Positions 1 through 64,000 of a stretch of DNA of 64,000 bases are shown in pieces. The stretch covers positions 1,178,001 through 1,242,000 of the forward strand of contig NZ_FNNP01000001.1 in assembly GCF_900106805.1 (NCBI RefSeq), in the 5' to 3' direction. A program made the translations under genes and the position numbers. Source of the DNA: Ruegeria halocynthiae. Lineage in GTDB: Bacteria > Pseudomonadota > Alphaproteobacteria > Rhodobacterales > Rhodobacteraceae. The stretch's first letter is position 1. Every line of letters starts with the position of its first letter. The notes under the pieces were generated by a model that worked only from the letters and a program-made list of their open reading frames with translations, did not search any database and was not told where the DNA came from.

Positions 1-259
1 TGCCTTACGGCAAGTATCACAAGTCTTTAACCCATAAAGCCGCATTGTCTGACTGACCCTGTATTTGCTGTAATTTCGAACAAACCGATTAGGTTACCTC
101 AGTTATTCTTGATTTTTTACTTCACCGTGCAATGTTGAAAAAGGCGAAACACGCAACCCGGGCTGTATCGTGTGGGCGAACAGTGATGTGTTGCGGTCTT
201 GCCAACCACTACCCCCACCGATTTGTGGGACAACGTGTAAGTAGAAGGAGACACGGGAA

Positions 260-466
260 ATGCCAACTGGCACCGTGAAATGGTTTAATACAACCAAGGG
301 CTTTGGTTTCATTGCCCCCGATGAAGGTGGCAAAGATGTGTTTGTACACATCTCGGCCGTAGAACGATCCGGCCTGACCGGACTCGCTGACAATCAAAAA
401 GTCTCGTACGAGCTTGAAGACGGACGTGACGGTCGCCAGATGGCGGCTGATTTGAAGCCGCTGTAA
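260..466 (+). CDS. Cold-shock domain protein (CspA family)
   Basis: A 68-residue single cold-shock domain, the usual length for this family. It binds single-stranded RNA and DNA and acts as an RNA chaperone in the cytoplasm. Both nucleic-acid-binding motifs are visible: RNP1 as KGFGFI near residues 13-18 and RNP2 as VFVHIS near 28-33. The start is preceded by AGAAGGAGA at a good distance. The 259 bases upstream hold no convincing gene, which fits the long 5' leaders typical of cold-shock genes, although no promoter is clear. Alphaproteobacteria carry several paralogs, so a specific csp letter is not assigned. Confidence 0.93.
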   Translation: MPTGTVKWFNTTKGFGFIAPDEGGKDVFVHISAVERSGLTGLADNQKVSYELEDGRDGRQMAADLKPL

Positions 467-469
467 GGC

Positions 470-490
470 AAAACCCGCCCCGGCGGGAAA
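470..490 (-). terminator. Probable GC-rich hairpin terminator, minus strand
   Basis: A perfect 6-bp stem CCCGCC/GGCGGG with a 2-base loop lies at 474-487. Read on the minus strand it is followed by TTTTG, as expected of a weak intrinsic terminator for thyX. Read on the plus strand, just after the cold-shock gene, it has no T-run. The distance from the thyX stop is about 140 bases, so the assignment is tentative. Confidence 0.4.
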
Positions 491-626
491 GACAAAGAAG
501 GTTGGCGGCCAATTTTCGGCCGTTGACCGATCTCAGGAACCTATCTTCAATGCGCACTGAAGCTGTTTCAATGCGCGTATTTGTGTTTTCTCAACGAACC
601 GGTAGCTTAAGTCGCAAAGGTTTTCT

Positions 627-1538
627 TCAGCCCTCGCGAATTACCCCTTCAAACTCGCGCCATTCCCGCGCCGTCATGCCTGAATTCTCCTGAGTGACGG
701 TTTCACCGCTGAGCATCCGACGCAGGCAGGTCACCATCTGGGCCGATAGGTTGACCGCACCAAGGCGATAATCTTCAAACGCGCGATAGGCGAACGGCAC
801 CCAATCGGCAACGATCTTGCACATCATATCCGCATAGACCCGAATTTCATACTGCGCGTGCGGGTCGGCCCGCAGACGCAGGAAGTGGAACAGATTGTGC
901 AGGTCCACCTTCCAGTACCATTGCGTGTAGATATTTGCGGGCAGGTTCATTCGCGCCAGTTCACGCGCCAACCCCTGCTGATCATCCTGCCCGATCATCG
1001 CTTCGTAATTGTCATAACAGCGTGCACTGTCCGCCTTCAGAATTTCCAGCACGCGCGCCGCTTCTTCGCCCTGCAACGCATCGCCACGACCCTGATTGTT
1101 GACCTCGGATTGCGCGGCCATGTGTTCGGGTGCGGGGATGTAGAATTCCCGGTCCAGAATCGAATAGCGGGCCGAGTATTCGTTTACATTTGCCGTCCGG
1201 TGGCGAATCCACTGGCGCGCCACGAACACCGGCAGTTTGACGTGCAGCTTAATCTCGCACATCTCAAACGGGGTAGAATGCCAGTGCCGCATCAGATAGC
1301 GGATCAGGCCCTCGTCATTCTGGACGGATTTGGTGCCCTTCCCATAAGACACACGCGCCGCCTGACAGATCGCGGCATCATCGCCCATATAGTCAATGAC
1401 CCGCACAAACCCGTGATCCAGAACCTGATGCGCTGTGTAGAGATTGTCTTCCATGCCTTCGGCAACGACGCGTCGTGTCGGGCTCGACTGTGCACGTTGC
1501 GCTTCGATCTCGGCCAGTTGGTCGTAAGACAGCGGCAT
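627..1538 (-). CDS. thyX: Flavin-dependent thymidylate synthase ThyX
   Basis: Makes dTMP from dUMP with FAD, NADPH and methylene-tetrahydrofolate, independently of ThyA. The family signature RHRx7S is present at residues 112-122 ([11 protein letters not shown]). The protein is 303 residues from the chosen ATG, which sits 7 bases after GGAAAGGA; an ATG 19 codons upstream lacks such a site and was rejected. C-terminal segments typical of ThyX follow ([19 protein letters not shown]). It is transcribed away from the glyoxalase gene across a gap of about 180 bases. Confidence 0.96.
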
Positions 1539-1715
1539 GAAATTGTCCTTTCCAGCAATGAGTCGCCCACCACTATATATCGGCTTTTCGACCATCGAAA
1601 CCGCGATATGTGCGGCTTAATGCGCAATTTTGGAAATGTGCCCGAGCTGCCCCTCGACATGGGACCGCGGCGCGCTAAGCTGCTGATCATCACAATCAAT
1701 GTAAGGAAAGTCGCG

Positions 1716-2144
1716 ATGGGGCTGACATATCTTCACACTATGGTCCGCGTGAAGGATCTTGAGAAATCCATGGCATTCTATGAGCTTCTGGGCCTGAAAG
1801 AGACCCGCCGTTATGAAAGCGAAGCGGGTCGATTCACGCTATTGTTCCTCGCACCACCGGGACAAGAGGATGCCCCGATCGAGCTGACTTATAACTGGGA
1901 TGGAGACGATGATCTGCCTAGTGACAGCCGCCATTTTGGCCACCTCGCCTATGGCGTCGACAATATTTACGAGACCTGCCAGCACCTTCAGGACAACGGA
2001 GTCGTGATCAACCGACCGCCTCGTGATGGTCGCATGGCATTTGTGCGCTCGCCCGACAATATCTCGGTCGAGTTGCTGCAAAACGGACAGGCCCTGGAAC
2101 CGGCAGAGCCTTGGGCGAGCATGGAAAGCGCCGGCCACTGGTGA
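1716..2144 (+). CDS. gloA: Lactoylglutathione lyase (glyoxalase I)
   Basis: Isomerises the hemithioacetal of methylglyoxal and glutathione to S-lactoylglutathione. The 142-residue protein has the duplicated beta-alpha-beta-beta-beta fold of glyoxalase I. Candidate metal ligands are visible in order: H7 (LHTMVRV), the Glu of PIELTYNW, the His of GHLAYGVD and the Glu of SVELLQ. The ATG follows AAGGAAAG. An open frame reaches upstream antisense to thyX, but nothing in it looks coding. The stop overlaps the start of the next gene (GTGA), so the two are probably co-translated. Confidence 0.94.
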   Translation: MGLTYLHTMVRVKDLEKSMAFYELLGLKETRRYESEAGRFTLLFLAPPGQEDAPIELTYNWDGDDDLPSDSRHFGHLAYGVDNIYETCQHLQDNGVVINRPPRDGRMAFVRSPDNISVELLQNGQALEPAEPWASMESAGHW

Positions 2145-2845
2145 TCCGCTGGATAACATCTCTGGGGCTGTTCGTTGCGGGCAGCCCCGTTTGGGCCGAG
2201 CAATGTCGGCTGGCGCTGGTGCTGGCGATGGATGTTTCGACCTCGGTTGATGCCACCGAGGATGCGTTGCAACGTAAAGGGTTAGCCGCCGCCCTGATCG
2301 CGCCCGAGATACAGGAGGCGTTCTTTGTTTCACCACAGCCTGTTGCATTGGCGGTTTATGAATGGTCTGGCAGTTTCAACCAGAAGCTCCTGCTGGATTG
2401 GCAAATAATCACGACAACTGCAGATCTGGTCACAGCTGCCCATCGCATAGGTATCTCCGAGCGATCTACCAGCGATTACCCCACTGCGATGGGCCATGCA
2501 CTGGCGTATGGCGCGACTCTTTTACAACGTGCCCCTGGATGCCTGTCACAAACCATCGACATATCCGGCGATGGCAAGAACAACGACGGTTACGGGCCGC
2601 AAATTGCCTACAAACACTTTCCTTTCGAGAACACCATCGTCAACGGGCTGGTGATCAATGCCGCCGATTTCGAGGGTGAAATCGACCTGATCCCGTTCTT
2701 TCAACAAAACGTTCTACACGGTCCCGGTGCATTCCTCGAAATCGCTGAAGGGTTTGACGATTTCGAACGCGCCATGCGTCGCAAACTTGAGCGGGAATTG
2801 AAAGGTCTGGAACTCAGCGCGCTGCAAACGGAGATAGCAGACTGA
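2141..2845 (+). CDS. DUF1194 secreted protein with VWA-like fold
   Basis: A 234-residue protein with a signal peptide (hydrophobic ITSLGLFVAG, cleavage likely after SPVWA near residue 19). The mature part opens with a DxSxS metal-site-like motif (DVSTS, residues 31-35), as in von Willebrand factor A domains, and carries SGDGKNNDG further on. This matches family DUF1194 of Rhodobacterales, whose role is unknown. The chosen GTG overlaps the gloA stop by 4 bases and gives a clean signal peptide. An upstream TTG at 2111 would place charged residues before it and is less likely. Confidence 0.85.
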   Translation: MIRWITSLGLFVAGSPVWAEQCRLALVLAMDVSTSVDATEDALQRKGLAAALIAPEIQEAFFVSPQPVALAVYEWSGSFNQKLLLDWQIITTTADLVTAAHRIGISERSTSDYPTAMGHALAYGATLLQRAPGCLSQTIDISGDGKNNDGYGPQIAYKHFPFENTIVNGLVINAADFEGEIDLIPFFQQNVLHGPGAFLEIAEGFDDFERAMRRKLERELKGLELSALQTEIAD

Positions 2846-2897
2846 TCCTTTTTGACGTCGTATCGCTTTGCTATCTGACCTGCCGATGTGATTTGCA

Positions 2898-3035
2898 GTG
2901 CTGTCTGGCACCAGCGCTGAACCGCCAGGAGGCGTACGCCTGACCTGGAACAATCAAGAATCGATCGCCCGAAAACTGATCTACAAACCTGACGGGCTGG
3001 TGCTGTCAAAGGCACGGCTTACCCGAGATCAATAG
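2898..3035 (+). CDS. Possible small protein of 45 residues (uncertain)
   Basis: An open frame from GTG to TAG fills the gap between two convergent genes. Its 45 residues look protein-like (LTWNNQESIARKLIYK) with codon choice like the neighbours. It overlaps the 3' end of the MarR gene by 7 bases. There is no convincing ribosome-binding site and no family is recognised, so it may be chance. Confidence 0.25.
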   Translation: MLSGTSAEPPGGVRLTWNNQESIARKLIYKPDGLVLSKARLTRDQ

Positions 3036-3526
3036 ATATAACGAATCTGATCGGTCCAGTATCGTTCCACCCGGCGCAATGATCCGGTGATCTCTTCGAT
3101 GCCGTCAGATCCGATCACACCTCGGCTTTGCAACCCTTCTGCGTGGCGGGCGAACAGGTCTGATACGATATCCCGGATCTCTCGCCCGCGCGGCGTCAGG
3201 CGCACGCGGACCGAGCGGCGGTCGATCTCGCATCTCTGATGATGCATATAGCCCATCTCGACCAGCTTCTTGAGATTGTAGCTGACGTTACTGCCCTGAT
3301 AGTAGCCACGGCTCTTCAACTCTCCGGCTGTAACCTCGTGATCACCAATATTGAACAACAGCAGGGCCTGTACTGCGTTGATCTCTAACACACCAACGCG
3401 CTCGAACTCATCCTTGATGACATCCAGAAGCAAGCGGTGCAAACGCTCGACCAGCGCCAACGCCTCAAGATAGCTCGTCATGAACCCCTTGGTCCCGGGC
3501 GCGGCGACCTGTAACTCCATACTCAT
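3029..3526 (-). CDS. MarR-family winged-helix regulator, LdtR-like
   Basis: A 165-residue DNA-binding protein. Helices at about 50-75 lead into a recognition region (GYYQGSNVSYNLKKLVEMGY), then the wing with DRRSVRVRLTPRG, the usual MarR D-R-R signature. The sequence resembles the LdtR group of alphaproteobacteria, known in relatives for control of an L,D-transpeptidase and stress or motility genes; that link is from memory and inferred here. The ATG follows GGAGGATTGG. The gene stands alone, convergent with the DUF1194 gene, so its targets cannot be read from context. Confidence 0.85.
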   Translation of the reverse strand: MSMELQVAAPGTKGFMTSYLEALALVERLHRLLLDVIKDEFERVGVLEINAVQALLLFNIGDHEVTAGELKSRGYYQGSNVSYNLKKLVEMGYMHHQRCEIDRRSVRVRLTPRGREIRDIVSDLFARHAEGLQSRGVIGSDGIEEITGSLRRVERYWTDQIRYIY

Positions 3527-3603
3527 CCAATCCTCCGATTCATCGCGCTGTTTCTAAAAACATGACGCGAATTCCCGAAAAATCGGTTAAGCCTGATTAT
3601 TCT

Positions 3604-3861
3604 CTATTTTTGAAAGGTCTGCGCGATATCAGCGATCAGATCCGCCAGCGGCGCAGGCGGGCTGGCCTGCCCGGTCACCCATTGGTACAGGTCCTGATCA
3701 TTTTCATGCAGCAGAGCATCAAAGGTGTTCAACCCATCTTCATCCATCGAAGACAGGTTGCGGTCCGCATAGGCCGTCAGAATCAGGTCCATCTCTTTGA
3801 TCCCGCGCCGCATCGAACGCATTTTCATGCGTTTGATACGCGTATCGCGGGATTCTGTCAT
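3604..3861 (-). CDS. sdhE: Succinate dehydrogenase assembly factor SdhE
   Basis: An 85-residue protein of the SdhE/Sdh5 (DUF339) family, which helps attach FAD covalently to SdhA. The conserved RGxxE motif is seen as RGIKEMD at residues 19-25, followed by the family-typical sequence FDALLHENDQDLYQWVTG. Its start overlaps the stop of the XRE gene by 4 bases (ATGA), so the pair is probably co-translated in the order regulator then sdhE. Confidence 0.93.
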   Translation of the reverse strand: MTESRDTRIKRMKMRSMRRGIKEMDLILTAYADRNLSSMDEDGLNTFDALLHENDQDLYQWVTGQASPPAPLADLIADIAQTFQK

Positions 3862-4250
3862 TGACCGCGTTCCAGTTTCAGGCGCAATGCCTTCTCTACG
3901 CGGGCCAGACGCTCGGAACTGGCGCGCATCTCACCCCGGATCGAACGCAGTTCGACCACCAGTTCGTTCAATTCGGCATCGACGTCCCCGGCAAGCGCGG
4001 TGGTGTCCATACCATCGCCTTCACCCGTCAGAAGCCACATGATCGAAACGTTCAGCATCCCGGCCATCATCGACAATTTGTTGGCACGGGGTTCAGACAG
4101 ATCATCTTCCCATCCGACAATCGTGGCCTTTTTGACCCCAAGGCGACGCGCCAACTGAGTCTGGGTCATGCCAGCCGCATCGCGCGCACCAGCAACGCGA
4201 TCCCCGAAAGTTGCAGTATCAGGACCGAACCAGTCATTTTCGTCGTTCAT
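3858..4250 (-). CDS. XRE-family helix-turn-helix regulator
   Basis: A 130-residue protein with a Cro/C1-type helix-turn-helix at about residues 15-70 (TQTQLARRLGVKKATIVGWE) and a short acidic or coiled C-terminus. The start at 4250 follows GGAGT and gives MNDENDWFG; a longer frame reaching 4370 adds a hydrophobic stretch antisense to the next gene's leader and is unlikely. It reads into sdhE by a 4-base overlap and is divergent from the aminotransferase gene across a 92-base gap that must hold both promoters. Confidence 0.88.
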   Translation of the reverse strand: MNDENDWFGPDTATFGDRVAGARDAAGMTQTQLARRLGVKKATIVGWEDDLSEPRANKLSMMAGMLNVSIMWLLTGEGDGMDTTALAGDVDAELNELVVELRSIRGEMRASSERLARVEKALRLKLERGQ

Positions 4251-4321
4251 CGGGGACTCCAATAGGTGGGTTTCAATTGGCTTGATCGATATTCCCGCGC
4301 ACCCTATGACAGACAGGCTGA

Positions 4322-5545
<1,224 letters not shown>

Positions 5546-5559
5546 CCCCGGAGGCCCGA

Positions 5560-5961
5560 ATGTCCACTGACCTGCCCGAGTACTATTTCCGTGTGCGAGA
5601 AAACGGTGCAGCGGTGTTCAGGGTCGATACGGAGAACCGCCAGCGCCGGATTGAGATGGACCAGATTGCAGTGATCAATATCCGCAATGGTGAGGTCAAA
5701 CCGCAGGGCCAGCGCATTCTGACCGACACCGACAAAACTGAAATCGCTCGGTGGATGGAGGAACGCAAGGTTCTGCTTTCGCGGCGCGACATCGACGATA
5801 TTCACCGTACGGTTGACCATTTGAACCTGACCACGCAATGGGCGCAATCCAAGGCAACGGATGAACAGTTGGAAGGAGTGACTGATCGACTTTTGATGGC
5901 GATGCACGATCTGCGATCGGTTCTGGTTAGAAAAAAGTCGGACCGGATCAGCAAAAAGTGA
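5560..5961 (+). CDS. Conserved hypothetical protein of 133 residues
   Basis: I do not recognise a named family. The protein is soluble, mixed in charge, with no signal peptide or membrane segment. Its N-terminal half looks like beta strands (YYFRVRENGAAVFRVD) and its C-terminal half is helical and ends in a basic KKSDRISKK tail. It starts 14 bases after the aminotransferase stop, following GGAGG, so co-transcription is likely. It converges with the MATE gene, whose stop is 4 bases away. Confidence 0.75.
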   Translation: MSTDLPEYYFRVRENGAAVFRVDTENRQRRIEMDQIAVINIRNGEVKPQGQRILTDTDKTEIARWMEERKVLLSRRDIDDIHRTVDHLNLTTQWAQSKATDEQLEGVTDRLLMAMHDLRSVLVRKKSDRISKK

Positions 5962-5965
5962 TCGC

Positions 5966-7330
5966 TCAGGCGGGAACCTCACCGACTTCGTGCACAGATC
6001 GCAACCAGAAGCGGGCCATCAAAAGCACGGCAGCACAGGCAAGACCCAGCACAAGGCCGAGCCACACACCGATCCCCTCCATCCCCTGAACAAAGCCAAA
6101 GTAGTAAGAGGCCGGAATACCGATCACCCAATAGCTGAGCGCAGCCATCACCATCGGAACCTTGGCATCCTGAAGCCCACGCAACAGGCCCAGCGCGATC
6201 ACCTGCGCCCCATCGACAAGCTGGAACAGAGCAGCCATCGCCAGCAGCCCGGAACCAATCAGCAGAATTTGTGGCCGCTGTGGATCATCGGTTTCCATGA
6301 ACAGCGAAATCAATGGTTCGGCACAGGTCAGGAACAGGATAACGGTCAGAACCGACATCACCAAAGACATCCCGATCACTGTAATCGCACCTTTCTCAAG
6401 ATGCGCCCGATCCCGACGGCCCAGTGCATTGCCCGCCCTGATGGTAGCCACGTTCGACAGGCCCAGATGCACCATGAACGTTGCAGATGCGAGGTTCAGT
6501 GCGATGCCATGCGCAGCCAGCGGCACCGGGCCCAACCAACCCATCATCACGGCTGAGATCGCGAACAACGAAACCTCGGCCAGTGTCGTCAGTCCGATGG
6601 GAACACCCAAGCGCAGAACACTCATGAACATCTCCCAATCCGGACGCCAAAAGCGTTGAAACAAGCTGTGGTCCGGCAGCGCCCTCACCGCATAGATCAC
6701 AACCGCCACCAGCGCGACGGTCTGCGTCACGACCGAGGCGATAGCCGCACCGATTACCCCAAGCTCGGGGGCCCCCCAATTTCCGAAAATCAGCGCATAA
6801 TTCGTTACCCCATTGACCATCGCAGCAACGACGGTAATCCAAAGCACGATTTGCGTCCGCTCAAGCGCGGCCAGGTAGGATTTCAAAACCATCACCAGCA
6901 GTGCCGGGAACAGACCCCATCCCGCAATCCGCAGATAAATTGACGCTGTTTCAGCTATTTGCGGCTCTTGCTTTAATGCGATCAATATCGGGTATGACCA
7001 CCACAGAAGGGGCATCATCACTGTTGCATAGATCAGCGATAACCATAAACCCATCCGCGTGGAGCGCCGAATACTAGTCTCATTTTCCTCTGCTGCAGCG
7101 GTCGCAACCATGGGCATAACAGCCAGGCCAAACCCCGCACCAAACAGAAAAAGGACAAAGAAATAGCTACTGGCCAACGTCACCGCCGCCAGCGCCTCAA
7201 TCCCATACCACCCCAACATGATAGTGTCGGTCAGACCAATAGCGAACTGCGCCAGATGCCCGCCGATCAAAGGCAGGCCCAGCACCGTTATCGCGCGCAA
7301 ATGACCGGGATATGTCATCACCTTGTTCAT
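5966..7330 (-). CDS. MATE-family multidrug/cation exporter
   Basis: About 454 residues with roughly 12 hydrophobic segments in two six-helix bundles, as in NorM-type MATE exporters that use Na+ or H+ gradients. Typical MATE sequences are visible near the start (LGLPLIGGHLAQFAIGLTDT, then ADTIMLG-like) and in the second half (GVPIGLTTLAEV). The ATG at 7330 is preferred over the extension to 7366. A second ATG at 7318 (MTYPGHL), closer to AAGG, is also possible. No local regulator suggests a substrate. Confidence 0.9.
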   Translation of the reverse strand: MNKVMTYPGHLRAITVLGLPLIGGHLAQFAIGLTDTIMLGWYGIEALAAVTLASSYFFVLFLFGAGFGLAVMPMVATAAAEENETSIRRSTRMGLWLSLIYATVMMPLLWWSYPILIALKQEPQIAETASIYLRIAGWGLFPALLVMVLKSYLAALERTQIVLWITVVAAMVNGVTNYALIFGNWGAPELGVIGAAIASVVTQTVALVAVVIYAVRALPDHSLFQRFWRPDWEMFMSVLRLGVPIGLTTLAEVSLFAISAVMMGWLGPVPLAAHGIALNLASATFMVHLGLSNVATIRAGNALGRRDRAHLEKGAITVIGMSLVMSVLTVILFLTCAEPLISLFMETDDPQRPQILLIGSGLLAMAALFQLVDGAQVIALGLLRGLQDAKVPMVMAALSYWVIGIPASYYFGFVQGMEGIGVWLGLVLGLACAAVLLMARFWLRSVHEVGEVPA

Positions 7331-7451
7331 CTCGCCAGCCTTAGGCTTGACCGGTCTGCAAGACAAGAGCGAGACAGATTTATTTCAAGGTGAGACTTTC
7401 GAAGCTGCGTGAGCAAAAAGCCATCACCCTCTCGGGCAATGGCCTTGGCCA

Positions 7452-8381
7452 TCAGCCAATCTTGACCTCAGGATGCAACGCTGTCCCATTGATATGGTCC
7501 GAGCGGTGGATCACGTGATGGGCCTGCCCGACGATCATCGGATCCGGCTCACCCACGATTCTGTGGTCCTTGTCCGGGTAATCCAACGTCGACAGAAAGT
7601 GACGCATACAGTTCAGGCGCGCGCGTTTCTTGTCGTTGGATTTGACGATAGTCCAGGGCGCGTCCGCGGTGTCTGTATAAAAGAACATCGCCTCTTTCGC
7701 CTCGGTATAGTCATCCCATTTGCTCAGGCTGGCCTTGTCGATTGGCGACAGTTTCCACTGTTTCAGCGGATCGGTCTCGCGACTTCTAAAGCGGCGCTGT
7801 TGTTCTTCCTGCGTGACCGAGAACCAGTATTTGTAAAGTTGAATACCCGATCGAACCAGCATCCGCTCCAACTCGGGCGTCTGCCGCATGAATTCCAGAT
7901 ACTCGTTAGGAGAACAGAACCCCATCACCCGTTCGACGCCTGCGCGATTGTACCAGGAACGGTCATAAAACACCATCTCGCCGACCGTCGGAAGCTGCTG
8001 CACATAGCGCTGGTAATACCACTGCCCTTTCTCTTCACCGGTCGGTTTGTTCAACGCCACAACACGCGCCTGACGCGGGTTCAGATGCTCCATGAACCTC
8101 TTGATCGTACCGCCTTTCCCTGCGGCATCACGGCCCTCGAACAACAATACAAACCGCTGCCCGGTTTCCTGCCCCCACAATTGCACCTTCAGCAACTCAG
8201 TCTGCAACTCGGCCTTCTGCGCCTCGTATTCCTTACGTGCCAACTTGCGGCCATAGGGGTATCGGCCGCTCTCAAAGGCCTGCCGGATTTTTTCAGGGCT
8301 GGGTGCTGAGCTATCTGGCTTTGAGGGAGTTACCGTTTTGATCTGAGGCGATTTCCGGGCTGTCTCGGGCGTGGCGTCCAT
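7452..8381 (-). CDS. ppk2: Polyphosphate kinase 2 (PPK2)
   Basis: Transfers phosphate between polyphosphate and nucleoside diphosphates. The P-loop is GRDAAGKGG at residues 83-91 and the Walker B-like motif is YDRSWYNR at about 139-146; the lid region follows (RRFRSRETDPLKQWKLSP). The 309 residues form a single-domain enzyme with a disordered, Ser/Pro/Lys-rich N-terminus of about 30 residues. The ATG at 8381 lies 7 bases after GAGGAG, so it is chosen over 8402. Subclass and preferred direction cannot be decided here. Confidence 0.94.
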   Translation of the reverse strand: MDATPETARKSPQIKTVTPSKPDSSAPSPEKIRQAFESGRYPYGRKLARKEYEAQKAELQTELLKVQLWGQETGQRFVLLFEGRDAAGKGGTIKRFMEHLNPRQARVVALNKPTGEEKGQWYYQRYVQQLPTVGEMVFYDRSWYNRAGVERVMGFCSPNEYLEFMRQTPELERMLVRSGIQLYKYWFSVTQEEQQRRFRSRETDPLKQWKLSPIDKASLSKWDDYTEAKEAMFFYTDTADAPWTIVKSNDKKRARLNCMRHFLSTLDYPDKDHRIVGEPDPMIVGQAHHVIHRSDHINGTALHPEVKIG

Positions 8382-8644
8382 GCTTGTTCTCCTCGGCTTC
8401 ACTGTCTTTGGAAACCTCTAGCAAATGACCTCGGCCCGCGCATTGATTGGTGTCAAACTGACTTATGTTTTCCCGCAATTATGATGCGATATTTCGTCCA
8501 ATCCGCCGTTATCCAGCACAGCGATCACTTCCCACGAACCGCCCTGATCCAGTCTTTGACTGGCTATAAGATCCCGAAGAGCAGGCATTACTTGCCCATT
8601 GGTTCGAGAGCCAATGGCGGCGGAGAAAGCCCCTCACTCTACCC

Positions 8645-9256
8645 TTACCGATGCCCCCAATCGCCGGGATTGTCGGAATTGTTCGGCGACAACCCCAAAA
8701 CATCCCCCTCGGTCGAACATCCCAGCCCCAGTACCGTTCTGTTGGCATAGGAGAAATACGAACACACCTGGTTGATCTCGAGGATCTCTCCATCCTCCCA
8801 ACCCGCCTCCCGCAGAGCGGAAACATCTGCCTCGATCAGATCACCTGGCGCCTCGGTTAGCTTACGCGCGTAACCCATCGCTGCCACCTGCGCCGCGTCC
8901 AATGGGGCCGAAGCCGGATCACGCGCCTCAATCGCGGCACGTATCTCATTTCCGCGTGCTTCATCCTGCAACAGCCGTTGCAGTCCGGCGAAGTGATGTT
9001 CGACACAATAGCCGCATCGGTTCAACGCGCTGACCCAAACGCCGAGCACTTCCAGAAACCACTTGGGCACCGTATTGGCCGAGTGATGCAGAACGTTCTT
9101 GTAAACCGCCATGTGGGCTTCCATCGAATGCGGACGCAACGAATGTGCCATCATGATGTTGTCGACATTGTTATCCGGGCCAGTCACCCGTTCATAAAGC
9201 TTCTTCAGCTTTCCTGTTGCCTCGTTGAACGGCACCGTTCTGATCCAACTCATCAT
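8645..9256 (-). CDS. Carboxymuconolactone decarboxylase / AhpD-family protein
   Basis: A 203-residue all-helical protein of the peroxidase-related CMD group. The redox motif is CGYC at residues 81-84 followed by EHH and AGL, matching the E..CxxC..H arrangement of AhpD-like proteins. Some relatives reduce hydroperoxides through this Cys pair, but the substrate of this copy is unknown. Two in-frame ATGs (9256 and 9253) follow TAGGA. It is followed by a 263-base gap before ppk2 in which I see no gene. Confidence 0.85.
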   Translation of the reverse strand: MMSWIRTVPFNEATGKLKKLYERVTGPDNNVDNIMMAHSLRPHSMEAHMAVYKNVLHHSANTVPKWFLEVLGVWVSALNRCGYCVEHHFAGLQRLLQDEARGNEIRAAIEARDPASAPLDAAQVAAMGYARKLTEAPGDLIEADVSALREAGWEDGEILEINQVCSYFSYANRTVLGLGCSTEGDVLGLSPNNSDNPGDWGHR

Positions 9257-9283
9257 ATCATTCCTATCCGATAATGGCTTCGC

Positions 9284-11059
9284 CTATTCAGGCAGCCCGG
9301 CAAGTCTCAGCCCTTCCAGATAAGGGAGCAACCCACCTTCGTCCGTGGTCGGGTAGGCGCTGTGAAGCTCACTGATCGACAAGGTTGGAACTTCTTGCAG
9401 GGCCAAGGCCAATTCTTGTTTGGCATACTCAATCTGCCCAAGTTGCGCCAACGTCGCGGCAAGTACAGCATGTGGCCAATAACCGACGGCGTTGGGATGC
9501 CGACGCGTTTTCTGCGCCCAAATCAGCGCATTATCGTAATCTCGTGACAACAAAAATGTAAGAGCCTGTACCACCAGCGATGCCCAGATAATCGGGTCAC
9601 GTGGGCTTAACCGTTCACACATGGCATTGGCTTTATGTGCCTCATCAAATCGTCCGGCCAGACACAGGGCCATACCCAGCCCGTGATAGGCCTGCGCAAA
9701 ACTGGGATTGAGTTCGATCGCCGATTCCAGCGCCGCAATCGCATCCTCTGTCCGCCCTTTCATCATGTAGATGCGTCCAATGCCGAAATAGGCAACCGCA
9801 TCACGTGAGTCAGCCGCAAGCGCCTTATGCCCCGCCTCCAACCCGGCGTCCAGCTCGACCTGCATCTCGTCAGTCTTGACCCAATGCATGACAACACTCT
9901 GGTAATGCACATAAGCTCTGTAGGCGTGAGCTGGCGCAAAACCCGGATCTAGTTCACTGGCTCGCGTCAGGAATGACAGTGCAGCATCGTGGTCATCCTG
10001 CGAATACGACCACATGTGAAATACCCCGCGCTGAAAGGATTCCCACGCGTCCAGACTGTCGGGTGACTTTCCTGCGACACGCGCACGCTCTACTGCGGAA
10101 ATCTCCGGCTCTACGGCACCGATTATCGTTTGGGTCATTTCGTCCTGCAACTCGAAGATATCCTCGAGTTGCCGGTCATACCGTTCTGCCCATACATGGT
10201 GACCATCCGATGCATCGATCAATTGCGCCGTTACACGCACCCGACCGCCTGCGCAGCGAATACTGCCTTCAAGGACGTAGCGCACACCCAGTTCACGCGA
10301 GACGGCTTTGACGTCGACTGCTTTTCCTTTGTAGGTAAACGTACTGTTGCGCGCGATCACATAGAACCATCGAATGCGTGATAATGCCGTGATCAGATCT
10401 TCTGTTATTCCATCCGCCAGATAGTCCTGATCGCCATCTTCGGACATGTTGTCGAAGGGCAGCACCGCAATCGACGGCTTGTCCAGCGGGGCGAGTACCG
10501 GAGCGACAGGCTCTGCCCGGGGCCGCGCAACGCGTTCCGCATTTCCAGGCAAAACCGAAAACACCTGTACTGGCTCGTTCAAATTCTTAACCTTCTGCGG
10601 GCCGAGATCAACAAAACGCAGATCGCTGCTTCTCGCAATCTGGTCACGGACAGAGGCGGACACACAGATTCCCCCCGGATCAGCCAGAGCTTCGAGCCGG
10701 GCTGCAATATTGACACTATTTCCGAATATATCGCCGTTGCGATGGATAATATCACCCAGATTTACGCCAATCCGAAACTGAAAGCTGTTCCCATCCGTGG
10801 CGGCAGACTGCCATTCTGAAGCGCATGTGACCGCATCGGTTGCGCTGGCAAACTCAGCCAGCAACCCATCGCCCATCAATTTGACGATGCTACCACCATG
10901 CCGCTCGATCATTGGGCGTATAGAATCGCGCAAAAGTACCGATAACGCCTTGAACGTTCCGGCCTCATCCTCGCTCATCAGGTTGGAATACCCAACGACA
11001 TCTGCGGCCAAAATTGCGGCTAGTTTCCGATCGTTTCCCGAGTTTTTCATCTCAGTCAC
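9284..11059 (-). CDS. Class III adenylate/guanylate cyclase with TolB-like and TPR regions
   Basis: A soluble 591-residue signalling protein. Residues about 10-175 form a class III nucleotidyl cyclase domain with both metal Asp motifs (LAADVVGYS, MGDGLLAEF) and the transition-state motif NIAARLEA. Residues about 195-320 resemble the TolB N-terminal domain (IAVLPFDNMS...YLADGITEDLI). TPR-like helical repeats fill 340-560. This architecture recurs in Rhizobiales and Rhodobacterales; it probably makes cAMP, with the TPR part sensing a partner. The start may be GTG 11059 or ATG 11050. It is divergent from parE. Confidence 0.9.
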   Translation of the reverse strand: MTEMKNSGNDRKLAAILAADVVGYSNLMSEDEAGTFKALSVLLRDSIRPMIERHGGSIVKLMGDGLLAEFASATDAVTCASEWQSAATDGNSFQFRIGVNLGDIIHRNGDIFGNSVNIAARLEALADPGGICVSASVRDQIARSSDLRFVDLGPQKVKNLNEPVQVFSVLPGNAERVARPRAEPVAPVLAPLDKPSIAVLPFDNMSEDGDQDYLADGITEDLITALSRIRWFYVIARNSTFTYKGKAVDVKAVSRELGVRYVLEGSIRCAGGRVRVTAQLIDASDGHHVWAERYDRQLEDIFELQDEMTQTIIGAVEPEISAVERARVAGKSPDSLDAWESFQRGVFHMWSYSQDDHDAALSFLTRASELDPGFAPAHAYRAYVHYQSVVMHWVKTDEMQVELDAGLEAGHKALAADSRDAVAYFGIGRIYMMKGRTEDAIAALESAIELNPSFAQAYHGLGMALCLAGRFDEAHKANAMCERLSPRDPIIWASLVVQALTFLLSRDYDNALIWAQKTRRHPNAVGYWPHAVLAATLAQLGQIEYAKQELALALQEVPTLSISELHSAYPTTDEGGLLPYLEGLRLAGLPE

Positions 11060-11207
11060 AGTAACCGTCTCAGCAATCCCGATCCATGTAAAAGGTCACA
11101 TAAGGCCGTATTTCTGGCTGTATGCTTCAGGTGAAGCCGCATAGGCTCTTTCCGAACTCCCCACTCACTGCCATAATGCACAAAACATATAAAAAAGAGC
11201 AGCGCCC

Positions 11208-13166
11208 ATGCCCGACGACCTGTTGACGCCAGAAGCGACCAATACCTATGACGCCTCATCGATTGAGGTGCTTGAAGGCCTGGAACCGGTTCGCAAACGC
11301 CCCGGCATGTATATCGGCGGCACGGATGAGCGTGCTTTGCACCATATGGTCGCCGAAATCCTCGACAACTCGATGGACGAGGCCGTGGCGGGCCATGCCA
11401 ACCGGATCGAGGTGGAGTTGCATGCCGATTACGCCCTGACCGTGCGCGACAACGGGCGCGGCATCCCAATTGACCCGCACCCAAAGTTCCCTGACAAATC
11501 CGCGCTGGAAGTCATCCTGTGCACCCTTCATGCGGGTGGCAAATTCTCGGGCAAAGCCTATCAGACCTCGGGCGGTTTGCACGGGGTTGGTGCATCCGTT
11601 GTCAACGCTCTGTCGGATTCGATGGTCGTTCAGGTGGCTCGTGACAAGCAGCTATTTGAGCAACGCTTCTCTCGTGGTGTTCCGCTGGGGCCGGTCGAAA
11701 AGGTCGGCGCAGCCCCCAACCGGCGCGGCACAATGGTGACCTTCCACGCCGATCCCGATATTTTCGGCCACCACAAGTTCAAACCCGCCCGCCTGTTCAA
11801 ATCCATCCGCTCCAAGGCTTACCTGTTCTCGGGCGTCGAAATCCGCTGGAAGTCCCACATCGACGACGGCGAAACCCCGACCGAGGCCACCTTCCACTTC
11901 CCCGGCGGTCTGTCCGATTACCTAAAGGAAACGATGAACGGCTCGTCCACCTATGCCGAGCAGCCCTTTGCGGGCACAGTAGACTTTCAGGAAAAATTCA
12001 ACGCCCCCGGCAAGGTCGAATGGGCGATCAACTGGACGCCTTCGCGCGACGGGTTCATCCAGTCCTACTGTAACACCGTTCCCACACCCGAAGGCGGCAC
12101 CCATGTGGCCGGGTTCTGGGCCGCCGTCCTCAAAGGCATCAAGGCTTACGGAGAACTGATCAACAACAAGAAGGCCGCGCAAATCACCCGTGATGATCTG
12201 ATCACCGGTGGCTGCGCGCTGGTGTCGTGCTTCATCTCGGAACCGGAATTCGTCGGCCAGACCAAAGACCGTCTGGCCACGGTCGAGGCACAGCGGCTGG
12301 TCGAAAACTCGGTCCGCGACCATTTCGACAACTGGCTGGCCGCGGACAACAAATCCGCCGGTGCGATCCTCGACTTCCTCATTTTGAGGTCCGAGGAACG
12401 TCTGCGCCGGCGGGCCGAGAAGGAAACACAACGCAAGTCCGCCACTAAGAAACTTCGTCTCCCCGGCAAGTTGGTGGACTGTAGTAGTTCAACACGGGAC
12501 GGCACGGAATTATTCATCGTCGAGGGCGACTCGGCGGGCGGATCCGCCAAGATGGGCCGCAACCGCAAAACACAGGCCCTTTTGCCCCTGCGCGGCAAGA
12601 TCCTGAACGTGCTGGGCGCGGCCAGTTCCAAGTTGGGCACCAATGCCGAGATCAACGATCTGACCCAAGCGTTAGGCGTGGGCCTTGGCACCCGCTTCAA
12701 CGTTGACGACCTGCGCTATGACAAGATCATCATCATGACCGACGCGGATGTGGACGGCGCGCATATCGCAGCACTGCTGATGACGTTCTTCTTCACCCAG
12801 ATGCGGCCCATGATCGACGCGGGCCACCTCTACCTCGCCTGCCCGCCCCTCTACCGCCTGACCCAAGGCGCCAAACGCGTCTATTGTCTGGACGAGGCCG
12901 AGCGTGACGCGTGGATGGAAAAAGGTCTGGGCGGCAAGGGCAAGATCGACGTCTCGCGCTTCAAGGGTCTGGGCGAAATGGACGCCAAGGACCTGAAAGA
13001 GACCACGATGGACCCGGCATCCCGCAAACTGATCCGTGTTACCATCGACGAGGACGAGCCCGGCGAGACCGGCGATCTTGTCGAGCGCCTGATGGGCAAA
13101 AAACCCGAACTGCGGTTCCAGTACATTCAGGAGAACGCGCGGTTTGTGGAGGAGTTGGATGTTTGA
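11208..13166 (+). CDS. parE: DNA topoisomerase IV subunit B (ParE)
   Basis: The ATPase subunit of topoisomerase IV, which unlinks daughter chromosomes together with ParC. The 652 residues show the GHKL ATPase region (EILDNSMDEA, DNGRGIP, GGLHGVGASVVNAL), the transducer, and the TOPRIM region (EGDSAGGSA, TDADVDGAHI), ending with RFKGLGEMD and FIQENA-like sequence. The length fits ParE rather than the longer GyrB. The ATG follows AAAGAGCAG. The next gene starts 9 bases after its stop but differs in base composition. Confidence 0.95.
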   Translation: MPDDLLTPEATNTYDASSIEVLEGLEPVRKRPGMYIGGTDERALHHMVAEILDNSMDEAVAGHANRIEVELHADYALTVRDNGRGIPIDPHPKFPDKSALEVILCTLHAGGKFSGKAYQTSGGLHGVGASVVNALSDSMVVQVARDKQLFEQRFSRGVPLGPVEKVGAAPNRRGTMVTFHADPDIFGHHKFKPARLFKSIRSKAYLFSGVEIRWKSHIDDGETPTEATFHFPGGLSDYLKETMNGSSTYAEQPFAGTVDFQEKFNAPGKVEWAINWTPSRDGFIQSYCNTVPTPEGGTHVAGFWAAVLKGIKAYGELINNKKAAQITRDDLITGGCALVSCFISEPEFVGQTKDRLATVEAQRLVENSVRDHFDNWLAADNKSAGAILDFLILRSEERLRRRAEKETQRKSATKKLRLPGKLVDCSSSTRDGTELFIVEGDSAGGSAKMGRNRKTQALLPLRGKILNVLGAASSKLGTNAEINDLTQALGVGLGTRFNVDDLRYDKIIIMTDADVDGAHIAALLMTFFFTQMRPMIDAGHLYLACPPLYRLTQGAKRVYCLDEAERDAWMEKGLGGKGKIDVSRFKGLGEMDAKDLKETTMDPASRKLIRVTIDEDEPGETGDLVERLMGKKPELRFQYIQENARFVEELDV

Positions 13167-13175
13167 GGAATTACG

Positions 13176-13988
13176 GTGAATCCGGAGATCGTTGCCGAGG
13201 CCAACTACGACTCCGGAATCCGCAGACAGGACTTTAATGTTCAAGTGCCCGGTGTGTACAGCAGTAAACTATGGCGCGGATACAATGGAATTACACAGCT
13301 TAGCAGAGTGAAGTACATTCACCTCCAACTCGCTAAGATGTATCAACTTTCGGAGCAGCGAAAAGCAGCTACGGACCTCTACGAAAAGCACAAAGAGCAA
13401 CCCAGCGCAGAACTCTTGTTGATGGCGGGATTCTTTGATCCCAAAGATTTCTCATGTGATCTAGATCGCCTCATCAAAGGAGATAGAAGCGTCAATCGTA
13501 ATCTTACTTTAGGTTTTGCTGAGCACAACTTTATCTCATCAAACCTGATTTCTTCCATCCGAAGATTCCTAGACGTGCATTTGCAGATACTTTGTGTTGA
13601 AAAGTTAGGGGGTAGGAAAGAGAACGGCTCCCTATCGATCAAGTATGATAGTGTAGGAGCGCTGCTAAACCCTAAGGTCACTAAGCCCGAAGCGCATACG
13701 GCGAGGCGCTATATGTGGGGTTCCGAGAATCTAGCCGGCAAGAGTTTCGAGTTTATCAGGCTTGTTGACACTCTTTCGAACTGTATGAAACATCACTTCA
13801 TGCAGGAGCAAGCAATGAACCTGTTCTCGGTTGACGAGCCTTCGATTGTGGCATTTGAAGCAAGAAACAAAGACCCAAGAAAAGTTATCTACCACAATCA
13901 TTTTGCCTGGCAGATCGTCGCTGGATTTCAGCAATTGGTCGATCAACTGGCTAAAAGCTTTGAAGCTGACTTCTCTCATGCTTCTTAG
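13176..13988 (+). CDS. AT-richer orphan protein of unknown function
   Basis: A 270-residue protein of no family I recognise. It is soluble, mostly helical, and has no signal peptide. A central stretch (NLISSIRRFLDVHLQILCVEKLGGRKENGSLS) and a C-terminal helix pair are the clearest features. The GTG start lies 6 bases after GAGGAA, placed directly behind the parE stop. Its codon use is clearly more AT-rich than its neighbours (many AAA, TTT, CTT and AGA codons), which suggests recent acquisition. It may borrow parE transcription. Confidence 0.75.
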   Translation: MNPEIVAEANYDSGIRRQDFNVQVPGVYSSKLWRGYNGITQLSRVKYIHLQLAKMYQLSEQRKAATDLYEKHKEQPSAELLLMAGFFDPKDFSCDLDRLIKGDRSVNRNLTLGFAEHNFISSNLISSIRRFLDVHLQILCVEKLGGRKENGSLSIKYDSVGALLNPKVTKPEAHTARRYMWGSENLAGKSFEFIRLVDTLSNCMKHHFMQEQAMNLFSVDEPSIVAFEARNKDPRKVIYHNHFAWQIVAGFQQLVDQLAKSFEADFSHAS

Positions 13989-13993
13989 CAAGC

Positions 13994-14055
13994 GTGGGAT
14001 GGGTTCTCGCACCCATAAAATCTCTCGCATGAGATGGGTTGCAAACACTCACCCT
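13994..14055. repeat. Two degenerate copies of a GATGGGTT palindrome
   Basis: The gap 13989-14310 carries no gene I can support. At 13994-14018 lies a copy of the element seen twice at 14589-14650 (GGATGGGTT, short loop, ACCCAT). A poorer copy begins near 14031 (GAGATGGGTTGCAAAC). They lie just past the stop of the orphan gene and could help terminate it. The rest of the gap, up to the small secreted protein, is GC-rich and featureless to me. Confidence 0.5.
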
Positions 14056-14310
14056 GTTTGACCAAATCCCGCGCACACATAGGGCGGCCCGGGCGCGTGC
14101 GTGATGCCTCGCATCATGCATTGGGTGGATAACGCGCGACACCTCCCCACCCCGTAGGCCAGGCTTCAGCCCGGCACACCGCAACCCCCTTGCCTAACCC
14201 GTTGATCCCGTTCACACTTACCCTCAATCCGTCATCCAAGAACGACATTTGAGGTTCCGAGCGTCCAAGACCCAATTGACCAACAACACATTTCCGAACG
14301 GGAGGACGAC

Positions 14311-14592
14311 ATGAAAACACTAACCCTCGGGCTGGCCCTGACCCTGCTGGCCTCGGCAGCCCCCGCGCAGCAGATGATCAGCACCGCATCGCCAATTCCG
14401 GACGGGGCCGAGACGCGGTTCTGCTACTACAAAGGCATGGCCTATTCGCCAGACTCGTTCATCCTGCTGACCGGCGACAATACCGTCACCTCAACCATCA
14501 GCACGCGCGAGGAACGGCTGCTGCGATGTCATCGCAACGATGATGGGTCACTCAGCTGGAAACCGCAGAGCACATTTCAGTTGAACAAGTAG
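14311..14592 (+). CDS. Small secreted protein, possibly DUF1496-like
   Basis: A 93-residue protein with a clear signal peptide (MKTLTLGLALTLLASAAPAQ, cleavage near residue 19). The mature part has two cysteines, in RFCYYKGMAYSPDS and RLLRCHRN, which could form a disulfide. The CYYKGMAYSPDS stretch recalls small DUF1496-type periplasmic proteins, but that is a weak resemblance. The ATG follows GGGAGGACGAC. Its TAG stop lies inside the palindromic repeat that begins at 14589. Confidence 0.72.
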   Translation: MKTLTLGLALTLLASAAPAQQMISTASPIPDGAETRFCYYKGMAYSPDSFILLTGDNTVTSTISTREERLLRCHRNDDGSLSWKPQSTFQLNK

Positions 14593-14650
14593 GATGGGTT
14601 TCTAACCCATCACGGCAAAACAGGAGTGATGGGGTGCAACCCCATCCTAC
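14589..14650. repeat. Inverted pair of 25-bp palindromic elements; likely bidirectional terminator
   Basis: Two 25-base elements face each other at 14589-14613 and 14626-14650, separated by 12 bases. Each is itself an imperfect palindrome (GATGGGTT with AACCCATC; GATGGGGT with ACCCCATC), and the outer arms GTAGGATGGG / CCCATCCTAC also pair. The TAG stops of both flanking convergent genes are built from the outer GTAGG arms. Related copies lie at 13994 and near 14031. A terminator role for both genes is inferred. Confidence 0.7.
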
Positions 14651-15417
14651 CCCAGCTTTTGTTCCAACCATTCCACAATCTGCCCGGCAGGTCCTTCCCA
14701 GCCGGGTTCCATGAACAGAAAATGCGCGTGGTTCTCGACCGCCATAAACGTCGCGCGGTCTCCGTAAAGCTTCGCCAACGCGCGGCAGGTGTTGGGGTTC
14801 ACGGCTCGTTCCTCGGTGCCTGACACGATCAGCACCGGGCAGTCCACCTTGTCGATATCAACCTTCATCGCGTGGTGGTCGTCGAACATCCAGAAGAACA
14901 TCTCGAACATCACCCGCCCGCTTTCTGCGCCCAGCTGGTCGAACACCTCATGCTGCTGCGCCTCGGGCATTTTGTTCAGCGCAAACGGGGCCATCAGATC
15001 GAAATCAACCCGCATGGGCTGTTTCCAGAACGCCCCGCCCTCCATCAAAGCGCGTGGCACGGCGCGTTCGTCGTCGGTTTCGGGCAACGTGCCCCACGGC
15101 GCGTTTGGGTTGATCAGGACAATCGCGCTGGCCAACCCACGCGCAGCCACCTGCTGCGCCACAACGCCCGCGATGGCATGACCCAGCAGTACCGGCTTGC
15201 TGTCCAGCCCCTGAACGAACGCCGCAATGTCGTCGGTATAATCCGTCACGCTGGTGTCCGTCAGCCCCGGGTCAGGCTCGGCCTTCGGGTCCCCGCCATG
15301 ATAGCGCAGCGCAGGCGTATGGACCGTCCAGCCACGCCCGCGGAAGAAATCAGCGTAACCTTCCATACACCACGGCCCGGCAAAGGCCCCATGGATCAGG
15401 ACAATCTCTTTAGTCAT
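14647..15417 (-). CDS. Alpha/beta-hydrolase-fold protein lacking the nucleophile serine
   Basis: A 256-residue alpha/beta-hydrolase-fold protein with the usual oxyanion-hole start (LIHGAFAGPWCM, residues 7-18) and a C-terminal NHAHFLFMEPG that supplies the histidine. The nucleophile elbow reads GHAIAG at 79-84, so the expected Ser/Cys/Asp is Ala81, and the usual acid position reads GTEERAV. It may therefore be non-hydrolytic or use another chemistry. The ATG lies after GGGAGG. It starts 58 bases after the alcohol dehydrogenase stop and is probably the last gene of the catabolic operon. Confidence 0.85.
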   Translation of the reverse strand: MTKEIVLIHGAFAGPWCMEGYADFFRGRGWTVHTPALRYHGGDPKAEPDPGLTDTSVTDYTDDIAAFVQGLDSKPVLLGHAIAGVVAQQVAARGLASAIVLINPNAPWGTLPETDDERAVPRALMEGGAFWKQPMRVDFDLMAPFALNKMPEAQQHEVFDQLGAESGRVMFEMFFWMFDDHHAMKVDIDKVDCPVLIVSGTEERAVNPNTCRALAKLYGDRATFMAVENHAHFLFMEPGWEGPAGQIVEWLEQKLG

Positions 15418-15475
15418 GAAAACCTCCCTCACCTCTGATCAGTATGAGAGGTGAGGGATGGGATCTGCAAGCCTG

Positions 15476-16621
15476 TTACAATGCGGCTTTGAACAGTACG
15501 GTCAGGTTGTCTTCGGTCAGTTCGATCGGATTGCCACCGCAGGACGGATCGAGGATGGCTCCCTTGACCAGTTCGGGAATCGACGCCTCGGTCACACCCA
15601 GATCAGAGAGCTTGCGAGGAATGCCCAGCGAGTCATTGAATTCTTGCACAAAGGTGCGGAACCCGTCGAAGCCACCGTCGATGCCCAGATAGGCTGCCGC
15701 CTGCTGGAAGCGATCGGCAATGGCGGGAGCGTTAAAGTCCAGCACGGCAGGCATGCAGACCGCATTCGTAGTGCCGTGATGGGTGTTGAATACCGCGCCT
15801 ACGGGGTGGCTCATCGCATGGATCGCGCCGAGGCCCTTCTGGAAAGCAGTTGCACCCATGGCAGCGGCGCTCATCATCTGTGCGCGGGCCTCAATGTCAG
15901 ACCCATCGGAATAGGCACGCGGAAGGTAGTCTTTGACCAGGCGCATCCCTTCCAGCGCGATGCCCTGCGACATGGGGTGGTAATGCGGGCTGGAGAACGC
16001 CTCGACACAATGGGCGAACGCATCCAGTCCGGTGCCTGCGGTAATGAATTTGGGCATTCCCACGGTCAGTTCCGGATCGCAGATCACCACCGAGGGCAGC
16101 ACCTTGGGGTGGAAGATGATCTTCTTGGCATGGCTTTCCGAGTTGGTGATGACACTGGCACGCCCGACCTCGGACCCGGTACCGGCGGTCGTGGGCACCG
16201 CAATGATCGGTGCAATGGCATCCGCATCAGCACGGGTCCACCAGTCACCGATATCTTCAAAGTCCCAAACAGAGCGCGTTTGACCGCACATGAAGGCGAC
16301 CATCTTGCCCAGATCCAGCCCCGAGCCGCCACCAAACGCGATCACCCCGTCATGACCACCCGCGTTATAGGCCGCAACACCGGCATCGAGGTTCTTTTCG
16401 TTAGGGTTTGGGTCCACGTCGGAAAACAAACCCCGACCCAGACCCGCGGCCTCAAGTATATCCAGCGCGGCAGAGGTGATCGGCAGATCGGCCAACCCCT
16501 TGTCCGTAACTAGAAGTGGCCGCTTCATCCCCGCCGCCGCACAGGCCTCGGGCAGTTCCCGGATACGTCCGACGCCGAATTTGATTGCGGTCGGATATGA
16601 CCAGTTTCCTACGATTGACAT
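15476..16621 (-). CDS. Iron-containing (group III) alcohol dehydrogenase
   Basis: A 381-residue NAD(P)-dependent alcohol dehydrogenase of the FucO/AdhB type. The nucleotide-binding GGGSGLDLGK and the metal-ligand segments (GLDAFAHCVEAF with Asp and His; AIHAMSHPVGAVFNTHHG with two His) are intact. It sits 67 bases downstream of the aldehyde dehydrogenase, so the pair could oxidise an alcohol to an aldehyde and on to an acid. Given the glutamine-synthetase-like gene upstream, I infer a gamma-glutamylated amino alcohol as substrate, but a plain alcohol is not excluded. Confidence 0.92.
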   Translation of the reverse strand: MSIVGNWSYPTAIKFGVGRIRELPEACAAAGMKRPLLVTDKGLADLPITSAALDILEAAGLGRGLFSDVDPNPNEKNLDAGVAAYNAGGHDGVIAFGGGSGLDLGKMVAFMCGQTRSVWDFEDIGDWWTRADADAIAPIIAVPTTAGTGSEVGRASVITNSESHAKKIIFHPKVLPSVVICDPELTVGMPKFITAGTGLDAFAHCVEAFSSPHYHPMSQGIALEGMRLVKDYLPRAYSDGSDIEARAQMMSAAAMGATAFQKGLGAIHAMSHPVGAVFNTHHGTTNAVCMPAVLDFNAPAIADRFQQAAAYLGIDGGFDGFRTFVQEFNDSLGIPRKLSDLGVTEASIPELVKGAILDPSCGGNPIELTEDNLTVLFKAAL

Positions 16622-16688
16622 GTCAGCTTTCCTTTGTGTCTTGGGGCCTGCTCTGGAGAGGGGTCAGTCCAGAGCAGGCCGTTCGTCC

Positions 16689-18071
16689 TCAGCCCGTGAC
16701 CTTTTTCAGGTGATAGGATTTGGGACGTGTCAGGTTGTGGTAGCCAATGACGGACAATCCGCCACCGCGCCCGGTGTTCTTGCAGCCGGTCCAGCAAAGA
16801 CCGGGGTCCAGATAGTCGGCCCGGTTCATGAAAACCGTACCGGTTTCGATCTGATCTCCCACGCGGGCCGCCCGATCCGCATCTCGGGTCCAGAGGCTGG
16901 CGGTCAGGCCAAATTCGCTATCATTCATCAGTGCGATGGCTTCCTCATCCGAGGACACTTTCATGATTCCCACCACCGGGCCAAAGCTCTCATCTCGCAT
17001 TACACGCATGTCGTGGGTGACATTCGTCAGGATCTGAGGCGTCAGGTAGGCATTGCCATCATCCTCATCGAAAGTGTCGATATGGGTTACAGCACCCGCA
17101 GCAACCGCCTCGGCAATCTGCGCACGCACCTCATCGGCAAAGCGTGCATTGGCCATTGGGCCAATCGTCGTCGCGGCATCCAACGGATTACCCAGCTTGT
17201 ACCCCTTCACGATTTCCACCGCCTTGGCAACGAAATCATCATAGAGGCTTTCATGCACGTAGATCCGCTCAATCCCGCAGCAGCACTGGCCCGAGTTGAA
17301 CATCGCCCCATCGATCAGAGTATCAACGGCTGCGTCCAGATCGGCATCCTCCATTACATAGCCCGGGTCCTTGCCGCCCAGTTCGGTGCCAACGCCGGTG
17401 AACGTGCCCGCCGCTGCGTGTTCCATCGCCCGACCTCCGCCAACCGAGCCAGTGAAGTTCACGAAGTCGAACGCATTGCCTGCAATCAGATCGTTGGTCA
17501 CATCATGGCTCAAGAATACGTTCTGGAACACGCCCTCAGGCACACCAGCCGTCTGAAAGGCCTGCACCATACGCTCGCCCACCAGCAAAGTCTGCGTTGC
17601 ATGTTTCAGAACCACCGAATTGCCCGCAATCAGCGCCGGGGCCACCGTGTTGATCGCCGTCATGTAGGGGTAATTCCAGGGGGCCACCACAAAGACCACC
17701 CCATGTGGGATGCGCTTGATATAGCGCCGGAATGTCTCATCCTCACCCACCGCGATATCCGCCAGAGACGTCTCGGCGATCTCGGCCATATGGCTGGCGC
17801 GCTCGTTGAAGCCGCCAAACTCACCGCCATAGCGCACGGGGCGGCCCATCATATGCGCCAGTTCCGGCACAATCTCATCATTCATCGCGCCCACAGCAGC
17901 AACACCTGCCATCACAAGATCGATACGCTCCTGCAAAGGCCGCGCCGCCCACTCTGCCTGTGCCACCCGCGCGCGTCTGGCGGCGTCAAACGCCACCTCC
18001 AGCGACATCGCCTCGCGCGCCGCAAAAACCGACCCATCAATCGGCGAGACACATTTCAACATCTGCCCCAT
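16689..18071 (-). CDS. NAD(P)-dependent aldehyde dehydrogenase
   Basis: A 460-residue member of the ALDH superfamily, oxidising an aldehyde to its acid. Visible are the substrate and nucleotide segment VVAPWNYPYM, the TGSVGGGR glycine motif, the general-base Glu in TELGGKDPGYV, and the catalytic Cys within FNSGQCCCGIER. The ATG follows GGAG at 5 bases. It is preceded by the glutamine-synthetase-like gene (93-base gap) and followed by the alcohol dehydrogenase gene. In gamma-glutamylation pathways such as Puu, an ALDH of this kind oxidises the gamma-glutamyl aldehyde. Confidence 0.93.
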   Translation of the reverse strand: MGQMLKCVSPIDGSVFAAREAMSLEVAFDAARRARVAQAEWAARPLQERIDLVMAGVAAVGAMNDEIVPELAHMMGRPVRYGGEFGGFNERASHMAEIAETSLADIAVGEDETFRRYIKRIPHGVVFVVAPWNYPYMTAINTVAPALIAGNSVVLKHATQTLLVGERMVQAFQTAGVPEGVFQNVFLSHDVTNDLIAGNAFDFVNFTGSVGGGRAMEHAAAGTFTGVGTELGGKDPGYVMEDADLDAAVDTLIDGAMFNSGQCCCGIERIYVHESLYDDFVAKAVEIVKGYKLGNPLDAATTIGPMANARFADEVRAQIAEAVAAGAVTHIDTFDEDDGNAYLTPQILTNVTHDMRVMRDESFGPVVGIMKVSSDEEAIALMNDSEFGLTASLWTRDADRAARVGDQIETGTVFMNRADYLDPGLCWTGCKNTGRGGGLSVIGYHNLTRPKSYHLKKVTG

Positions 18072-18164
18072 ATCTACTCCATCTCGACAGAAAGCAGATC
18101 CCCTGCTTCATCTGGCCAAAAATATCTCGGGGAGCGCGAGGGGCTGGCCCCTCGCTCCTGCCTT

Positions 18165-19517
18165 CTAAGCCCGCTCAAATCCGCGGGCAATTTCCCAATC
18201 GGTCACCACGCGTTCGAACTCCTCGATCTCCACTTCAGCTGCACGTACGTAGTGATCCACCACCTCATTCCCCATGGCTGTGCGCAACATGGCCGAGCCA
18301 TGCAGCGCATGCCGCGCCGCGCTCAGATTACCAGGGATCATTCCCGTTTCTCCCTGATACACATCGCCTTGGCTCGGCGGCTGCAACTCCAACTCCTCCT
18401 CGATGCCGGCAATTCCCGCAGCCAGCATCCCTGCCATTGCCAGATAAGGGTTCATGTCCGAACCCGGAATCCGGCATTCCACCCGGATCGCCTTGGTGCC
18501 ATCGCCACACAGGCGAAATCCTGCGGTGCGATTGTCCACCGACCAGATGATCCGTGTCGGCGCAAAAGTGCCCTTCATGAACCGTTTGTAGCTGTTGATA
18601 TACGGCGCCATGAAACAGGTGTAATCGGCAGCGTATTTCAGCAGGCCAGCCATATAGCTTTTCATCACATCCGACATACCCAGTGGATCTTTTTCGTCGA
18701 AAAAGACCGGTACCCCATCCGCCCAAAGCGACTGATGCACATGACTGGAACTACCCACTTTCTCATGATGCCATTTCGGCAGAAAGGTCACCGCATGGCC
18801 ATGCTGCCAAGCGATCTCTTTCACTGCGTTTTTCGCTATCGAGTGATATTCGGCCGTGTCCATCGCCGACGCATATTTGATGTTCAGTTCTTCCTGACCG
18901 GTCTCGGCCTCACCTTTCGAGTTCTCAACCGGTATGCCCGCGTTCCACAGATGGTTGCGGATCGGGCGCATCACATGTTCTTCCTTGGTGGTCTGAAGGA
19001 TGTGATAGTCCTCGTTATAGCCCGAGATCGGCTCCAGTTCGCGGAAACCCTCTTTGCGAATCTGATCAAAGCTTTTCTCGAACAGAAAGAACTCCAGTTC
19101 GGTCGCGCACATTGCGTCATAACCCATCGCCTTCAGACGATTCACCTGACGCTTTAGAATCGAGCGTGGCGCGTGCGGCACCTCTTCATGGGTGTGATGA
19201 TCCAGCACATCACACATCACCATTGCCGTGCCCTCAAGCCACGGCACCGGGCGCAGAGTACTCAGATCTGGCTTCATCACATAATCACCATAGCCCCGCT
19301 CCCAACTGGTTGAGGCATAGCCATCCGGCGTTCCCATCTCGAGATCCGTCGCCAGCAGATAATTGCAGCAATGCGTCTCTTCCCACGCGCCCGCCAAAAA
19401 ATGACCCGCATGAAACCGCTTGCCCATCAATCGGCCCTGCATATCGACCATGCACACCAACACAGTGTCAATTTCCCCGGCAGAAACCTGCGACTTAAGA
19501 TGCTCGAATGTCAGCAT
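18165..19517 (-). CDS. Glutamine-synthetase-family ligase, probable gamma-glutamyl amine/amino-alcohol synthetase
   Basis: A 450-residue ATP-dependent ligase of the glutamine synthetase fold. Metal and substrate segments are intact: ATELEFFLFE, GEAETGQEELNIKY, GSSSHVHQSLW, RIIWSVDNRTAGFR and RVECRIPGSDMNPYLAMA. The C-terminus lacks the adenylylation-loop Tyr region of housekeeping GlnA. Its place between a TRAP transporter and two dehydrogenases fits PuuA, IpuC or GlnA4 type enzymes, which join glutamate to an amine rather than to ammonia. The real amine acceptor is unknown. Confidence 0.88.
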   Translation of the reverse strand: MLTFEHLKSQVSAGEIDTVLVCMVDMQGRLMGKRFHAGHFLAGAWEETHCCNYLLATDLEMGTPDGYASTSWERGYGDYVMKPDLSTLRPVPWLEGTAMVMCDVLDHHTHEEVPHAPRSILKRQVNRLKAMGYDAMCATELEFFLFEKSFDQIRKEGFRELEPISGYNEDYHILQTTKEEHVMRPIRNHLWNAGIPVENSKGEAETGQEELNIKYASAMDTAEYHSIAKNAVKEIAWQHGHAVTFLPKWHHEKVGSSSHVHQSLWADGVPVFFDEKDPLGMSDVMKSYMAGLLKYAADYTCFMAPYINSYKRFMKGTFAPTRIIWSVDNRTAGFRLCGDGTKAIRVECRIPGSDMNPYLAMAGMLAAGIAGIEEELELQPPSQGDVYQGETGMIPGNLSAARHALHGSAMLRTAMGNEVVDHYVRAAEVEIEEFERVVTDWEIARGFERA

Positions 19518-19608
19518 AAATTACCTCTGCGCTGCGCGAGAATTTTCGATGAAAATTCTTAATCCACATGGTGACCGGCCCGCTGTCAAACGGGCCGGTT
19601 CTGTTTCA

Positions 19609-20643
19609 TCAGCCGTAACGATAAGGCCGTCCGGCCTTGAGCATTTCGGCGTTATAGCGTTTGAAGATATCTACAACCTTCGCTTTGGTTTCGGATTCCG
19701 CCGCAACTTCATCCCAGAACTTTACAGCCGCCTGCTCGACGGTTGCCCATTCCTCATCCGGGATAGTCGTCAGCTGCATCTTGGTACCGTTGACCCGCAG
19801 ATTGGCCTCACCACCCCAATACCACCACTGGCGATAATAATGTGACTGGTCACAGCACACCTTGAACAGGGTTTGCAAGTCCTCAGGCAGTTCGTTCCAG
19901 CGATCCATATTGGCAAAGAAGTGACCCGCCCAGGCACCCGAGATGTTGTTGGTCAGGAAGTAATTGGTCACATCCGCCCAACCGACTGTGTAGTCCTCGG
20001 TGATGCCCGACCAGGCGATGCCATCAAGTTCGCCAGTCTGAACCGCGACCTCGATATCCTCCCATGGCAGTGATACCGGCACCACGCCAAACTGGCTGAG
20101 GAACCGACCCGCCGTTGGGAATGTAAAGATGCGTTTGCCTTTCATATCTTCCAGCGAGTTAATCGGATCCTTGGTGGCAAAGTGGCATGGGTCCCATGCA
20201 CCGGCGCTGATGTGCTTGACACCGACCTTCGAATATTCCTCATCCCAGATTTCGTTCAGACCCCACTGGTTAAACAGCACCGGCACGTCCAGCGAGTATC
20301 GCGAAGCGAACGGGAAGTAGCCGCCGAACACAGTAACTTCGGTGGGCGAGGCCATCGAGTCATCGTCTGACTGAACCGCATCAATGGTGCCTTTCTGCAT
20401 GGCGCGGAACAGTTCTCCGGTGGGAACAAGCTGATCGGCATAGAACAGCTCGATCTGCATCCGATCACCGGCAATCTGATTGAACATCTTGATGGCCGGG
20501 TCAATCACATGCTCGGCCAGTGCGGGACCGGCATAGGTCTGCATCCGCCAGGTGATCGTGCTTTGCGCCAGTGCGGGCGTAGCCAGAGGCGCAGCCGCAA
20601 CCCCGACTCCTGCGGTTTTCAGAAACTTCCGTCTTGTCGTCAT
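19609..20643 (-). CDS. TRAP transporter substrate-binding protein (DctP family)
   Basis: A 344-residue periplasmic binding protein for the adjacent TRAP permease. It has a Tat-type leader (TTRRKFLKTAGVGVAAA, cleavage near ATPALAQ, residue 27). The body reads like the TakP/DctP group (WRMQTYAGP, GTIDAVQSDDDS, GELDGIAWSG), whose known ligands are organic acids bound through a conserved Arg. It is the largest intergenic-flanked gene of the operon (51 bases from dctM, 91 to the GS-like gene). The ligand is not readable from sequence. Confidence 0.92.
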   Translation of the reverse strand: MTTRRKFLKTAGVGVAAAPLATPALAQSTITWRMQTYAGPALAEHVIDPAIKMFNQIAGDRMQIELFYADQLVPTGELFRAMQKGTIDAVQSDDDSMASPTEVTVFGGYFPFASRYSLDVPVLFNQWGLNEIWDEEYSKVGVKHISAGAWDPCHFATKDPINSLEDMKGKRIFTFPTAGRFLSQFGVVPVSLPWEDIEVAVQTGELDGIAWSGITEDYTVGWADVTNYFLTNNISGAWAGHFFANMDRWNELPEDLQTLFKVCCDQSHYYRQWWYWGGEANLRVNGTKMQLTTIPDEEWATVEQAAVKFWDEVAAESETKAKVVDIFKRYNAEMLKAGRPYRYG

Positions 20644-20694
20644 GTCAATTTCCTCTCCGTTAAAGTTTGAGTGCCCGTTTGCCGGGCCTTCTTG

Positions 20695-22014
20695 TTAATT
20701 TCCGTAAACATACCCGGGCAGCCACAGGGCGATCTCGGGGAAAATCATGATAATCGCGAGCGCCAGAAGCATCACCCCGACAAAGGGCACGATCGAGCGA
20801 TAGATATCCTTAAGGCTGATCTCGGGTGGTGCCATTGCCCGCATCAAGAACAGGTTATAGCCAAAGGGCGGCGTCATATACGCGATCTGGGTGGTGATCG
20901 TATACAGCACGCCGTACCAGATCAAATCGAACCCCAACGCACCGACCAAGGGTACATACAACGGCGCCACGATGACCAGCATGGCCGTGTCATCCAGGAA
21001 CGTACCCATAACGATAAAGCTGAGTTGCATCAGGATCAGGATCAGCCAGGGCGACAGACCCAACTGGTCGGTGAACAGATTTTCGATGGCTTTCACCGCG
21101 CCCAGCCCATCAAACACCGCGCCAAAGCCCAGCGCTGCAAGGATGATCCACATGAACATGCACGAAATGGCCAGCGTCTGCTTGGTGCAGTCTTCGAAAA
21201 TCTTCCACGTCATACGACGCTTGAGGATCGACGCCACCAGTGCCGCCAACGCCCCGATTGCCGAGCTTTCAACCAGCGATGTCCAGCCGTTCACAAACGG
21301 AAGCATCATGGACGCAAAGATGATCAGCGGCAGCGCCCCTGCTCCAAGCAGGCGCAGTTTCTCGGCGCGTGGCACCTTATGCGCATCTTCCATTGCAGGG
21401 CCCAGATGCGGCTGAAGCCGACATCTTATCCAGATGTATAGGATGAACAGGGACGCCATCAGCAGCCCCGGTACAATCCCGGCCAGCCACAGCTGACCCA
21501 CGGGTTGCCGCGCGATCATAGCATAAAGAACCAGAACAACCGATGGCGGCACAAGGATGCCAAGGCTCGACCCCGCCTGAATGACCCCCGTTACCATGGT
21601 TTTGTCATATCCGCGCCGCAACAGCTCAGGCAGCGCGATCGTCGCCCCGATGGCCATACCTGCCACGCTGAGCCCGTTCATGGCTGAAACCAGGACCATC
21701 AGTCCGATTGTGCCAATGGCAAGGCCTCCGTTTACCGGCCCCATCCAGACGTGGAACATGCGATAGAGATCGTCAGCCAAGCGGCTTTCGCTGAGGACAT
21801 AGCCCATGAAGATGAACATCGGCAGCGTCAGCAGAGGGTACCATTTCATCAGCTTCATCGCCGCCGAGAACGGAATGTCCTGCCCGCCCGTCCCCCACAG
21901 CGCCAGCGCCGCGATGGCCGCGACCGCCCCGATGGCACCAAAGACGCGCTGCCCGGTGAACAGCATCAGCATCATCGAGGCGAACATGAAGATGGCAATA
22001 AATTCCTGGCTCAT
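20695..22014 (-). CDS. TRAP transporter large permease subunit (DctM)
   Basis: A 439-residue integral membrane protein with about 12 hydrophobic segments, the usual DctM size. Family stretches are visible (LPMFIFMGYVLSES, IQAGSSLGILVPPSVVLVLYAM, GTFLDDTAMLVIVAPLYVPL, TPPFGYNLFLMR). It works with DctQ and DctP as a Na+-coupled uptake system. The start at 22014 overlaps the dctQ stop by 4 bases (ATGA); the 44-codon upstream extension lies over dctQ in another frame and is not coding. Confidence 0.94.
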   Translation of the reverse strand: MSQEFIAIFMFASMMLMLFTGQRVFGAIGAVAAIAALALWGTGGQDIPFSAAMKLMKWYPLLTLPMFIFMGYVLSESRLADDLYRMFHVWMGPVNGGLAIGTIGLMVLVSAMNGLSVAGMAIGATIALPELLRRGYDKTMVTGVIQAGSSLGILVPPSVVLVLYAMIARQPVGQLWLAGIVPGLLMASLFILYIWIRCRLQPHLGPAMEDAHKVPRAEKLRLLGAGALPLIIFASMMLPFVNGWTSLVESSAIGALAALVASILKRRMTWKIFEDCTKQTLAISCMFMWIILAALGFGAVFDGLGAVKAIENLFTDQLGLSPWLILILMQLSFIVMGTFLDDTAMLVIVAPLYVPLVGALGFDLIWYGVLYTITTQIAYMTPPFGYNLFLMRAMAPPEISLKDIYRSIVPFVGVMLLALAIIMIFPEIALWLPGYVYGN

Positions 22015-22592
22015 GCGCGCCCTGCCCCGATCTCTTGCCCGTTGATCCGCGCAATGTCTTTGAAAAACTCTGATATCGCCTGCAGCAGCATCAGGAAGAA
22101 GCCGAACACCATCATCGCCTTGACCGGCCAGATATAGGGCCGCCATGCGGTGGATGACCGTTCCAGGCGCCCGACCTCTTCGTTGCCGGTCAGCAGGCCC
22201 GCGAAATAGGTGACAGGCTCATCGCCCCAATAGCCAAGGCTATACGCAGTGGACCCGAGCCCACCATAGAACAACACGCCCAAATAAAGGATCAACAGCA
22301 ATACTGTGAACGCATCAAACCACGCTTTTCGGCGCGGGCTCCAGTTATGATAGAACAGGTCCATCCGCACGTTCGATCCCAACTGGATCGAGTACGGCCC
22401 ACCCATGATGTAATATGTCACCATGGCAAACTGCGCCATTTCCAGCGTCCACAGCGAGGGCAGAAAGAACGTCTTCGAGATCGAAGACCAAAGCAAAACT
22501 GCCATCATCACGAACAGGCCCCACATCATGACCCGTCCGATCCGGTAGTTTATCGCATCCACGATGCGTACATATGCGGCCATCAACTTCAT
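22011..22592 (-). CDS. TRAP transporter small permease subunit (DctQ)
   Basis: A 193-residue membrane protein with four hydrophobic segments, as in DctQ subunits, and the typical central stretch MGGPYSIQLGSNVRMDLFYHNWS. It is somewhat longer than the common 160-180 residues, as in the TakQ-like group. Its ATG overlaps the stop of the amidohydrolase-like gene and its stop overlaps the start of dctM, each by 4 bases, so the three genes are translationally linked. Confidence 0.92.
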   Translation of the reverse strand: MKLMAAYVRIVDAINYRIGRVMMWGLFVMMAVLLWSSISKTFFLPSLWTLEMAQFAMVTYYIMGGPYSIQLGSNVRMDLFYHNWSPRRKAWFDAFTVLLLILYLGVLFYGGLGSTAYSLGYWGDEPVTYFAGLLTGNEEVGRLERSSTAWRPYIWPVKAMMVFGFFLMLLQAISEFFKDIARINGQEIGAGRA

Positions 22593-23377
22593 GACGCTGC
22601 GCCCCGGATGGTGTTCCGCGTTCTACCCATCCACGGCACCAAAGTGCCCGCCATCGCCTGCTGTTCTTCGTGCGTCTGGATCAGATCGTTGCGGATCTCG
22701 ATCATGACGTTCAGCAATCCACGCGGAGCTGCGTGAAGATCCAGCGTGTGCGCCACCCCGTCGGCCGCTGAATAGGGCTCATTCAGGCGTGTAATCAGTG
22801 CCAGGTCCGGGGCCGCTGTATTCATCATACCCAGTGCAAAGCGATCATCCTTGCCATGCAACAGGCCCAGTTCGACCGATCGGTTCTGACCCCGGTACAC
22901 CGGCGTGAAACTGTGGATTGTCACCATCAGTTCAAGCGTGTCCCGATAGCGTTCCAGTATTCCCGTCAGCGCGGAGCGAAAGGGCGAATAAACCTTATCG
23001 ATCCGCGTCTTACGCTCTCTGTCAGTCAGGTGCGTGTTGCCCGGGATGACGAAATCCTCGCTTTTGACAGGCATCGCATCGCTGGCCTCGGGTGGACGAT
23101 TGCAATCGTAAACCAGCCGCGACACACCGCCATATACCATGGCCGCTGACATCCCGCGCGCGATTGCCTGAGCCACCGGCAACGCACCCGGGTCCCAGGC
23201 GATATGGCTGCGCCGAGCATCCTGGCTTAGGCCCATATCCCCCAACCCCTCGGGGATTCGGCGCGATGCATGTTCACACACAACGATGACCGACGGATTA
23301 TCCGCCGGTTCAAGTGTATGAACCACCGTTCCGAAATCCGGATGTCCGTACGATTTGAGGCTGTCATGTGATTCCAT
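22589..23377 (-). CDS. N-formylglutamate amidohydrolase-family protein
   Basis: A 262-residue member of the FGase fold (HutG of the five-step histidine pathway and COG3931 relatives). Conserved segments are VVCEHASRRIP, the VYDCNRPPEAS motif, VTIHSFTPVYRG and the C-terminal NVMIEIRNDLI. No hut genes are nearby. As the first gene of an operon with a gamma-glutamyl ligase, it may release glutamate from a gamma-glutamyl intermediate or a formylated compound; this is inference. Its ATG lies about 110 bases from the divergent regulator. Confidence 0.85.
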   Translation of the reverse strand: MESHDSLKSYGHPDFGTVVHTLEPADNPSVIVVCEHASRRIPEGLGDMGLSQDARRSHIAWDPGALPVAQAIARGMSAAMVYGGVSRLVYDCNRPPEASDAMPVKSEDFVIPGNTHLTDRERKTRIDKVYSPFRSALTGILERYRDTLELMVTIHSFTPVYRGQNRSVELGLLHGKDDRFALGMMNTAAPDLALITRLNEPYSAADGVAHTLDLHAAPRGLLNVMIEIRNDLIQTHEEQQAMAGTLVPWMGRTRNTIRGAAS

Positions 23378-23438
23378 GAGGAAAAATTTCTACACCCAAC
23401 CTTAACCTGTCAATAATTTTCCTGTAAAAGATTCTCCA

Positions 23439-23453
23439 CATTCAATTTGAATG
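23439..23453. promoter_or_regulatory. Perfect 15-bp inverted repeat, candidate RpiR operator
   Basis: CATTCAATTTGAATG is a perfect palindrome with a single central base, located in the AT-rich gap between the divergent regulator and operon. Its position, 62 bases from the operon start codon and 47-61 bases from the regulator start, suits control of both promoters. Binding by the neighbouring RpiR protein is inferred from position and symmetry only. Confidence 0.55.
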
Positions 23454-23499
23454 TCAAAAATTACACGCAGATGGCCTGCAACAAACAATGGAGTATTCC

Positions 23500-24369
23500 G
23501 TGCGAGTAACAGAAAGGCTCCTTGCGCATCGTGAAAAGATGACGCCATCGGAACGACAGTTGGTCAATGTACTGTTGGACGAATACCCAATGGCTGGTCT
23601 GGGCAGCATAACCGAACTGGCCAGCGCCGCCTCGGTCTCGACCACGACGGTTGCCCGAATGCTGCAGAAAACGGGATTTGGTGGCTACCCGCAATTTCAG
23701 GCCGCGATCCGCAGCGAAGTCAAAGAGATGATCTCGGGGCCCGTCGCCAAGCGTGATGTCTGGCAAAACGACCTGCCCGAAGAACACATTCTGAACCGGT
23801 ACTCGCGGCAGGCGTTGGAGAACCAGCGTCGCACCATTGATGAGATTGACCCGGAGGAGTTCGACAGCTTCTGCCGCCTGCTGTGTGACCCCGAGCGACG
23901 CATTTTTGTCACCGGCGGACGCATTACCGGCGCGCTGGCACAATATCTGTACCTGCACCTGCAAATGATACGCCCGGATGTAAAGCTGCTCTCGGACGCC
24001 GCATCATGGACCCACGACCTGCTCGAGATACGCGAAGGTGATGTGCTGGTTGCGCTGGATGTGCGGCGGTATGAGAACACCACCCTGCTGATCGGACAGC
24101 TTTGCCACGAACGGAAGGCCGAGGTTGTTCTGCTGACGGATCAGTGGCGCTCGCCCATTCATCGGCTGGCGAAACACACCTTCGCCGCGCGCATTGCGGT
24201 GCCATCGGCCTGGGATTCCATGGCCTCGCTTCTGGTGCTGCTGGAATGCGTGATCGCTGAAATGCAGGAGCGTCTGTGGGACAGCGTGAAAGAACGCACA
24301 GAGGAACTTGAGCAGGCCTTCGACCGGACGAAGCTATTCCGAAAATTTGGCCAAAGCTCAGGCTCGTAA
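23500..24369 (+). CDS. RpiR-family regulator (HTH plus SIS domain)
   Basis: About 289 residues. An N-terminal RpiR helix-turn-helix (about 1-75; MTPSERQLVNVLLDEYP, ASAASVSTTTVARMLQKTGF) is followed by a SIS sugar-phosphate-type ligand domain (about 120-260; RRIFVTGGRITGALAQYLY). The family senses phosphosugars or other acids. The GTG at 23500 lies 6 bases after GGAG; an ATG four codons upstream has no such site but is possible. Divergent placement makes it the likely regulator of the adjacent TRAP and gamma-glutamylation operon. Confidence 0.9.
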   Translation: MRVTERLLAHREKMTPSERQLVNVLLDEYPMAGLGSITELASAASVSTTTVARMLQKTGFGGYPQFQAAIRSEVKEMISGPVAKRDVWQNDLPEEHILNRYSRQALENQRRTIDEIDPEEFDSFCRLLCDPERRIFVTGGRITGALAQYLYLHLQMIRPDVKLLSDAASWTHDLLEIREGDVLVALDVRRYENTTLLIGQLCHERKAEVVLLTDQWRSPIHRLAKHTFAARIAVPSAWDSMASLLVLLECVIAEMQERLWDSVKERTEELEQAFDRTKLFRKFGQSSGS

Positions 24370-24450
24370 TCGCCGTCACCGATCTGTCATCAGATACAAC
24401 TGCGCGTGAGCCCTGTTGTCAGATGGTGCACAGGCCGTACACTCCGGCTC

Positions 24451-25338
24451 ATGACATTCATTGCTGAAAACCAATTGCCACTGCTGCTCCTGTTCTTTCT
24501 GATCGGCCTGATCGGCACCGGCTTCCTGTTTCGCAAGCCTGCGGGACATCGGGCATGGAAACTGGCAGATCTGGTCTGGGTCGTGCTGGGTGGATTAGGT
24601 GCCCTGGTGGCGGTGTTGGCCGGGCTCTATACCTCGGACAGTTCACGGTTGGACCGACAAATTGACGTGGCTTATGCAGCCACGCTGGCCTTCGACCGCG
24701 ATGCGGCACGCTTCCGGCTACGGTTCTGTGATCCGGCGTATGATCCAGATACGGCCGTATTGTGCGAAAAGGTCGAATTCCTGTCGGCATCAACCGCCAG
24801 CAATGCCGATTTACCTTTGTTTATCGCCGTCACGAATGAAGTAGCACCTCTGCAAGGGTTGCACTTTCTGTTCGGTCGCGCGTCGCAAGACGACATGGAG
24901 GAAGCGCGCGGCATGGCCGCCAAGGCCGATGCGTTCAGCATCGAACAGTTCCTGGTGTTCACTTCTCTGGATGAGACCACGCAGGTGGCCATCGACAACA
25001 TGCGTCGCAAAGTCCCTGCCATCGCCGGGGACTACCTGATCCTTGCCCAGAGTTACGACGATTTGATCGAACAGGTCGGCAAGCTCAAAGATGAGTGGGA
25101 GTACCTACAGGCCAACGCACATATTCTGGTGTTGCAGATCATCGCCCTGTGCCTTGTAAGTTTCGCTGCGCCTTTCCGCCTTGGCAAATCCATTGTCGAA
25201 CTGCGTACCGCGTTCAACGCCGATACGCCTGCGCCAACTGACGTGGATCAGCCCCAAGAAAATACCGCGTCAGGGTCCACAGATTCCGCGCACCCCGTCG
25301 AAACCAGCCCTGATGGATATAGCGTTCCGCACTCGTAA
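24451..25338 (+). CDS. Membrane protein of unknown function
   Basis: A 295-residue protein with two N-terminal hydrophobic segments (about 8-25 and 37-57), a long soluble, probably periplasmic, domain with two Cys (RFCDPAYDP, AVLCEKVEF), and a third segment near 230-250 (ILVLQIIALCLVSFAAPF). The C-terminal 45 residues are hydrophilic and low in complexity. I do not recognise a family. The ATG at 24451 is chosen because it begins the membrane segment. Its last 125 bases overlap the 3' end of the convergent glycosyltransferase gene. Confidence 0.72.
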   Translation: MTFIAENQLPLLLLFFLIGLIGTGFLFRKPAGHRAWKLADLVWVVLGGLGALVAVLAGLYTSDSSRLDRQIDVAYAATLAFDRDAARFRLRFCDPAYDPDTAVLCEKVEFLSASTASNADLPLFIAVTNEVAPLQGLHFLFGRASQDDMEEARGMAAKADAFSIEQFLVFTSLDETTQVAIDNMRRKVPAIAGDYLILAQSYDDLIEQVGKLKDEWEYLQANAHILVLQIIALCLVSFAAPFRLGKSIVELRTAFNADTPAPTDVDQPQENTASGSTDSAHPVETSPDGYSVPHS

Positions 25339-25888
25339 CCGCATCCGCCCGTAACAGAACCGGGCGCGGCAACGCTCGGATCAGTGCGACATCCTCCATC
25401 AAGGGTTGATCCGGATAACCGCCCGCACTGATGTAGTCCGTCCGGCGCACCAGCAACCCCTGATCTCCGTAAGGCAGGCCAAACGCACGGCTGCGCAGAT
25501 TGGCCCAACCGGCCACCCACCGCGCACCAAATCCGCTGGCACGAAACCGCAACCGAAAAGCTGCTGGACGGTCTGAATTCAGATGCTCCGACACCACGGC
25601 ACTCCAGCCCGGTTGCAACACTGTGTCGGCGTGCAGGATCAGCAGCCAAACCCCCGAGGCCACATCGCACCCTCTCCGCAATTGCCCGCCGCGGGATGGA
25701 AGGCCGGTGACGATCCGGGCGCCGGTCTCATTGGCCATCTCAAGTGTTGGATCATCCGAGCCTCCATCACTCACAATCAACTCGCGGATCAGGCCCTGAT
25801 TCAGCCCCTCCATCAACGCGTGCAACGTTGCGGGTAGGATATGACCTGCGTTCAGTGTTGGAATCACAATGCTGATCGGGGCGGACAC
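25214..25888 (-). CDS. TIGR04283-like family 2 glycosyltransferase
   Basis: A 224-residue GT-A glycosyltransferase without membrane helices. It shows the N-terminal ISIVIPTLNAGHIL, the VSDGGSDDPTL region and the LILHADTVLQPGW acidic motif. The short size and the PSRGGQLRRGCDVASG stretch fit the TIGR04283 group, annotated in some organisms in arsenosugar synthesis; that role is not supported by neighbours here. Its stop lies inside the 3' end of the opposite gene, giving a 125-bp convergent overlap. Confidence 0.82.
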   Translation of the reverse strand: MSAPISIVIPTLNAGHILPATLHALMEGLNQGLIRELIVSDGGSDDPTLEMANETGARIVTGLPSRGGQLRRGCDVASGVWLLILHADTVLQPGWSAVVSEHLNSDRPAAFRLRFRASGFGARWVAGWANLRSRAFGLPYGDQGLLVRRTDYISAGGYPDQPLMEDVALIRALPRPVLLRADAVTSAERYIHQGWFRRGARNLWTLTRYFLGADPRQLAQAYRR

Positions 25889-25961
25889 GTCTGAAACCCT
25901 CTGGTCATGGTAGCGCGATCTCCTATATCACGAGGCCAGATGAAATGACGAGGATCAACCC

Positions 25962-26699
25962 ATGCCCAATCGCCGCATTCTGCGCCTGACCGGCAAGGAT
26001 TCAGACAGCTTTCTGCAGGGGCTGATCACAAACGACGTACAGCGACTGGACGACGGGCTGGTCTACGCTGCCCTTCTGACGCCGCAAGGAAAGTATCTGG
26101 CCGATTTCTTTCTCAAACGGGATGGTGAGTCGGTACTGCTGGATGTGGCCGAAGACCTGGCCGATGGGCTTGCCAAACGCCTGACCATGTACAAGCTGCG
26201 CGCAGATGTAGCCATCGAGGATACTGATCTGAACATACAACGCGGCACCAGTACGGTGCCGGAAGGTGCCATGCCCGATCCTCGCCATCGCGATCTTGGG
26301 TGGCGCACCTATTCCACAGCGCCCGAGAGTGATGATGGCACCGATTGGGATGCGATCCGTGTCCGTCATTGCATCCCCGAAACAGGTATCGAGTTGACCC
26401 CCGACAGCTATATTCTTGAGGCCGGGTTCGAGGCGCTCAATGGTCTCGACTTCAAAAAAGGCTGTTATGTCGGGCAGGAAATCACTGCCCGGATGAAGCA
26501 CAAGACACAGCTGCGAAAGGGTTTGCGGATCGTCGAGGTCACTGGCGCCGCCCCGGTCGGGACCGAAATTCAGTCGGGCGGCAAGCCCGCTGGGGTGCTG
26601 TTTACCCAATCCGGTGGCAAGGCCATAGCGTATCTGCGTCTGGACCGCGCAGGTGATGATATGTTGGCCGGTGACGCGACACTAAAGCTGCCAGGCTGA
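25962..26699 (+). CDS. ygfZ: YgfZ/GcvT-like folate-binding protein
   Basis: A 245-residue tetrahydrofolate-binding protein that helps repair or mature certain Fe-S enzymes. The diagnostic KGCYVGQE motif, with its essential Cys, is at 166-173. The N-terminus LRLTGKDSDSFLQGLITNDV and YAALLTPQGKYLADFF are typical of the family. The ATG follows GAGGATC. It is a single gene, divergent from the glycosyltransferase gene and 106 bases ahead of the next gene. E. coli YgfZ is longer; this shorter form is common in alphaproteobacteria. Confidence 0.93.
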   Translation: MPNRRILRLTGKDSDSFLQGLITNDVQRLDDGLVYAALLTPQGKYLADFFLKRDGESVLLDVAEDLADGLAKRLTMYKLRADVAIEDTDLNIQRGTSTVPEGAMPDPRHRDLGWRTYSTAPESDDGTDWDAIRVRHCIPETGIELTPDSYILEAGFEALNGLDFKKGCYVGQEITARMKHKTQLRKGLRIVEVTGAAPVGTEIQSGGKPAGVLFTQSGGKAIAYLRLDRAGDDMLAGDATLKLPG

Positions 26700-26805
26700 T
26701 TTTGTGGCCAAACCGGTACGCCGTACTGCCTGAAACCGTTTATGTATTTGAACCTGTCAGGCCGCGCGGTATCACTGACGTCAATAGGCCTAACGGGGTA
26801 CCTGT

Positions 26806-27741
26806 ATGTTTCGCCTCTATTCCGCGATCTGGCGTGTCAGCGCCGGACGGCAAATCGTTCTCATCCTACTGTCATTGGCGGTGGCCGCGCTGGCTGCGGT
26901 GCCGCTGGAGTTTCAGCGCGACATCATCAATCATCTGACATCTGGCAGCATCGAGGTTGAGAAGCTGCTACTGCTGGGCGCCGGGATGATGGGTGTTGTC
27001 CTGCTGAGCCTGACATTGAAGTGGGTCCTCGGGTATCGCGCCGGAACGCTGGGTGAGGACACTATTCGCCTGATCCGGGGGCGGCTGCTGGTTCGCGCCA
27101 TCGACATCTCCGAAGAGGGGCAAGACCTCCGCTCGGGTACAATGACAACTGCCATATCCGCCGAGGCAGAGGAGCTTGGGAAATTCGCCGGCGGCGCATT
27201 TTCGGACCCCGTTGTGCAGATCGGGACATTGATCAGCGTGATCGGCTATATCTCGTCGACCCAACCCGGGTTGGGAATGATCGCACTTTCCATGATCGTA
27301 CCGCAAATCGTTATCGTGCTGGCCTCACAACGTAAGGTGAACATCTTCGTGGCCGAGCGTGTTCGCATCCTGCGTAACGCGACCGACCGTCTGACCCTCG
27401 CAGATATCGAGGCAGCCTCGCAAGAAATTGAGAAGCAGTTCGATGAGATATTCGAGACGCGCCGCAAGATGTTCATCTGGAAACTCTCGGCCAAATTCCT
27501 GCTGAGCGTCATCAATGGCGCAGGAACCGTAGGGGTTCTGATGCTGGGCGGCTGGCTGGTGCTGCAGGGGAAAACCGATGTCGGCACGGTTGTTGCCGCC
27601 ATAAGTGGGCTTGGACGCATTCAGGGGCCCACAGCATTCCTGATTACGTTCTACAGACAGGTCAGTGCCAACCGCATCAAATACGAGCTGATGTTGGAAC
27701 TGTTCGGAGACCACCCCGAACGCTATCGCAAGCAAACGTAA
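26806..27741 (+). CDS. ABC-transporter-type membrane domain protein without ATPase domain
   Basis: A 311-residue protein that resembles only the transmembrane half of an ABC exporter: about six hydrophobic segments (around 20-40, 55-75, 135-160, 160-180, 235-255, 265-285) and a cytoplasmic loop with coupling-helix-like EFQRDIINHLTSG. It ends at a natural stop, and no Walker A, ABC signature or Walker B sequence follows. No ATPase gene is adjacent. It may partner a distant ATPase or have a non-transport role. The ATG follows GGGGTACCT. Confidence 0.75.
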   Translation: MFRLYSAIWRVSAGRQIVLILLSLAVAALAAVPLEFQRDIINHLTSGSIEVEKLLLLGAGMMGVVLLSLTLKWVLGYRAGTLGEDTIRLIRGRLLVRAIDISEEGQDLRSGTMTTAISAEAEELGKFAGGAFSDPVVQIGTLISVIGYISSTQPGLGMIALSMIVPQIVIVLASQRKVNIFVAERVRILRNATDRLTLADIEAASQEIEKQFDEIFETRRKMFIWKLSAKFLLSVINGAGTVGVLMLGGWLVLQGKTDVGTVVAAISGLGRIQGPTAFLITFYRQVSANRIKYELMLELFGDHPERYRKQT

Positions 27742-27763
27742 AAAGGGCCGCAGAGCGACCCTT
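27740..27763 (-). terminator. Hairpin terminator after efp, minus strand
   Basis: Reading on the minus strand, AAGGGTCGC, loop TCT, GCGGCCCTT forms a 9-bp stem with one mismatch, followed by a run of T. It lies 22 bases past the efp stop and just behind the convergent gene's stop, so it may serve efp mainly. Confidence 0.65.
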
Positions 27764-27785
27764 CTATGACACCGACGTCAGCACA

Positions 27786-28349
27786 TCAGGCGCGTTCGGA
27801 GTAGTCCATGGTATCGGTATTCACCACGATCATCTCATCCTGCCCGACGAAGGGCGGAACCATGACTTTGACGCCATTGTCCAGAATCGCAGGTTTGAAC
27901 GAGTTCGCTGCGGTCTGACCCTTCACGACCGGCTCGGTCTCGACGATCTTGCAGGTGACTTTCTGTGGAAGCGTCGCGTTCAACGCCTCGCTTTCATAAA
28001 ATTCGACCAGTATGGTCATGCCATCCTGCAGAAACGGGCGGCGTTCACCCAACAGGACCGAGGGCAGTTCGATCTGTTCGTATGTCTCGGAATCCATGAA
28101 CACCAACATGCCGTCGGATTCGTACAGGAACTGCTGATCCTTCTGCTCCAGGCGTACACGTTCCACCTTGTCGGCCGAGCGAAACCGCTCGTTCAGTTTC
28201 GAGCCATTGCGCAGGTTGCGCAGTTCGACCTGTGCAAAAGCCCCGCCTTTGCCGGGCTTTACGTGATCTACCTTCACAGCCGCCCACAGCCCGCCGTTAT
28301 GCTCAAGCACATTGCCGGGGCGAATTTCGTTCCCATTTATCTTGGGCAT
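27786..28349 (-). CDS. efp: Elongation factor P
   Basis: A 187-residue translation factor that relieves ribosome stalling at polyproline. It has the KOW-like N-terminal domain and two OB domains. The modifiable lysine of the first domain is K34 in the PGKGGAF loop. Typical sequences follow ([16 protein letters not shown]-like [12 protein letters not shown]). The ATG follows AAGGATTTAAG. The EF-P lysylation genes are not in the window. A hairpin terminator lies just downstream. Confidence 0.95.
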
Positions 28350-28568
28350 GACTTAAATCCTTCACAAACGGTTGATGCGTCAGTTGTCGACCCTATATCT
28401 GGCGTGACCACACCTGACAAGACAACGAAACCTTGTGCTGCACCCGCAGCGAGCCATGCAATTGACGCAACGTAGTTATGCAATTTAGCTGTATCCGAAT
28501 CGCATGTAATAGGTCATAAGGACCGTCACGCCGAAAATTGCAAGAGCAAGAAAAACAGGAAAAACGAG

Positions 28569-28889
28569 ATGAGAGATTTCGTTGACGGCACTGCCTTTAA
28601 CAACGAACAAGGCAATCGTGCACGTAAACTTTTCGCAGCCGTAGTACTGGCTGCACTGGATGATGCCATCGCTGACGACAAGAAGTATGGCAACGGACCG
28701 GAACAAATCGCCCGTTGGGCCCGCTCACGCGATGGGCGCGAGGTTTTGTCATGCGCTGGCATTGACCCCAATGAGCGGGTTGTCGGCGGATTGATGGAAT
28801 TCGTTGGTCGCGGTGTACGGACATCGGTTGCCTTGTCACGCGAAGAAAGCGAACGCCGGAATGCGGCTCAGCAGGCCGAAGCGGCCTGA
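28569..28889 (+). CDS. Small conserved protein of Rhodobacterales (DUF6280-like)
   Basis: A 106-residue soluble protein with no signal peptide. The middle is helical (RKLFAAVVLAALDDAIADDKKYGNG) and the C-terminus ends in an Ala-rich tail. I recall near-identical proteins as DUF6280 in Rhodobacterales, but no function is known. The ATG follows GGAAAAACGAG. It is divergent from efp over a 219-base gap in which I see only promoter-like AT-rich sequence, and it ends 21 bases before a strong terminator. Confidence 0.75.
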   Translation: MRDFVDGTAFNNEQGNRARKLFAAVVLAALDDAIADDKKYGNGPEQIARWARSRDGREVLSCAGIDPNERVVGGLMEFVGRGVRTSVALSREESERRNAAQQAEAA

Positions 28890-28910
28890 TTGATCCCGGC
28901 TTCCGATTGA

Positions 28911-28945
28911 AAAAACGCGCCCTGACACTGGGCGCGTTTTTCTTT
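28911..28945 (+). terminator. Strong intrinsic terminator
   Basis: An 11-bp stem AAAACGCGCCC / GGGCGCGTTTT with a 7-base loop TGACACT and a following TTTTTCTTTT run, just after the small conserved gene. It also shows A-runs ahead of the stem, so it may act in both directions for the convergent gene ending at 28962. Confidence 0.9.
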
Positions 28946-28961
28946 TGCCAGCATGTTCGGG

Positions 28962-29531
28962 TCAGAAATACAGCACCCATTGCAGCGCGACCCAGAGCTC
29001 GGCAACCAATATCAGTGCAAAGAAAAGCTTTGCCGCAACTGACATTCCACGTCGCCATAGGGTCACATAGGCCACCCCACAAACGGCCATCGAGATCGGC
29101 GCGACCCACATCGCGTGATGTGCGCTGTCCCAATAGCTGACTGGACTGTGAAAGACCCATGAGCTGAACGGCCAGAACTGCGGGCGGCCATCACCTGCGT
29201 GCAGACAGAAATCCATCGCAAGATGCAAAAGCCCTGCCGACGCGCCGATCGTCAACAGGCGCCATCCGCGCCACAGCCCGAGCCCAAGCACCATCCCCCA
29301 CAGAATGAACGAGTTATCGATCGCAAAAACGGTTTGCCAAGCCGGAGAGAAATAAAGCTGATCGAATACCACCTGCTCGGGGATATTCAGAACAAACAGC
29401 GATACTCCGACCATCAGATACAATGACAGGTCGGGCATCAGTGAACCAATGAGCGCAGCGCACAAGGCTGCGCCCCGGGCTGGACGCGCAAAGGCGGCAG
29501 CACCAAGCAAAAGATGCGCAGGTGTGTTCAT
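28962..29531 (-). CDS. Integral membrane protein, DUF457/YdjM-like
   Basis: A 189-residue protein with about five hydrophobic segments. It begins MNTPAHLLLGAAAF and carries SLMPDL and HLAMDFCLHAGDG, the pattern of membrane-bound 'metal-dependent hydrolase' relatives with His/Asp near the membrane face. The real activity of this group is not established. It is divergent from cobQ across a gap of 60 bases, so shared regulation with corrin synthesis is possible but unproven. Confidence 0.75.
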   Translation of the reverse strand: MNTPAHLLLGAAAFARPARGAALCAALIGSLMPDLSLYLMVGVSLFVLNIPEQVVFDQLYFSPAWQTVFAIDNSFILWGMVLGLGLWRGWRLLTIGASAGLLHLAMDFCLHAGDGRPQFWPFSSWVFHSPVSYWDSAHHAMWVAPISMAVCGVAYVTLWRRGMSVAAKLFFALILVAELWVALQWVLYF

Positions 29532-29591
29532 AAGGGGCTTTTCCTTTGCCCTTAAATCAGGTCAGTTGCACATCAACATAGGAGACAGGCC

Positions 29592-31049
29592 ATGGTGCGG
29601 TCCATCATGATTCAGGGCACCGGCAGCAATGTCGGAAAATCGGTGCTGGTGGCCGGGCTGGCCCGTGCCTACACGCGACGCGGGCTGAGGGTCGCTCCGT
29701 TCAAGCCACAGAACATGTCGAACAATGCCGCAGTCACCAAAAACGGCGGCGAGATCGGTCGCGCACAAGCCTTGCAGGCCCGGGCCGCGAAACGACCGAC
29801 GCATACCGACATGAACCCAGTCTTGCTGAAACCCGAGACCGATACAGGCGCGCAGATCATCCTCCAGGGCCAGCGAGCAGGCACCATGAAAGCAGGCGAT
29901 TATCGCAAAGATAAATCCAAGCTGTTGGGGGCGGCTTTGGAAAGCTTTGGACGGCTTTGCAACGATGCCGATCTGGTCCTGATCGAAGGCGCCGGCAGCC
30001 CCGCCGAGACCAATCTGCGCAAGGGTGACATTGCCAATATGGGTTTTGCCTGTGCCGCGGATATCCCTGTTATTCTGGTTGGCGATATCCACCGCGGCGG
30101 CGTCATAGCACAGATCGTCGGCACTCAGGCTGTCTTGGGCACTGAGGACCTGGCGATGATCCGGGGGTTTGCCATTAACCGGTTCAAGGGCGATGCGTCC
30201 CTATTCGATGAAGGGCGCGACGATATTGCCACGCGGACCGGCTGGCCCTGCGTTGGAGTGGTGCCCTGGTTCCATGACGCATGGAAGCTTCCGGCCGAAG
30301 ATATGATGGACATTCGCTCTCACTCCGGAGGTGAGTACAAGATCGTCGTGCCACAGCTGGAGCGTATGGCTAATTTCGACGACCTCGACCCTCTTTCCGC
30401 TGAACCCGGCATTACGGTCGAAATCATACCTGCAGGCCGTCCCCTGCCCGGAGATGCAGATCTGGTGCTGCTGCCCGGCAGCAAGTCCACGATCGGCGAT
30501 CTGGCCTATTTCCGGGCACAGGGCTGGGACATCGACCTATATGCCCATGTACGCCGCGGCGGCCATGTGCTTGGCCTGTGTGGCGGCTATCAAATGCTGG
30601 GCAAAACCATTTCGGACCCAGGTGGGGTCGATGGCCGCCCCGGAACGGTCGAGGGTTTAGGGCTATTGGATGTCACAACCACAATGGCCGGAGAGAAACA
30701 GGTTACCCTGCGCTCGGCCACCGCCCTGCCCGGCAATGAGCCGGTCAGCGGTTATGAAATCCATATGGGCCGCACCGATGGCCCGGACTGCACCCGCGCG
30801 TGGTTGCAGATCGAAGGCCGTCCCGAAGGTGCTGCCAGCGCCAATGGGAGCGTGAAGGGCAGCTATCTGCATGGTATTTTCTCATCAGACACATTTCGCG
30901 CCAGCTACCTGGCGGGATTGGGCGTAATGTCTGAAGCCGCCTATGAAGATGGTGTAGAACAGGTATTGGATGACCTAGCCGACCATCTGGAGCAGCACAT
31001 GAATCTGGATCTGCTTCTGTCGATGGCGCAAACGCCCCGGCAGGGTTAA
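29592..31049 (+). CDS. cobQ: Cobyric acid synthase CobQ
   Basis: Amidates four side chains of adenosylcobyrinic acid a,c-diamide using glutamine and ATP. The 485 residues have an N-terminal dethiobiotin-synthetase-like ATPase ([14 protein letters not shown]-loop) and a C-terminal type I glutamine amidotransferase with the nucleophile Cys in [12 protein letters not shown] and a catalytic His in GSYLHGIF. The ATG follows AGGAGACAGGCC. It stands apart from the main cob operon, 10 kb downstream, with no riboswitch seen in its short 60-base leader. Confidence 0.95.
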
Positions 31050-31052
31050 GGT

Positions 31053-31802
31053 TCAATCAATATCCGATGCTGCCACGGCCCGCGTGATCTCTCGTCGAAC
31101 CATCTTGCGAAGATTCCGAGTGATCCGTTCACCCAATGCGCCCTGCAACTCCTCCCGGACGATTTGAGCCACGAGTTCGCGCAGTTCCTCTTCCTCAATC
31201 GTCACATCAGCCACCTTTTGTGCCTGATCCGCCATCACGGCCGGATCACGGATGAATGTCGCCTCTGGCTCAACTCTTGACTCGGGTTCGGCTTTGGTCG
31301 CTTGGGACTGTACAGAGCTCTTTTCCACCGGCCATTCGACGGCCTGCGTTTTTGTGCCAGAGTATTCGTCATCGCTCTCGCCATCGGGCTCCCACTGATC
31401 TTCGGTCCGTGCGATTGCGGCTTCTAGGGCCTCGATCTTTGCACTCAGGCTTCCAGCAAGATCACGCTTGGGCGCTTCGGCCTTGGCATCGTCGGCTTGC
31501 ACAATGTCGCCGGGCTGCAAGCGCATAGGCTCGGCAGGAGTGCTGGGCGCATTCGCCGCCTGCTCCAGTGTGCTTGCGCCCGCACTGTGCTGGGGCATTA
31601 ACCTCAGCGGTGTAGCCTTCTTGACGGTCAGAGGTTCATCGCTGACACGCAGCGCATCGGTCAAAACCAGCCGACCCGGCTTAGGCGCCGGGGCCGATGG
31701 AACGAAGATGAACTCTGATTCGTCATGTGCGTCTTCGTCGACCATTCGCTTGACCGACGAAAGAACGTCCTGAATATTGGCGTTTACAACACGATCTGAC
31801 AT
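31053..31802 (-). CDS. PopZ-like (DUF2497-type) polar organising protein
   Basis: A 249-residue acidic protein with a short N-terminal helix (NIQDVLSSVKRMVDED), a long disordered Pro/Ala/Glu-rich middle, and a C-terminal helical region of about 45 residues (EEELRELVAQIVREEL, ITRNLRKMVRREITRAV). This three-part plan matches PopZ, which clusters at cell poles and anchors the chromosome. The neighbouring TolC-family and methyltransferase genes fit an order I recall for alphaproteobacterial PopZ loci. Identity is tentative because the middle is not conserved. Confidence 0.6.
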   Translation of the reverse strand: MSDRVVNANIQDVLSSVKRMVDEDAHDESEFIFVPSAPAPKPGRLVLTDALRVSDEPLTVKKATPLRLMPQHSAGASTLEQAANAPSTPAEPMRLQPGDIVQADDAKAEAPKRDLAGSLSAKIEALEAAIARTEDQWEPDGESDDEYSGTKTQAVEWPVEKSSVQSQATKAEPESRVEPEATFIRDPAVMADQAQKVADVTIEEEELRELVAQIVREELQGALGERITRNLRKMVRREITRAVAASDID

Positions 31803-31875
31803 TATTTTCTACCGCTCTAACCTTGATCCGATTGTAACCAATCAGAGCCAGCGCCACAACAGGTAGTGATGCCCT

Positions 31876-33294
31876 TTAATCGCGGCGCAATGCCTTGAGC
31901 ACCCGATCCAGGTCGCGGCTTTGTTTGCTGACCTTCGCCGGAGCCTTCTTCACAAGGTTATAATACAGCGTCGGGTCATAGATCTGTACGGCAAGACCCA
32001 TGCGTTCGGCCGTCAACAACCCCTGCGCCTGCAGCAGCTCATACGCAGCTCGGGACCGTTCGGTCCGCGAGGCCACCTCGGCCAATTGGGCGTCCAATAG
32101 ATCCTGCTGGGCATTCAGAACATCCAAAGTTGTTCGTGCACCCAGTGTCGCTTCTTCACGAATACCGTCGAAGGCAACCTGCGATGCGCGAACACGCTCG
32201 GTCGATGCCCGCAGGCTGGCAGTCGCGGCCTGGAAGGCTGCATAGCGATCGGCGACCCCTTGCGTGATATTTTTCTGGACGTTCAGAAGGTTTGCGCGCG
32301 ACGCATCGCGCGTGGCCATGGCCCGGCGCACCGCCGCAGCCAGACCGCCGCCAGAATAGATAGGTTGGTTAAAGTTCAACGAGACCGTCGCATCGTTTGT
32401 ATAGTCGTCGTTATCATAGCTTTCGGTAACACCCGCATCGGCGTTCAAGCTGACATTCGGACCCAGATTTGCACGCTGTTGCTGCACCACCAGATCGAGT
32501 GCGCGAACTTGATGCTGCGCGGACAGAATCGCCGGGTGGTTCCGCTGAGCCAGGTTGACCGCATCATTTTCTAAGCGCGGCAAATTGGGCAGTTTAGGTT
32601 GGCCCGCTGTCCGTCCAGGCGCCTTGCCAACCGCATTCACATACTCAGCCTGCGCAATGCTCAGGTTACCGCGAGCAACGGCCAGATCAGCTTGTGAACT
32701 GGCCAATTGCGCTTCGGACAAAGCGACGTCAGTTCGGGTGACTTCGCCAACTTCGAACCGGTCCTGCGAGGCACGAAGTTCTTCCGCCGACACTTCCACG
32801 TTGTTCTGACGGATTGCGACTGTTTCTTCCTGCAGCAGAACCCCCAGATACGCATTAGCGGCACGGATCAAGACCTGCTGTTCAATGTCGATCAGGGATT
32901 GGCGCGTGGCCAGCACAGTTTCCTGCGCCGATTGCTTGCCCAGAATGGATGCCCCACCGTCATAGATCAATTGACTCAGCGTCAGACCCGAGAAAAAGGT
33001 CGACGGTTCGCGGGTCGTTAGCACACTGCTGGTATTGGTACGCGTGTAGTTCCGGCTGACCCGGACCGTCCAGTTGATGATCGGACGCAGCGCAGACAGC
33101 GCAATCGCAACATCTTCATCCGCTGCACGCAGCAAAGCGCGGTTCTGCTCAAGCAGGCCGCTGGTGTTGTACGCACCGATAAACGCATCGGTCAGATTGT
33201 CAGCCCAAACCGGCTTTCCGGGCACCGCACTCAGTGCTATGCCAGCCGCCAAAGCCAGCCCCTTGACAAACATTCCTGTCGTCGTCCCGTGCAT
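31876..33294 (-). CDS. TolC-family outer membrane efflux/secretion protein
   Basis: A 472-residue outer-membrane channel of the TolC family, which joins an inner-membrane transporter to the outside. A signal peptide is visible (GMFVKGLALAAGIALSAVPGKPVWA). The two halves repeat helical hairpins (SQLIYDGGAS and NQPIYSGGGL, the usual 'Y(D/S)GG' stretches). ATG at 33294 follows GAGAGGA; a TTG two codons earlier was rejected. Partner transporter genes are not adjacent. Confidence 0.92.
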   Translation of the reverse strand: MHGTTTGMFVKGLALAAGIALSAVPGKPVWADNLTDAFIGAYNTSGLLEQNRALLRAADEDVAIALSALRPIINWTVRVSRNYTRTNTSSVLTTREPSTFFSGLTLSQLIYDGGASILGKQSAQETVLATRQSLIDIEQQVLIRAANAYLGVLLQEETVAIRQNNVEVSAEELRASQDRFEVGEVTRTDVALSEAQLASSQADLAVARGNLSIAQAEYVNAVGKAPGRTAGQPKLPNLPRLENDAVNLAQRNHPAILSAQHQVRALDLVVQQQRANLGPNVSLNADAGVTESYDNDDYTNDATVSLNFNQPIYSGGGLAAAVRRAMATRDASRANLLNVQKNITQGVADRYAAFQAATASLRASTERVRASQVAFDGIREEATLGARTTLDVLNAQQDLLDAQLAEVASRTERSRAAYELLQAQGLLTAERMGLAVQIYDPTLYYNLVKKAPAKVSKQSRDLDRVLKALRRD

Positions 33295-33389
33295 GACCAA
33301 GTCCTCTCAAATCGAAATTACGCAAGCGCCAAGGCAGTTTGCGCCGTTGTTTTCAAGTAATCAATACGTCAAAATACTTCCAAATCAAA

Positions 33390-34043
33390 CTATAGCGAAA
33401 ATGCACACTCAGCGCAAAAAGCCGGCAAAATCGAGGCGCTAGCGTTGAAGGCATACCGCCACGAGACCCGTCCCGAGGACTTGAGACCAAGCCTAACCGT
33501 GCCAAGATCACCTTCCATGAACAGGCACACGATCCGACCACCATCCTTAAGTTGATCCACCAGCGCGTTCGGCATTTGCTCGACCCCGCCCTGAATCATG
33601 ATCACATCGTAGGGTCCATGCTCAACTGCGCCCTGCTTAAACGGGCCTTCATGAACAATGGCATTGTCCACATCGGCTTCCATCAAAAGGGTTTGAGCCT
33701 CGGCAGCCAGCGACTCGTCGGCTTCCACCGCCACAACCAATTCTGCCATCCGCGCGGCAATCGCAGTTGAGTAACCAAGCCCCGGGGCGATATCCAGGAC
33801 CACCTCGTCGTTGGAAATATTCACAGCGTCCAACATCTTGGCCAGTGTTCTCGGTTCCAAAAGAAAACGCCCGCCGCCCAACTCGACCTGACCGTCGACA
33901 TAGGCAGCTTCACGCTGCGAATCGGGAACGAAGTTCTCGCGAGCCACAGACAGCATCGCATCAATGATAGGGAATTTAGTCACATCCGACGGCCTGATCT
34001 GAGTATCAACCATCGTGAGACGCCGGGTTGCGAAATCTGTCAT
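33390..34043 (-). CDS. pcm: Protein-L-isoaspartate O-methyltransferase family protein
   Basis: A 217-residue SAM-dependent methyltransferase of the PIMT family, which repairs isoaspartyl residues. SAM-binding motif I is VLDIAPGLGYSTAIAA; motif II/III-like segments are VVAVEADESL and YDVIMIQGGVE. The start MTDFATRRLTMVDTQIRPSDVT is typical of the alphaproteobacterial form, so ATG 34043 is preferred to 34055. It reads towards the TolC gene across a 95-base gap. Confidence 0.88.
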   Translation of the reverse strand: MTDFATRRLTMVDTQIRPSDVTKFPIIDAMLSVARENFVPDSQREAAYVDGQVELGGGRFLLEPRTLAKMLDAVNISNDEVVLDIAPGLGYSTAIAARMAELVVAVEADESLAAEAQTLLMEADVDNAIVHEGPFKQGAVEHGPYDVIMIQGGVEQMPNALVDQLKDGGRIVCLFMEGDLGTVRLGLKSSGRVSWRYAFNASASILPAFCAECAFSL

Positions 34044-34268
34044 GTGATCGCTCATTCTTTATCGTTCTTCTATCAGGCTTGTGCCACATTCGCCTGCCAG
34101 CAGCAACGGCCCAAACCGCAGTTACGGGCGCGGCAAATAGGTCTCATCACGATGCGCCTAAATTTCGCCGTGGGGCTGGAATATTCCCGCCCAAAGCTCT
34201 GGACCTTCATCCTGAAAGCTGTTAGAACGCCCACCACACCACAGCAAGTGATTGATATTGCTCAAAAA

Positions 34269-34342
34269 GGCGAGTTGGCGGAGTGGTGACGCAGCGGATT
34301 GCAAATCCGTGTACACCGGTTCGATTCCGGTACTCGCCTCCA
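34269..34342 (+). tRNA. tRNA-Cys (GCA)
   Basis: A 74-base cloverleaf with genomically encoded CCA. The acceptor stem pairs GGCGAGT (34269-34275) with ACTCGCC (34332-34338). The anticodon loop reads GATTGCAAATC, giving anticodon GCA, and the T-loop is GGTTCGATTCC. The discriminator base is T, as expected of tRNA-Cys. A pseudogene remnant and the surface-glycan-like cluster begin just downstream. Confidence 0.97.
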
Positions 34343-34435
34343 TTTTATTCTAAATCACTGACCTAGCCCTGTAGTACTCGGGTGTGACACAAAGTGGGGC
34401 ACACCTGCACTGATGCAGTCATACTGCCTAAGCCT

Positions 34436-34735
34436 TTCAAGGCACGGCGTTTATTACTTCCGCTGTGCCATGACAGAGCCACGAGATAGCCAAAGTGCAG
34501 CGCCGTCGCCACGCCCTTAGAAAACCCTCCGACATGGAGAGTTCTTTCTGGCGCAGGTGTGACGAAAATTGGGGGCGGAGAAGTTGCCAAAAATGCGTAA
34601 GCTGCGTCCTCAACGATCAGAAAATCATGCGCCAGTGCGACGTCAACAATCCGCTATCGTGTAGCCAAGCTCATAACCGACCCCTGAGGATTATGCACAA
34701 TTGGCATGAGATAGACTGCCCGAAGCTTGAAGAAG
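34436..34735 (-). pseudogene. Decayed fragment of a MocR-type (GntR/aminotransferase-fold) regulator
   Basis: On the minus strand, the translation reads KLRAVYLMPIVHNPQGSVMS, then LATR, a TAG at 34654-34656, RIVDVALA, then HDFLIVEDAAYAFLATSPPP and VGGFSKGVATALHFGYLVA. This is the PLP-lysine region of a MocR regulator; the stop probably replaced a CAG. After about 34490 the frame looks shifted and similarity fades. The N-terminal DNA-binding half is absent, and the upstream end abuts the glycosyltransferase stop at 34740, so the gene was probably broken by a rearrangement there. Confidence 0.75.
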
Positions 34736-34739
34736 CCGA

Positions 34740-35738
34740 TTACCGGGCGGGCCTGCCAGTCCTGAAACGATAAAGGAATTCGCGGAATTCCTTCCAGTCA
34801 GGTCTCTGGTATAGGTCGGTGATTTTCCGTTCGTGCCACGAACACGCGCGCACATGCAGGGATGCAAGACAATCATCTGCCATCAGACGCTCTTTCTCGA
34901 TCAGAGCCTGTCTCCACAAGGGCAGAATCGAACGATCCTCAACAAGATTTGCGTTCATGTTATGCCAATAGGTTTCGGCCTGATCATCGTGAATATGATT
35001 GGTCTTGCCGCGGTCCCGCTTAACAAGAAACGACCCGATCGAACGGGTCACATAATGATGAAGGCGCGCAAAATCATGACGATAACCAGCTTTGGCACGC
35101 CAGGATACTGCTTCGGGATCAAGGAGTTGGCCTCCGCCATCGACCCAGCGAATCTCGGCCATGCGCTCGGGCGCCACCCCTTTGGGTCGATGAGGGCCGT
35201 ACCGGGTAAACAGGCCGTTGTTGCGCGTAATGCTTTTTAGTCCTCCTGCGACACCAGAATAAAAGCCTTGTTCTGTGTCGCAAAGAAAGAATTGTTCGGT
35301 CACCGGGGCATCGATGAAATCTTCGACACCACCACATCCGAATATCTTCCAGGCAAAGGACGCGACATCAAATGGACCAGCCGCTGTGTCCTGCAGTTTC
35401 TCAAGCAGATTGTGCAACGATGGGTTTGGAAGACGGATATTCAGGTATTCGTCGACATCCAGACAAAATGTCCAGTCAGCATCCATAAATCTTGGGTGCC
35501 TTCTGACACGTCTTAGCATCGTGTTCTGCGGGCTTTGCCCTGGCCTGACCGTATTGTCGATATGGGTCGCAACACCCAGATCCTCGAGCCGCTTCGCAAT
35601 TAGGTCGGTGCCATCATCGCAGTTATTAGTGTAGATAAGGAAATGATCGACGCCCAAAGACAGATAGTAGGCCACCCAATCGATCATGAAGGGGCCTTCG
35701 TTCTTCATCGTTGTGTAGACAACAATCCGATCAATCAT
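34740..35738 (-). CDS. Family 2-type glycosyltransferase (paralog 1)
   Basis: A 332-residue soluble GT-A-like protein of the PF13704 (Glyco_tranf_2_4) type. It begins with TTMKNEGPFMIDWVAYYLSL and shows a DVDEYLNI motif with acidic metal-binding residues, then KRDRGKTNH near residue 255. It is a clear paralog of the gene at 36440-37447, with which it shares the same block order. Two more sugar-like genes lie between or next to them. Acceptor and donor are unknown. The last residues run into the pseudogene remnant. Confidence 0.85.
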   Translation of the reverse strand: MIDRIVVYTTMKNEGPFMIDWVAYYLSLGVDHFLIYTNNCDDGTDLIAKRLEDLGVATHIDNTVRPGQSPQNTMLRRVRRHPRFMDADWTFCLDVDEYLNIRLPNPSLHNLLEKLQDTAAGPFDVASFAWKIFGCGGVEDFIDAPVTEQFFLCDTEQGFYSGVAGGLKSITRNNGLFTRYGPHRPKGVAPERMAEIRWVDGGGQLLDPEAVSWRAKAGYRHDFARLHHYVTRSIGSFLVKRDRGKTNHIHDDQAETYWHNMNANLVEDRSILPLWRQALIEKERLMADDCLASLHVRACSWHERKITDLYQRPDWKEFREFLYRFRTGRPAR

Positions 35739-35835
35739 TGAAATGCTCGTTGTAAAACCAAGGTGACATCGGAATCGCCAGCCAGCCGGTGATGCGACGG
35801 GTAACCCCCAAATCTGGCAACTTTGGTATCATTGG

Positions 35836-36447
35836 TTATAGCTTTTGAACGGCTACCTGCGCCCCTTTGATCGCCTTGAGACGCAGGTTAGCCGAATTCG
35901 CCCCGAGAAATTCGTGGAAAGCGCGCATCACGCCATCTTTCCACCAACCCCGTCTGTGGTAATCGTCCAGCATGATCACACCGCCTTCGATCATCTTCGG
36001 CAACAACGCTTCGAGGTCGGCTTTCACGCCTTGGTACGAATGGTCGCCATCAAGGTAGGCAAAACCGATACTCTGATCTTCGAACAGGCGCAGTGCAGGG
36101 ATCGAAAAGTCGCGAATTAGCGAAACCTGCCCTTTCGCAATCTCGGTGCTGTATCTGTCCTTCACTGCGTCATAGATCCGGTCCATATCATCCTGACTGC
36201 GCGCTCCGGCCAGCGAGGCACCACCATCCGGGTCAGGTTGCACCCCCCAGGGATCAATGAGGCACAGCTTTGACGGGCTCAGTTCTTCGAGCAGGATTTG
36301 CGAGAACTCACCCCGCCAGACGCCAATTTCGACGCTGAGCTTTCCATGCGGCATGGTCTTCAGCATTTCGCGCCGCAAGGCATCTTTCCGCTCTCGTTGC
36401 TTTGCTTGCTGTTTACGACGCTCTTCGGCGGATGCGGGTTCAGCCAT
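35836..36447 (-). CDS. Class I SAM-dependent methyltransferase (Methyltransf_24-like)
   Basis: A 203-residue methyltransferase. SAM motif I is KLSVEIGVWRGEFSQ (near 35-50), and later YLDGDHSYQGVKADLEAL and GGVIMLDDYHRRGWWKDG match the Methyltransf_24 group, members of which methylate glycans or small molecules. The N-terminus is very basic and rich in Lys/Arg/Glu. It overlaps the 3' end of the downstream glycosyltransferase paralog gene by 8 bases, and it sits between the two paralogs, implying one pathway. Confidence 0.85.
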   Translation of the reverse strand: MAEPASAEERRKQQAKQRERKDALRREMLKTMPHGKLSVEIGVWRGEFSQILLEELSPSKLCLIDPWGVQPDPDGGASLAGARSQDDMDRIYDAVKDRYSTEIAKGQVSLIRDFSIPALRLFEDQSIGFAYLDGDHSYQGVKADLEALLPKMIEGGVIMLDDYHRRGWWKDGVMRAFHEFLGANSANLRLKAIKGAQVAVQKL

Positions 36448-37447
36448 GAGTTTTTTCTCCGGCGTAGGAATTTTGCAAAGCTTCGACCAGATCAGCCCAG
36501 CCCGGCCGTGCCTTCAGCTCTTCTGCTTTCGATTTGTGCCATTCACATGCCTGGTGGTGCAATTCCGCCAATTGTGGATCTGCCAACATTTCGGCTTTGA
36601 TCTCATGCATTGCCGGCATGTGTTCCAGAATTGAACGATCTTCGACGTTGTTGTGGTTCATCACCAGCCAGTATTTCAGCCCTTGGTCCTGCCCCACATG
36701 ATTAGTGCGGCCTCGGTCGCGCTTGACCAGAAAACTGTCCGTACTGCGAACGGCATAATGATGAATGCGCGCGAATTCGTGGCTGAACCCGCGCCATGCT
36801 TTCCATTTCACCTGATCCGCAGGGTACAGGTTGCCACCCGCATCCCGCCACTTAATCCCCTCGTAAGGCGCATCGGGGTTTGATACATCTTCGGGATTAA
36901 TACGAGGACGATGCGCACGAAAACGGCTGAATTTCCCATTGTTGCGAAACAGCGTTTTAAATCCTTTAGCCCGATGATGAGGGTACTCGTCTTCGGGTGC
37001 TGCAAGAAAAAACGTCTCAGGCACAGGGCTGTCTTTAAAATCGTTCAGGCCTGCATTTCCGAACATGCGCCAACAGATCGAGATCGCATCCGCCTCGCCG
37101 CTGGCCTCTACCAGGCTCCGGATATCACCTTGTGGTAGGCGGACATTGATGTACTCGTCCAAATCAAGGCTGATAATCCAATCCGAAGACAAATAGCTCG
37201 GGTGGCTGCGGGCCAGCGAAAATGCACGGCCTTGCGGTGTCGCGCGCGGGCCGAGCCTGTTGCGTTCGTGATGCGCCCAGCCCAGCGCCTGCATCCGGTC
37301 ACCCATCACATCGGTGCCGTCTGCACAGTCATTTGTATAGATCAGAATGTCATCAAAGCCGATTGCGCGGTTGTAAGCCACCCAATCGATCATGAAAGGC
37401 CCTTCGTTCTTCATCGTGGTCACGATGAGAAAGGTCTCGTTCGCCAT
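36440..37447 (-). CDS. Family 2-type glycosyltransferase (paralog 2)
   Basis: A 335-residue paralog of the enzyme at 34740-35738, with the same opening (TTMKNEGPFMIDWVAYNRAI), DLDEYINVRLP acidic motif, FRNNGKFSRF segment and KRDRGRTNHVG tail region. It has no membrane helices. The gene order on the minus strand is putative GT1-like, this gene, methyltransferase, paralog 1. I infer a surface polysaccharide or protein glycan, with no direct evidence of the sugar. Confidence 0.86.
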   Translation of the reverse strand: MANETFLIVTTMKNEGPFMIDWVAYNRAIGFDDILIYTNDCADGTDVMGDRMQALGWAHHERNRLGPRATPQGRAFSLARSHPSYLSSDWIISLDLDEYINVRLPQGDIRSLVEASGEADAISICWRMFGNAGLNDFKDSPVPETFFLAAPEDEYPHHRAKGFKTLFRNNGKFSRFRAHRPRINPEDVSNPDAPYEGIKWRDAGGNLYPADQVKWKAWRGFSHEFARIHHYAVRSTDSFLVKRDRGRTNHVGQDQGLKYWLVMNHNNVEDRSILEHMPAMHEIKAEMLADPQLAELHHQACEWHKSKAEELKARPGWADLVEALQNSYAGEKTHG

Positions 37448-37493
37448 AAGTTGTACTCTTGCCTGTGCCGTTTGCGGACTATTGTGGATCTGT

Positions 37494-38423
37494 TTAGAAT
37501 AGCCTCAGGATTTTGTCCAACTCGACCATGACCTCTGACGGCGCAACTTGACGGGCCACATCAAGCATTCGCGTTTGCGCCATTCCCCATTGCGCGCCGC
37601 CAAATTCCTTGGAAGCGCGCTCAACTCCTTCGCTGATTGCCGAAACATCCGTGCTGTCGACGAAGTAGGGATAATCGGCGCCCAGATAATACTCGGCATC
37701 ATGGACCTGCCGGTTCACCAAAACATTTGCTCCGATCACCGCTGCATTAAAGCCTTTTGTAAATGGCTTGGAAGACAAGATACCACGGGTAAGAGCCGAG
37801 CTTGGATCACGCGTACATATGTGAAAATTGGCCTCTGACAAGCGTGCGATGAACGCGTTTACATCCCCTTTGCCGTTGTAACCAGGCACAACGGCCTCCT
37901 TCGCCAACTCAGATGGCAGCACCACATTTTCGGGCAGTCCAAAGTATCCCAGCTTGAATCCGCTCACCGGTGCGGACCCTGACACAAGGCGTGGGTCCGC
38001 GTGATGTCGTAAATGCCGAACCTGCGCACCTGGGGTTGGATCAAGCGCAGGCAATCCTTTGCACAACATCCGCTCGCTCTCATACGAGGCGGCGAGGTGA
38101 ACATCGACGAAACCGGGCTCAAACGGTCCTGCAACTACATCCAGATGATCCACGCAAATTCCTGCAGCGACCTTCTTCAAAGATGCTCTGAGTTCCGGCC
38201 CCAGATTCGATGCCGCACTTTTGTGAAAAATCACGATTGCACCTTTGCACCCCTCGACAAAACGCCGACACGCATTTGCCCGTGCGCTCTTGGGTGCTAA
38301 AGCAACCTCGAAAGTGTAACGGTGTGACAAATGCGCGTTGGCCATGGCGGCCAATTGATCGACTCGCATCGCTTTACCGCCCATTGTTTTCTGGCCGATG
38401 CGATATGCAAATATTACCTTCAT
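37494..38423 (-). CDS. Putative glycosyltransferase-like protein
   Basis: A 309-residue protein of uncertain family. The start MKVIFAYRIGQKTMGGKAMRVDQ and the C-terminal GFNAAVIGANVLVNRQ with a final helix resemble the two-Rossmann layout of GT-B enzymes, in which the second domain ends in a GxN-type site. No clear catalytic motif is visible. An upstream TTG is possible but the ATG at 38423 is used. Its place ahead of two GT2 genes supports a glycan role. Confidence 0.6.
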   Translation of the reverse strand: MKVIFAYRIGQKTMGGKAMRVDQLAAMANAHLSHRYTFEVALAPKSARANACRRFVEGCKGAIVIFHKSAASNLGPELRASLKKVAAGICVDHLDVVAGPFEPGFVDVHLAASYESERMLCKGLPALDPTPGAQVRHLRHHADPRLVSGSAPVSGFKLGYFGLPENVVLPSELAKEAVVPGYNGKGDVNAFIARLSEANFHICTRDPSSALTRGILSSKPFTKGFNAAVIGANVLVNRQVHDAEYYLGADYPYFVDSTDVSAISEGVERASKEFGGAQWGMAQTRMLDVARQVAPSEVMVELDKILRLF

Positions 38424-38511
38424 ACCCAACAGCCCGATGCAGCCAAGACGGAACGCTCACTCCCTAAAGGTGCTACAGCCCGCAGGGCACATTGCCAAGG
38501 GTCAGCTGTTC

Positions 38512-39471
38512 TTAGCTGATGTTCTGTCGATTTTGCGGGATCACCTCATAACCCGGCTCTTCCGGTTCATCATCGAGCATTTCGGGTGGGAAGCCCGGCG
38601 CCTGAATTGTCATGCCCGTGGCGTCTTCGAGGCGTTTGATGATGTTCGGCGAAAGTTCGCGATCGCCATAGCGTGCGATACCGTCCTCGACTATCCCGAT
38701 CATTACCGGGTTAATTTCCAGCGGCACGCCAGCACGGTCAGCGACCTCCTGAAACAGGCCGATGTCCTTTTTGACAAGATCCATAGTGAACGAGATATCG
38801 CGAGACCCGTTCAGGATGACCTGACTTTCGGTTTCATGCACAAAAGACGTGCCCGAGGAAATCTTGATCGCCTCGTAAGTTGTTCCCAGATCCATTCCTG
38901 CCGCCTTGGCCGTGACCAGAGCCTCGGCGCAGGTGATCAGATTGGCCGTGGCCAGATAATTGGTCAGCACTTTCAGCACCGAGGCCGACCCGAGATCACC
39001 TGTATGCAAGACACGCCGCCCCATCGTTGTCAAAAACGGCAATATCCGTTCGAAGGTTTCTCGGTCGCAGCCCGCAAAAATCGATATGTTGCCTGTCGCA
39101 GCGCGGTGGCATCCGCCCGAAACCGGGCAATCCACCGCCGCCCCGCCACGCTCGATGACCATGTTGCCCAACCGCTTGACCTCGGCCTCGTCGGTTGTGG
39201 ACATCTCCATCCAGATTTTACCAGCGCTAACCTCTGGCAGCATCTCCTGCATCACAGCATCCGAGGCCGCAGGTGATGGCAGGCAAGTGATCACCACATC
39301 ACAATCCCGCATCAGATGGGCGGGACCGTCAGCGGCTTTGGCGCCTTGCGCTACAAATTCGGCCACCAATTCGGGATTCAGGTCATGGACCGTCAGATCA
39401 ATACCATTGCGCAACAGCGAACCCGAAAGCTTGCCGCCCACATTCCCCAGCCCGATAAACCCAACTTTCAT
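38512..39471 (-). CDS. Beta-hydroxyacid dehydrogenase family oxidoreductase (HIBADH-like)
   Basis: A 319-residue NAD(P)-dependent reductase of the 3-hydroxyisobutyrate / tartronate-semialdehyde type. The Rossmann motif is VGFIGLGNVGGKL (residues 3-15), the substrate motif is VDCPVSGGCHRA, and the catalytic Lys region is ASVLKVLTNYL. The ATG at 39471 follows GGAGAG; the 44-codon upstream extension is not convincing. It is divergent from the cobalamin riboswitch. The exact hydroxy acid cannot be told from sequence. Confidence 0.87.
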   Translation of the reverse strand: MKVGFIGLGNVGGKLSGSLLRNGIDLTVHDLNPELVAEFVAQGAKAADGPAHLMRDCDVVITCLPSPAASDAVMQEMLPEVSAGKIWMEMSTTDEAEVKRLGNMVIERGGAAVDCPVSGGCHRAATGNISIFAGCDRETFERILPFLTTMGRRVLHTGDLGSASVLKVLTNYLATANLITCAEALVTAKAAGMDLGTTYEAIKISSGTSFVHETESQVILNGSRDISFTMDLVKKDIGLFQEVADRAGVPLEINPVMIGIVEDGIARYGDRELSPNIIKRLEDATGMTIQAPGFPPEMLDDEPEEPGYEVIPQNRQNIS

Positions 39472-39629
39472 GAACCAAATCTCTCCGTTTGCTACTTGTG
39501 GGTCATGCCAGCACGTCCACCCAATCGGATCATGCCGCGCAGCGACGCGAACAGGTCGCTTTTCATCCCCCTGCTCGCCCGAACTGCGCGACACGCTTGA
39601 CAAGCTGCCTGCAGGTGCCGCATGAGCCT

Positions 39630-39815
39630 TGCGTTGGTGTCTGCAACAGCAGATGAAAAGGGAATGCGTCAGCGGTCATCCGTGAAACGCAGCCGCCCCC
39701 GCGACCGTGACCGGAGAGGGTGCCCAAAGCCACTGGCCAAATGGCCGGGAAGGCGGGACATCCGACAGGGCAATGCCCTGACATCCGCAAGCCGGGAGAC
39801 CTGCCAGCGCCCGAA
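39630..39815 (+). promoter_or_regulatory. Cobalamin (B12) riboswitch
   Basis: The conserved blocks occur in order: GGTG box region near 39633, GAAAAGGGAA at 39655-39664, the core GCCGCCCCCGCGACCGTGA at 39692-39710, GCCACTG near 39729-39735, CCGGGAAGGC at 39745-39754 and GCCGGGAGACCTGCC at 39791-39805. About 90 bases remain to the first gene, leaving room for an expression platform. It should switch the corrin operon off when adenosylcobalamin is plentiful. Confidence 0.95.
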
Positions 39816-39907
39816 GATGAAACCGGACGGGGTGTTCCGGTGTCGGGTCCATGTCGCAATACGTGGCCCGCATGAAACCCCGTCCCCCACGAAGAGGATT
39901 TGGGGGG

Positions 39908-40297
39908 ATGAGAGACATGACCGAGACAGCACCCGTCGAGTTGCTGGTCTGTACCACGTGCCGTCGTGGGTTGCCCGTCGAAGATGACGCGCAACGGCCC
40001 GGTGCATTGCTGCACAAAGCGCTTGAACAGGCCGATCTGCCCGAAGGCGTTACACTAAAGGCCGTCGAATGCCTGTCAAATTGCGATGAAGGATGTTCCA
40101 TCGTGCTGCGCGGTGGCCTGTCACGCTGGACCTTTGTCTATGAACATCTCAATGAAACCGATCACGTTGAGACCATTGTCGACGGTGCAACCAAGTACCT
40201 CGCCACGGAAGACGGCTTGGTGAAATGGCGCGAGCGCCCCGAACATTTCCGCAAAAACTGTGCGGCCCGCATTCCCCCGATTGGAGCCCTGAAATGA
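39908..40297 (+). CDS. DUF1636 metal-binding-like protein
   Basis: A 129-residue protein with Cys at 15, 18, 55, 59 and 63 (CTTC, CLSNCDEGC), the pattern of a thioredoxin-like Fe-S or metal-binding fold. It is the first gene after the riboswitch and overlaps cobW by 4 bases. A role in cobalt or Fe-S handling for the corrin pathway is likely but unproven; its family has no defined function. The ATG at 39908 follows GAGGATTTG; a second ATG at 39917 is possible. Confidence 0.85.
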   Translation: MRDMTETAPVELLVCTTCRRGLPVEDDAQRPGALLHKALEQADLPEGVTLKAVECLSNCDEGCSIVLRGGLSRWTFVYEHLNETDHVETIVDGATKYLATEDGLVKWRERPEHFRKNCAARIPPIGALK

Positions 40298-41349
40298 GCA
40301 ACCTCGAAAAACTCCCCGTTACTGTGATCACCGGCTTTCTCGGATCAGGCAAGACCACGTTGGTCAAGCATTTGATGCAGAACCCTCAGGGCAAGCGTCT
40401 GGCCGTTGTGGTCAACGAGTTCGGCGATGTCGGCGTCGATGGAGATATCCTGAAATCCTGCGCCATTCCCGATTGCCCGGCGGAAAACATCATGGAGCTT
40501 GCCAATGGCTGCATCTGCTGCACCGTGGCTGATGATTTTATACCCACGATTGAAGCGCTGATGGCACTTGAACCACGCCCTGATCACATCCTGATCGAAA
40601 CCTCAGGCCTTGCTTTGCCCAAACCGCTGTTGAAGGCTTTCGACTGGCCGGATATCCGCTCAAAAATTACTGTCGATGGCGTGATTGCGCTGGCCGACGC
40701 CGAGGCTGTCGCCGCCGGTCGCTTTGCCCCGAATGTTGCAGCAGTGGACGCCCAGCGCCTGGCTGACGATTCGATCGACCACGAGACGCCTTTGTCCGAA
40801 GTGTTCGAGGATCAGATTTCGTGCGCCGACATCATCTTGCTGACCAAACCTGATCTGGCCGGGCCCGAGGGTGTAGCCAAAGCAAAAGAAATCATCGCCG
40901 CCGAAGCGCCGCGCCCGCTGCCCGTGGTCGAGGTCGCCGAAGGTGCGGTGGATGTCCGCGTCGTGCTGGGGCTGGAAGCCGCCGCCGAAGATGACATGGA
41001 CGCCCGTCCGTCGCATCATGACGGTCATCACGACCACGAGCATGACGATTTCGAAAGCATCATCGTCGAGTTACCCGAACAGACCGATCCGGCAGCGCTG
41101 GTCGCCAATATTGAACGGCTGGCCAACGAGCTGAACATCTTGCGAGTCAAAGGCTATGCCGCCGTTCACGGCAAACCGATGCGCTTGCTGGTGCAGGCCG
41201 TCGGTGCCCGTGTTCGTCATCAATACGACCGCCTGTGGGAACCCGGAGAAGAGCGCCGCTCGCGTCTGGTGGTCATTGCCGAACACGACAACATCAAAGA
41301 AGCCGCGATCCGCGACATCCTTGTGGGTGTGCGAGAGGCCGCCGAGTAA
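40294..41349 (+). CDS. cobW: CobW GTP-dependent metal chaperone
   Basis: A 351-residue COG0523 GTPase. The P-loop is GFLGSGKTT (14-22), the family metal site CxCC is GCICCT (72-77), and the Walker B and switch segments follow (ILIETSGLA). A His/Asp-rich stretch (HHDGHHDHEHDD, about 233-245) probably binds metal. CobW delivers cobalt to CobNST or to the corrin. The ATG overlaps the DUF1636 stop by 4 bases and lies 3 bases from cobN, so the three form one translational unit. Confidence 0.95.
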   Translation: MSNLEKLPVTVITGFLGSGKTTLVKHLMQNPQGKRLAVVVNEFGDVGVDGDILKSCAIPDCPAENIMELANGCICCTVADDFIPTIEALMALEPRPDHILIETSGLALPKPLLKAFDWPDIRSKITVDGVIALADAEAVAAGRFAPNVAAVDAQRLADDSIDHETPLSEVFEDQISCADIILLTKPDLAGPEGVAKAKEIIAAEAPRPLPVVEVAEGAVDVRVVLGLEAAAEDDMDARPSHHDGHHDHEHDDFESIIVELPEQTDPAALVANIERLANELNILRVKGYAAVHGKPMRLLVQAVGARVRHQYDRLWEPGEERRSRLVVIAEHDNIKEAAIRDILVGVREAAE

Positions 41350-41352
41350 ATT

Positions 41353-44300
41353 ATGCACGTCGTCTTCCGCGAAAGCCACGGGTTAGAGGAAACCGAGACC
41401 CCAACCGATCTGGGCCAGAGCCAGGCGGATTTGGTGATCCTGTCATTCTCGGACAGTGACCTCGGCGCTTTCGCGGCAGGCTGGCATCGCGGTGGCGGGC
41501 CCGAGGGGCGGATGCCAACGATGCGGCTGGCAAACCTGACGGCGTTGAAACATCCCCTCTCGGTCGACACTTACATCGAACAGACACTAGATGGCGCCAA
41601 GGGCATCCTGATCCGTCTGATCGGCGGTGTTCCCTATTGGTCTTATGGGTTGCAGCAGGTTCTGGCCCTGGCGCAGGCCAAGGGCATCGCTCTGGCCGTT
41701 CTACCTGCGGATGGGCGCGAGGATACAAAGCTGGACGACTACTCGACCCTGCCTGTCTCAACCCTGCGGCGGCTGGCGCATCTGTGTGATGCTGGCGGAG
41801 AGGTCGCGGCGCAGGCTGCTTTGGCGCAGGTGGCGCTGGCGGCGGGGCTTTATGCGGGGCCGGTGATGGGGGCGAAGACGCTGCCTAACTACGGTGCGTG
41901 GTGCCCGGATCGTGGGGTGATCCCGGCGGACAACGCGTTCGTTGGAGAGGCAAAACGTATCCTCGTGACCTTCTACCGCGCCTACCTTACCGCGGCTGAC
42001 ACGGCCCCTATCGCGGCTTTGATCCGCTGCCTGCGTGCGCGTGGTTTCGAAACCGTCGGTCTCTACGCGCCTTCACTGAAAACCCCCGCTGCCGCCGATT
42101 GGCTGCGCGAAACCATCGTGAATATGAGGCCCTCGGCGATCATCAATGCCACGTCCTTTTCCGGCAAGGGCGCATCGGGCACGTCTCCGTTGGATGCTGG
42201 AGGAGTGCCGGTGTTTCAGGTCGCGCTGTCCACTTCGCGCCGTAAGGCATGGGCCGAGTCGGAACGCGGGCTGTCGCCTGCGGACCTTGCCATGCACGTC
42301 GTGCTGCCCGAGGTGGATGGTCGGATTTCTGCCGGCATCGCCTCGTTCAAAGAACCTGGCAAACGTGATCCGCATCTGGAATACGCCCGCTTTGCCCACC
42401 GGGCAGAGCCCGAGCGGATCGAGGCGATCATCGACCGCGTGACCGGTTGGCTGAACCTGCGCGAAAAGCCCAAAGCTGATCAGGTGCCCGCCTTGGTCCT
42501 GTCCACCTATCCCGGCAAGGACTGGCAGATGGCCCATGCGGTGGGTCTGGATGCTCTTGCCTCGGCCGAGGCAATTCTGTGCGACCTTCAGGATGAAGGC
42601 TACGATACAGCCCCGGCCGAGCCGATTGCCGAAACGCTCTTACATGCGCGCATTTCCTGGCCGTTGGCGGAATATCTTACTGCGCTTTCGAACTTGCCAG
42701 AACAACTGCGTACCGACCTGCAAACCGTCTGGGGCAGCCCCGAGCACGACCCCACGTTCGCAGACGGTGCGTTCCGGTTCACTGCGCTGCGTCGTGGCAA
42801 GGCGCTGGTCGCGCTACAGCCCGAACGTGGAACGCCTGAACTGCGGGATGACGACTATCACGACCTCTCTCGCACACCGCGCCACAGCTACGTTGCGTTC
42901 TACCTTTGGTTGCGCAAAAGCCTCGGCGCGGATGCTCTGATTCATATCGGTGCGCATGGCACACTGGAATGGTTGCCCGGTAAGTCGGTCGCGCTGTCCC
43001 ATGAATGCTGGCCCGAGGCTCTGATCGGTGAACTGCCGGTGATCTACCCCTTCATCGTCAACGACCCCGGCGAGGCCGCGCAGGCCAAGCGCCGGATCGG
43101 AGCTGTAACGCTGGGCCATGTCCCTCCGCCCCTGAAAGAAAGCGGTACGCCTGACCGGATGGTGCGGCTGGAATCGCTGCTGGATGAGTTCTCGAATGCG
43201 GACGGCTTGGACCCGAAACGCCGCGACCGTCTGCAGGAGGATATCCGGGATGAGGCGCGGGCCATCGGGCTGGAGCGCGATCTTGGTCTCGATCAGGCCA
43301 CCTGCATCGCCGAAGCGATCACCCGCATCGACCGCTTTGTCTGCGACATCAAGGAAAGCCAGTTTGGCGACGGGCTGCACATCTTTGGTCGGGTTCCGGA
43401 CGTAACGTGCAATTTCGATCCCGCCCCTTCGGCACATGCCGAGCGCCGCGCTTTGATCGACGCATTGGCGGGCAAACGGATTGAGGCCGGGCCGTCCGGT
43501 TCCCCCTATCGCGGTCGCACAGATGTACTGCCGACGGGGCGGAACCTTTACACCACCGACCCGCGCTCGGTGCCGACCCGTGCTGCGTATACACAAGGCG
43601 TGAAACTAGCCGAAGAACTGGTGCGACGGCATCTGCAAGAGGAAGGCGATTATCCCAATGGGTTAATCATTGATCTCTGGGGCTCGGCCACGATGCGCAC
43701 AGCCGGAGAAGAATTCGCCATGGCGCTGCACCTTCTGGGCGTGAAGCCGGTCTGGGACAAAGGGTCCGAGCGGGTCTCGGGCATCGAAGTTCTACCGATC
43801 ACTGAGCTCAGCCGCCCGCGTCTGGACGTGACCCTACGGGTGTCGGGTTTGTTCCGCGATGTGTTCCCGACGCTCTCAGCTCTTTATGGTCAGGCCGTGC
43901 GGGCGCTGTCAGCGCGCGATGAAGCGCAAGACTGGAATCCTTACGCCGGGCAAGCCCCTGCGGCACGGGTTTTTGGCCCCGCTCCTGGCAGTTATGGCCT
44001 GAACATGACCCACCTGTCCGAGACCTATACAGATGAAGCGCGCGCACAGGCCGGTGAGGCCTGGCTTGAAGCCAGCTCTTTCGCGTTGGAAGGCGAGCAT
44101 ATTGCACAGGACAAGGACGGTATCACCCAACGCGTTGCCAACGCAGACAGCTTCGTGCACCTGCAGGACCTGACGGAAACAGACCTGCTGTTGGCCAATG
44201 ATTACGCCACGCATGAGGCCGGGTTTGCTGCCGCCAAGAACCTCACCGGCGGTCGCGCACAGCTTTATCATCTGGACAACACCAACCCAGAGACCCCGCG

Positions 44301-44646
44301 CGCGCGCACCCTGCCCGAGGAAATCAGCCGCGTCGTTCACGCACGCGCCGCCAATCCTGGCTGGATCGCCGGAATGCGGCGACACGGGTTCCGGGGAGCA
44401 GCCGAGATCGCGGCGACGCTAGATCACATGGCCTCGTTCGCGCATCTCTCTGGTACGGTCGCGCCACATCTGTTCGATCTTTACCACGATGCCACGCTGG
44501 GCGACGAAGAGGTTGAGGCCTTCCTGCAAGAGGCCAACCCGCAGGCTCATCAGGCCATGCAGGATCGGTTCCGCGCATTGCTGGAAGCCGGTCTCTGGGA
44601 TACACGCCGGAACTCGATCCGTGCCGATCTGGAGGGGCTGGGGTGA
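41353..44646 (+). CDS. cobN: Cobaltochelatase subunit CobN
   Basis: A 1097-residue large subunit of the aerobic, ATP-dependent cobaltochelatase that inserts Co2+ into hydrogenobyrinic acid a,c-diamide. Conserved segments include IHIGAHGTLEWLPGKSVALS and FGRVPDVTCNFDP-like regions and the MGAKTLPNYGAWCPDRG stretch. It is shorter than the 1250-1275 residues of the Pseudomonas denitrificans enzyme. CobS and CobT, its ATPase partners, are not in the window. Confidence 0.93.
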   Translation: MHVVFRESHGLEETETPTDLGQSQADLVILSFSDSDLGAFAAGWHRGGGPEGRMPTMRLANLTALKHPLSVDTYIEQTLDGAKGILIRLIGGVPYWSYGLQQVLALAQAKGIALAVLPADGREDTKLDDYSTLPVSTLRRLAHLCDAGGEVAAQAALAQVALAAGLYAGPVMGAKTLPNYGAWCPDRGVIPADNAFVGEAKRILVTFYRAYLTAADTAPIAALIRCLRARGFETVGLYAPSLKTPAAADWLRETIVNMRPSAIINATSFSGKGASGTSPLDAGGVPVFQVALSTSRRKAWAESERGLSPADLAMHVVLPEVDGRISAGIASFKEPGKRDPHLEYARFAHRAEPERIEAIIDRVTGWLNLREKPKADQVPALVLSTYPGKDWQMAHAVGLDALASAEAILCDLQDEGYDTAPAEPIAETLLHARISWPLAEYLTALSNLPEQLRTDLQTVWGSPEHDPTFADGAFRFTALRRGKALVALQPERGTPELRDDDYHDLSRTPRHSYVAFYLWLRKSLGADALIHIGAHGTLEWLPGKSVALSHECWPEALIGELPVIYPFIVNDPGEAAQAKRRIGAVTLGHVPPPLKESGTPDRMVRLESLLDEFSNADGLDPKRRDRLQEDIRDEARAIGLERDLGLDQATCIAEAITRIDRFVCDIKESQFGDGLHIFGRVPDVTCNFDPAPSAHAERRALIDALAGKRIEAGPSGSPYRGRTDVLPTGRNLYTTDPRSVPTRAAYTQGVKLAEELVRRHLQEEGDYPNGLIIDLWGSATMRTAGEEFAMALHLLGVKPVWDKGSERVSGIEVLPITELSRPRLDVTLRVSGLFRDVFPTLSALYGQAVRALSARDEAQDWNPYAGQAPAARVFGPAPGSYGLNMTHLSETYTDEARAQAGEAWLEASSFALEGEHIAQDKDGITQRVANADSFVHLQDLTETDLLLANDYATHEAGFAAAKNLTGGRAQLYHLDNTNPETPRARTLPEEISRVVHARAANPGWIAGMRRHGFRGAAEIAATLDHMASFAHLSGTVAPHLFDLYHDATLGDEEVEAFLQEANPQAHQAMQDRFRALLEAGLWDTRRNSIRADLEGLG

Positions 44647-45770
44647 GCGCCCCCATCGTCCAGGGCTGGTGCCCCGGGGCGCATCGCCCAATGATGTCGG
44701 GCGACGGCCTGGTCGTACGGGTACGCCCCCGTCTGGCACGACTTGATACTCAGCAAGCCTTGGGGTTGTGCAAACTGGCCGATCGGTTTGGCAACGGCAC
44801 AATCGACCTGACAAACCGCGCCAATCTGCAACTGCGCGGCGTATCCGAGGCTGATCACCAATCCCTGCTGACCGAGCTCGCTGCGCTAAACCTGCTTGAT
44901 GCTGAACCCGGCATCGAAGTGCGGCGCAACATTCTGGTCTCACCTCTCTATCGGACAGGCGACTTGACGGCACGTCTGGCACGCGAATTGACCGATCGGC
45001 TTAATGAGCTACCCGCCCTGCCCGCCAAGTTCGGCTTTGCAATCGATACGGGTCCACAGCGTTTGCTGGCAAAGGCTTCGGCGGATATCCGGCTTGAGAC
45101 TGGCGCGGAAGGTCTGATCTTGCGCGCAGATGGAGCTGAAACCGGGCGGCTGGTCTCAGATGTTGACGCGATTGACCAATTGATCGCATTGGCACGCTGG
45201 TTTGCTGAAAACCACACTACCGAAACCCGCCGCATGGCCCGTGTGATCACCGCGTTTGACCTGCCCGACACGTGGCAAGGTAGCGCTCCGGGCCATTCTG
45301 GCGCACCGCTTCAGCCAGGCCCTTGCACACTGGGTTCGCTCTATGGCGCTGCATTCGGACAACTGCCCGCGCGGCACCTTGGTGAGCTTCTCGAAAACAG
45401 CGGCGCATCCGCCTTGCGGGTCACACCGTGGAGGCTGATCCTGCTGGAAGACGGGGAAAGGATTCCGGCCCCCGAATTTGTCACCGATGGCACCGATCCC
45501 TTGATGACCACCGACGCCTGCCCGGGGGCTCCGCTCTGTCCGCAGGCGCACGTGGCAACCCGCGACATCGCCCGAGCTCTGGCGCCGCGGGTCGCTGGCA
45601 GCCTACATGTCTCGGGTTGCTCCAAAGGCTGCGCCCGGATGGGGTCTGCTGATGTAACTTTAGTCGGTCACAACGGTCGATTTGATCTTGTCAAACAAGG
45701 CCGCGCGGGGGATGAGCCCAGCAAGCGCGGGCTGACGCCTGAAACACTTATGACCATGGACCTGACCTGA
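44643..45770 (+). CDS. cobG: Precorrin-3B synthase CobG
   Basis: A 375-residue Fe-S enzyme of the nitrite/sulfite reductase-like fold that uses O2 to convert precorrin-3A to precorrin-3B, the defining step of the aerobic pathway. The cluster ligands are in CPGAPLCPQA and SGCSKGCA near the C-terminus. It starts at GTG overlapping the cobN stop (GTGA) and its last bases overlap the cobH start. Its presence with cobN excludes the anaerobic route. Confidence 0.93.
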   Translation: MSAPIVQGWCPGAHRPMMSGDGLVVRVRPRLARLDTQQALGLCKLADRFGNGTIDLTNRANLQLRGVSEADHQSLLTELAALNLLDAEPGIEVRRNILVSPLYRTGDLTARLARELTDRLNELPALPAKFGFAIDTGPQRLLAKASADIRLETGAEGLILRADGAETGRLVSDVDAIDQLIALARWFAENHTTETRRMARVITAFDLPDTWQGSAPGHSGAPLQPGPCTLGSLYGAAFGQLPARHLGELLENSGASALRVTPWRLILLEDGERIPAPEFVTDGTDPLMTTDACPGAPLCPQAHVATRDIARALAPRVAGSLHVSGCSKGCARMGSADVTLVGHNGRFDLVKQGRAGDEPSKRGLTPETLMTMDLT

Positions 45771-46399
45771 TGCCCTATGAATACGAAACCGACGGCGCGG
45801 CCATCTACAAGCAAAGCTTTGCCACTATCCGGTCAGAAGCTAATCTGGCCCGTTTCGACGCTGATGAAGAGCAGGTCGCCGTACGCATGATTCACGCCGC
45901 CGGGATGGTCGGGCTTGAGGAATTCGTGCATTTCTCGCCCGGTTTTGTCCGTGCCGCTCGTACTGCACTGGAAGCTGGCGCACCAATCCTGTGCGATGCC
46001 CGCATGGTCAGTGAAGGCGTGACCCGGTTCCGCCTGCCCGCGGACAACGAGGTAATCTGCACCCTGCATGACGAACGCGTCCGCCCTCTGGCCGCCGAGA
46101 TGGGCAACACCCGTTCCGCCGCTGCGCTGGAACTGTGGCGCCCCAAGTTGGAAGGCGCCGTGGTCGCCATCGGCAACGCCCCCACCGCCCTGTTCCACCT
46201 GCTGAACATGCTGGAAGACCCGGATTGCCCGCGCCCTGCCGCCATCATCGGCTGCCCAGTCGGCTTTGTCGGAGCCGTCGAATCCAAGGATGCGCTGTGG
46301 CAAGCGCAACCCGTACCCTCCTGCATCGTCAAGGGTCGATTGGGTGGCAGCGCCATTACCGTAGCCGCCATCAACGCCATCGCGAGCCGCGCGGAATGA
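45770..46399 (+). CDS. cobH: Precorrin-8X methylmutase CobH
   Basis: A 209-residue enzyme that moves the C11 methyl to C12, making hydrogenobyrinic acid. The active-site His region is RMIHAAGMVGLEEFVHFSPGF, and the conserved RSAAALELW motif follows. The ATG overlaps the cobG stop by one base (TGATG). Gene and length match CobH/CbiC; aerobic context gives the CobH name. Confidence 0.94.
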   Translation: MPYEYETDGAAIYKQSFATIRSEANLARFDADEEQVAVRMIHAAGMVGLEEFVHFSPGFVRAARTALEAGAPILCDARMVSEGVTRFRLPADNEVICTLHDERVRPLAAEMGNTRSAAALELWRPKLEGAVVAIGNAPTALFHLLNMLEDPDCPRPAAIIGCPVGFVGAVESKDALWQAQPVPSCIVKGRLGGSAITVAAINAIASRAE

Positions 46400-47124
46400 G
46401 CGCGGGCAAAATATTCGGCGTAGGCCTCGGCCCCGGTGATCCGGATCTGATGAGCGTCCGTGCAGACCGTCTGTTGCGCAATGCACGCCATGTTGCATTT
46501 TTTCGCAAACCCGGCCGCAGCGGCCAGGCGCGCAAGATCGTCAATGGAATGATATTGGGTGATGCGATCGAGTTTCCGATGGAATATCCTGTCACTACCG
46601 AAATTCCGGTCACGGACCCAAGATACAACGAACTCCTATCGGTGTTTTACGAAGACTGTGCGGCCCATCTGAAGTCGCTTGTCGAACAGGGTGACGATGT
46701 CGTTGTCCTGTGCGAGGGCGATCCATTCTTCTATGGGTCATTCATGCATCTTTACAATCGGTTGCGCGACAAAGCGGATGTCGAAGTTGTACCTGCCATT
46801 ACCGGTATGTCCGGCGCCTGGACCGCGACTGGCGACCCCATAACCTGGGGTGATGACGTGCTGACCGTTTTAGTCGGCACACTGCCCGAAGACACGCTGA
46901 CCGAGCGCATGGCGCAGACTGACGCGCTGGTGGTGATGAAGATCGGGCGCAATTTCGACAAGGTGAAACGCGCATTGAAAAAAGCAGACCTCTATGACCG
47001 TGCGTGGATCGTGGAATACGCGCAAATGCCAAATCAGAGGGTCTGCAAACTGTCTGAGAACTGTGAAGGGATCACGCCTTATTTCTCGATCATTCTGGTT
47101 CATGGTCAGGGGCGGCGTCCATGA
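46396..47124 (+). CDS. cobI: Precorrin-2 C20-methyltransferase CobI
   Basis: A 242-residue SAM-dependent tetrapyrrole methyltransferase that methylates C20 of precorrin-2. The family N-terminal motif is VGLGPGDPDLMSVRADRLL. VVLCEGDPFFYGSFMHLY and VPAITGMSG follow. The ATG overlaps the cobH stop by 4 bases (ATGA); a longer frame starting at 46135 lies over cobH in another frame and is not coding. Confidence 0.94.
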   Translation: MSAGKIFGVGLGPGDPDLMSVRADRLLRNARHVAFFRKPGRSGQARKIVNGMILGDAIEFPMEYPVTTEIPVTDPRYNELLSVFYEDCAAHLKSLVEQGDDVVVLCEGDPFFYGSFMHLYNRLRDKADVEVVPAITGMSGAWTATGDPITWGDDVLTVLVGTLPEDTLTERMAQTDALVVMKIGRNFDKVKRALKKADLYDRAWIVEYAQMPNQRVCKLSENCEGITPYFSIILVHGQGRRP

Positions 47125-47885
47125 ACGGTTGGGTCAAAATCGCAGGGCTTGGACCGGGAAGCGAAGCGCTGGTGACACCCGAGGTAAGCGCTGCACTGGC
47201 CGATGCAACGGATATTGTGGGGTATATCCCTTACGTAGCCCGCGTGGCCCAGCGCGAGGGATTGACCCTACACGCCAGCGATAACCGCGTCGAGATCGAC
47301 CGCTCTCGGCACGCACTGCAAATGGCGTCAGAAGGAAAGCGCGTCGTTGTGGTCTCATCCGGTGACCCCGGCGTTTTCGCGATGGCCGCCGCCGTTTTTG
47401 AGGCACTGGAAAACGGCCCCGTCGAATGGCGCGACATTCCCATCGACGTTCTGCCAGGGATCACTGCAATGCTGGCAGCGTCGGCTCGTGCCGGGGCCCC
47501 TCTGGGACATGATTTCTGCGCCATCAACCTTAGCGACAATCTGAAGCCCTGGTCACTGATTGAAACGCGTCTGCGCCTCGCCGCGCAGGCGGATTTTGCC
47601 ATGGCGTTCTATAACCCCCGATCCAAGTCCCGCCCGGAAGGTTTTGTAAAGACGTTGGAAATCCTGCGTGAAGAGTGCGAACCGGAACGCCTGATTCTAT
47701 TCGCTCGCGCGGTATCGCGCGCGGATGAGGCATTGCGTATCTCGACCTTGGCCGAGGCCACGCCTGATATGGCCGACATGCAGACCGTCGTGATCGTCGG
47801 CTCTTCCCTGACTCGCGTGATCGAGCGCGACAGCTCTCCGATTGTCTACACGCCGAGGTTCACAGCCGTCAGGGATCAGGTATGA
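47121..47885 (+). CDS. cobJ: Precorrin-3B C17-methyltransferase CobJ
   Basis: A 254-residue SAM-dependent methyltransferase that methylates C17 and drives ring contraction. The motif GLGPGSEALVTPEV opens the protein, and VVSSGDPGVFAMAA and YNPRSKSRPEG are typical of CobJ. The start overlaps the cobI stop by 4 bases. It converges with cobK, overlapping its 3' end by 10 bases. Confidence 0.93.
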   Translation: MNGWVKIAGLGPGSEALVTPEVSAALADATDIVGYIPYVARVAQREGLTLHASDNRVEIDRSRHALQMASEGKRVVVVSSGDPGVFAMAAAVFEALENGPVEWRDIPIDVLPGITAMLAASARAGAPLGHDFCAINLSDNLKPWSLIETRLRLAAQADFAMAFYNPRSKSRPEGFVKTLEILREECEPERLILFARAVSRADEALRISTLAEATPDMADMQTVVIVGSSLTRVIERDSSPIVYTPRFTAVRDQV

Positions 47886-48607
47886 GCCAACCAATCCAAG
47901 ACCTGTTCGACCTTCGCCAATTCTGTCCGCTGCGGCAGAACCGGACGGTCGATCATCAGAACCGGCAGTCCCAATGCCCGCGCGGCGTCCAACTTGGCCC
48001 GCGCGCCGGTGCCGCCCGCGTTCTTGGACACGATCAACTGCGTACCATGTCGCTCCATCAGCGCCCGATCCTCATCAAAATTGAACGGCCCGCGCGAAAC
48101 AACCACGTCGCAGTTCAGCAACGGCACGGATTCCGGTTCATCCACCAGCCGCAGCAGATAGCGATGCTGGGGTTGGACCGCGAAGTCCTGAAGGTGCAAC
48201 CGGCCAACGGCCAGAAACACGCGCCGGGCCGGGCCGGACAGGGCGTCAACCGCACCGTCGATATCCGGTACGTGCTGCCAATTGTCGCCCTCTTGCGCGA
48301 CCCAGGCAGGTCGGGTCAGTGCGGCCAACGACGTTGCAGTCGCAGCGCAAGCTTCGACCGCATTGCCACTCATCTGCGCTGCAAAGGGATGGGTCGCATC
48401 GACAACATGGCTGATCCCATGATCGCGGACATAGCGCGCCAGCCCTTCCGCGCCACCAAACCCGCCCACACGCGTCGGTATGGGCTGCGGGCGGGGGGTA
48501 TCGACACGCCCGGCATAAGAATAGGTGGCCGGAATACCTTGCTCGGCGACAGATTTTGCCAGAGCATTCGCTTCGGTCGTACCACCAAGAATCAGGAGGT
48601 TGGGCAT
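47876..48607 (-). CDS. cobK: Precorrin-6A reductase CobK
   Basis: A 243-residue NADPH-dependent reductase that turns precorrin-6A into dihydroprecorrin-6X. The N-terminal LLILGGTTEANALAKS and the VVDATHPFAAQMSGNA motif are characteristic. It is the only cob gene here on the minus strand: its stop overlaps cobJ by 10 bases and its ATG shares CATG with the ATG of cobL. Its promoter must therefore lie inside cobL, and it would be transcribed against the operon RNA. Confidence 0.94.
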   Translation of the reverse strand: MPNLLILGGTTEANALAKSVAEQGIPATYSYAGRVDTPRPQPIPTRVGGFGGAEGLARYVRDHGISHVVDATHPFAAQMSGNAVEACAATATSLAALTRPAWVAQEGDNWQHVPDIDGAVDALSGPARRVFLAVGRLHLQDFAVQPQHRYLLRLVDEPESVPLLNCDVVVSRGPFNFDEDRALMERHGTQLIVSKNAGGTGARAKLDAARALGLPVLMIDRPVLPQRTELAKVEQVLDWLAHT

Positions 48608-49805
48608 GTCTGAAACTCCGTGGCTGACCGTTTTGGGTTTGGGAGAAGATGGACTGGATGGCCTGTCCCCCGCAAGCCGTCAAGTGCTGGATCGCGCCGA
48701 GGTCGTCATGGGTCCGCCGCGTCACCTGTCTCTGATCCCGAACAGCAAGGCCGAGCGGATTGAATGGCCGGTTCCCTTTGCCGACGGCCTGCCGATCCTG
48801 ACTGGGTTGCGCCGACGCCGCACTGTGGTTCTTGCCTCTGGCGATCCGTTCTGGTTTGGCGCGGGGTCGGTTATCGCGCGCAATTTCGACGCTGCCGAAT
48901 GGGCCGCCCTGCCCGGTCAGTCAACTTTTTCGCTGGCGGCTGCACGACTGGGCTGGCCTCTTGAGAACACGCTGACCTTTGGCTTACACGCCGCTCCGCT
49001 GACACGCCTGCGTCCGCATCTGGCACCTGGCCTGCGCGCCATTCTTTTGCTGCGTGATGGCAAAGCCGTGGCTGAGCTTGCAACTTATCTGGGTGAGACC
49101 GGCTTTGCCGATTGCGCCCTGCATGTGATGGAGGCGCTTGGCGGTCCCCGCGAGCGGGCACGCAGCGTGTCTTTGACCGAAGCCCTGCTTGGAACGTTCG
49201 AGCACCCGGTCTGTGTCGGGATTGACGTCGCCGGGGCGGGACAGGCCTTTCCCAAGGCTTCGGGTAAACCAGATGAAATTTTCGAGACTGACGGCCAGAT
49301 CACCAAACGCCCCATCCGCGCGCTGACGCTCTCGGCTCTGGCTCCGCAGAGGGGTGAGCATCTGTGGGATATCGGTGGTGGAACCGGGTCAATCAGCATC
49401 GAATGGCTGATGTGTGATCCAACGCTGAGCGCTACCACAATCGAGCCGCGCGCGGATCGGGCCGAACGTATCCGTCGCAATGCGGACGCGCTTGGACAGG
49501 ATCGGTTGCAGGTGATTCATGGCACCGCCCCCGAGGCGTTGGTGGGTCTCGATCAGCCGGATGCGGTTTTCATCGGTGGCGGACTGAGTGCGAATTTGCT
49601 GAATTGGCTTCACCAGAACCTTTCGGCCGGAACCCGGGTGATCGCAAATGCGGTGACCCTGGAAAGCGAGGCACTTCTGGCCGAGTGGCATGACAAGCTT
49701 GGCGGAGACCTTCTGCGCATCGAACTGGCACAGGCTTCGGCACTTGGCCCCCGGCGCGGCTGGAAGTCGGCCTACCCGGTGGTGCAATGGGGTCTCACAC
49801 TATGA
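48606..49805 (+). CDS. cobL: Precorrin-6Y C5,15-methyltransferase CobL
   Basis: A 399-residue two-domain enzyme that methylates C5 and C15 and decarboxylates C12. The N-terminal half is a CbiE-like methyltransferase (LGLGEDGLDGLSPAS) and the C-terminal half is CbiT-like with SAM motif LWDIGGGTGSISIEWL. ATG 48606 is preceded by AGGAGG at 6 bases, all inside cobK. It overlaps the start codon of cobK in opposite orientation and its stop overlaps the next gene by 4 bases. Confidence 0.94.
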   Translation: MSETPWLTVLGLGEDGLDGLSPASRQVLDRAEVVMGPPRHLSLIPNSKAERIEWPVPFADGLPILTGLRRRRTVVLASGDPFWFGAGSVIARNFDAAEWAALPGQSTFSLAAARLGWPLENTLTFGLHAAPLTRLRPHLAPGLRAILLLRDGKAVAELATYLGETGFADCALHVMEALGGPRERARSVSLTEALLGTFEHPVCVGIDVAGAGQAFPKASGKPDEIFETDGQITKRPIRALTLSALAPQRGEHLWDIGGGTGSISIEWLMCDPTLSATTIEPRADRAERIRRNADALGQDRLQVIHGTAPEALVGLDQPDAVFIGGGLSANLLNWLHQNLSAGTRVIANAVTLESEALLAEWHDKLGGDLLRIELAQASALGPRRGWKSAYPVVQWGLTL

Positions 49806-50170
49806 TCGTTGCCGGGTTCGGTTTTTCGTCTTCTGCCACGCTGGCCAGCCTGCGGTCCGCCCTGGAATTGGCCACGGATGGGCAAACCCCGGACGCTTTG
49901 GCAACTGTCGCGGATAAGGACGGGCATACAGCCATCACCACGTTGGCCGATTCAATTTCTGTGCCGGTTCATTTCATCCCGGCAGATGATCTTGCCGGAC
50001 ATCGCACCCTCACCTGCTCACCTCGCAGCCGTGCCACATATGGTACGGGCAGCGTGGCTGAGGCATCCGCGCTTGCTGCCGCCGGGCCCGGCGCGCGGTT
50101 GATTTCACCCAGACAAATCTCGGACGACCGGCTTGCAACCTGCGCCGTCGCCATCGGAGGACACTCATGA
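49802..50170 (+). CDS. cobE: CobE/CbiG C-terminal-type cobalamin biosynthesis protein
   Basis: A 122-residue small protein matching the C-terminal domain of CbiG ([16 protein letters not shown], the [12 protein letters not shown] motif). In the aerobic pathway this stand-alone form is CobE, whose exact role is not settled. The ATG overlaps the cobL stop by 4 bases, and its own stop overlaps cobM by 4. Confidence 0.88.
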
Positions 50171-50961
50171 CCGTTCATTTCATTGGCGCCGGACCAGGCG
50201 CTGCCGATCTGCTGACTCTGCGTGGGCGCGATATCATCGCGTCCTGCCCGGTGTGCCTGTATGCGGGCTCATTGGTTCCCGAAGAAATTCTGGGCCACTG
50301 CCCCCAAGGGGCAAGGATCGTGAACACCGCGCCAATGGATCTGGGACAGATCATGGCCGAGATCGAATCTGCGCACAAAGCCGGGCAAGACGTGGCAAGG
50401 CTGCATTCCGGCGACCTGTCCGTCTGGTCCGCAATGGGTGAGCAAATCAGACGGCTGAAAGAAATGGGAATCCCGATCAGTGTCACGCCCGGTGTCCCGT
50501 CCTTTGCCGCAGCCGCCGCGTCATTGGGAACCGAACTGACGCTTCCGGGTTTGGCGCAATCTGTAGTGCTGACTCGTACACCCGGGCGCGCGTCCTCGAT
50601 GCCCGAAGGCGAGACATTGGAAAATTTTGCCCGGACGGGTGCAACGCTGGCCATCCACCTATCGATCGGCAATCTGGACAAGGTCATCGAGGATCTGACG
50701 CCAGCCTACGGCCTGGATTGTCCGGTGGCGGTGGTCTATCGCGCAAGTTGGCCGGACGAACGGATCATCCGCGCGACCCTGTCCACGTTGAAAGACGCGC
50801 TGGACAACAGCATCTCACGCACCGCACTGATCATGGTCGGCCCCGCACTGGCAGGCGAAGGCTTCGACGAAAGCTGCCTGTATTCCAAAACCTACGACCG
50901 CCGCTATCGCCCGCAAAGCGCTGATAGCCCGTGGTCAAGTTGGAGCCATGGTGATGACTAA
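50167..50961 (+). CDS. cobM: Precorrin-4 C11-methyltransferase CobM
   Basis: A 264-residue SAM-dependent methyltransferase adding the C11 methyl. The N-terminal [18 protein letters not shown] and the [17 protein letters not shown] segment are typical. It overlaps cobE by 4 bases at its start. Its 3' end overlaps the start of the next gene by 8 to 14 bases, depending on the start codon. Confidence 0.94.
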
Positions 50962-52270
50962 CCCTCCGGGCCTTCTGATTTCCGCACCGTCATCGGGCAC
51001 TGGCAAGACCACCGTCATGCTGGGGCTTTTGCGCGCATTGGCCGAAGACGGTCTGATCGTGCAACCGTTCAAGAGTGGGCCGGACTATATCGACCCGGCA
51101 TTTCACCGGGCTGCGGCGGGGCGCGCCTCGTTCAATCTGGACAGCTGGGCGATGGGCGATCCCCTGTTGGGCGCAATTTCGGCACAGGCAGCGGGTGCGG
51201 ATATCGTGGTAGCCGAAGGGTCGATGGGCTTGTTCGACGGTGTTGCCAAGCCCGGAGAGCTGGGCCATGGGTCGAGCGCCGAGACAGCACTGCGCCTGGG
51301 ATGGCCGGTCGTTCTGGTTCTGGATGTCGGGGGTCAGGCGCAATCGGCTGCGGCGACCGCGCTTGGGTTTCGGATGTACAACCCTGACCTGCCCTTTGCC
51401 GGTGTCATCCTGAACCGCTGTGCCAGCCCGCGCCATGAGCGTCTGACCCGACTGGGCATGGAACGTGCCGGACTGCCTGTTCTGGGAGTTCTTCCGCGCC
51501 GGGGCGATCTGACCCTGCCCGAGCGTCATTTAGGTCTGATTCAGGCGGTCGAACACCCCGATTTGGAAACCGCAATTGCCGGATACGCAGCATTTCTGCG
51601 CGAGCATGTCGATCTGGATGCGATCAAACGGGCGGCCTCCTCAGGCCCTTATGGGCCATCGTCAGTCGCGCTACCGCAACCTCCTGCGCAACGTATTGCA
51701 CTGGCCCGGGATGAGGCGTTCTCATTCACCTATCCGCACCTTCTAGAAGGTTGGCGCAGTGCGGGGGCAGAGATTTTACCGTTTTCCCCGCTGGCAGACG
51801 AGGCTCCTTCCGCGGACGCCGATCTGGTCTGGCTACCCGGCGGATATCCGGAGCTCCATGCCGGGACGCTGGCAGCAGCGGATACCTTCTTGTCTGGATT
51901 GCGGAAACACGCAAACACCCGGCCCATACATGGAGAGTGCGGCGGGTACATGGCGTTGGGAGAAGTCTTGGTCGACAAGGACGGCGCCTCACATCAGATG
52001 GCAGGGTTGTTGGGTTTGAAGACGTCTTATCAGAAGCGCAAGTTCAACCTCGGTTATCGCAAGGCTGAACTACTGTCTCCGATGCCGGGATTTGCAACAG
52101 GTGCTGCCTTGAGAGGTCATGAGTTTCACTATTCCTCGATCATCGAACAGCCAGACGCGCCACTGGCACGCGTGTTCGATGCAGAAGGCGCCGAGGGCCC
52201 GCAGACCGGTTCGCGACGCGGCAATGTTACAGGTACGTTCTTTCACCTGATTGCGGAGGCCTCGGCATGA
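50954..52270 (+). CDS. cobB: Hydrogenobyrinic acid a,c-diamide synthase CobB
   Basis: A 438-residue ATP-dependent amidotransferase that amidates the a and c side chains. The N-terminal P-loop is [14 protein letters not shown] and the C-terminal type I glutaminase has its Cys in [11 protein letters not shown] with later His in [10 protein letters not shown] 50954 lies 8 bases after GGAG, while ATG 50948 is too close to it. The 3' end overlaps cobA by 4 bases. Confidence 0.94.
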
Positions 52271-52995
52271 CCGGATTTGTCTCCTTCATCGGATCCGGTC
52301 CGGGTGATCCGGAGCTGCTGACGCTCAAGGCCGTAGACCGGATGCAGAAGGCCGATGCAGTGCTGTTCGATGATCTAAGCAGTGGCCCGATCCTGTCTCA
52401 TGCGCGTGACGATGCGGATCTGGTTGGCGTCGGCAAACGCGCTGGACGACCCTCGCCCAAGCAGGATCACGTTAGCCGGTTGCTGGTGGAATATGCCCAG
52501 ACCGGCCAGCGTGTCGTACGGTTGAAATCAGGTGATGGAGGTTTGTTCGGGCGTCTGGAAGAAGAATTGGTCGCACTGCAGGCCGCCGGAATCGAATATG
52601 AGATCATACCCGGCATCCCTTCGGCCATTGCAGCAGCCGCAGCCGCTGGGATCCCCCTGACGCGACGCCTGACTGCACGTCGCGTTCAGTTCGTCACCGG
52701 GCATGACGTCAGCGGCAAGTTACCGGCTGATCTGAACCTTCCAGCTCTGGCTGATGCAGGCGCGACGACTGTGGTGTTTATGGGCAAGCGCACTTTTCCC
52801 TTACTGGCAGAGGCTTTGAACGCGCATGGTCTGCCCCTGGATACTCCCGCGTTGATGGCCGAATCTGTTTCGACCCCTGATCAGTCGCTGCATCGATCGA
52901 CAATCGGAGAGCTGTCTGAAAAGCTGCGCGCCGAGATCGGAACCGCCCCGGCGCTGATTTTGTATGGCCCACTGGCAGAGTTCGATGATGTTTGA
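52267..52995 (+). CDS. cobA: Uroporphyrinogen-III C-methyltransferase CobA (SUMT)
   Basis: A 242-residue SAM-dependent enzyme that methylates C2 and C7 of uroporphyrinogen III to give precorrin-2, the entry to the corrin and siroheme branches. The motif FIGSGPGDPELLTLKAVD and the VRLKSGDGGLFGR segment mark SUMT. The ATG overlaps the cobB stop by 4 bases. The 3' end overlaps the cobF start by 8-11 bases. Confidence 0.93.
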   Translation: MTGFVSFIGSGPGDPELLTLKAVDRMQKADAVLFDDLSSGPILSHARDDADLVGVGKRAGRPSPKQDHVSRLLVEYAQTGQRVVRLKSGDGGLFGRLEEELVALQAAGIEYEIIPGIPSAIAAAAAAGIPLTRRLTARRVQFVTGHDVSGKLPADLNLPALADAGATTVVFMGKRTFPLLAEALNAHGLPLDTPALMAESVSTPDQSLHRSTIGELSEKLRAEIGTAPALILYGPLAEFDDV

Positions 52996-53755
52996 CCTGA
53001 ACTTGATCGGGATCGGCACCGGCAACCCTGACCACCTGACCTATCAAGGCGCGCAGGCGATCAGGGCGGCGGATCTGATCCTGATCCCGCGCAAAGGAGA
53101 GAACAAAGCCGATCTGGCCGGGTTGCGCGAAGATATCATTGCCCAGGTCACGGATACCGCTCCGGTTATTGCCTATTTCGACATTCCAAAACGCCGAGCC
53201 GATGATGGCTATCTGCGCGGTGTTGATGAATGGCACGATACTATCGCTTTGCGCTGGCAAGAGGCGATTTCTGCGCACCCCGACGCGCAAAACGTGGCTT
53301 TGCTGATCTGGGGTGATCCGTCGCTTTATGACAGCTCATTGCGGATCGCTGCACGGCTGGCGCCGCAACCGAATGTCCGCGTGGTGCCCGGCATAACGGC
53401 GTTGCAGGCGCTCACAGCGGCCCATGCGATCCCAATCAATGACCTTGGCGCCCCTTATGTTGTGACCACAGGGCGCCGAATTCGCGATGAGGGTTGGCCT
53501 GATGCAGCCTCGAAAGTCGCTGTGATGCTGGATGGCGAATGCTCGTTCCAAAGCCTCGAGATGGCAGACTACGACATCTGGTGGGGGGCTTATGTGGGCA
53601 TGAAAGAAGAGATTCTGATCAAGGGGCCGTTGTCGGATGTTGCACAGGAAATTCTGGATACCCGTGCCAACGCGCGCTCTGACCATGGCTGGATCATGGA
53701 TGTTTACCTGCTGAACAAACGCACAAAGCGATCTACCGGACCCACAGGATTGTGA
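52985..53755 (+). CDS. cobF: Precorrin-6A synthase (deacetylating) CobF
   Basis: A 256-residue enzyme that methylates C1 and removes an acetyl group to give precorrin-6A; it is found only in the aerobic pathway. Family marks are IGIGTGNPDHLTYQG, LLIWGDPSLYDSSL and VVPGITALQAL. Two neighbouring ATGs at 52985 and 52988 are candidates. It ends the operon, 58 bases before a secreted DUF302 protein. Confidence 0.93.
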   Translation: MMFDLNLIGIGTGNPDHLTYQGAQAIRAADLILIPRKGENKADLAGLREDIIAQVTDTAPVIAYFDIPKRRADDGYLRGVDEWHDTIALRWQEAISAHPDAQNVALLIWGDPSLYDSSLRIAARLAPQPNVRVVPGITALQALTAAHAIPINDLGAPYVVTTGRRIRDEGWPDAASKVAVMLDGECSFQSLEMADYDIWWGAYVGMKEEILIKGPLSDVAQEILDTRANARSDHGWIMDVYLLNKRTKRSTGPTGL

Positions 53756-53813
53756 GCACGGTTTCATCGCTTTTCTGCCATCAATTCCCCGATCACCCAA
53801 GGGAGGGAAGAAG

Positions 53814-54278
53814 ATGAAGGCGTTCTGGACTGTAATATTCCTGCTGGCCCTGCCCGCCTGGGCCGACAGCATCGAACCACTTTCGGGGTGGGCGGTTTAT
53901 CCCAGCGACAAAAGCTATGACGAGCTGGTCGGTGACACCAAGGCAGCCGTGAAGGAAAATGGCCTGATTGTTGTGACGCAGGCCGGGCCGACCAAAGCCG
54001 CCGCGGCGCGTGGTATCACCATTCCGGGCAACCTGGTGATCGGCGCATTCAACAACGACTATGCGGTGCGGGTTCTGGAAACCTCGGTCAATGCGATGAT
54101 CGAGGCGCCCATTCGGTTCTACGTGACCGAGAATGAGAATGGCACCGCGACCCTGTCATACAAGACCCCAAGCTTTGTGTTTGCCCCATATTCAGATGAA
54201 GGCGGAGAGCGGCTGCGAGAGATCGCCGTTGAACTGGACGCAAAGTTTCAAGCCGTGGCGGAAAGCGCCGTCAAATAG
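53814..54278 (+). CDS. Secreted DUF302 protein
   Basis: A 154-residue protein with a signal peptide (WTVIFLLALPAWA, cleavage near residue 17) and a DUF302 domain (PIRFYVTENENGTATLSYKTPS). Members are often annotated as uncharacterised periplasmic proteins. The ATG follows GGGAGGGAAGAAG. It lies 58 bases after cobF but looks unrelated to corrin synthesis. Confidence 0.82.
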   Translation: MKAFWTVIFLLALPAWADSIEPLSGWAVYPSDKSYDELVGDTKAAVKENGLIVVTQAGPTKAAAARGITIPGNLVIGAFNNDYAVRVLETSVNAMIEAPIRFYVTENENGTATLSYKTPSFVFAPYSDEGGERLREIAVELDAKFQAVAESAVK

Positions 54279-54357
54279 TCACACTGACGTGAAGCTGCTT
54301 GCGTCCGGTCGCGTCCTCCGCAATCTGCTGAAAGATAACTTTGTCGGAGCTTGATTA

Positions 54358-55977
54358 ATGCAGGACCTGTCCCCCCGCGCTGCGGATCTGTTGGCACAAC
54401 GCCTTTTTGAGGCTGGATGCCGCCACGCGTTTGGTATGCCCGGCGGTGAGGTTCTGACCTTGATTGATGCGCTGGAAAGCGCCGGCATCACCTTTCATCT
54501 GGCCAAGCACGAAAATGCCGCCGGTTTCATGGCTGAAGCCGTGCACCATCGCGATGGGGCGCCCGCTATTCTGGTGGCCACGCTTGGCCCCGGCGCAATG
54601 AATGGAATCAACGTGGTTGCGAACGCTCTGCAGGATCGCGTTCCGATGATCGTGCTGACCGGATGTGTCGATGCGGATGAGGCGCTGACCTACACCCATC
54701 AGGTAATGGATCACGCGCAGGTCTATCACTCAATCACCAAAGGCACGTTCATGCTGACTGCTGACGGGGCCGATATCATCGCGGATAAGGCGGTGTCGCT
54801 GGCCAATCAGCCGCGCCCAGGACCGGTTCACATTGACGTGCCTATCTCGGTCGCAGACATCCGGGTTTCGAATACAAAGCGCCGCCGGTTGATCAAACCA
54901 GCCACTGTTGCGCCCGGCGGTGAATGTCTTGAAAAAGCGCGTCGCTGGGTAGCCGAGGCTGAGCGCCCTCTGGCAATCATCGGCTTGGATGTCCTCTATG
55001 ATGACTCGCGTTGCGTTGTGCGCGCTTTCCTCGAACATTTCGACATTCCCTTCGTCACCACCTACAAAGCCAAGGGCGTGGTGCCCGAGGATCATCCGTT
55101 GTGTTTAGGTGGGGCGGGGCTGTCGCCTCTGGCCGACAAGTATCTGGTGCCATTGGTCGAACAGGCCGATCTGGTATTTTGCCTAGGCTATGACCCTATC
55201 GAAATGCGCCCCGGCTGGCGCGAGATATGGGACACGGAAAATAAGCGCGTCATCGATATTTCGGCCGTCATCAACGATCATTACATGCATCAGGCCGGTC
55301 TCAATCTGGTTGCCGACACAGGTGCCACTCTGGAGGCTATCGCCAAGGGTAACCCGGCACGCAAGACATGGCAAAATGGTGAACCGGATCAGGTCAAGGA
55401 CGCGCTGACACAGGCCTTCCCAACCGACGAAGATTGGGGGCCAGCCGCAATCATTGCCGAAGCCCGTACCGTGCTGCCGGCGAAGACACTTGCCACTGCT
55501 GATAGCGGTGCGCACCGTATTCTTCTTAGCCAAATGTGGGAGTGCTCGGAGGAGCGTGGGCTGATCCAGTCGTCCGCGCTTTGTACCATGGGTTGCGCGG
55601 TCCCGATGGCGATCGGGTTGAAACTTGCCGAGCCTGACCGCCCCGTGATCAGCTTTTCGGGCGATGCCGGATTCCTTATGGTCGCCGGAGAGCTGTCGAC
55701 AGCCGCCGAGTTGGGCGGCAACCCGATTTTCCTCGTTTTTGTCGACGCCAGTCTGGCTCTGATCGAATTAAAGCAACGTCAGCGCCAGATGGGCAATCGC
55801 GGTGTGGATTTTGATCGTCACGACTTTGCGGCCTTGGCGCGCGCCTTTGGAGGGTACGGTCACACTGTTCGGAACCGCGACGAATTGCGCTCTGCGCTGG
55901 ATCAGGCATTGAAAGCCGACAAATTCACTGTCATTGCTGCGGAAATTGACCGTGGAGGATATGATGGCCGCATCTGA
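54358..55977 (+). CDS. ThDP-dependent enzyme, acetolactate-synthase-like
   Basis: A 539-residue thiamine-diphosphate enzyme with the three usual domains. The catalytic Glu is E52 (AKHENAAGFMAEA). The ThDP/Mg motif region reads GDAGFLM (435-441) rather than GDG and is followed by VFVDASLALIELKQ, with Asp where Asn is common. Such enzymes act as synthases, decarboxylases or lyases on 2-oxo or 2-hydroxyacyl compounds. It overlaps the CoA-transferase gene, which hints at an acyl-CoA substrate. Confidence 0.87.
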   Translation: MQDLSPRAADLLAQRLFEAGCRHAFGMPGGEVLTLIDALESAGITFHLAKHENAAGFMAEAVHHRDGAPAILVATLGPGAMNGINVVANALQDRVPMIVLTGCVDADEALTYTHQVMDHAQVYHSITKGTFMLTADGADIIADKAVSLANQPRPGPVHIDVPISVADIRVSNTKRRRLIKPATVAPGGECLEKARRWVAEAERPLAIIGLDVLYDDSRCVVRAFLEHFDIPFVTTYKAKGVVPEDHPLCLGGAGLSPLADKYLVPLVEQADLVFCLGYDPIEMRPGWREIWDTENKRVIDISAVINDHYMHQAGLNLVADTGATLEAIAKGNPARKTWQNGEPDQVKDALTQAFPTDEDWGPAAIIAEARTVLPAKTLATADSGAHRILLSQMWECSEERGLIQSSALCTMGCAVPMAIGLKLAEPDRPVISFSGDAGFLMVAGELSTAAELGGNPIFLVFVDASLALIELKQRQRQMGNRGVDFDRHDFAALARAFGGYGHTVRNRDELRSALDQALKADKFTVIAAEIDRGGYDGRI

Positions 55978-57148
55978 AGGACCGCTGAAGGGCGTCAAGG
56001 TATTGGACTTGTCGCGCATTCTGGCCGGACCCACCTGTACGCAGCTGCTGGGCGATTTGGGTGCCAGTGTCATCAAAATCGAAAACCCGGCGACCGGAGG
56101 TGATGACACGCGGCAATGGGGCCCTCCTTATGTTGAGGATGCAGAGGGCAACCGCTCGGACCTGAGCGCCTATTTCATGTCATCCAATCGCAACAAGAAA
56201 TCAGTGGCCTTGGATATCGCCTCGGCGGAAGGTCAGGCGGAAATCCGGCGATTGGCGTCACATGCCGATATTCTGATCGAGAATTTCAAACCCGGAGGTC
56301 TTGCTAAATACGGGCTCGACTACGCCTCGATTTCCAAAGAATTCCCCAGCCTCGTTTACTGTTCGATCTCAGGTTACGGGCAGACCGGCCCCAACGCATC
56401 GAAACCCGGCTATGACCTCATGGCGCAGGGTTATGGCGGGATCATGTCTCTGACCGGGGATGCTGATGGGGCACCGATGAAAGTGGGCGTTGGCATCGCT
56501 GACGTGATGTGCGGTATGTATGCCTGCGTCGGTATTCTGGCGGCACTTCGCCACCGTGACCTGACCGATGAGGGTCAGCAAGTTGACCTCGCATTGGTGG
56601 ATTCTCAGGTGGCCTGGTTGATCAATGAAGGCGTGAATTATCTGACTTCAGGCAATGTCCCCCAGCGACGCGGCAATGGGCACCCCAATATTGTTCCCTA
56701 CGAAGTTTATGCAACCAGCGACGGGCATGTGATTCTTGCGGTTGGAAACGACAGCCAATTCAGAAGGTTTTGTAGTTTCATCGAGAAACCAGAACTTGCT
56801 GACGATCCCCAATTTGCCACCAACCCAGCCCGACTTGAAAACCGGGACGCGTTAAATGCGGTCCTGCGCCCAGCGGTTCAAACGTTGGACACGCGCAGCG
56901 TGATCGCAGGTCTGGAAGACCTGAAAGTGCCTGTTGGTCCGGTACAAACACTGGACCAGGTTTTCGCCTCCGATCAGGTTCCCGCCCGGCAGATGCAGAT
57001 CACGATGCAGGCCGCCCCTGGCGAAGTTCAATTGATTGGGAATCCACTGAATCTGTCGCTCACGCCTGTAACATATCGCAGTGCGCCACCGGTCTGCGGA
57101 GCCGATACACAGGCCGTTTTGAACGCGAAAAACCCCTTCGAAGATTGA
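55964..57148 (+). CDS. CaiB/BaiF family (class III) CoA-transferase
   Basis: A 394-residue class III CoA-transferase, which moves CoA between acids via an aspartyl-CoA intermediate. The catalytic Asp is probably in GYDLMAQGYGG, a region conserved in formyl-CoA transferases. Other marks are VLDLSRILAGPTCTQ and LIENFKPGGLAKYG. ATG 55964 follows GGAGGATATG and overlaps the ThDP-enzyme stop by 14 bases. The pair resembles CoA-activation plus lyase or decarboxylase modules. Confidence 0.88.
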   Translation: MAASEGPLKGVKVLDLSRILAGPTCTQLLGDLGASVIKIENPATGGDDTRQWGPPYVEDAEGNRSDLSAYFMSSNRNKKSVALDIASAEGQAEIRRLASHADILIENFKPGGLAKYGLDYASISKEFPSLVYCSISGYGQTGPNASKPGYDLMAQGYGGIMSLTGDADGAPMKVGVGIADVMCGMYACVGILAALRHRDLTDEGQQVDLALVDSQVAWLINEGVNYLTSGNVPQRRGNGHPNIVPYEVYATSDGHVILAVGNDSQFRRFCSFIEKPELADDPQFATNPARLENRDALNAVLRPAVQTLDTRSVIAGLEDLKVPVGPVQTLDQVFASDQVPARQMQITMQAAPGEVQLIGNPLNLSLTPVTYRSAPPVCGADTQAVLNAKNPFED

Positions 57149-57328
57149 AACACTCGGCCTGATTAGGCGGCAAGTTGCTGAAACATGCCTTTGAATCGGC
57201 GGTTTTTTTCGCGTTTTCCACACACAAGCTTTCACCAATTCGAGAGGTGGGTCGATACTGTTACGACCCGCCTGCACACTCTGCTACATCGAACAATGTA
57301 GAATACCGCAATCAGATTGGACCCGAGT

Positions 57329-58699
57329 ATGAAACAAGACGTCTTTGGACAGATGAACACCCTGAACCAGCCCGCAAGCGTCGAGGCATGGGATGGTGTT
57401 CTCCTCGGGTTCATGGCGCATGCCGCTGTCACACCGCAACATCTGGGCAAGGTGCTGGAGCTTGAGCCGGACTTTGCACTGGGTCATGCGGTCAAAGGGC
57501 TGTTCATGGTTCTGCTGGGTCGGCGCGAAATGATCGCAGTCGCAGCCGAAGCATTGAGCGCGGCCAATACAGCGATGGAGCGCCAGCCGGTTTCAGCCCG
57601 GGAAAGGCTGTATGTCGAGGCACTGGGTTTGTATATGGCCGACCTTCCCTCACAGGCCATTCAGAAATTTGAAGAGATTCTGCGGGCGCACCCGACGGAT
57701 ACGCTGGCCATGAAACTCAGCCATGCGACCCGGTTCGTTCTGGGCGATTCGCAGGGGATGCGTCGGTCGATTGAGCGGGTGATGCCGGCCTACGAACCCG
57801 ACCATGCCGGACGCGGTTACCTGCTGGGATGTCACTCTTTCGCGCTGGAGGAAACGGGCGCTTACGAAAAAGCGGAGATTGCCGGTCGTCAGGCATTGTG
57901 GATGGTCTCGGACGACGCCTGGGGGCTGCACGCCGTGGCGCACGTGCACGAGATGACCGGAAACGCGCAGCTGGGTCTGGACTGGCTGGCGGGGCGCGAG
58001 GATGCCTGGGCGCATTGCAACAACTTCCGCTATCACGTCTGGTGGCACAAAGCGCTGATGCATCTGGATCTGGGACAGGTCGATCAGGTGATGGCGCTTT
58101 ACGATCACCACATCCGTCAGGACAAAACCGACGATTACCGAGATATCTCGAACGCCACCTCGCTTTTGTCGCGGCTTGAGCTTGAGGGCGTCGACGTAGG
58201 CAACCGTTGGGAAGAACTGGCCGATCTCAGCGCTGCCCGCACCGAAGACGGATGCTTGATCTTCGCCGACCTGCATTATCTGCTGGCGCTGACCGGCGAC
58301 AATCGTTCGGACGCCACGGCCAACATGCTGCAGCGGATTCAGAATGACGCCCAGCGCAATCAGGGCGACACGCCAATCCGCATGTCCGACCCGGGCATTG
58401 CCGCCGCCAAGGGGCTTGAGGCCTTTGGAGAGGGTCTTTACGGTCAAGCCTTTGATTATCTTTCAAATGCCCGGGGTGGGATGCAGCTGGCGGGTGGCAG
58501 CCACGCCCAACGTGATGTATTCGAACGCATCACCATTGATTCCGGCCTGCGCGCCGGCCGACTGGATGCTGTCGAGCGCATCCTGGACGACCGCCGCGCC
58601 AAACGTGCCGGGGGTGAGGACAATTACGCCCTCGCCCGCCGCGAATTGATCGAGGCCGCACGCGACAGCGGCGACGCACAAAGCGTCCCTGCCGAATAA
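57329..58699 (+). CDS. Tetratricopeptide repeat protein (TTC38-like)
   Basis: A 456-residue soluble helical protein of TPR-like repeats (for example VLELEPDFALGHAVKGLFM, ALWMVSDDAWGLHAVAHVHE, RYHVWWHKALMHLDLG). The second half resembles the TTC38 family, whose role is unclear. The 180-base gap before it holds no supported feature. It is followed 33 bases later by opgC. Confidence 0.8.
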   Translation: MKQDVFGQMNTLNQPASVEAWDGVLLGFMAHAAVTPQHLGKVLELEPDFALGHAVKGLFMVLLGRREMIAVAAEALSAANTAMERQPVSARERLYVEALGLYMADLPSQAIQKFEEILRAHPTDTLAMKLSHATRFVLGDSQGMRRSIERVMPAYEPDHAGRGYLLGCHSFALEETGAYEKAEIAGRQALWMVSDDAWGLHAVAHVHEMTGNAQLGLDWLAGREDAWAHCNNFRYHVWWHKALMHLDLGQVDQVMALYDHHIRQDKTDDYRDISNATSLLSRLELEGVDVGNRWEELADLSAARTEDGCLIFADLHYLLALTGDNRSDATANMLQRIQNDAQRNQGDTPIRMSDPGIAAAKGLEAFGEGLYGQAFDYLSNARGGMQLAGGSHAQRDVFERITIDSGLRAGRLDAVERILDDRRAKRAGGEDNYALARRELIEAARDSGDAQSVPAE

Positions 58700-58732
58700 C
58701 AACAAAAAAAGACCAAGAAGGACAGAAACCGT

Positions 58733-59950
58733 ATGGCGACCGCATCGCCCGCTTCTGATTTTGCTCCGGTGGCGTCTCAGACCGCTGCCCCTGCCCGCAC
58801 GCGCGATCCGCGTCTGGATTTCTATCGCGGCATCGCGATGTTCATCATTCTGATTGCCCATATCCCGAACGATCCCTGGGCCAAATGGATTCCCGCCCGG
58901 TTTGGATTCTCGGACGCAACCGAGATCTTCGTGTTCTGCTCCGGCATGGCTTCGGCAATTGCATTTGGCGGGGCGTTTATGCGCAAAGGCTGGTGGATGG
59001 GCACCGCCCGCGTGAGCTTTCGCATCTGGCAGGTCTACTGGGCACATATCTGCCTGTTCTTCTTTGTCGCCATGACAATGGCGGCCCTGAACCAGAGTGG
59101 GCTGTTCGAGAAAAACTATATCTCCTCCCTAAATCTACAGCATTTCTTCAACGACCCGGCGTCACAGATGGTTGGGCTGTTTACCCTGACCTATGTGCCG
59201 AACTACTTTGACATCCTGCCGATGTATCTGGTGGTTCTTGCGATGATGCCACTGTTCATGGGGATATATCGTATCGGATTCTGGGCGGTCGCCGTGGCCT
59301 CGGTCACGATCTGGCTCATTGCACAATTCGACTACCTGGACCTACCGGCCGAACCTTGGTCAGACCGTCAGTGGTTTTTCAACCCATTCGGGTGGCAATT
59401 GCTGTTCTTTACCGGTTTTGCGTTCATGCGCGGCTGGATTCCGGCGCCACCGGTGTCGAAAACCCTGATCTGGGCTGCGGCGCTGTTCCTGATCTTCTCG
59501 ATGCCGTTCGGCTCGTGGAAGGTGTTCACATGGATCAATACAGCGGCCCCCGATTTGGCTGACGAAATCCGCAAAGTTTGGCCGGTCACCAAAGAGTTCC
59601 GCAATAAGACCGATTTTGGCCTGTTCCGCTACCTGCACTTCCTGTCACTTGCCTATCTGGGTTGGGTTGTCGCTGGCGAACATGGGCATCGCCTTATCGC
59701 GACCGGCCATGGCGCAGCCGCAAAATTTTGGCAGTTCCTGCTGACCGTCATTACCAAAGTGGGTCAGCAATCGCTTGCGGTGTTCGTATCTTCCATGGCA
59801 GCAGCGCGACTTATCGGCGTCGGACTGGACCTGAGTGGGCGGGATGTTGCCAGTGTGTTCATCGCCAACATGATTGGCTTTGCCATGATCATCGGCGTGG
59901 CTTATCTGGCCGCCTGGTTCAAGTCTCAACCTTGGAAATCGAAGAAATGA
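58733..59950 (+). CDS. opgC: OpgC, periplasmic glucan acyl/succinyl-modifying membrane protein
   Basis: A 405-residue inner-membrane protein of the OpgC family with about 10 hydrophobic segments. It modifies osmoregulated periplasmic glucans. RDPRLDFYRGIAMFIILIAHIPNDP and FVFCSGMASAIAFG are typical. The ATG follows AGAAGGACAG. It heads an operon with opgG and opgH, with 4-base overlaps. Confidence 0.92.
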   Translation: MATASPASDFAPVASQTAAPARTRDPRLDFYRGIAMFIILIAHIPNDPWAKWIPARFGFSDATEIFVFCSGMASAIAFGGAFMRKGWWMGTARVSFRIWQVYWAHICLFFFVAMTMAALNQSGLFEKNYISSLNLQHFFNDPASQMVGLFTLTYVPNYFDILPMYLVVLAMMPLFMGIYRIGFWAVAVASVTIWLIAQFDYLDLPAEPWSDRQWFFNPFGWQLLFFTGFAFMRGWIPAPPVSKTLIWAAALFLIFSMPFGSWKVFTWINTAAPDLADEIRKVWPVTKEFRNKTDFGLFRYLHFLSLAYLGWVVAGEHGHRLIATGHGAAAKFWQFLLTVITKVGQQSLAVFVSSMAAARLIGVGLDLSGRDVASVFIANMIGFAMIIGVAYLAAWFKSQPWKSKK

Positions 59951-61446
59951 ATTTTACTCGTCGCGCATTTCTTGCTTCATCAACAGCGTTGGCCCTCGCC
60001 CCAGCTGCATACGCCACAGGAGGAGAGACTCCGTTCAGTCGAGACGACGTCATCGCCATGGCCCGTGATTTGGCCAGCCGCGATTATGCCGAGCGTGAGA
60101 TGGTTCCGCAGGAATGGCAGGACCTTACATATCAGCAATACCGTTCGATCCGGTTCCGGCTGGACCGCGCGTTGTGGTACGAGACCGAAACGCCCTATAA
60201 CGTCGATTTCTTCTCCCCGGGTCTATACTTCCCGCGCACCGTTAAGGTCTCGACCGTCGAGGACGGGATGACAAAGCCGGTTACATTCGATCTGGCCATG
60301 TTCAACAAGTCCGACGACGTACCCGAGCTGCCCATCGACGACACGCTCGGCTTCTCGGGCCTGCGCCTGCGCACCGAGATGCACCGCCCCGGCGAAACGG
60401 ATGAGTTCTGCGTCTGGCAAGGAGCCAGCTATTTCCGCGCCATCGGCTTGCACGAGGTCTATGGCCTGTCAGCCCGAGGTCTGGCGCTGAAAACTGGCGA
60501 TCCGGATGGCGAGGAATTCCCCGAATTTGTCCGTTTCTGGCTGGAGCGCCCCAAACCGGGCCAACGCAACATGGTCGTTCATGCGCTGATGGACAGCCCC
60601 AGCGTCACTGGTGCCTACCAGTTCAATGTCACCGCCGGTGCGGATTGTGTGATGGATATCGAAGCGACGCTCTTCCCGCGCACCGAACTGCCCCATGTCG
60701 GCATCGCGCCCGGAACGTCGATGTTCCTGTTCGACCAGACCAACCACAGCCGGTTCGACGATTTCCGCCCCGCCGTTCATGACAGCCACGGATTGTTGAT
60801 CCGTAATGGTGCCGGAGAGGTTCTGTGGCGGCCGCTGGCAAATCCAACCCGTCTGCAAATCTCGTCCTTCGTGGATACGAACCCGCGCGGCTTTGGCCTG
60901 ATGCAGCGCAAACGCGAGTTCTCGGACTACGCCGATCTTGAGGCCAATTATCACAAGCGCCCCGGCCTGTGGGTCGAGCCGAATGGCGATTGGGGCAAAG
61001 GCACTGTCACGCTGGTGGAAATCCCGGCGGATCAAGAGATTTATGACAACATCGTCGCCTATTGGCGCCCGATGGAGCCTTACGCCGCAGGCAGCCAGAT
61101 CGACCTGTCCTATCGCCTGATCTGGGGCGAGGAACCCCAACGCACCCCCATGGCACGCGTGATCAACACCGCGATGGGCGATAACACCTTTGGTGAGGGC
61201 CGTTTGGCCGTGATCGATTTTGAACCCAGCGACTTGCTTGATGATCCCGAGGCAATGACCATCTTTGTCAGCTCGCCACATGCAGAAACCTCGGATGGCG
61301 TGTTGCAACGCAATCCCGACACCGGTGGCCTGCGGCTGGCCTTCTCTTTCGAACCGGCTGACCGGACCCACGTGGAACTGCGTGCGCAATTGCTGAAAGA
61401 CAAACAGCCAGCCTCTGAGGTCTGGCTTTACCGTTGGACTTCATGA
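59947..61446 (+). CDS. opgG: OpgG-family periplasmic glucan biosynthesis protein
   Basis: A 499-residue periplasmic protein with a Tat-type leader (FTRRAFLASSTALALAPAAYA). OpgG/OpgD proteins shape the osmoregulated glucan backbone. Family segments are VDFFSPGLYFPRTVKV, the ASYFRAIGL motif, RPGLWVEPNGDWGKG and IVAYWRPMEPYAAG. The ATG overlaps the opgC stop and the gene's end overlaps opgH by 4 bases. Confidence 0.92.
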   Translation: MNFTRRAFLASSTALALAPAAYATGGETPFSRDDVIAMARDLASRDYAEREMVPQEWQDLTYQQYRSIRFRLDRALWYETETPYNVDFFSPGLYFPRTVKVSTVEDGMTKPVTFDLAMFNKSDDVPELPIDDTLGFSGLRLRTEMHRPGETDEFCVWQGASYFRAIGLHEVYGLSARGLALKTGDPDGEEFPEFVRFWLERPKPGQRNMVVHALMDSPSVTGAYQFNVTAGADCVMDIEATLFPRTELPHVGIAPGTSMFLFDQTNHSRFDDFRPAVHDSHGLLIRNGAGEVLWRPLANPTRLQISSFVDTNPRGFGLMQRKREFSDYADLEANYHKRPGLWVEPNGDWGKGTVTLVEIPADQEIYDNIVAYWRPMEPYAAGSQIDLSYRLIWGEEPQRTPMARVINTAMGDNTFGEGRLAVIDFEPSDLLDDPEAMTIFVSSPHAETSDGVLQRNPDTGGLRLAFSFEPADRTHVELRAQLLKDKQPASEVWLYRWTS

Positions 61447-63314
61447 CCCGCGATCTTCATATCATGCCGCCCGAGACCCCACTGGCGATGCCAGCGCAGA
61501 ACTTTGCGCAGGGATTCCGCGACGCACAGGTACCCGCAGAAGGCAAACCACCCTCTGCAGGGTTCTGGCGCGCGCTGACCTTTTCTCCGGCGATGGCGGC
61601 CACGCTGGGTCTGCTCTGGGTCATGTCCGATTGGTTCAGTGCTGCGGGAATCAATTTGGTCGAAGGTATCCTGTTGACGCTGATCTCGTTCAACTTCTTC
61701 TGGATTTCCTTCACCGTCTGCACCGTACTGCTGGGCATGGTCTCGCTGTCACGCCAGGAACAGCCCAAACGTGAGGACCGAGCGCAACCGCTGCGTGTGG
61801 CGCTGCTGACGCCGGTCTATAACGAGGTGCCGTGGAACGTGCTGGGCAATGCCCGCACAATGCTTGAGGACCTGCAGAAGCGCGGCGGTCAGCATCACTA
61901 TGCCATGTTCATCCTGTCCGACACCCGCGACCCCGAGATCGCCGCGCAGGAACAGGCCAGCGTCGAGGCGCTTCGGACGACGCTGGCACCTGGACTTGAA
62001 CTTTATTACCGCCGCCGCCCTGAAAACACGGATCGTAAGGTCGGCAATATCGCAGATTGGGTCAGCCGCTGGGGCGCCGACTGGGATGCGATGCTGGTAC
62101 TGGATGCCGACAGCCTGATGACCGGGCGCGCGATCACCCGTTTGACTGATGCGCTGGCGCGTGATCCAGCTGCAGGTCTGATCCAGAGCTATCCGCAACT
62201 GATCGGCGCGCAATCGGTCTTTGCGCGAATGCAGCAGTTTGCTAATGGTGTCTATGGCATCGCATTTGCCGAAGGTCTTGCGCGGTGGTGCGGGCAAGAA
62301 GGTAACTACTGGGGGCATAACGCCATCATTCGGACCCGTGCGTTTGCCACTAGCGCAGGTCTGCCCAAGCTGCGGTCTCTCAATGGTCAGGACAAGCTGA
62401 TCATGAGCCACGATTTCGTCGAAGCCGGTCTGCTGCGTCGCGCCGGATGGGCCGTACGCTTTTTGCCGCGCATCCGTGGATCGTATGAAGAAACACCCCC
62501 CACACTCATTGACCACGCAATGCGCGATCGCCGCTGGTGTCAGGGCAACTTGCAACACCTGAAACTGCTGGGCTCAACCGGATTCCGTGCGGTCTCGCGT
62601 TTTCACATGTTCCACGGCGCGGTCGGCTATCTGATGTCGCCCCTATGGTTTGCACTCCTGCTGATGTGGGCTTTGATCGGCCAAGGCAAAGAGGCCTCGG
62701 TCCTGCATTATTTCAGCCCGGACAACCCACTGTTCCCACAATGGCCTGAGATGTCCGAAACACGCCATGTGCTAATCATTCTGGTGATGTATGCGATGCT
62801 GTTGGCCCCCAAGGTTCTGGGTGTGATCGCCCTGCCCCTCAGCGGTGTGCGCTATTCCGATTTCGGCGGCAGGCGGAAGTTCTTCACTTCGTTCCTGTCC
62901 GAGGTTGTCTTGTCGATTCTCTACGCCCCGATCCTGATGGTGCAGCAGATGATCGCAGTTTTTCGCACCACTCTGGGCATTCAGAAGGGTTGGTCTCCGC
63001 AGGCACGTGACGGAGGCAACTATGGCTTGCGCACACTGATCTTGTGCCACGCACTGGAAACCGTCAGTGGTGTTGCATTAACCGTTGGTATCCTTGCTGG
63101 TCTGGTGTCTGTCTGGCTGGCTCCGATCGCAATCAGCCTTGCGCTGGCGATTCCGCTTTCTGCGCTCAGCGGCGTATCTGCAGGCACCGCGCGTCGCATG
63201 ATTGGTATGCGTGAAGATGTCAGCGAGCCCGCCATCACCCGCTCGGCCCGGCATTACCGCAATGAACTCAAGCGTCTGATCGAAGGCAAGGGTGTCGTCA
63301 CACCGGCGGAATAA
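61443..63314 (+). CDS. opgH: OpgH, glucan beta-1,2-glucosyltransferase
   Basis: A 623-residue inner-membrane GT2 enzyme that polymerises the glucan backbone from UDP-glucose. N-terminal hydrophobic segments (about 40-90) precede the catalytic domain with LDADSLMTG and the C-terminal RRWCQGNLQHLKLL (QxxRW-type) motif, then further membrane segments. ATG 61443 overlaps the opgG stop by 4 bases. It is shorter than E. coli OpgH, mainly at the N-terminus. Confidence 0.93.
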   Translation: MTRDLHIMPPETPLAMPAQNFAQGFRDAQVPAEGKPPSAGFWRALTFSPAMAATLGLLWVMSDWFSAAGINLVEGILLTLISFNFFWISFTVCTVLLGMVSLSRQEQPKREDRAQPLRVALLTPVYNEVPWNVLGNARTMLEDLQKRGGQHHYAMFILSDTRDPEIAAQEQASVEALRTTLAPGLELYYRRRPENTDRKVGNIADWVSRWGADWDAMLVLDADSLMTGRAITRLTDALARDPAAGLIQSYPQLIGAQSVFARMQQFANGVYGIAFAEGLARWCGQEGNYWGHNAIIRTRAFATSAGLPKLRSLNGQDKLIMSHDFVEAGLLRRAGWAVRFLPRIRGSYEETPPTLIDHAMRDRRWCQGNLQHLKLLGSTGFRAVSRFHMFHGAVGYLMSPLWFALLLMWALIGQGKEASVLHYFSPDNPLFPQWPEMSETRHVLIILVMYAMLLAPKVLGVIALPLSGVRYSDFGGRRKFFTSFLSEVVLSILYAPILMVQQMIAVFRTTLGIQKGWSPQARDGGNYGLRTLILCHALETVSGVALTVGILAGLVSVWLAPIAISLALAIPLSALSGVSAGTARRMIGMREDVSEPAITRSARHYRNELKRLIEGKGVVTPAE

Positions 63315-64000
63315 TCAACCGCCGGGCAGGCCCTCGTACCAATCCAACATCATATCGGCCCAGCCTTTCGGGACCGTATGCCCACCCGGAAACAGAGCAA
63401 ATTCCAGCGCGCTGCCTTCGGCACATCCCATCCAGTTCCGGCGCATGAATTGGCCCGAGGTCGAAAATCCGCTGGGCTTGGTGTCAGCACATTCATTGGC
63501 AATCCGCCAGATTTCCAAACCAGCAAAAATATCCCCCTGATGGAACCGACCACCGCCCAGAATACGCCCCTCCAACGGGACCACATTGTCAATCCAGCCA
63601 TGAGTGTGGAACAGGCGCACAGGCCCTTCGCATGTCTGCGGATGTGGCCTCCAGAACCCGCCCGAGACCGGCGCATAAGCCGAGAACGTATCCGGCGCGG
63701 CACAGGCGAGGTAATAGACCATGAACGCGCCCGCCGAGAATCCGCTTAGCACAACGCGGTCGGGATCAACGCCAAAACGCTCGGCGGCGTCTTGCACCAC
63801 CTCGGTCAGAAAGGCCGCTTCGTCACGACCTTCCCAGCCGGGGAAAAAGTTCCAGCTCTGGCGCCCGTTCCGCTCGGCCCCTTCCGGGGCCATCACGGCA
63901 TAGCCACGTTCGAGGAGCGGCTCGACCATCGACCTGTTCCCGAGCGTGCCTGTCCCGCTGCCACCATATCCGTGCATAAATACCACAAGCGGTGGATTTG
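63315..64000 (-). CDS. Alpha/beta-hydrolase, PHB-depolymerase/feruloyl-esterase-like (5' end cut by window edge)
   Basis: A hydrolase fold of at least 228 residues. The frame stays open to the edge (NPPLVVFMHGYGGSG), so the N-terminus, probably including a signal peptide or earlier strands, lies outside the window. The nucleophile elbow is intact as SGFSAGAF, and the C-terminal FPGGHTVP supplies the His. The sequence resembles LpqC/PHB depolymerase-type esterases. It converges on opgH with no gap between stops. Confidence 0.8.
   Translation of the reverse strand, partial: NPPLVVFMHGYGGSGTGTLGNRSMVEPLLERGYAVMAPEGAERNGRQSWNFFPGWEGRDEAAFLTEVVQDAAERFGVDPDRVVLSGFSAGAFMVYYLACAAPDTFSAYAPVSGGFWRPHPQTCEGPVRLFHTHGWIDNVVPLEGRILGGGRFHQGDIFAGLEIWRIANECADTKPSGFSTSGQFMRRNWMGCAEGSALEFALFPGGHTVPKGWADMMLDWYEGLPGG

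Follow-up and report, generated by a model that had tools for sequence, protein, structure and literature searches.

The question raised by this locus of Ruegeria halocynthiae is which compound is imported and oxidised by the products of a gene cluster that joins a TRAP transporter to a glutamine-synthetase-like ligase, two dehydrogenases and an FGase-like protein. In the window, by which the whole analysed stretch of 64,000 nucleotides is meant (contig NZ_FNNP01000001.1, positions 1,178,001 to 1,242,000), open reading frame (ORF) calls place a regulator gene of the RpiR family (23488-24369, plus strand; Pfam HTH_6, 46.3 bits, and SIS, 67.6 bits) divergent from eight minus-strand genes at 14647-23377. 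Starting next to the regulator, these encode an FGase-like protein (22589-23377; FGase, 135.3 bits), the small (22011-22592; DctQ, 63.8 bits) and large (about 20695-22014; DctM, 226.3 bits) TRAP permeases, a DctP binding protein with a Tat signal (19609-20643; DctP, 77.4 bits), a ligase of the glutamine synthetase (GS) fold (18165-19517; Gln-synt_C, 329 bits), an aldehyde dehydrogenase (ALDH; 16689-18071; Aldedh, 381.5 bits), an iron-type alcohol dehydrogenase (ADH; 15476-16621; Fe-ADH, 163.4 bits, with ADH_Fe_C) and an alpha/beta hydrolase (14647-15417; Abhydrolase_6, 66.5 bits), for which the ATG at 15417, not the GTG at 15432, may be the start codon. The FGase and DctQ genes overlap by four bases, the DctM start was read from the sequence as an ATGA overlapping the DctQ stop, in preference to the mechanically called start at 22146, which was dropped, and the remaining gaps are 51 (DctM/DctP), 91 (DctP/GS), 93 (GS/ALDH), 67 (ALDH/ADH) and 43 bases (ADH/hydrolase). 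The placement and families of the nine genes given in the sequence-only reading, as well as its description of gaps of at most 93 bases, four-base overlaps and divergence from RpiR, were borne out by the ORF calls, the Pfam matches and the spacing.

The operon is of an already known type, since one serving ethanolamine has been published from Phaeobacter (Roseobacter) sp. MED193 (Westermann et al., 2023; PMC10132767). In that article the genes MED193_10021-10056 are given in the order RpiR, GGAH, EtoV, EtoW, EtoX, ETAGA, GAADDH and GETADH, and the operon is assigned the same chemistry of uptake, gamma-glutamylation, oxidations and glutamate release, with ethanolamine as the substrate; phosphorylethanolamine is reported to raise five of the proteins (MED193_10026, 10041, 10046, 10051 and 10056), and EtoX to bind ethanolamine with a Kd of 7.9 uM while not binding phosphorylethanolamine, phosphocholine or glycerol phosphates (PMC10132767). 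Chromohalobacter salexigens and A. tumefaciens are mentioned there as well, with Vetting et al. (2015) as the reference. Direct comparison with the MED193 record (L132, NZ_CH902583.1) revealed eight genes, the regulator and seven operon genes, in an order and orientation common to the window, with identities of 47% for RpiR (the counterpart of MED193_10021), 47% for the FGase-like protein (GGAH), 59% for DctQ (EtoV), 62% for DctM (EtoW), 90% for DctP (EtoX), 81% for the ligase (ETAGA), 86% for ALDH (GAADDH) and 88% for ADH (GETADH). It had been proposed from the letters of the DNA that no described pathway has exactly this gene set; all of these genes but the last are present, in identical order, in MED193_10021-10056, which rules out a new pathway, so that the claim of novelty falls to one published operon and no new pathway is added. 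The proposed chemistry, TRAP uptake of an amino alcohol followed by glutamylation and oxidation, is the pathway assigned to the MED193 operon, and the gene-order reasoning behind it probably led to the right chemistry; neither its novelty nor the alpha/beta hydrolase as a conserved member was supported.

The two operons also differ. RpiR and the FGase-like protein are only about 47% identical between them, and such low values are usual for the operon: across the family loci, with 59 proteins of each kind, the all-pairs median identities of FGase and RpiR were 46.4% and 48.3%, against 63.5-81.8% for the other six genes. The 62% identity of DctM refers to the sequences as aligned and becomes 83% over ungapped codons, the MED193 protein occupying 503 columns against 436 residues in the window; the difference is an insertion of about 65 residues that the MED193 protein carries (EtoW/DctM at L132:8428-9918) and the window DctM lacks. 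The MED193 operon, unlike that of the window, has no adjoining alpha/beta hydrolase. As a separate observation, the FGase gene evolves faster in protein than its seven neighbours when compared with Ruegeria sp. ANG-R (L119), with a pN of 0.11 against 0.02-0.04; pS was 0.46-0.57 across all eight genes, and FGase is still constrained.

Regarding the substrate, the best PDB match of DctP was the sequence of 4uab and 4xf5 (633.2 bits, E 1.2e-189), the next sequence scoring 70.7 bits. That sequence is Csal_0678 of C. salexigens, and the best match of the ligase was structure 5dm3 (790.5 bits), which we take to be from C. salexigens too, an organism of another class of Proteobacteria than that of the window. 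The stretch KGKRIFTFP of the window DctP, with its Phe, is presumably the site of the carboxylate-arginine motif. In 4UAB ethanolamine is bound to Csal_0678, with Glu220 holding both the amine and the hydroxyl (PMC12410723), and Csal_0678 is described as having no equivalent of the carboxylate-binding Arg-147, Phe being the commonest substitute in such proteins (PMC4646407). Glu216 of the window DctP was invariant in 16 of 16 aligned proteins, which included both DctP types described below, the mapping to published residue numbers having been made by eye.

It is highly improbable that the same pathway logic serves alaninol, 1-amino-2-propanol, 3-aminopropanol or a similar compound as the main natural substrate: the second PDB entry of the Csal_0678 sequence, 4xf5, whose ligand we take to be 2-amino-1-propanol, would fit such a substrate, as would a second DctP type found at the same operon place in 10 of 64 DctP proteins (less than 70% identical to the window's, and 61-64% in the five of the ten that were aligned), but the window DctP is not of this second type, is 90% identical to the EtoX with micromolar affinity for ethanolamine, and shares Glu216 with both types. 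The MED193 ligand panel, as the article describes it, consists of phosphorylated analogues and no other amino alcohols, and so leaves the latter in play (PMC10132767). The second DctP type was seen at loci L060, L038, L048, L050, L043, L051, L093, L084, L054 and L090, of which L038 belongs to a genome of the same genus as the window (G043).

Regarding the enzymes, a true ammonia ligase (GlnA) was rejected on two grounds, as the ligase scores 258.7 bits against a GlnA cut-off of 429.15 bits and the residues of the ammonium site are missing; as read from an alignment with the strain's paralogue L001, taken as GlnA from its top Pfam score, there is no DGSS motif and Phe replaces the Glu of GFEAP (the Glu327 loop). 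The alignment left out L002, the ORF of which is an aminotransferase, and L007. Paralogues L004, L005 and L006 are also without the loop Glu, L006 likewise having Phe there, so that this residue argues against an ammonia ligase more than it argues for ethanolamine. The Phe of the ligase agrees with GlnA4 of Streptomyces coelicolor, though not specifically given L006; GlnA4 is described as having Phe331 at the Glu327 position and as gamma-glutamylating ethanolamine in vitro (PMC6529630). The route set out for S. coelicolor resembles the window further in its proposed oxidations and in an FGase-family hydrolase proposed for gamma-glutamylglycine, but the legend names a short-chain dehydrogenase in place of the window's iron ADH, and the account includes a glutamine amidotransferase (orf5) and a putative transporter that is not called TRAP (PMC6529630). 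For the FGase-like protein, an identity as the N-formylglutamate deformylase HutG was rejected (TIGR02017, 26.9 bits, below the cut-off of 278.75).

An operon for polyamines or monoamines of the PuuA/IpuC kind has a practically negligible probability, since the gamma-glutamylputrescine synthetase model NF045547, although it matches residues 6-442 of the ligase, does so with 193.7 bits, far under its cut-off of 650; a simple amine would, moreover, need no alcohol dehydrogenase, and the binding protein matches EtoX. On the NF045547 score a polyamine or isopropylamine pathway was discarded. The Eut system of ethanolamine utilisation, with its ammonia-lyase and microcompartment, has the substrate alone in common with the operon, and a search that detected E. 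coli among 14 controls returned no EutB for the genome of the window.

The reading as an ethanolamine operon is accordingly detailed as follows. By its sequence, the operon very probably enables this marine bacterium to take up ethanolamine, which is a constituent of membrane lipids, to glutamylate it and to convert it to glycine. EtoX would bind periplasmic ethanolamine and EtoVW would transport it inward, whereupon the GS-like ligase would use ATP to join glutamate and ethanolamine to gamma-glutamylethanolamide. The iron ADH, acting as a gamma-glutamylethanolamide dehydrogenase, would oxidise the alcohol to the aldehyde, which ALDH would convert to gamma-glutamylglycine, and the FGase-like protein, as a gamma-glutamylglycine amidohydrolase, would release glycine together with glutamate, the latter being recycled. 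Glutamate would mask the amine throughout, and the pathway could thus dispense with both a free aminoaldehyde and the ammonia-lyase route of Eut. For the window strain, we infer these enzymatic steps and the regulation by RpiR on the basis of homology, gene order and residue signatures.

The ligase of the operon is common in the family, a relative at E <=1e-100 being present in 117 of 198 family genomes, with the window's own counted. Gene order was tallied in two samples that overlap in part (e.g. L057 / L193): 80 family loci with flanks, one each from 80 genomes (80 of 119 ligase matches), and, among named genomes, the best 80 of 593 EtoX loci, several of which were cut by contig ends. Matches to ALDH, DctM and DctQ below 38% identity were dropped and neighbouring repeats merged, a rule by which L090 loses DctQ and L046 loses ALDH. 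The full order of FGase, DctQ, DctM, DctP, GS, ALDH and ADH, with RpiR on the opposite strand, occurred in 56 of the 80 family loci, a recurrence that suggests more than chance, and in 51 of the best 80 of 593 EtoX loci, some of the others ending at a contig edge. The genes are conserved together, and the loss of joint conservation that would have spoken against the operon was not seen. The remaining family loci comprised seven with GS, ALDH and ADH, seven with GS and ADH, four without RpiR and FGase, two without the TRAP genes and four with other or partial arrangements.

Among the 80 family loci, 17 yielded no TRAP gene of this kind beside the ligase (seven GS ALDH ADH, seven GS ADH, two RpiR FGase GS ALDH ADH and one GS alone), from which it follows that the enzymes may serve other transporters or substrates. 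No common replacement transporter was seen by Pfam among ten proteins from seven of 17 TRAP-less or rearranged loci (L070, L113, L073, L046, L100, L102 and L082), which matched an RND pump, a class III aminotransferase, EamA, two Opp-type ABC parts, a sulfotransferase and a sulfatase, with three giving no match. The ligase-ADH part without TRAP genes lies near the class III aminotransferase and the EamA protein in L046, and near the Opp-type ABC transporter parts in L102.

Among the best 80 of 593 EtoX loci, the operons nearest to that of the window, with flanking genes in common, were those of Ruegeria arenilitoris (L118), Ruegeria sp. ANG-R (L119) and Ruegeria sp. THAF57 (L121). GS, ALDH and ADH were 88-94% identical to the window in L118, L119, L121 and L122 (Ruegeria profundi) and in L139, L146 and L150. 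In the group of four, RpiR reached 84-96% identity and DctQ 88-93%, against 46-47% and 69-70% in the group of three. To judge from these sequences, the operon of Ruegeria and near relatives appears to be a mosaic, the regulator-transport half looking as if it had been swapped as a block. A wider proposal, in which GS-ALDH-ADH is a reusable module combined with varied transport and regulation halves, RpiR-FGase-DctQM looks swapped as a block in Ruegeria and near relatives, the module lacks this TRAP system in other genera and part of the family may serve amino alcohols other than ethanolamine, is quite doubtful.

Regarding the alpha/beta hydrolase, which the sequence-only reading had counted as part of the operon, none of the 80 family loci has it adjoining the operon, and three of the best 80 of 593 EtoX loci do (L118, L119 and L121), all from Ruegeria. 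The gene is probably a local, lineage-specific neighbour, though it may be co-transcribed. That in some Ruegeria it functions as the final gene of the operon is unlikely: it lies on the ADH strand after a gap of 43 bases, is 89-91% identical at the same place in those three loci, and is followed directly by a site in a terminator scan (14646-14628, minus strand) that found none in the ADH-hydrolase gap; however, a 12-pair hairpin (15425-15458, minus strand) stands between the two genes, the hydrolase was not seen next to the operon in L122, the same-genus genome G043 yielded no hit to it at 1e-40, and across 99 genomes searched besides the window's own it gave one match, 39% identical. The hairpin, which has no entry in the terminator scan, was predicted by RNA folding of 15405-15476 (-25.2 kcal/mol, z -2.07), an energy matched by 6 of 200 shuffles.

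Regarding regulation, a 17-bp inverted repeat with 8-base arms and a 1-base centre, recognised by eye in the divergent promoter gap (23438-23454), is a candidate regulator site. No family-wide operator was found in 117 RpiR-FGase gaps, a set in which the sequences are related and some recur. TGTAG-N6-CTACA, the best dyad, occurred in 10 of them, too few for such an operator, and the best dyad of any kind reached at most 2 in each of three mononucleotide shuffles. A promoter scan returned 6 sites against 6.0 expected. Elsewhere in the window, a cobalamin riboswitch (39618-39822, 103.7 bits) was detected ahead of a long run of plus-strand ORFs.
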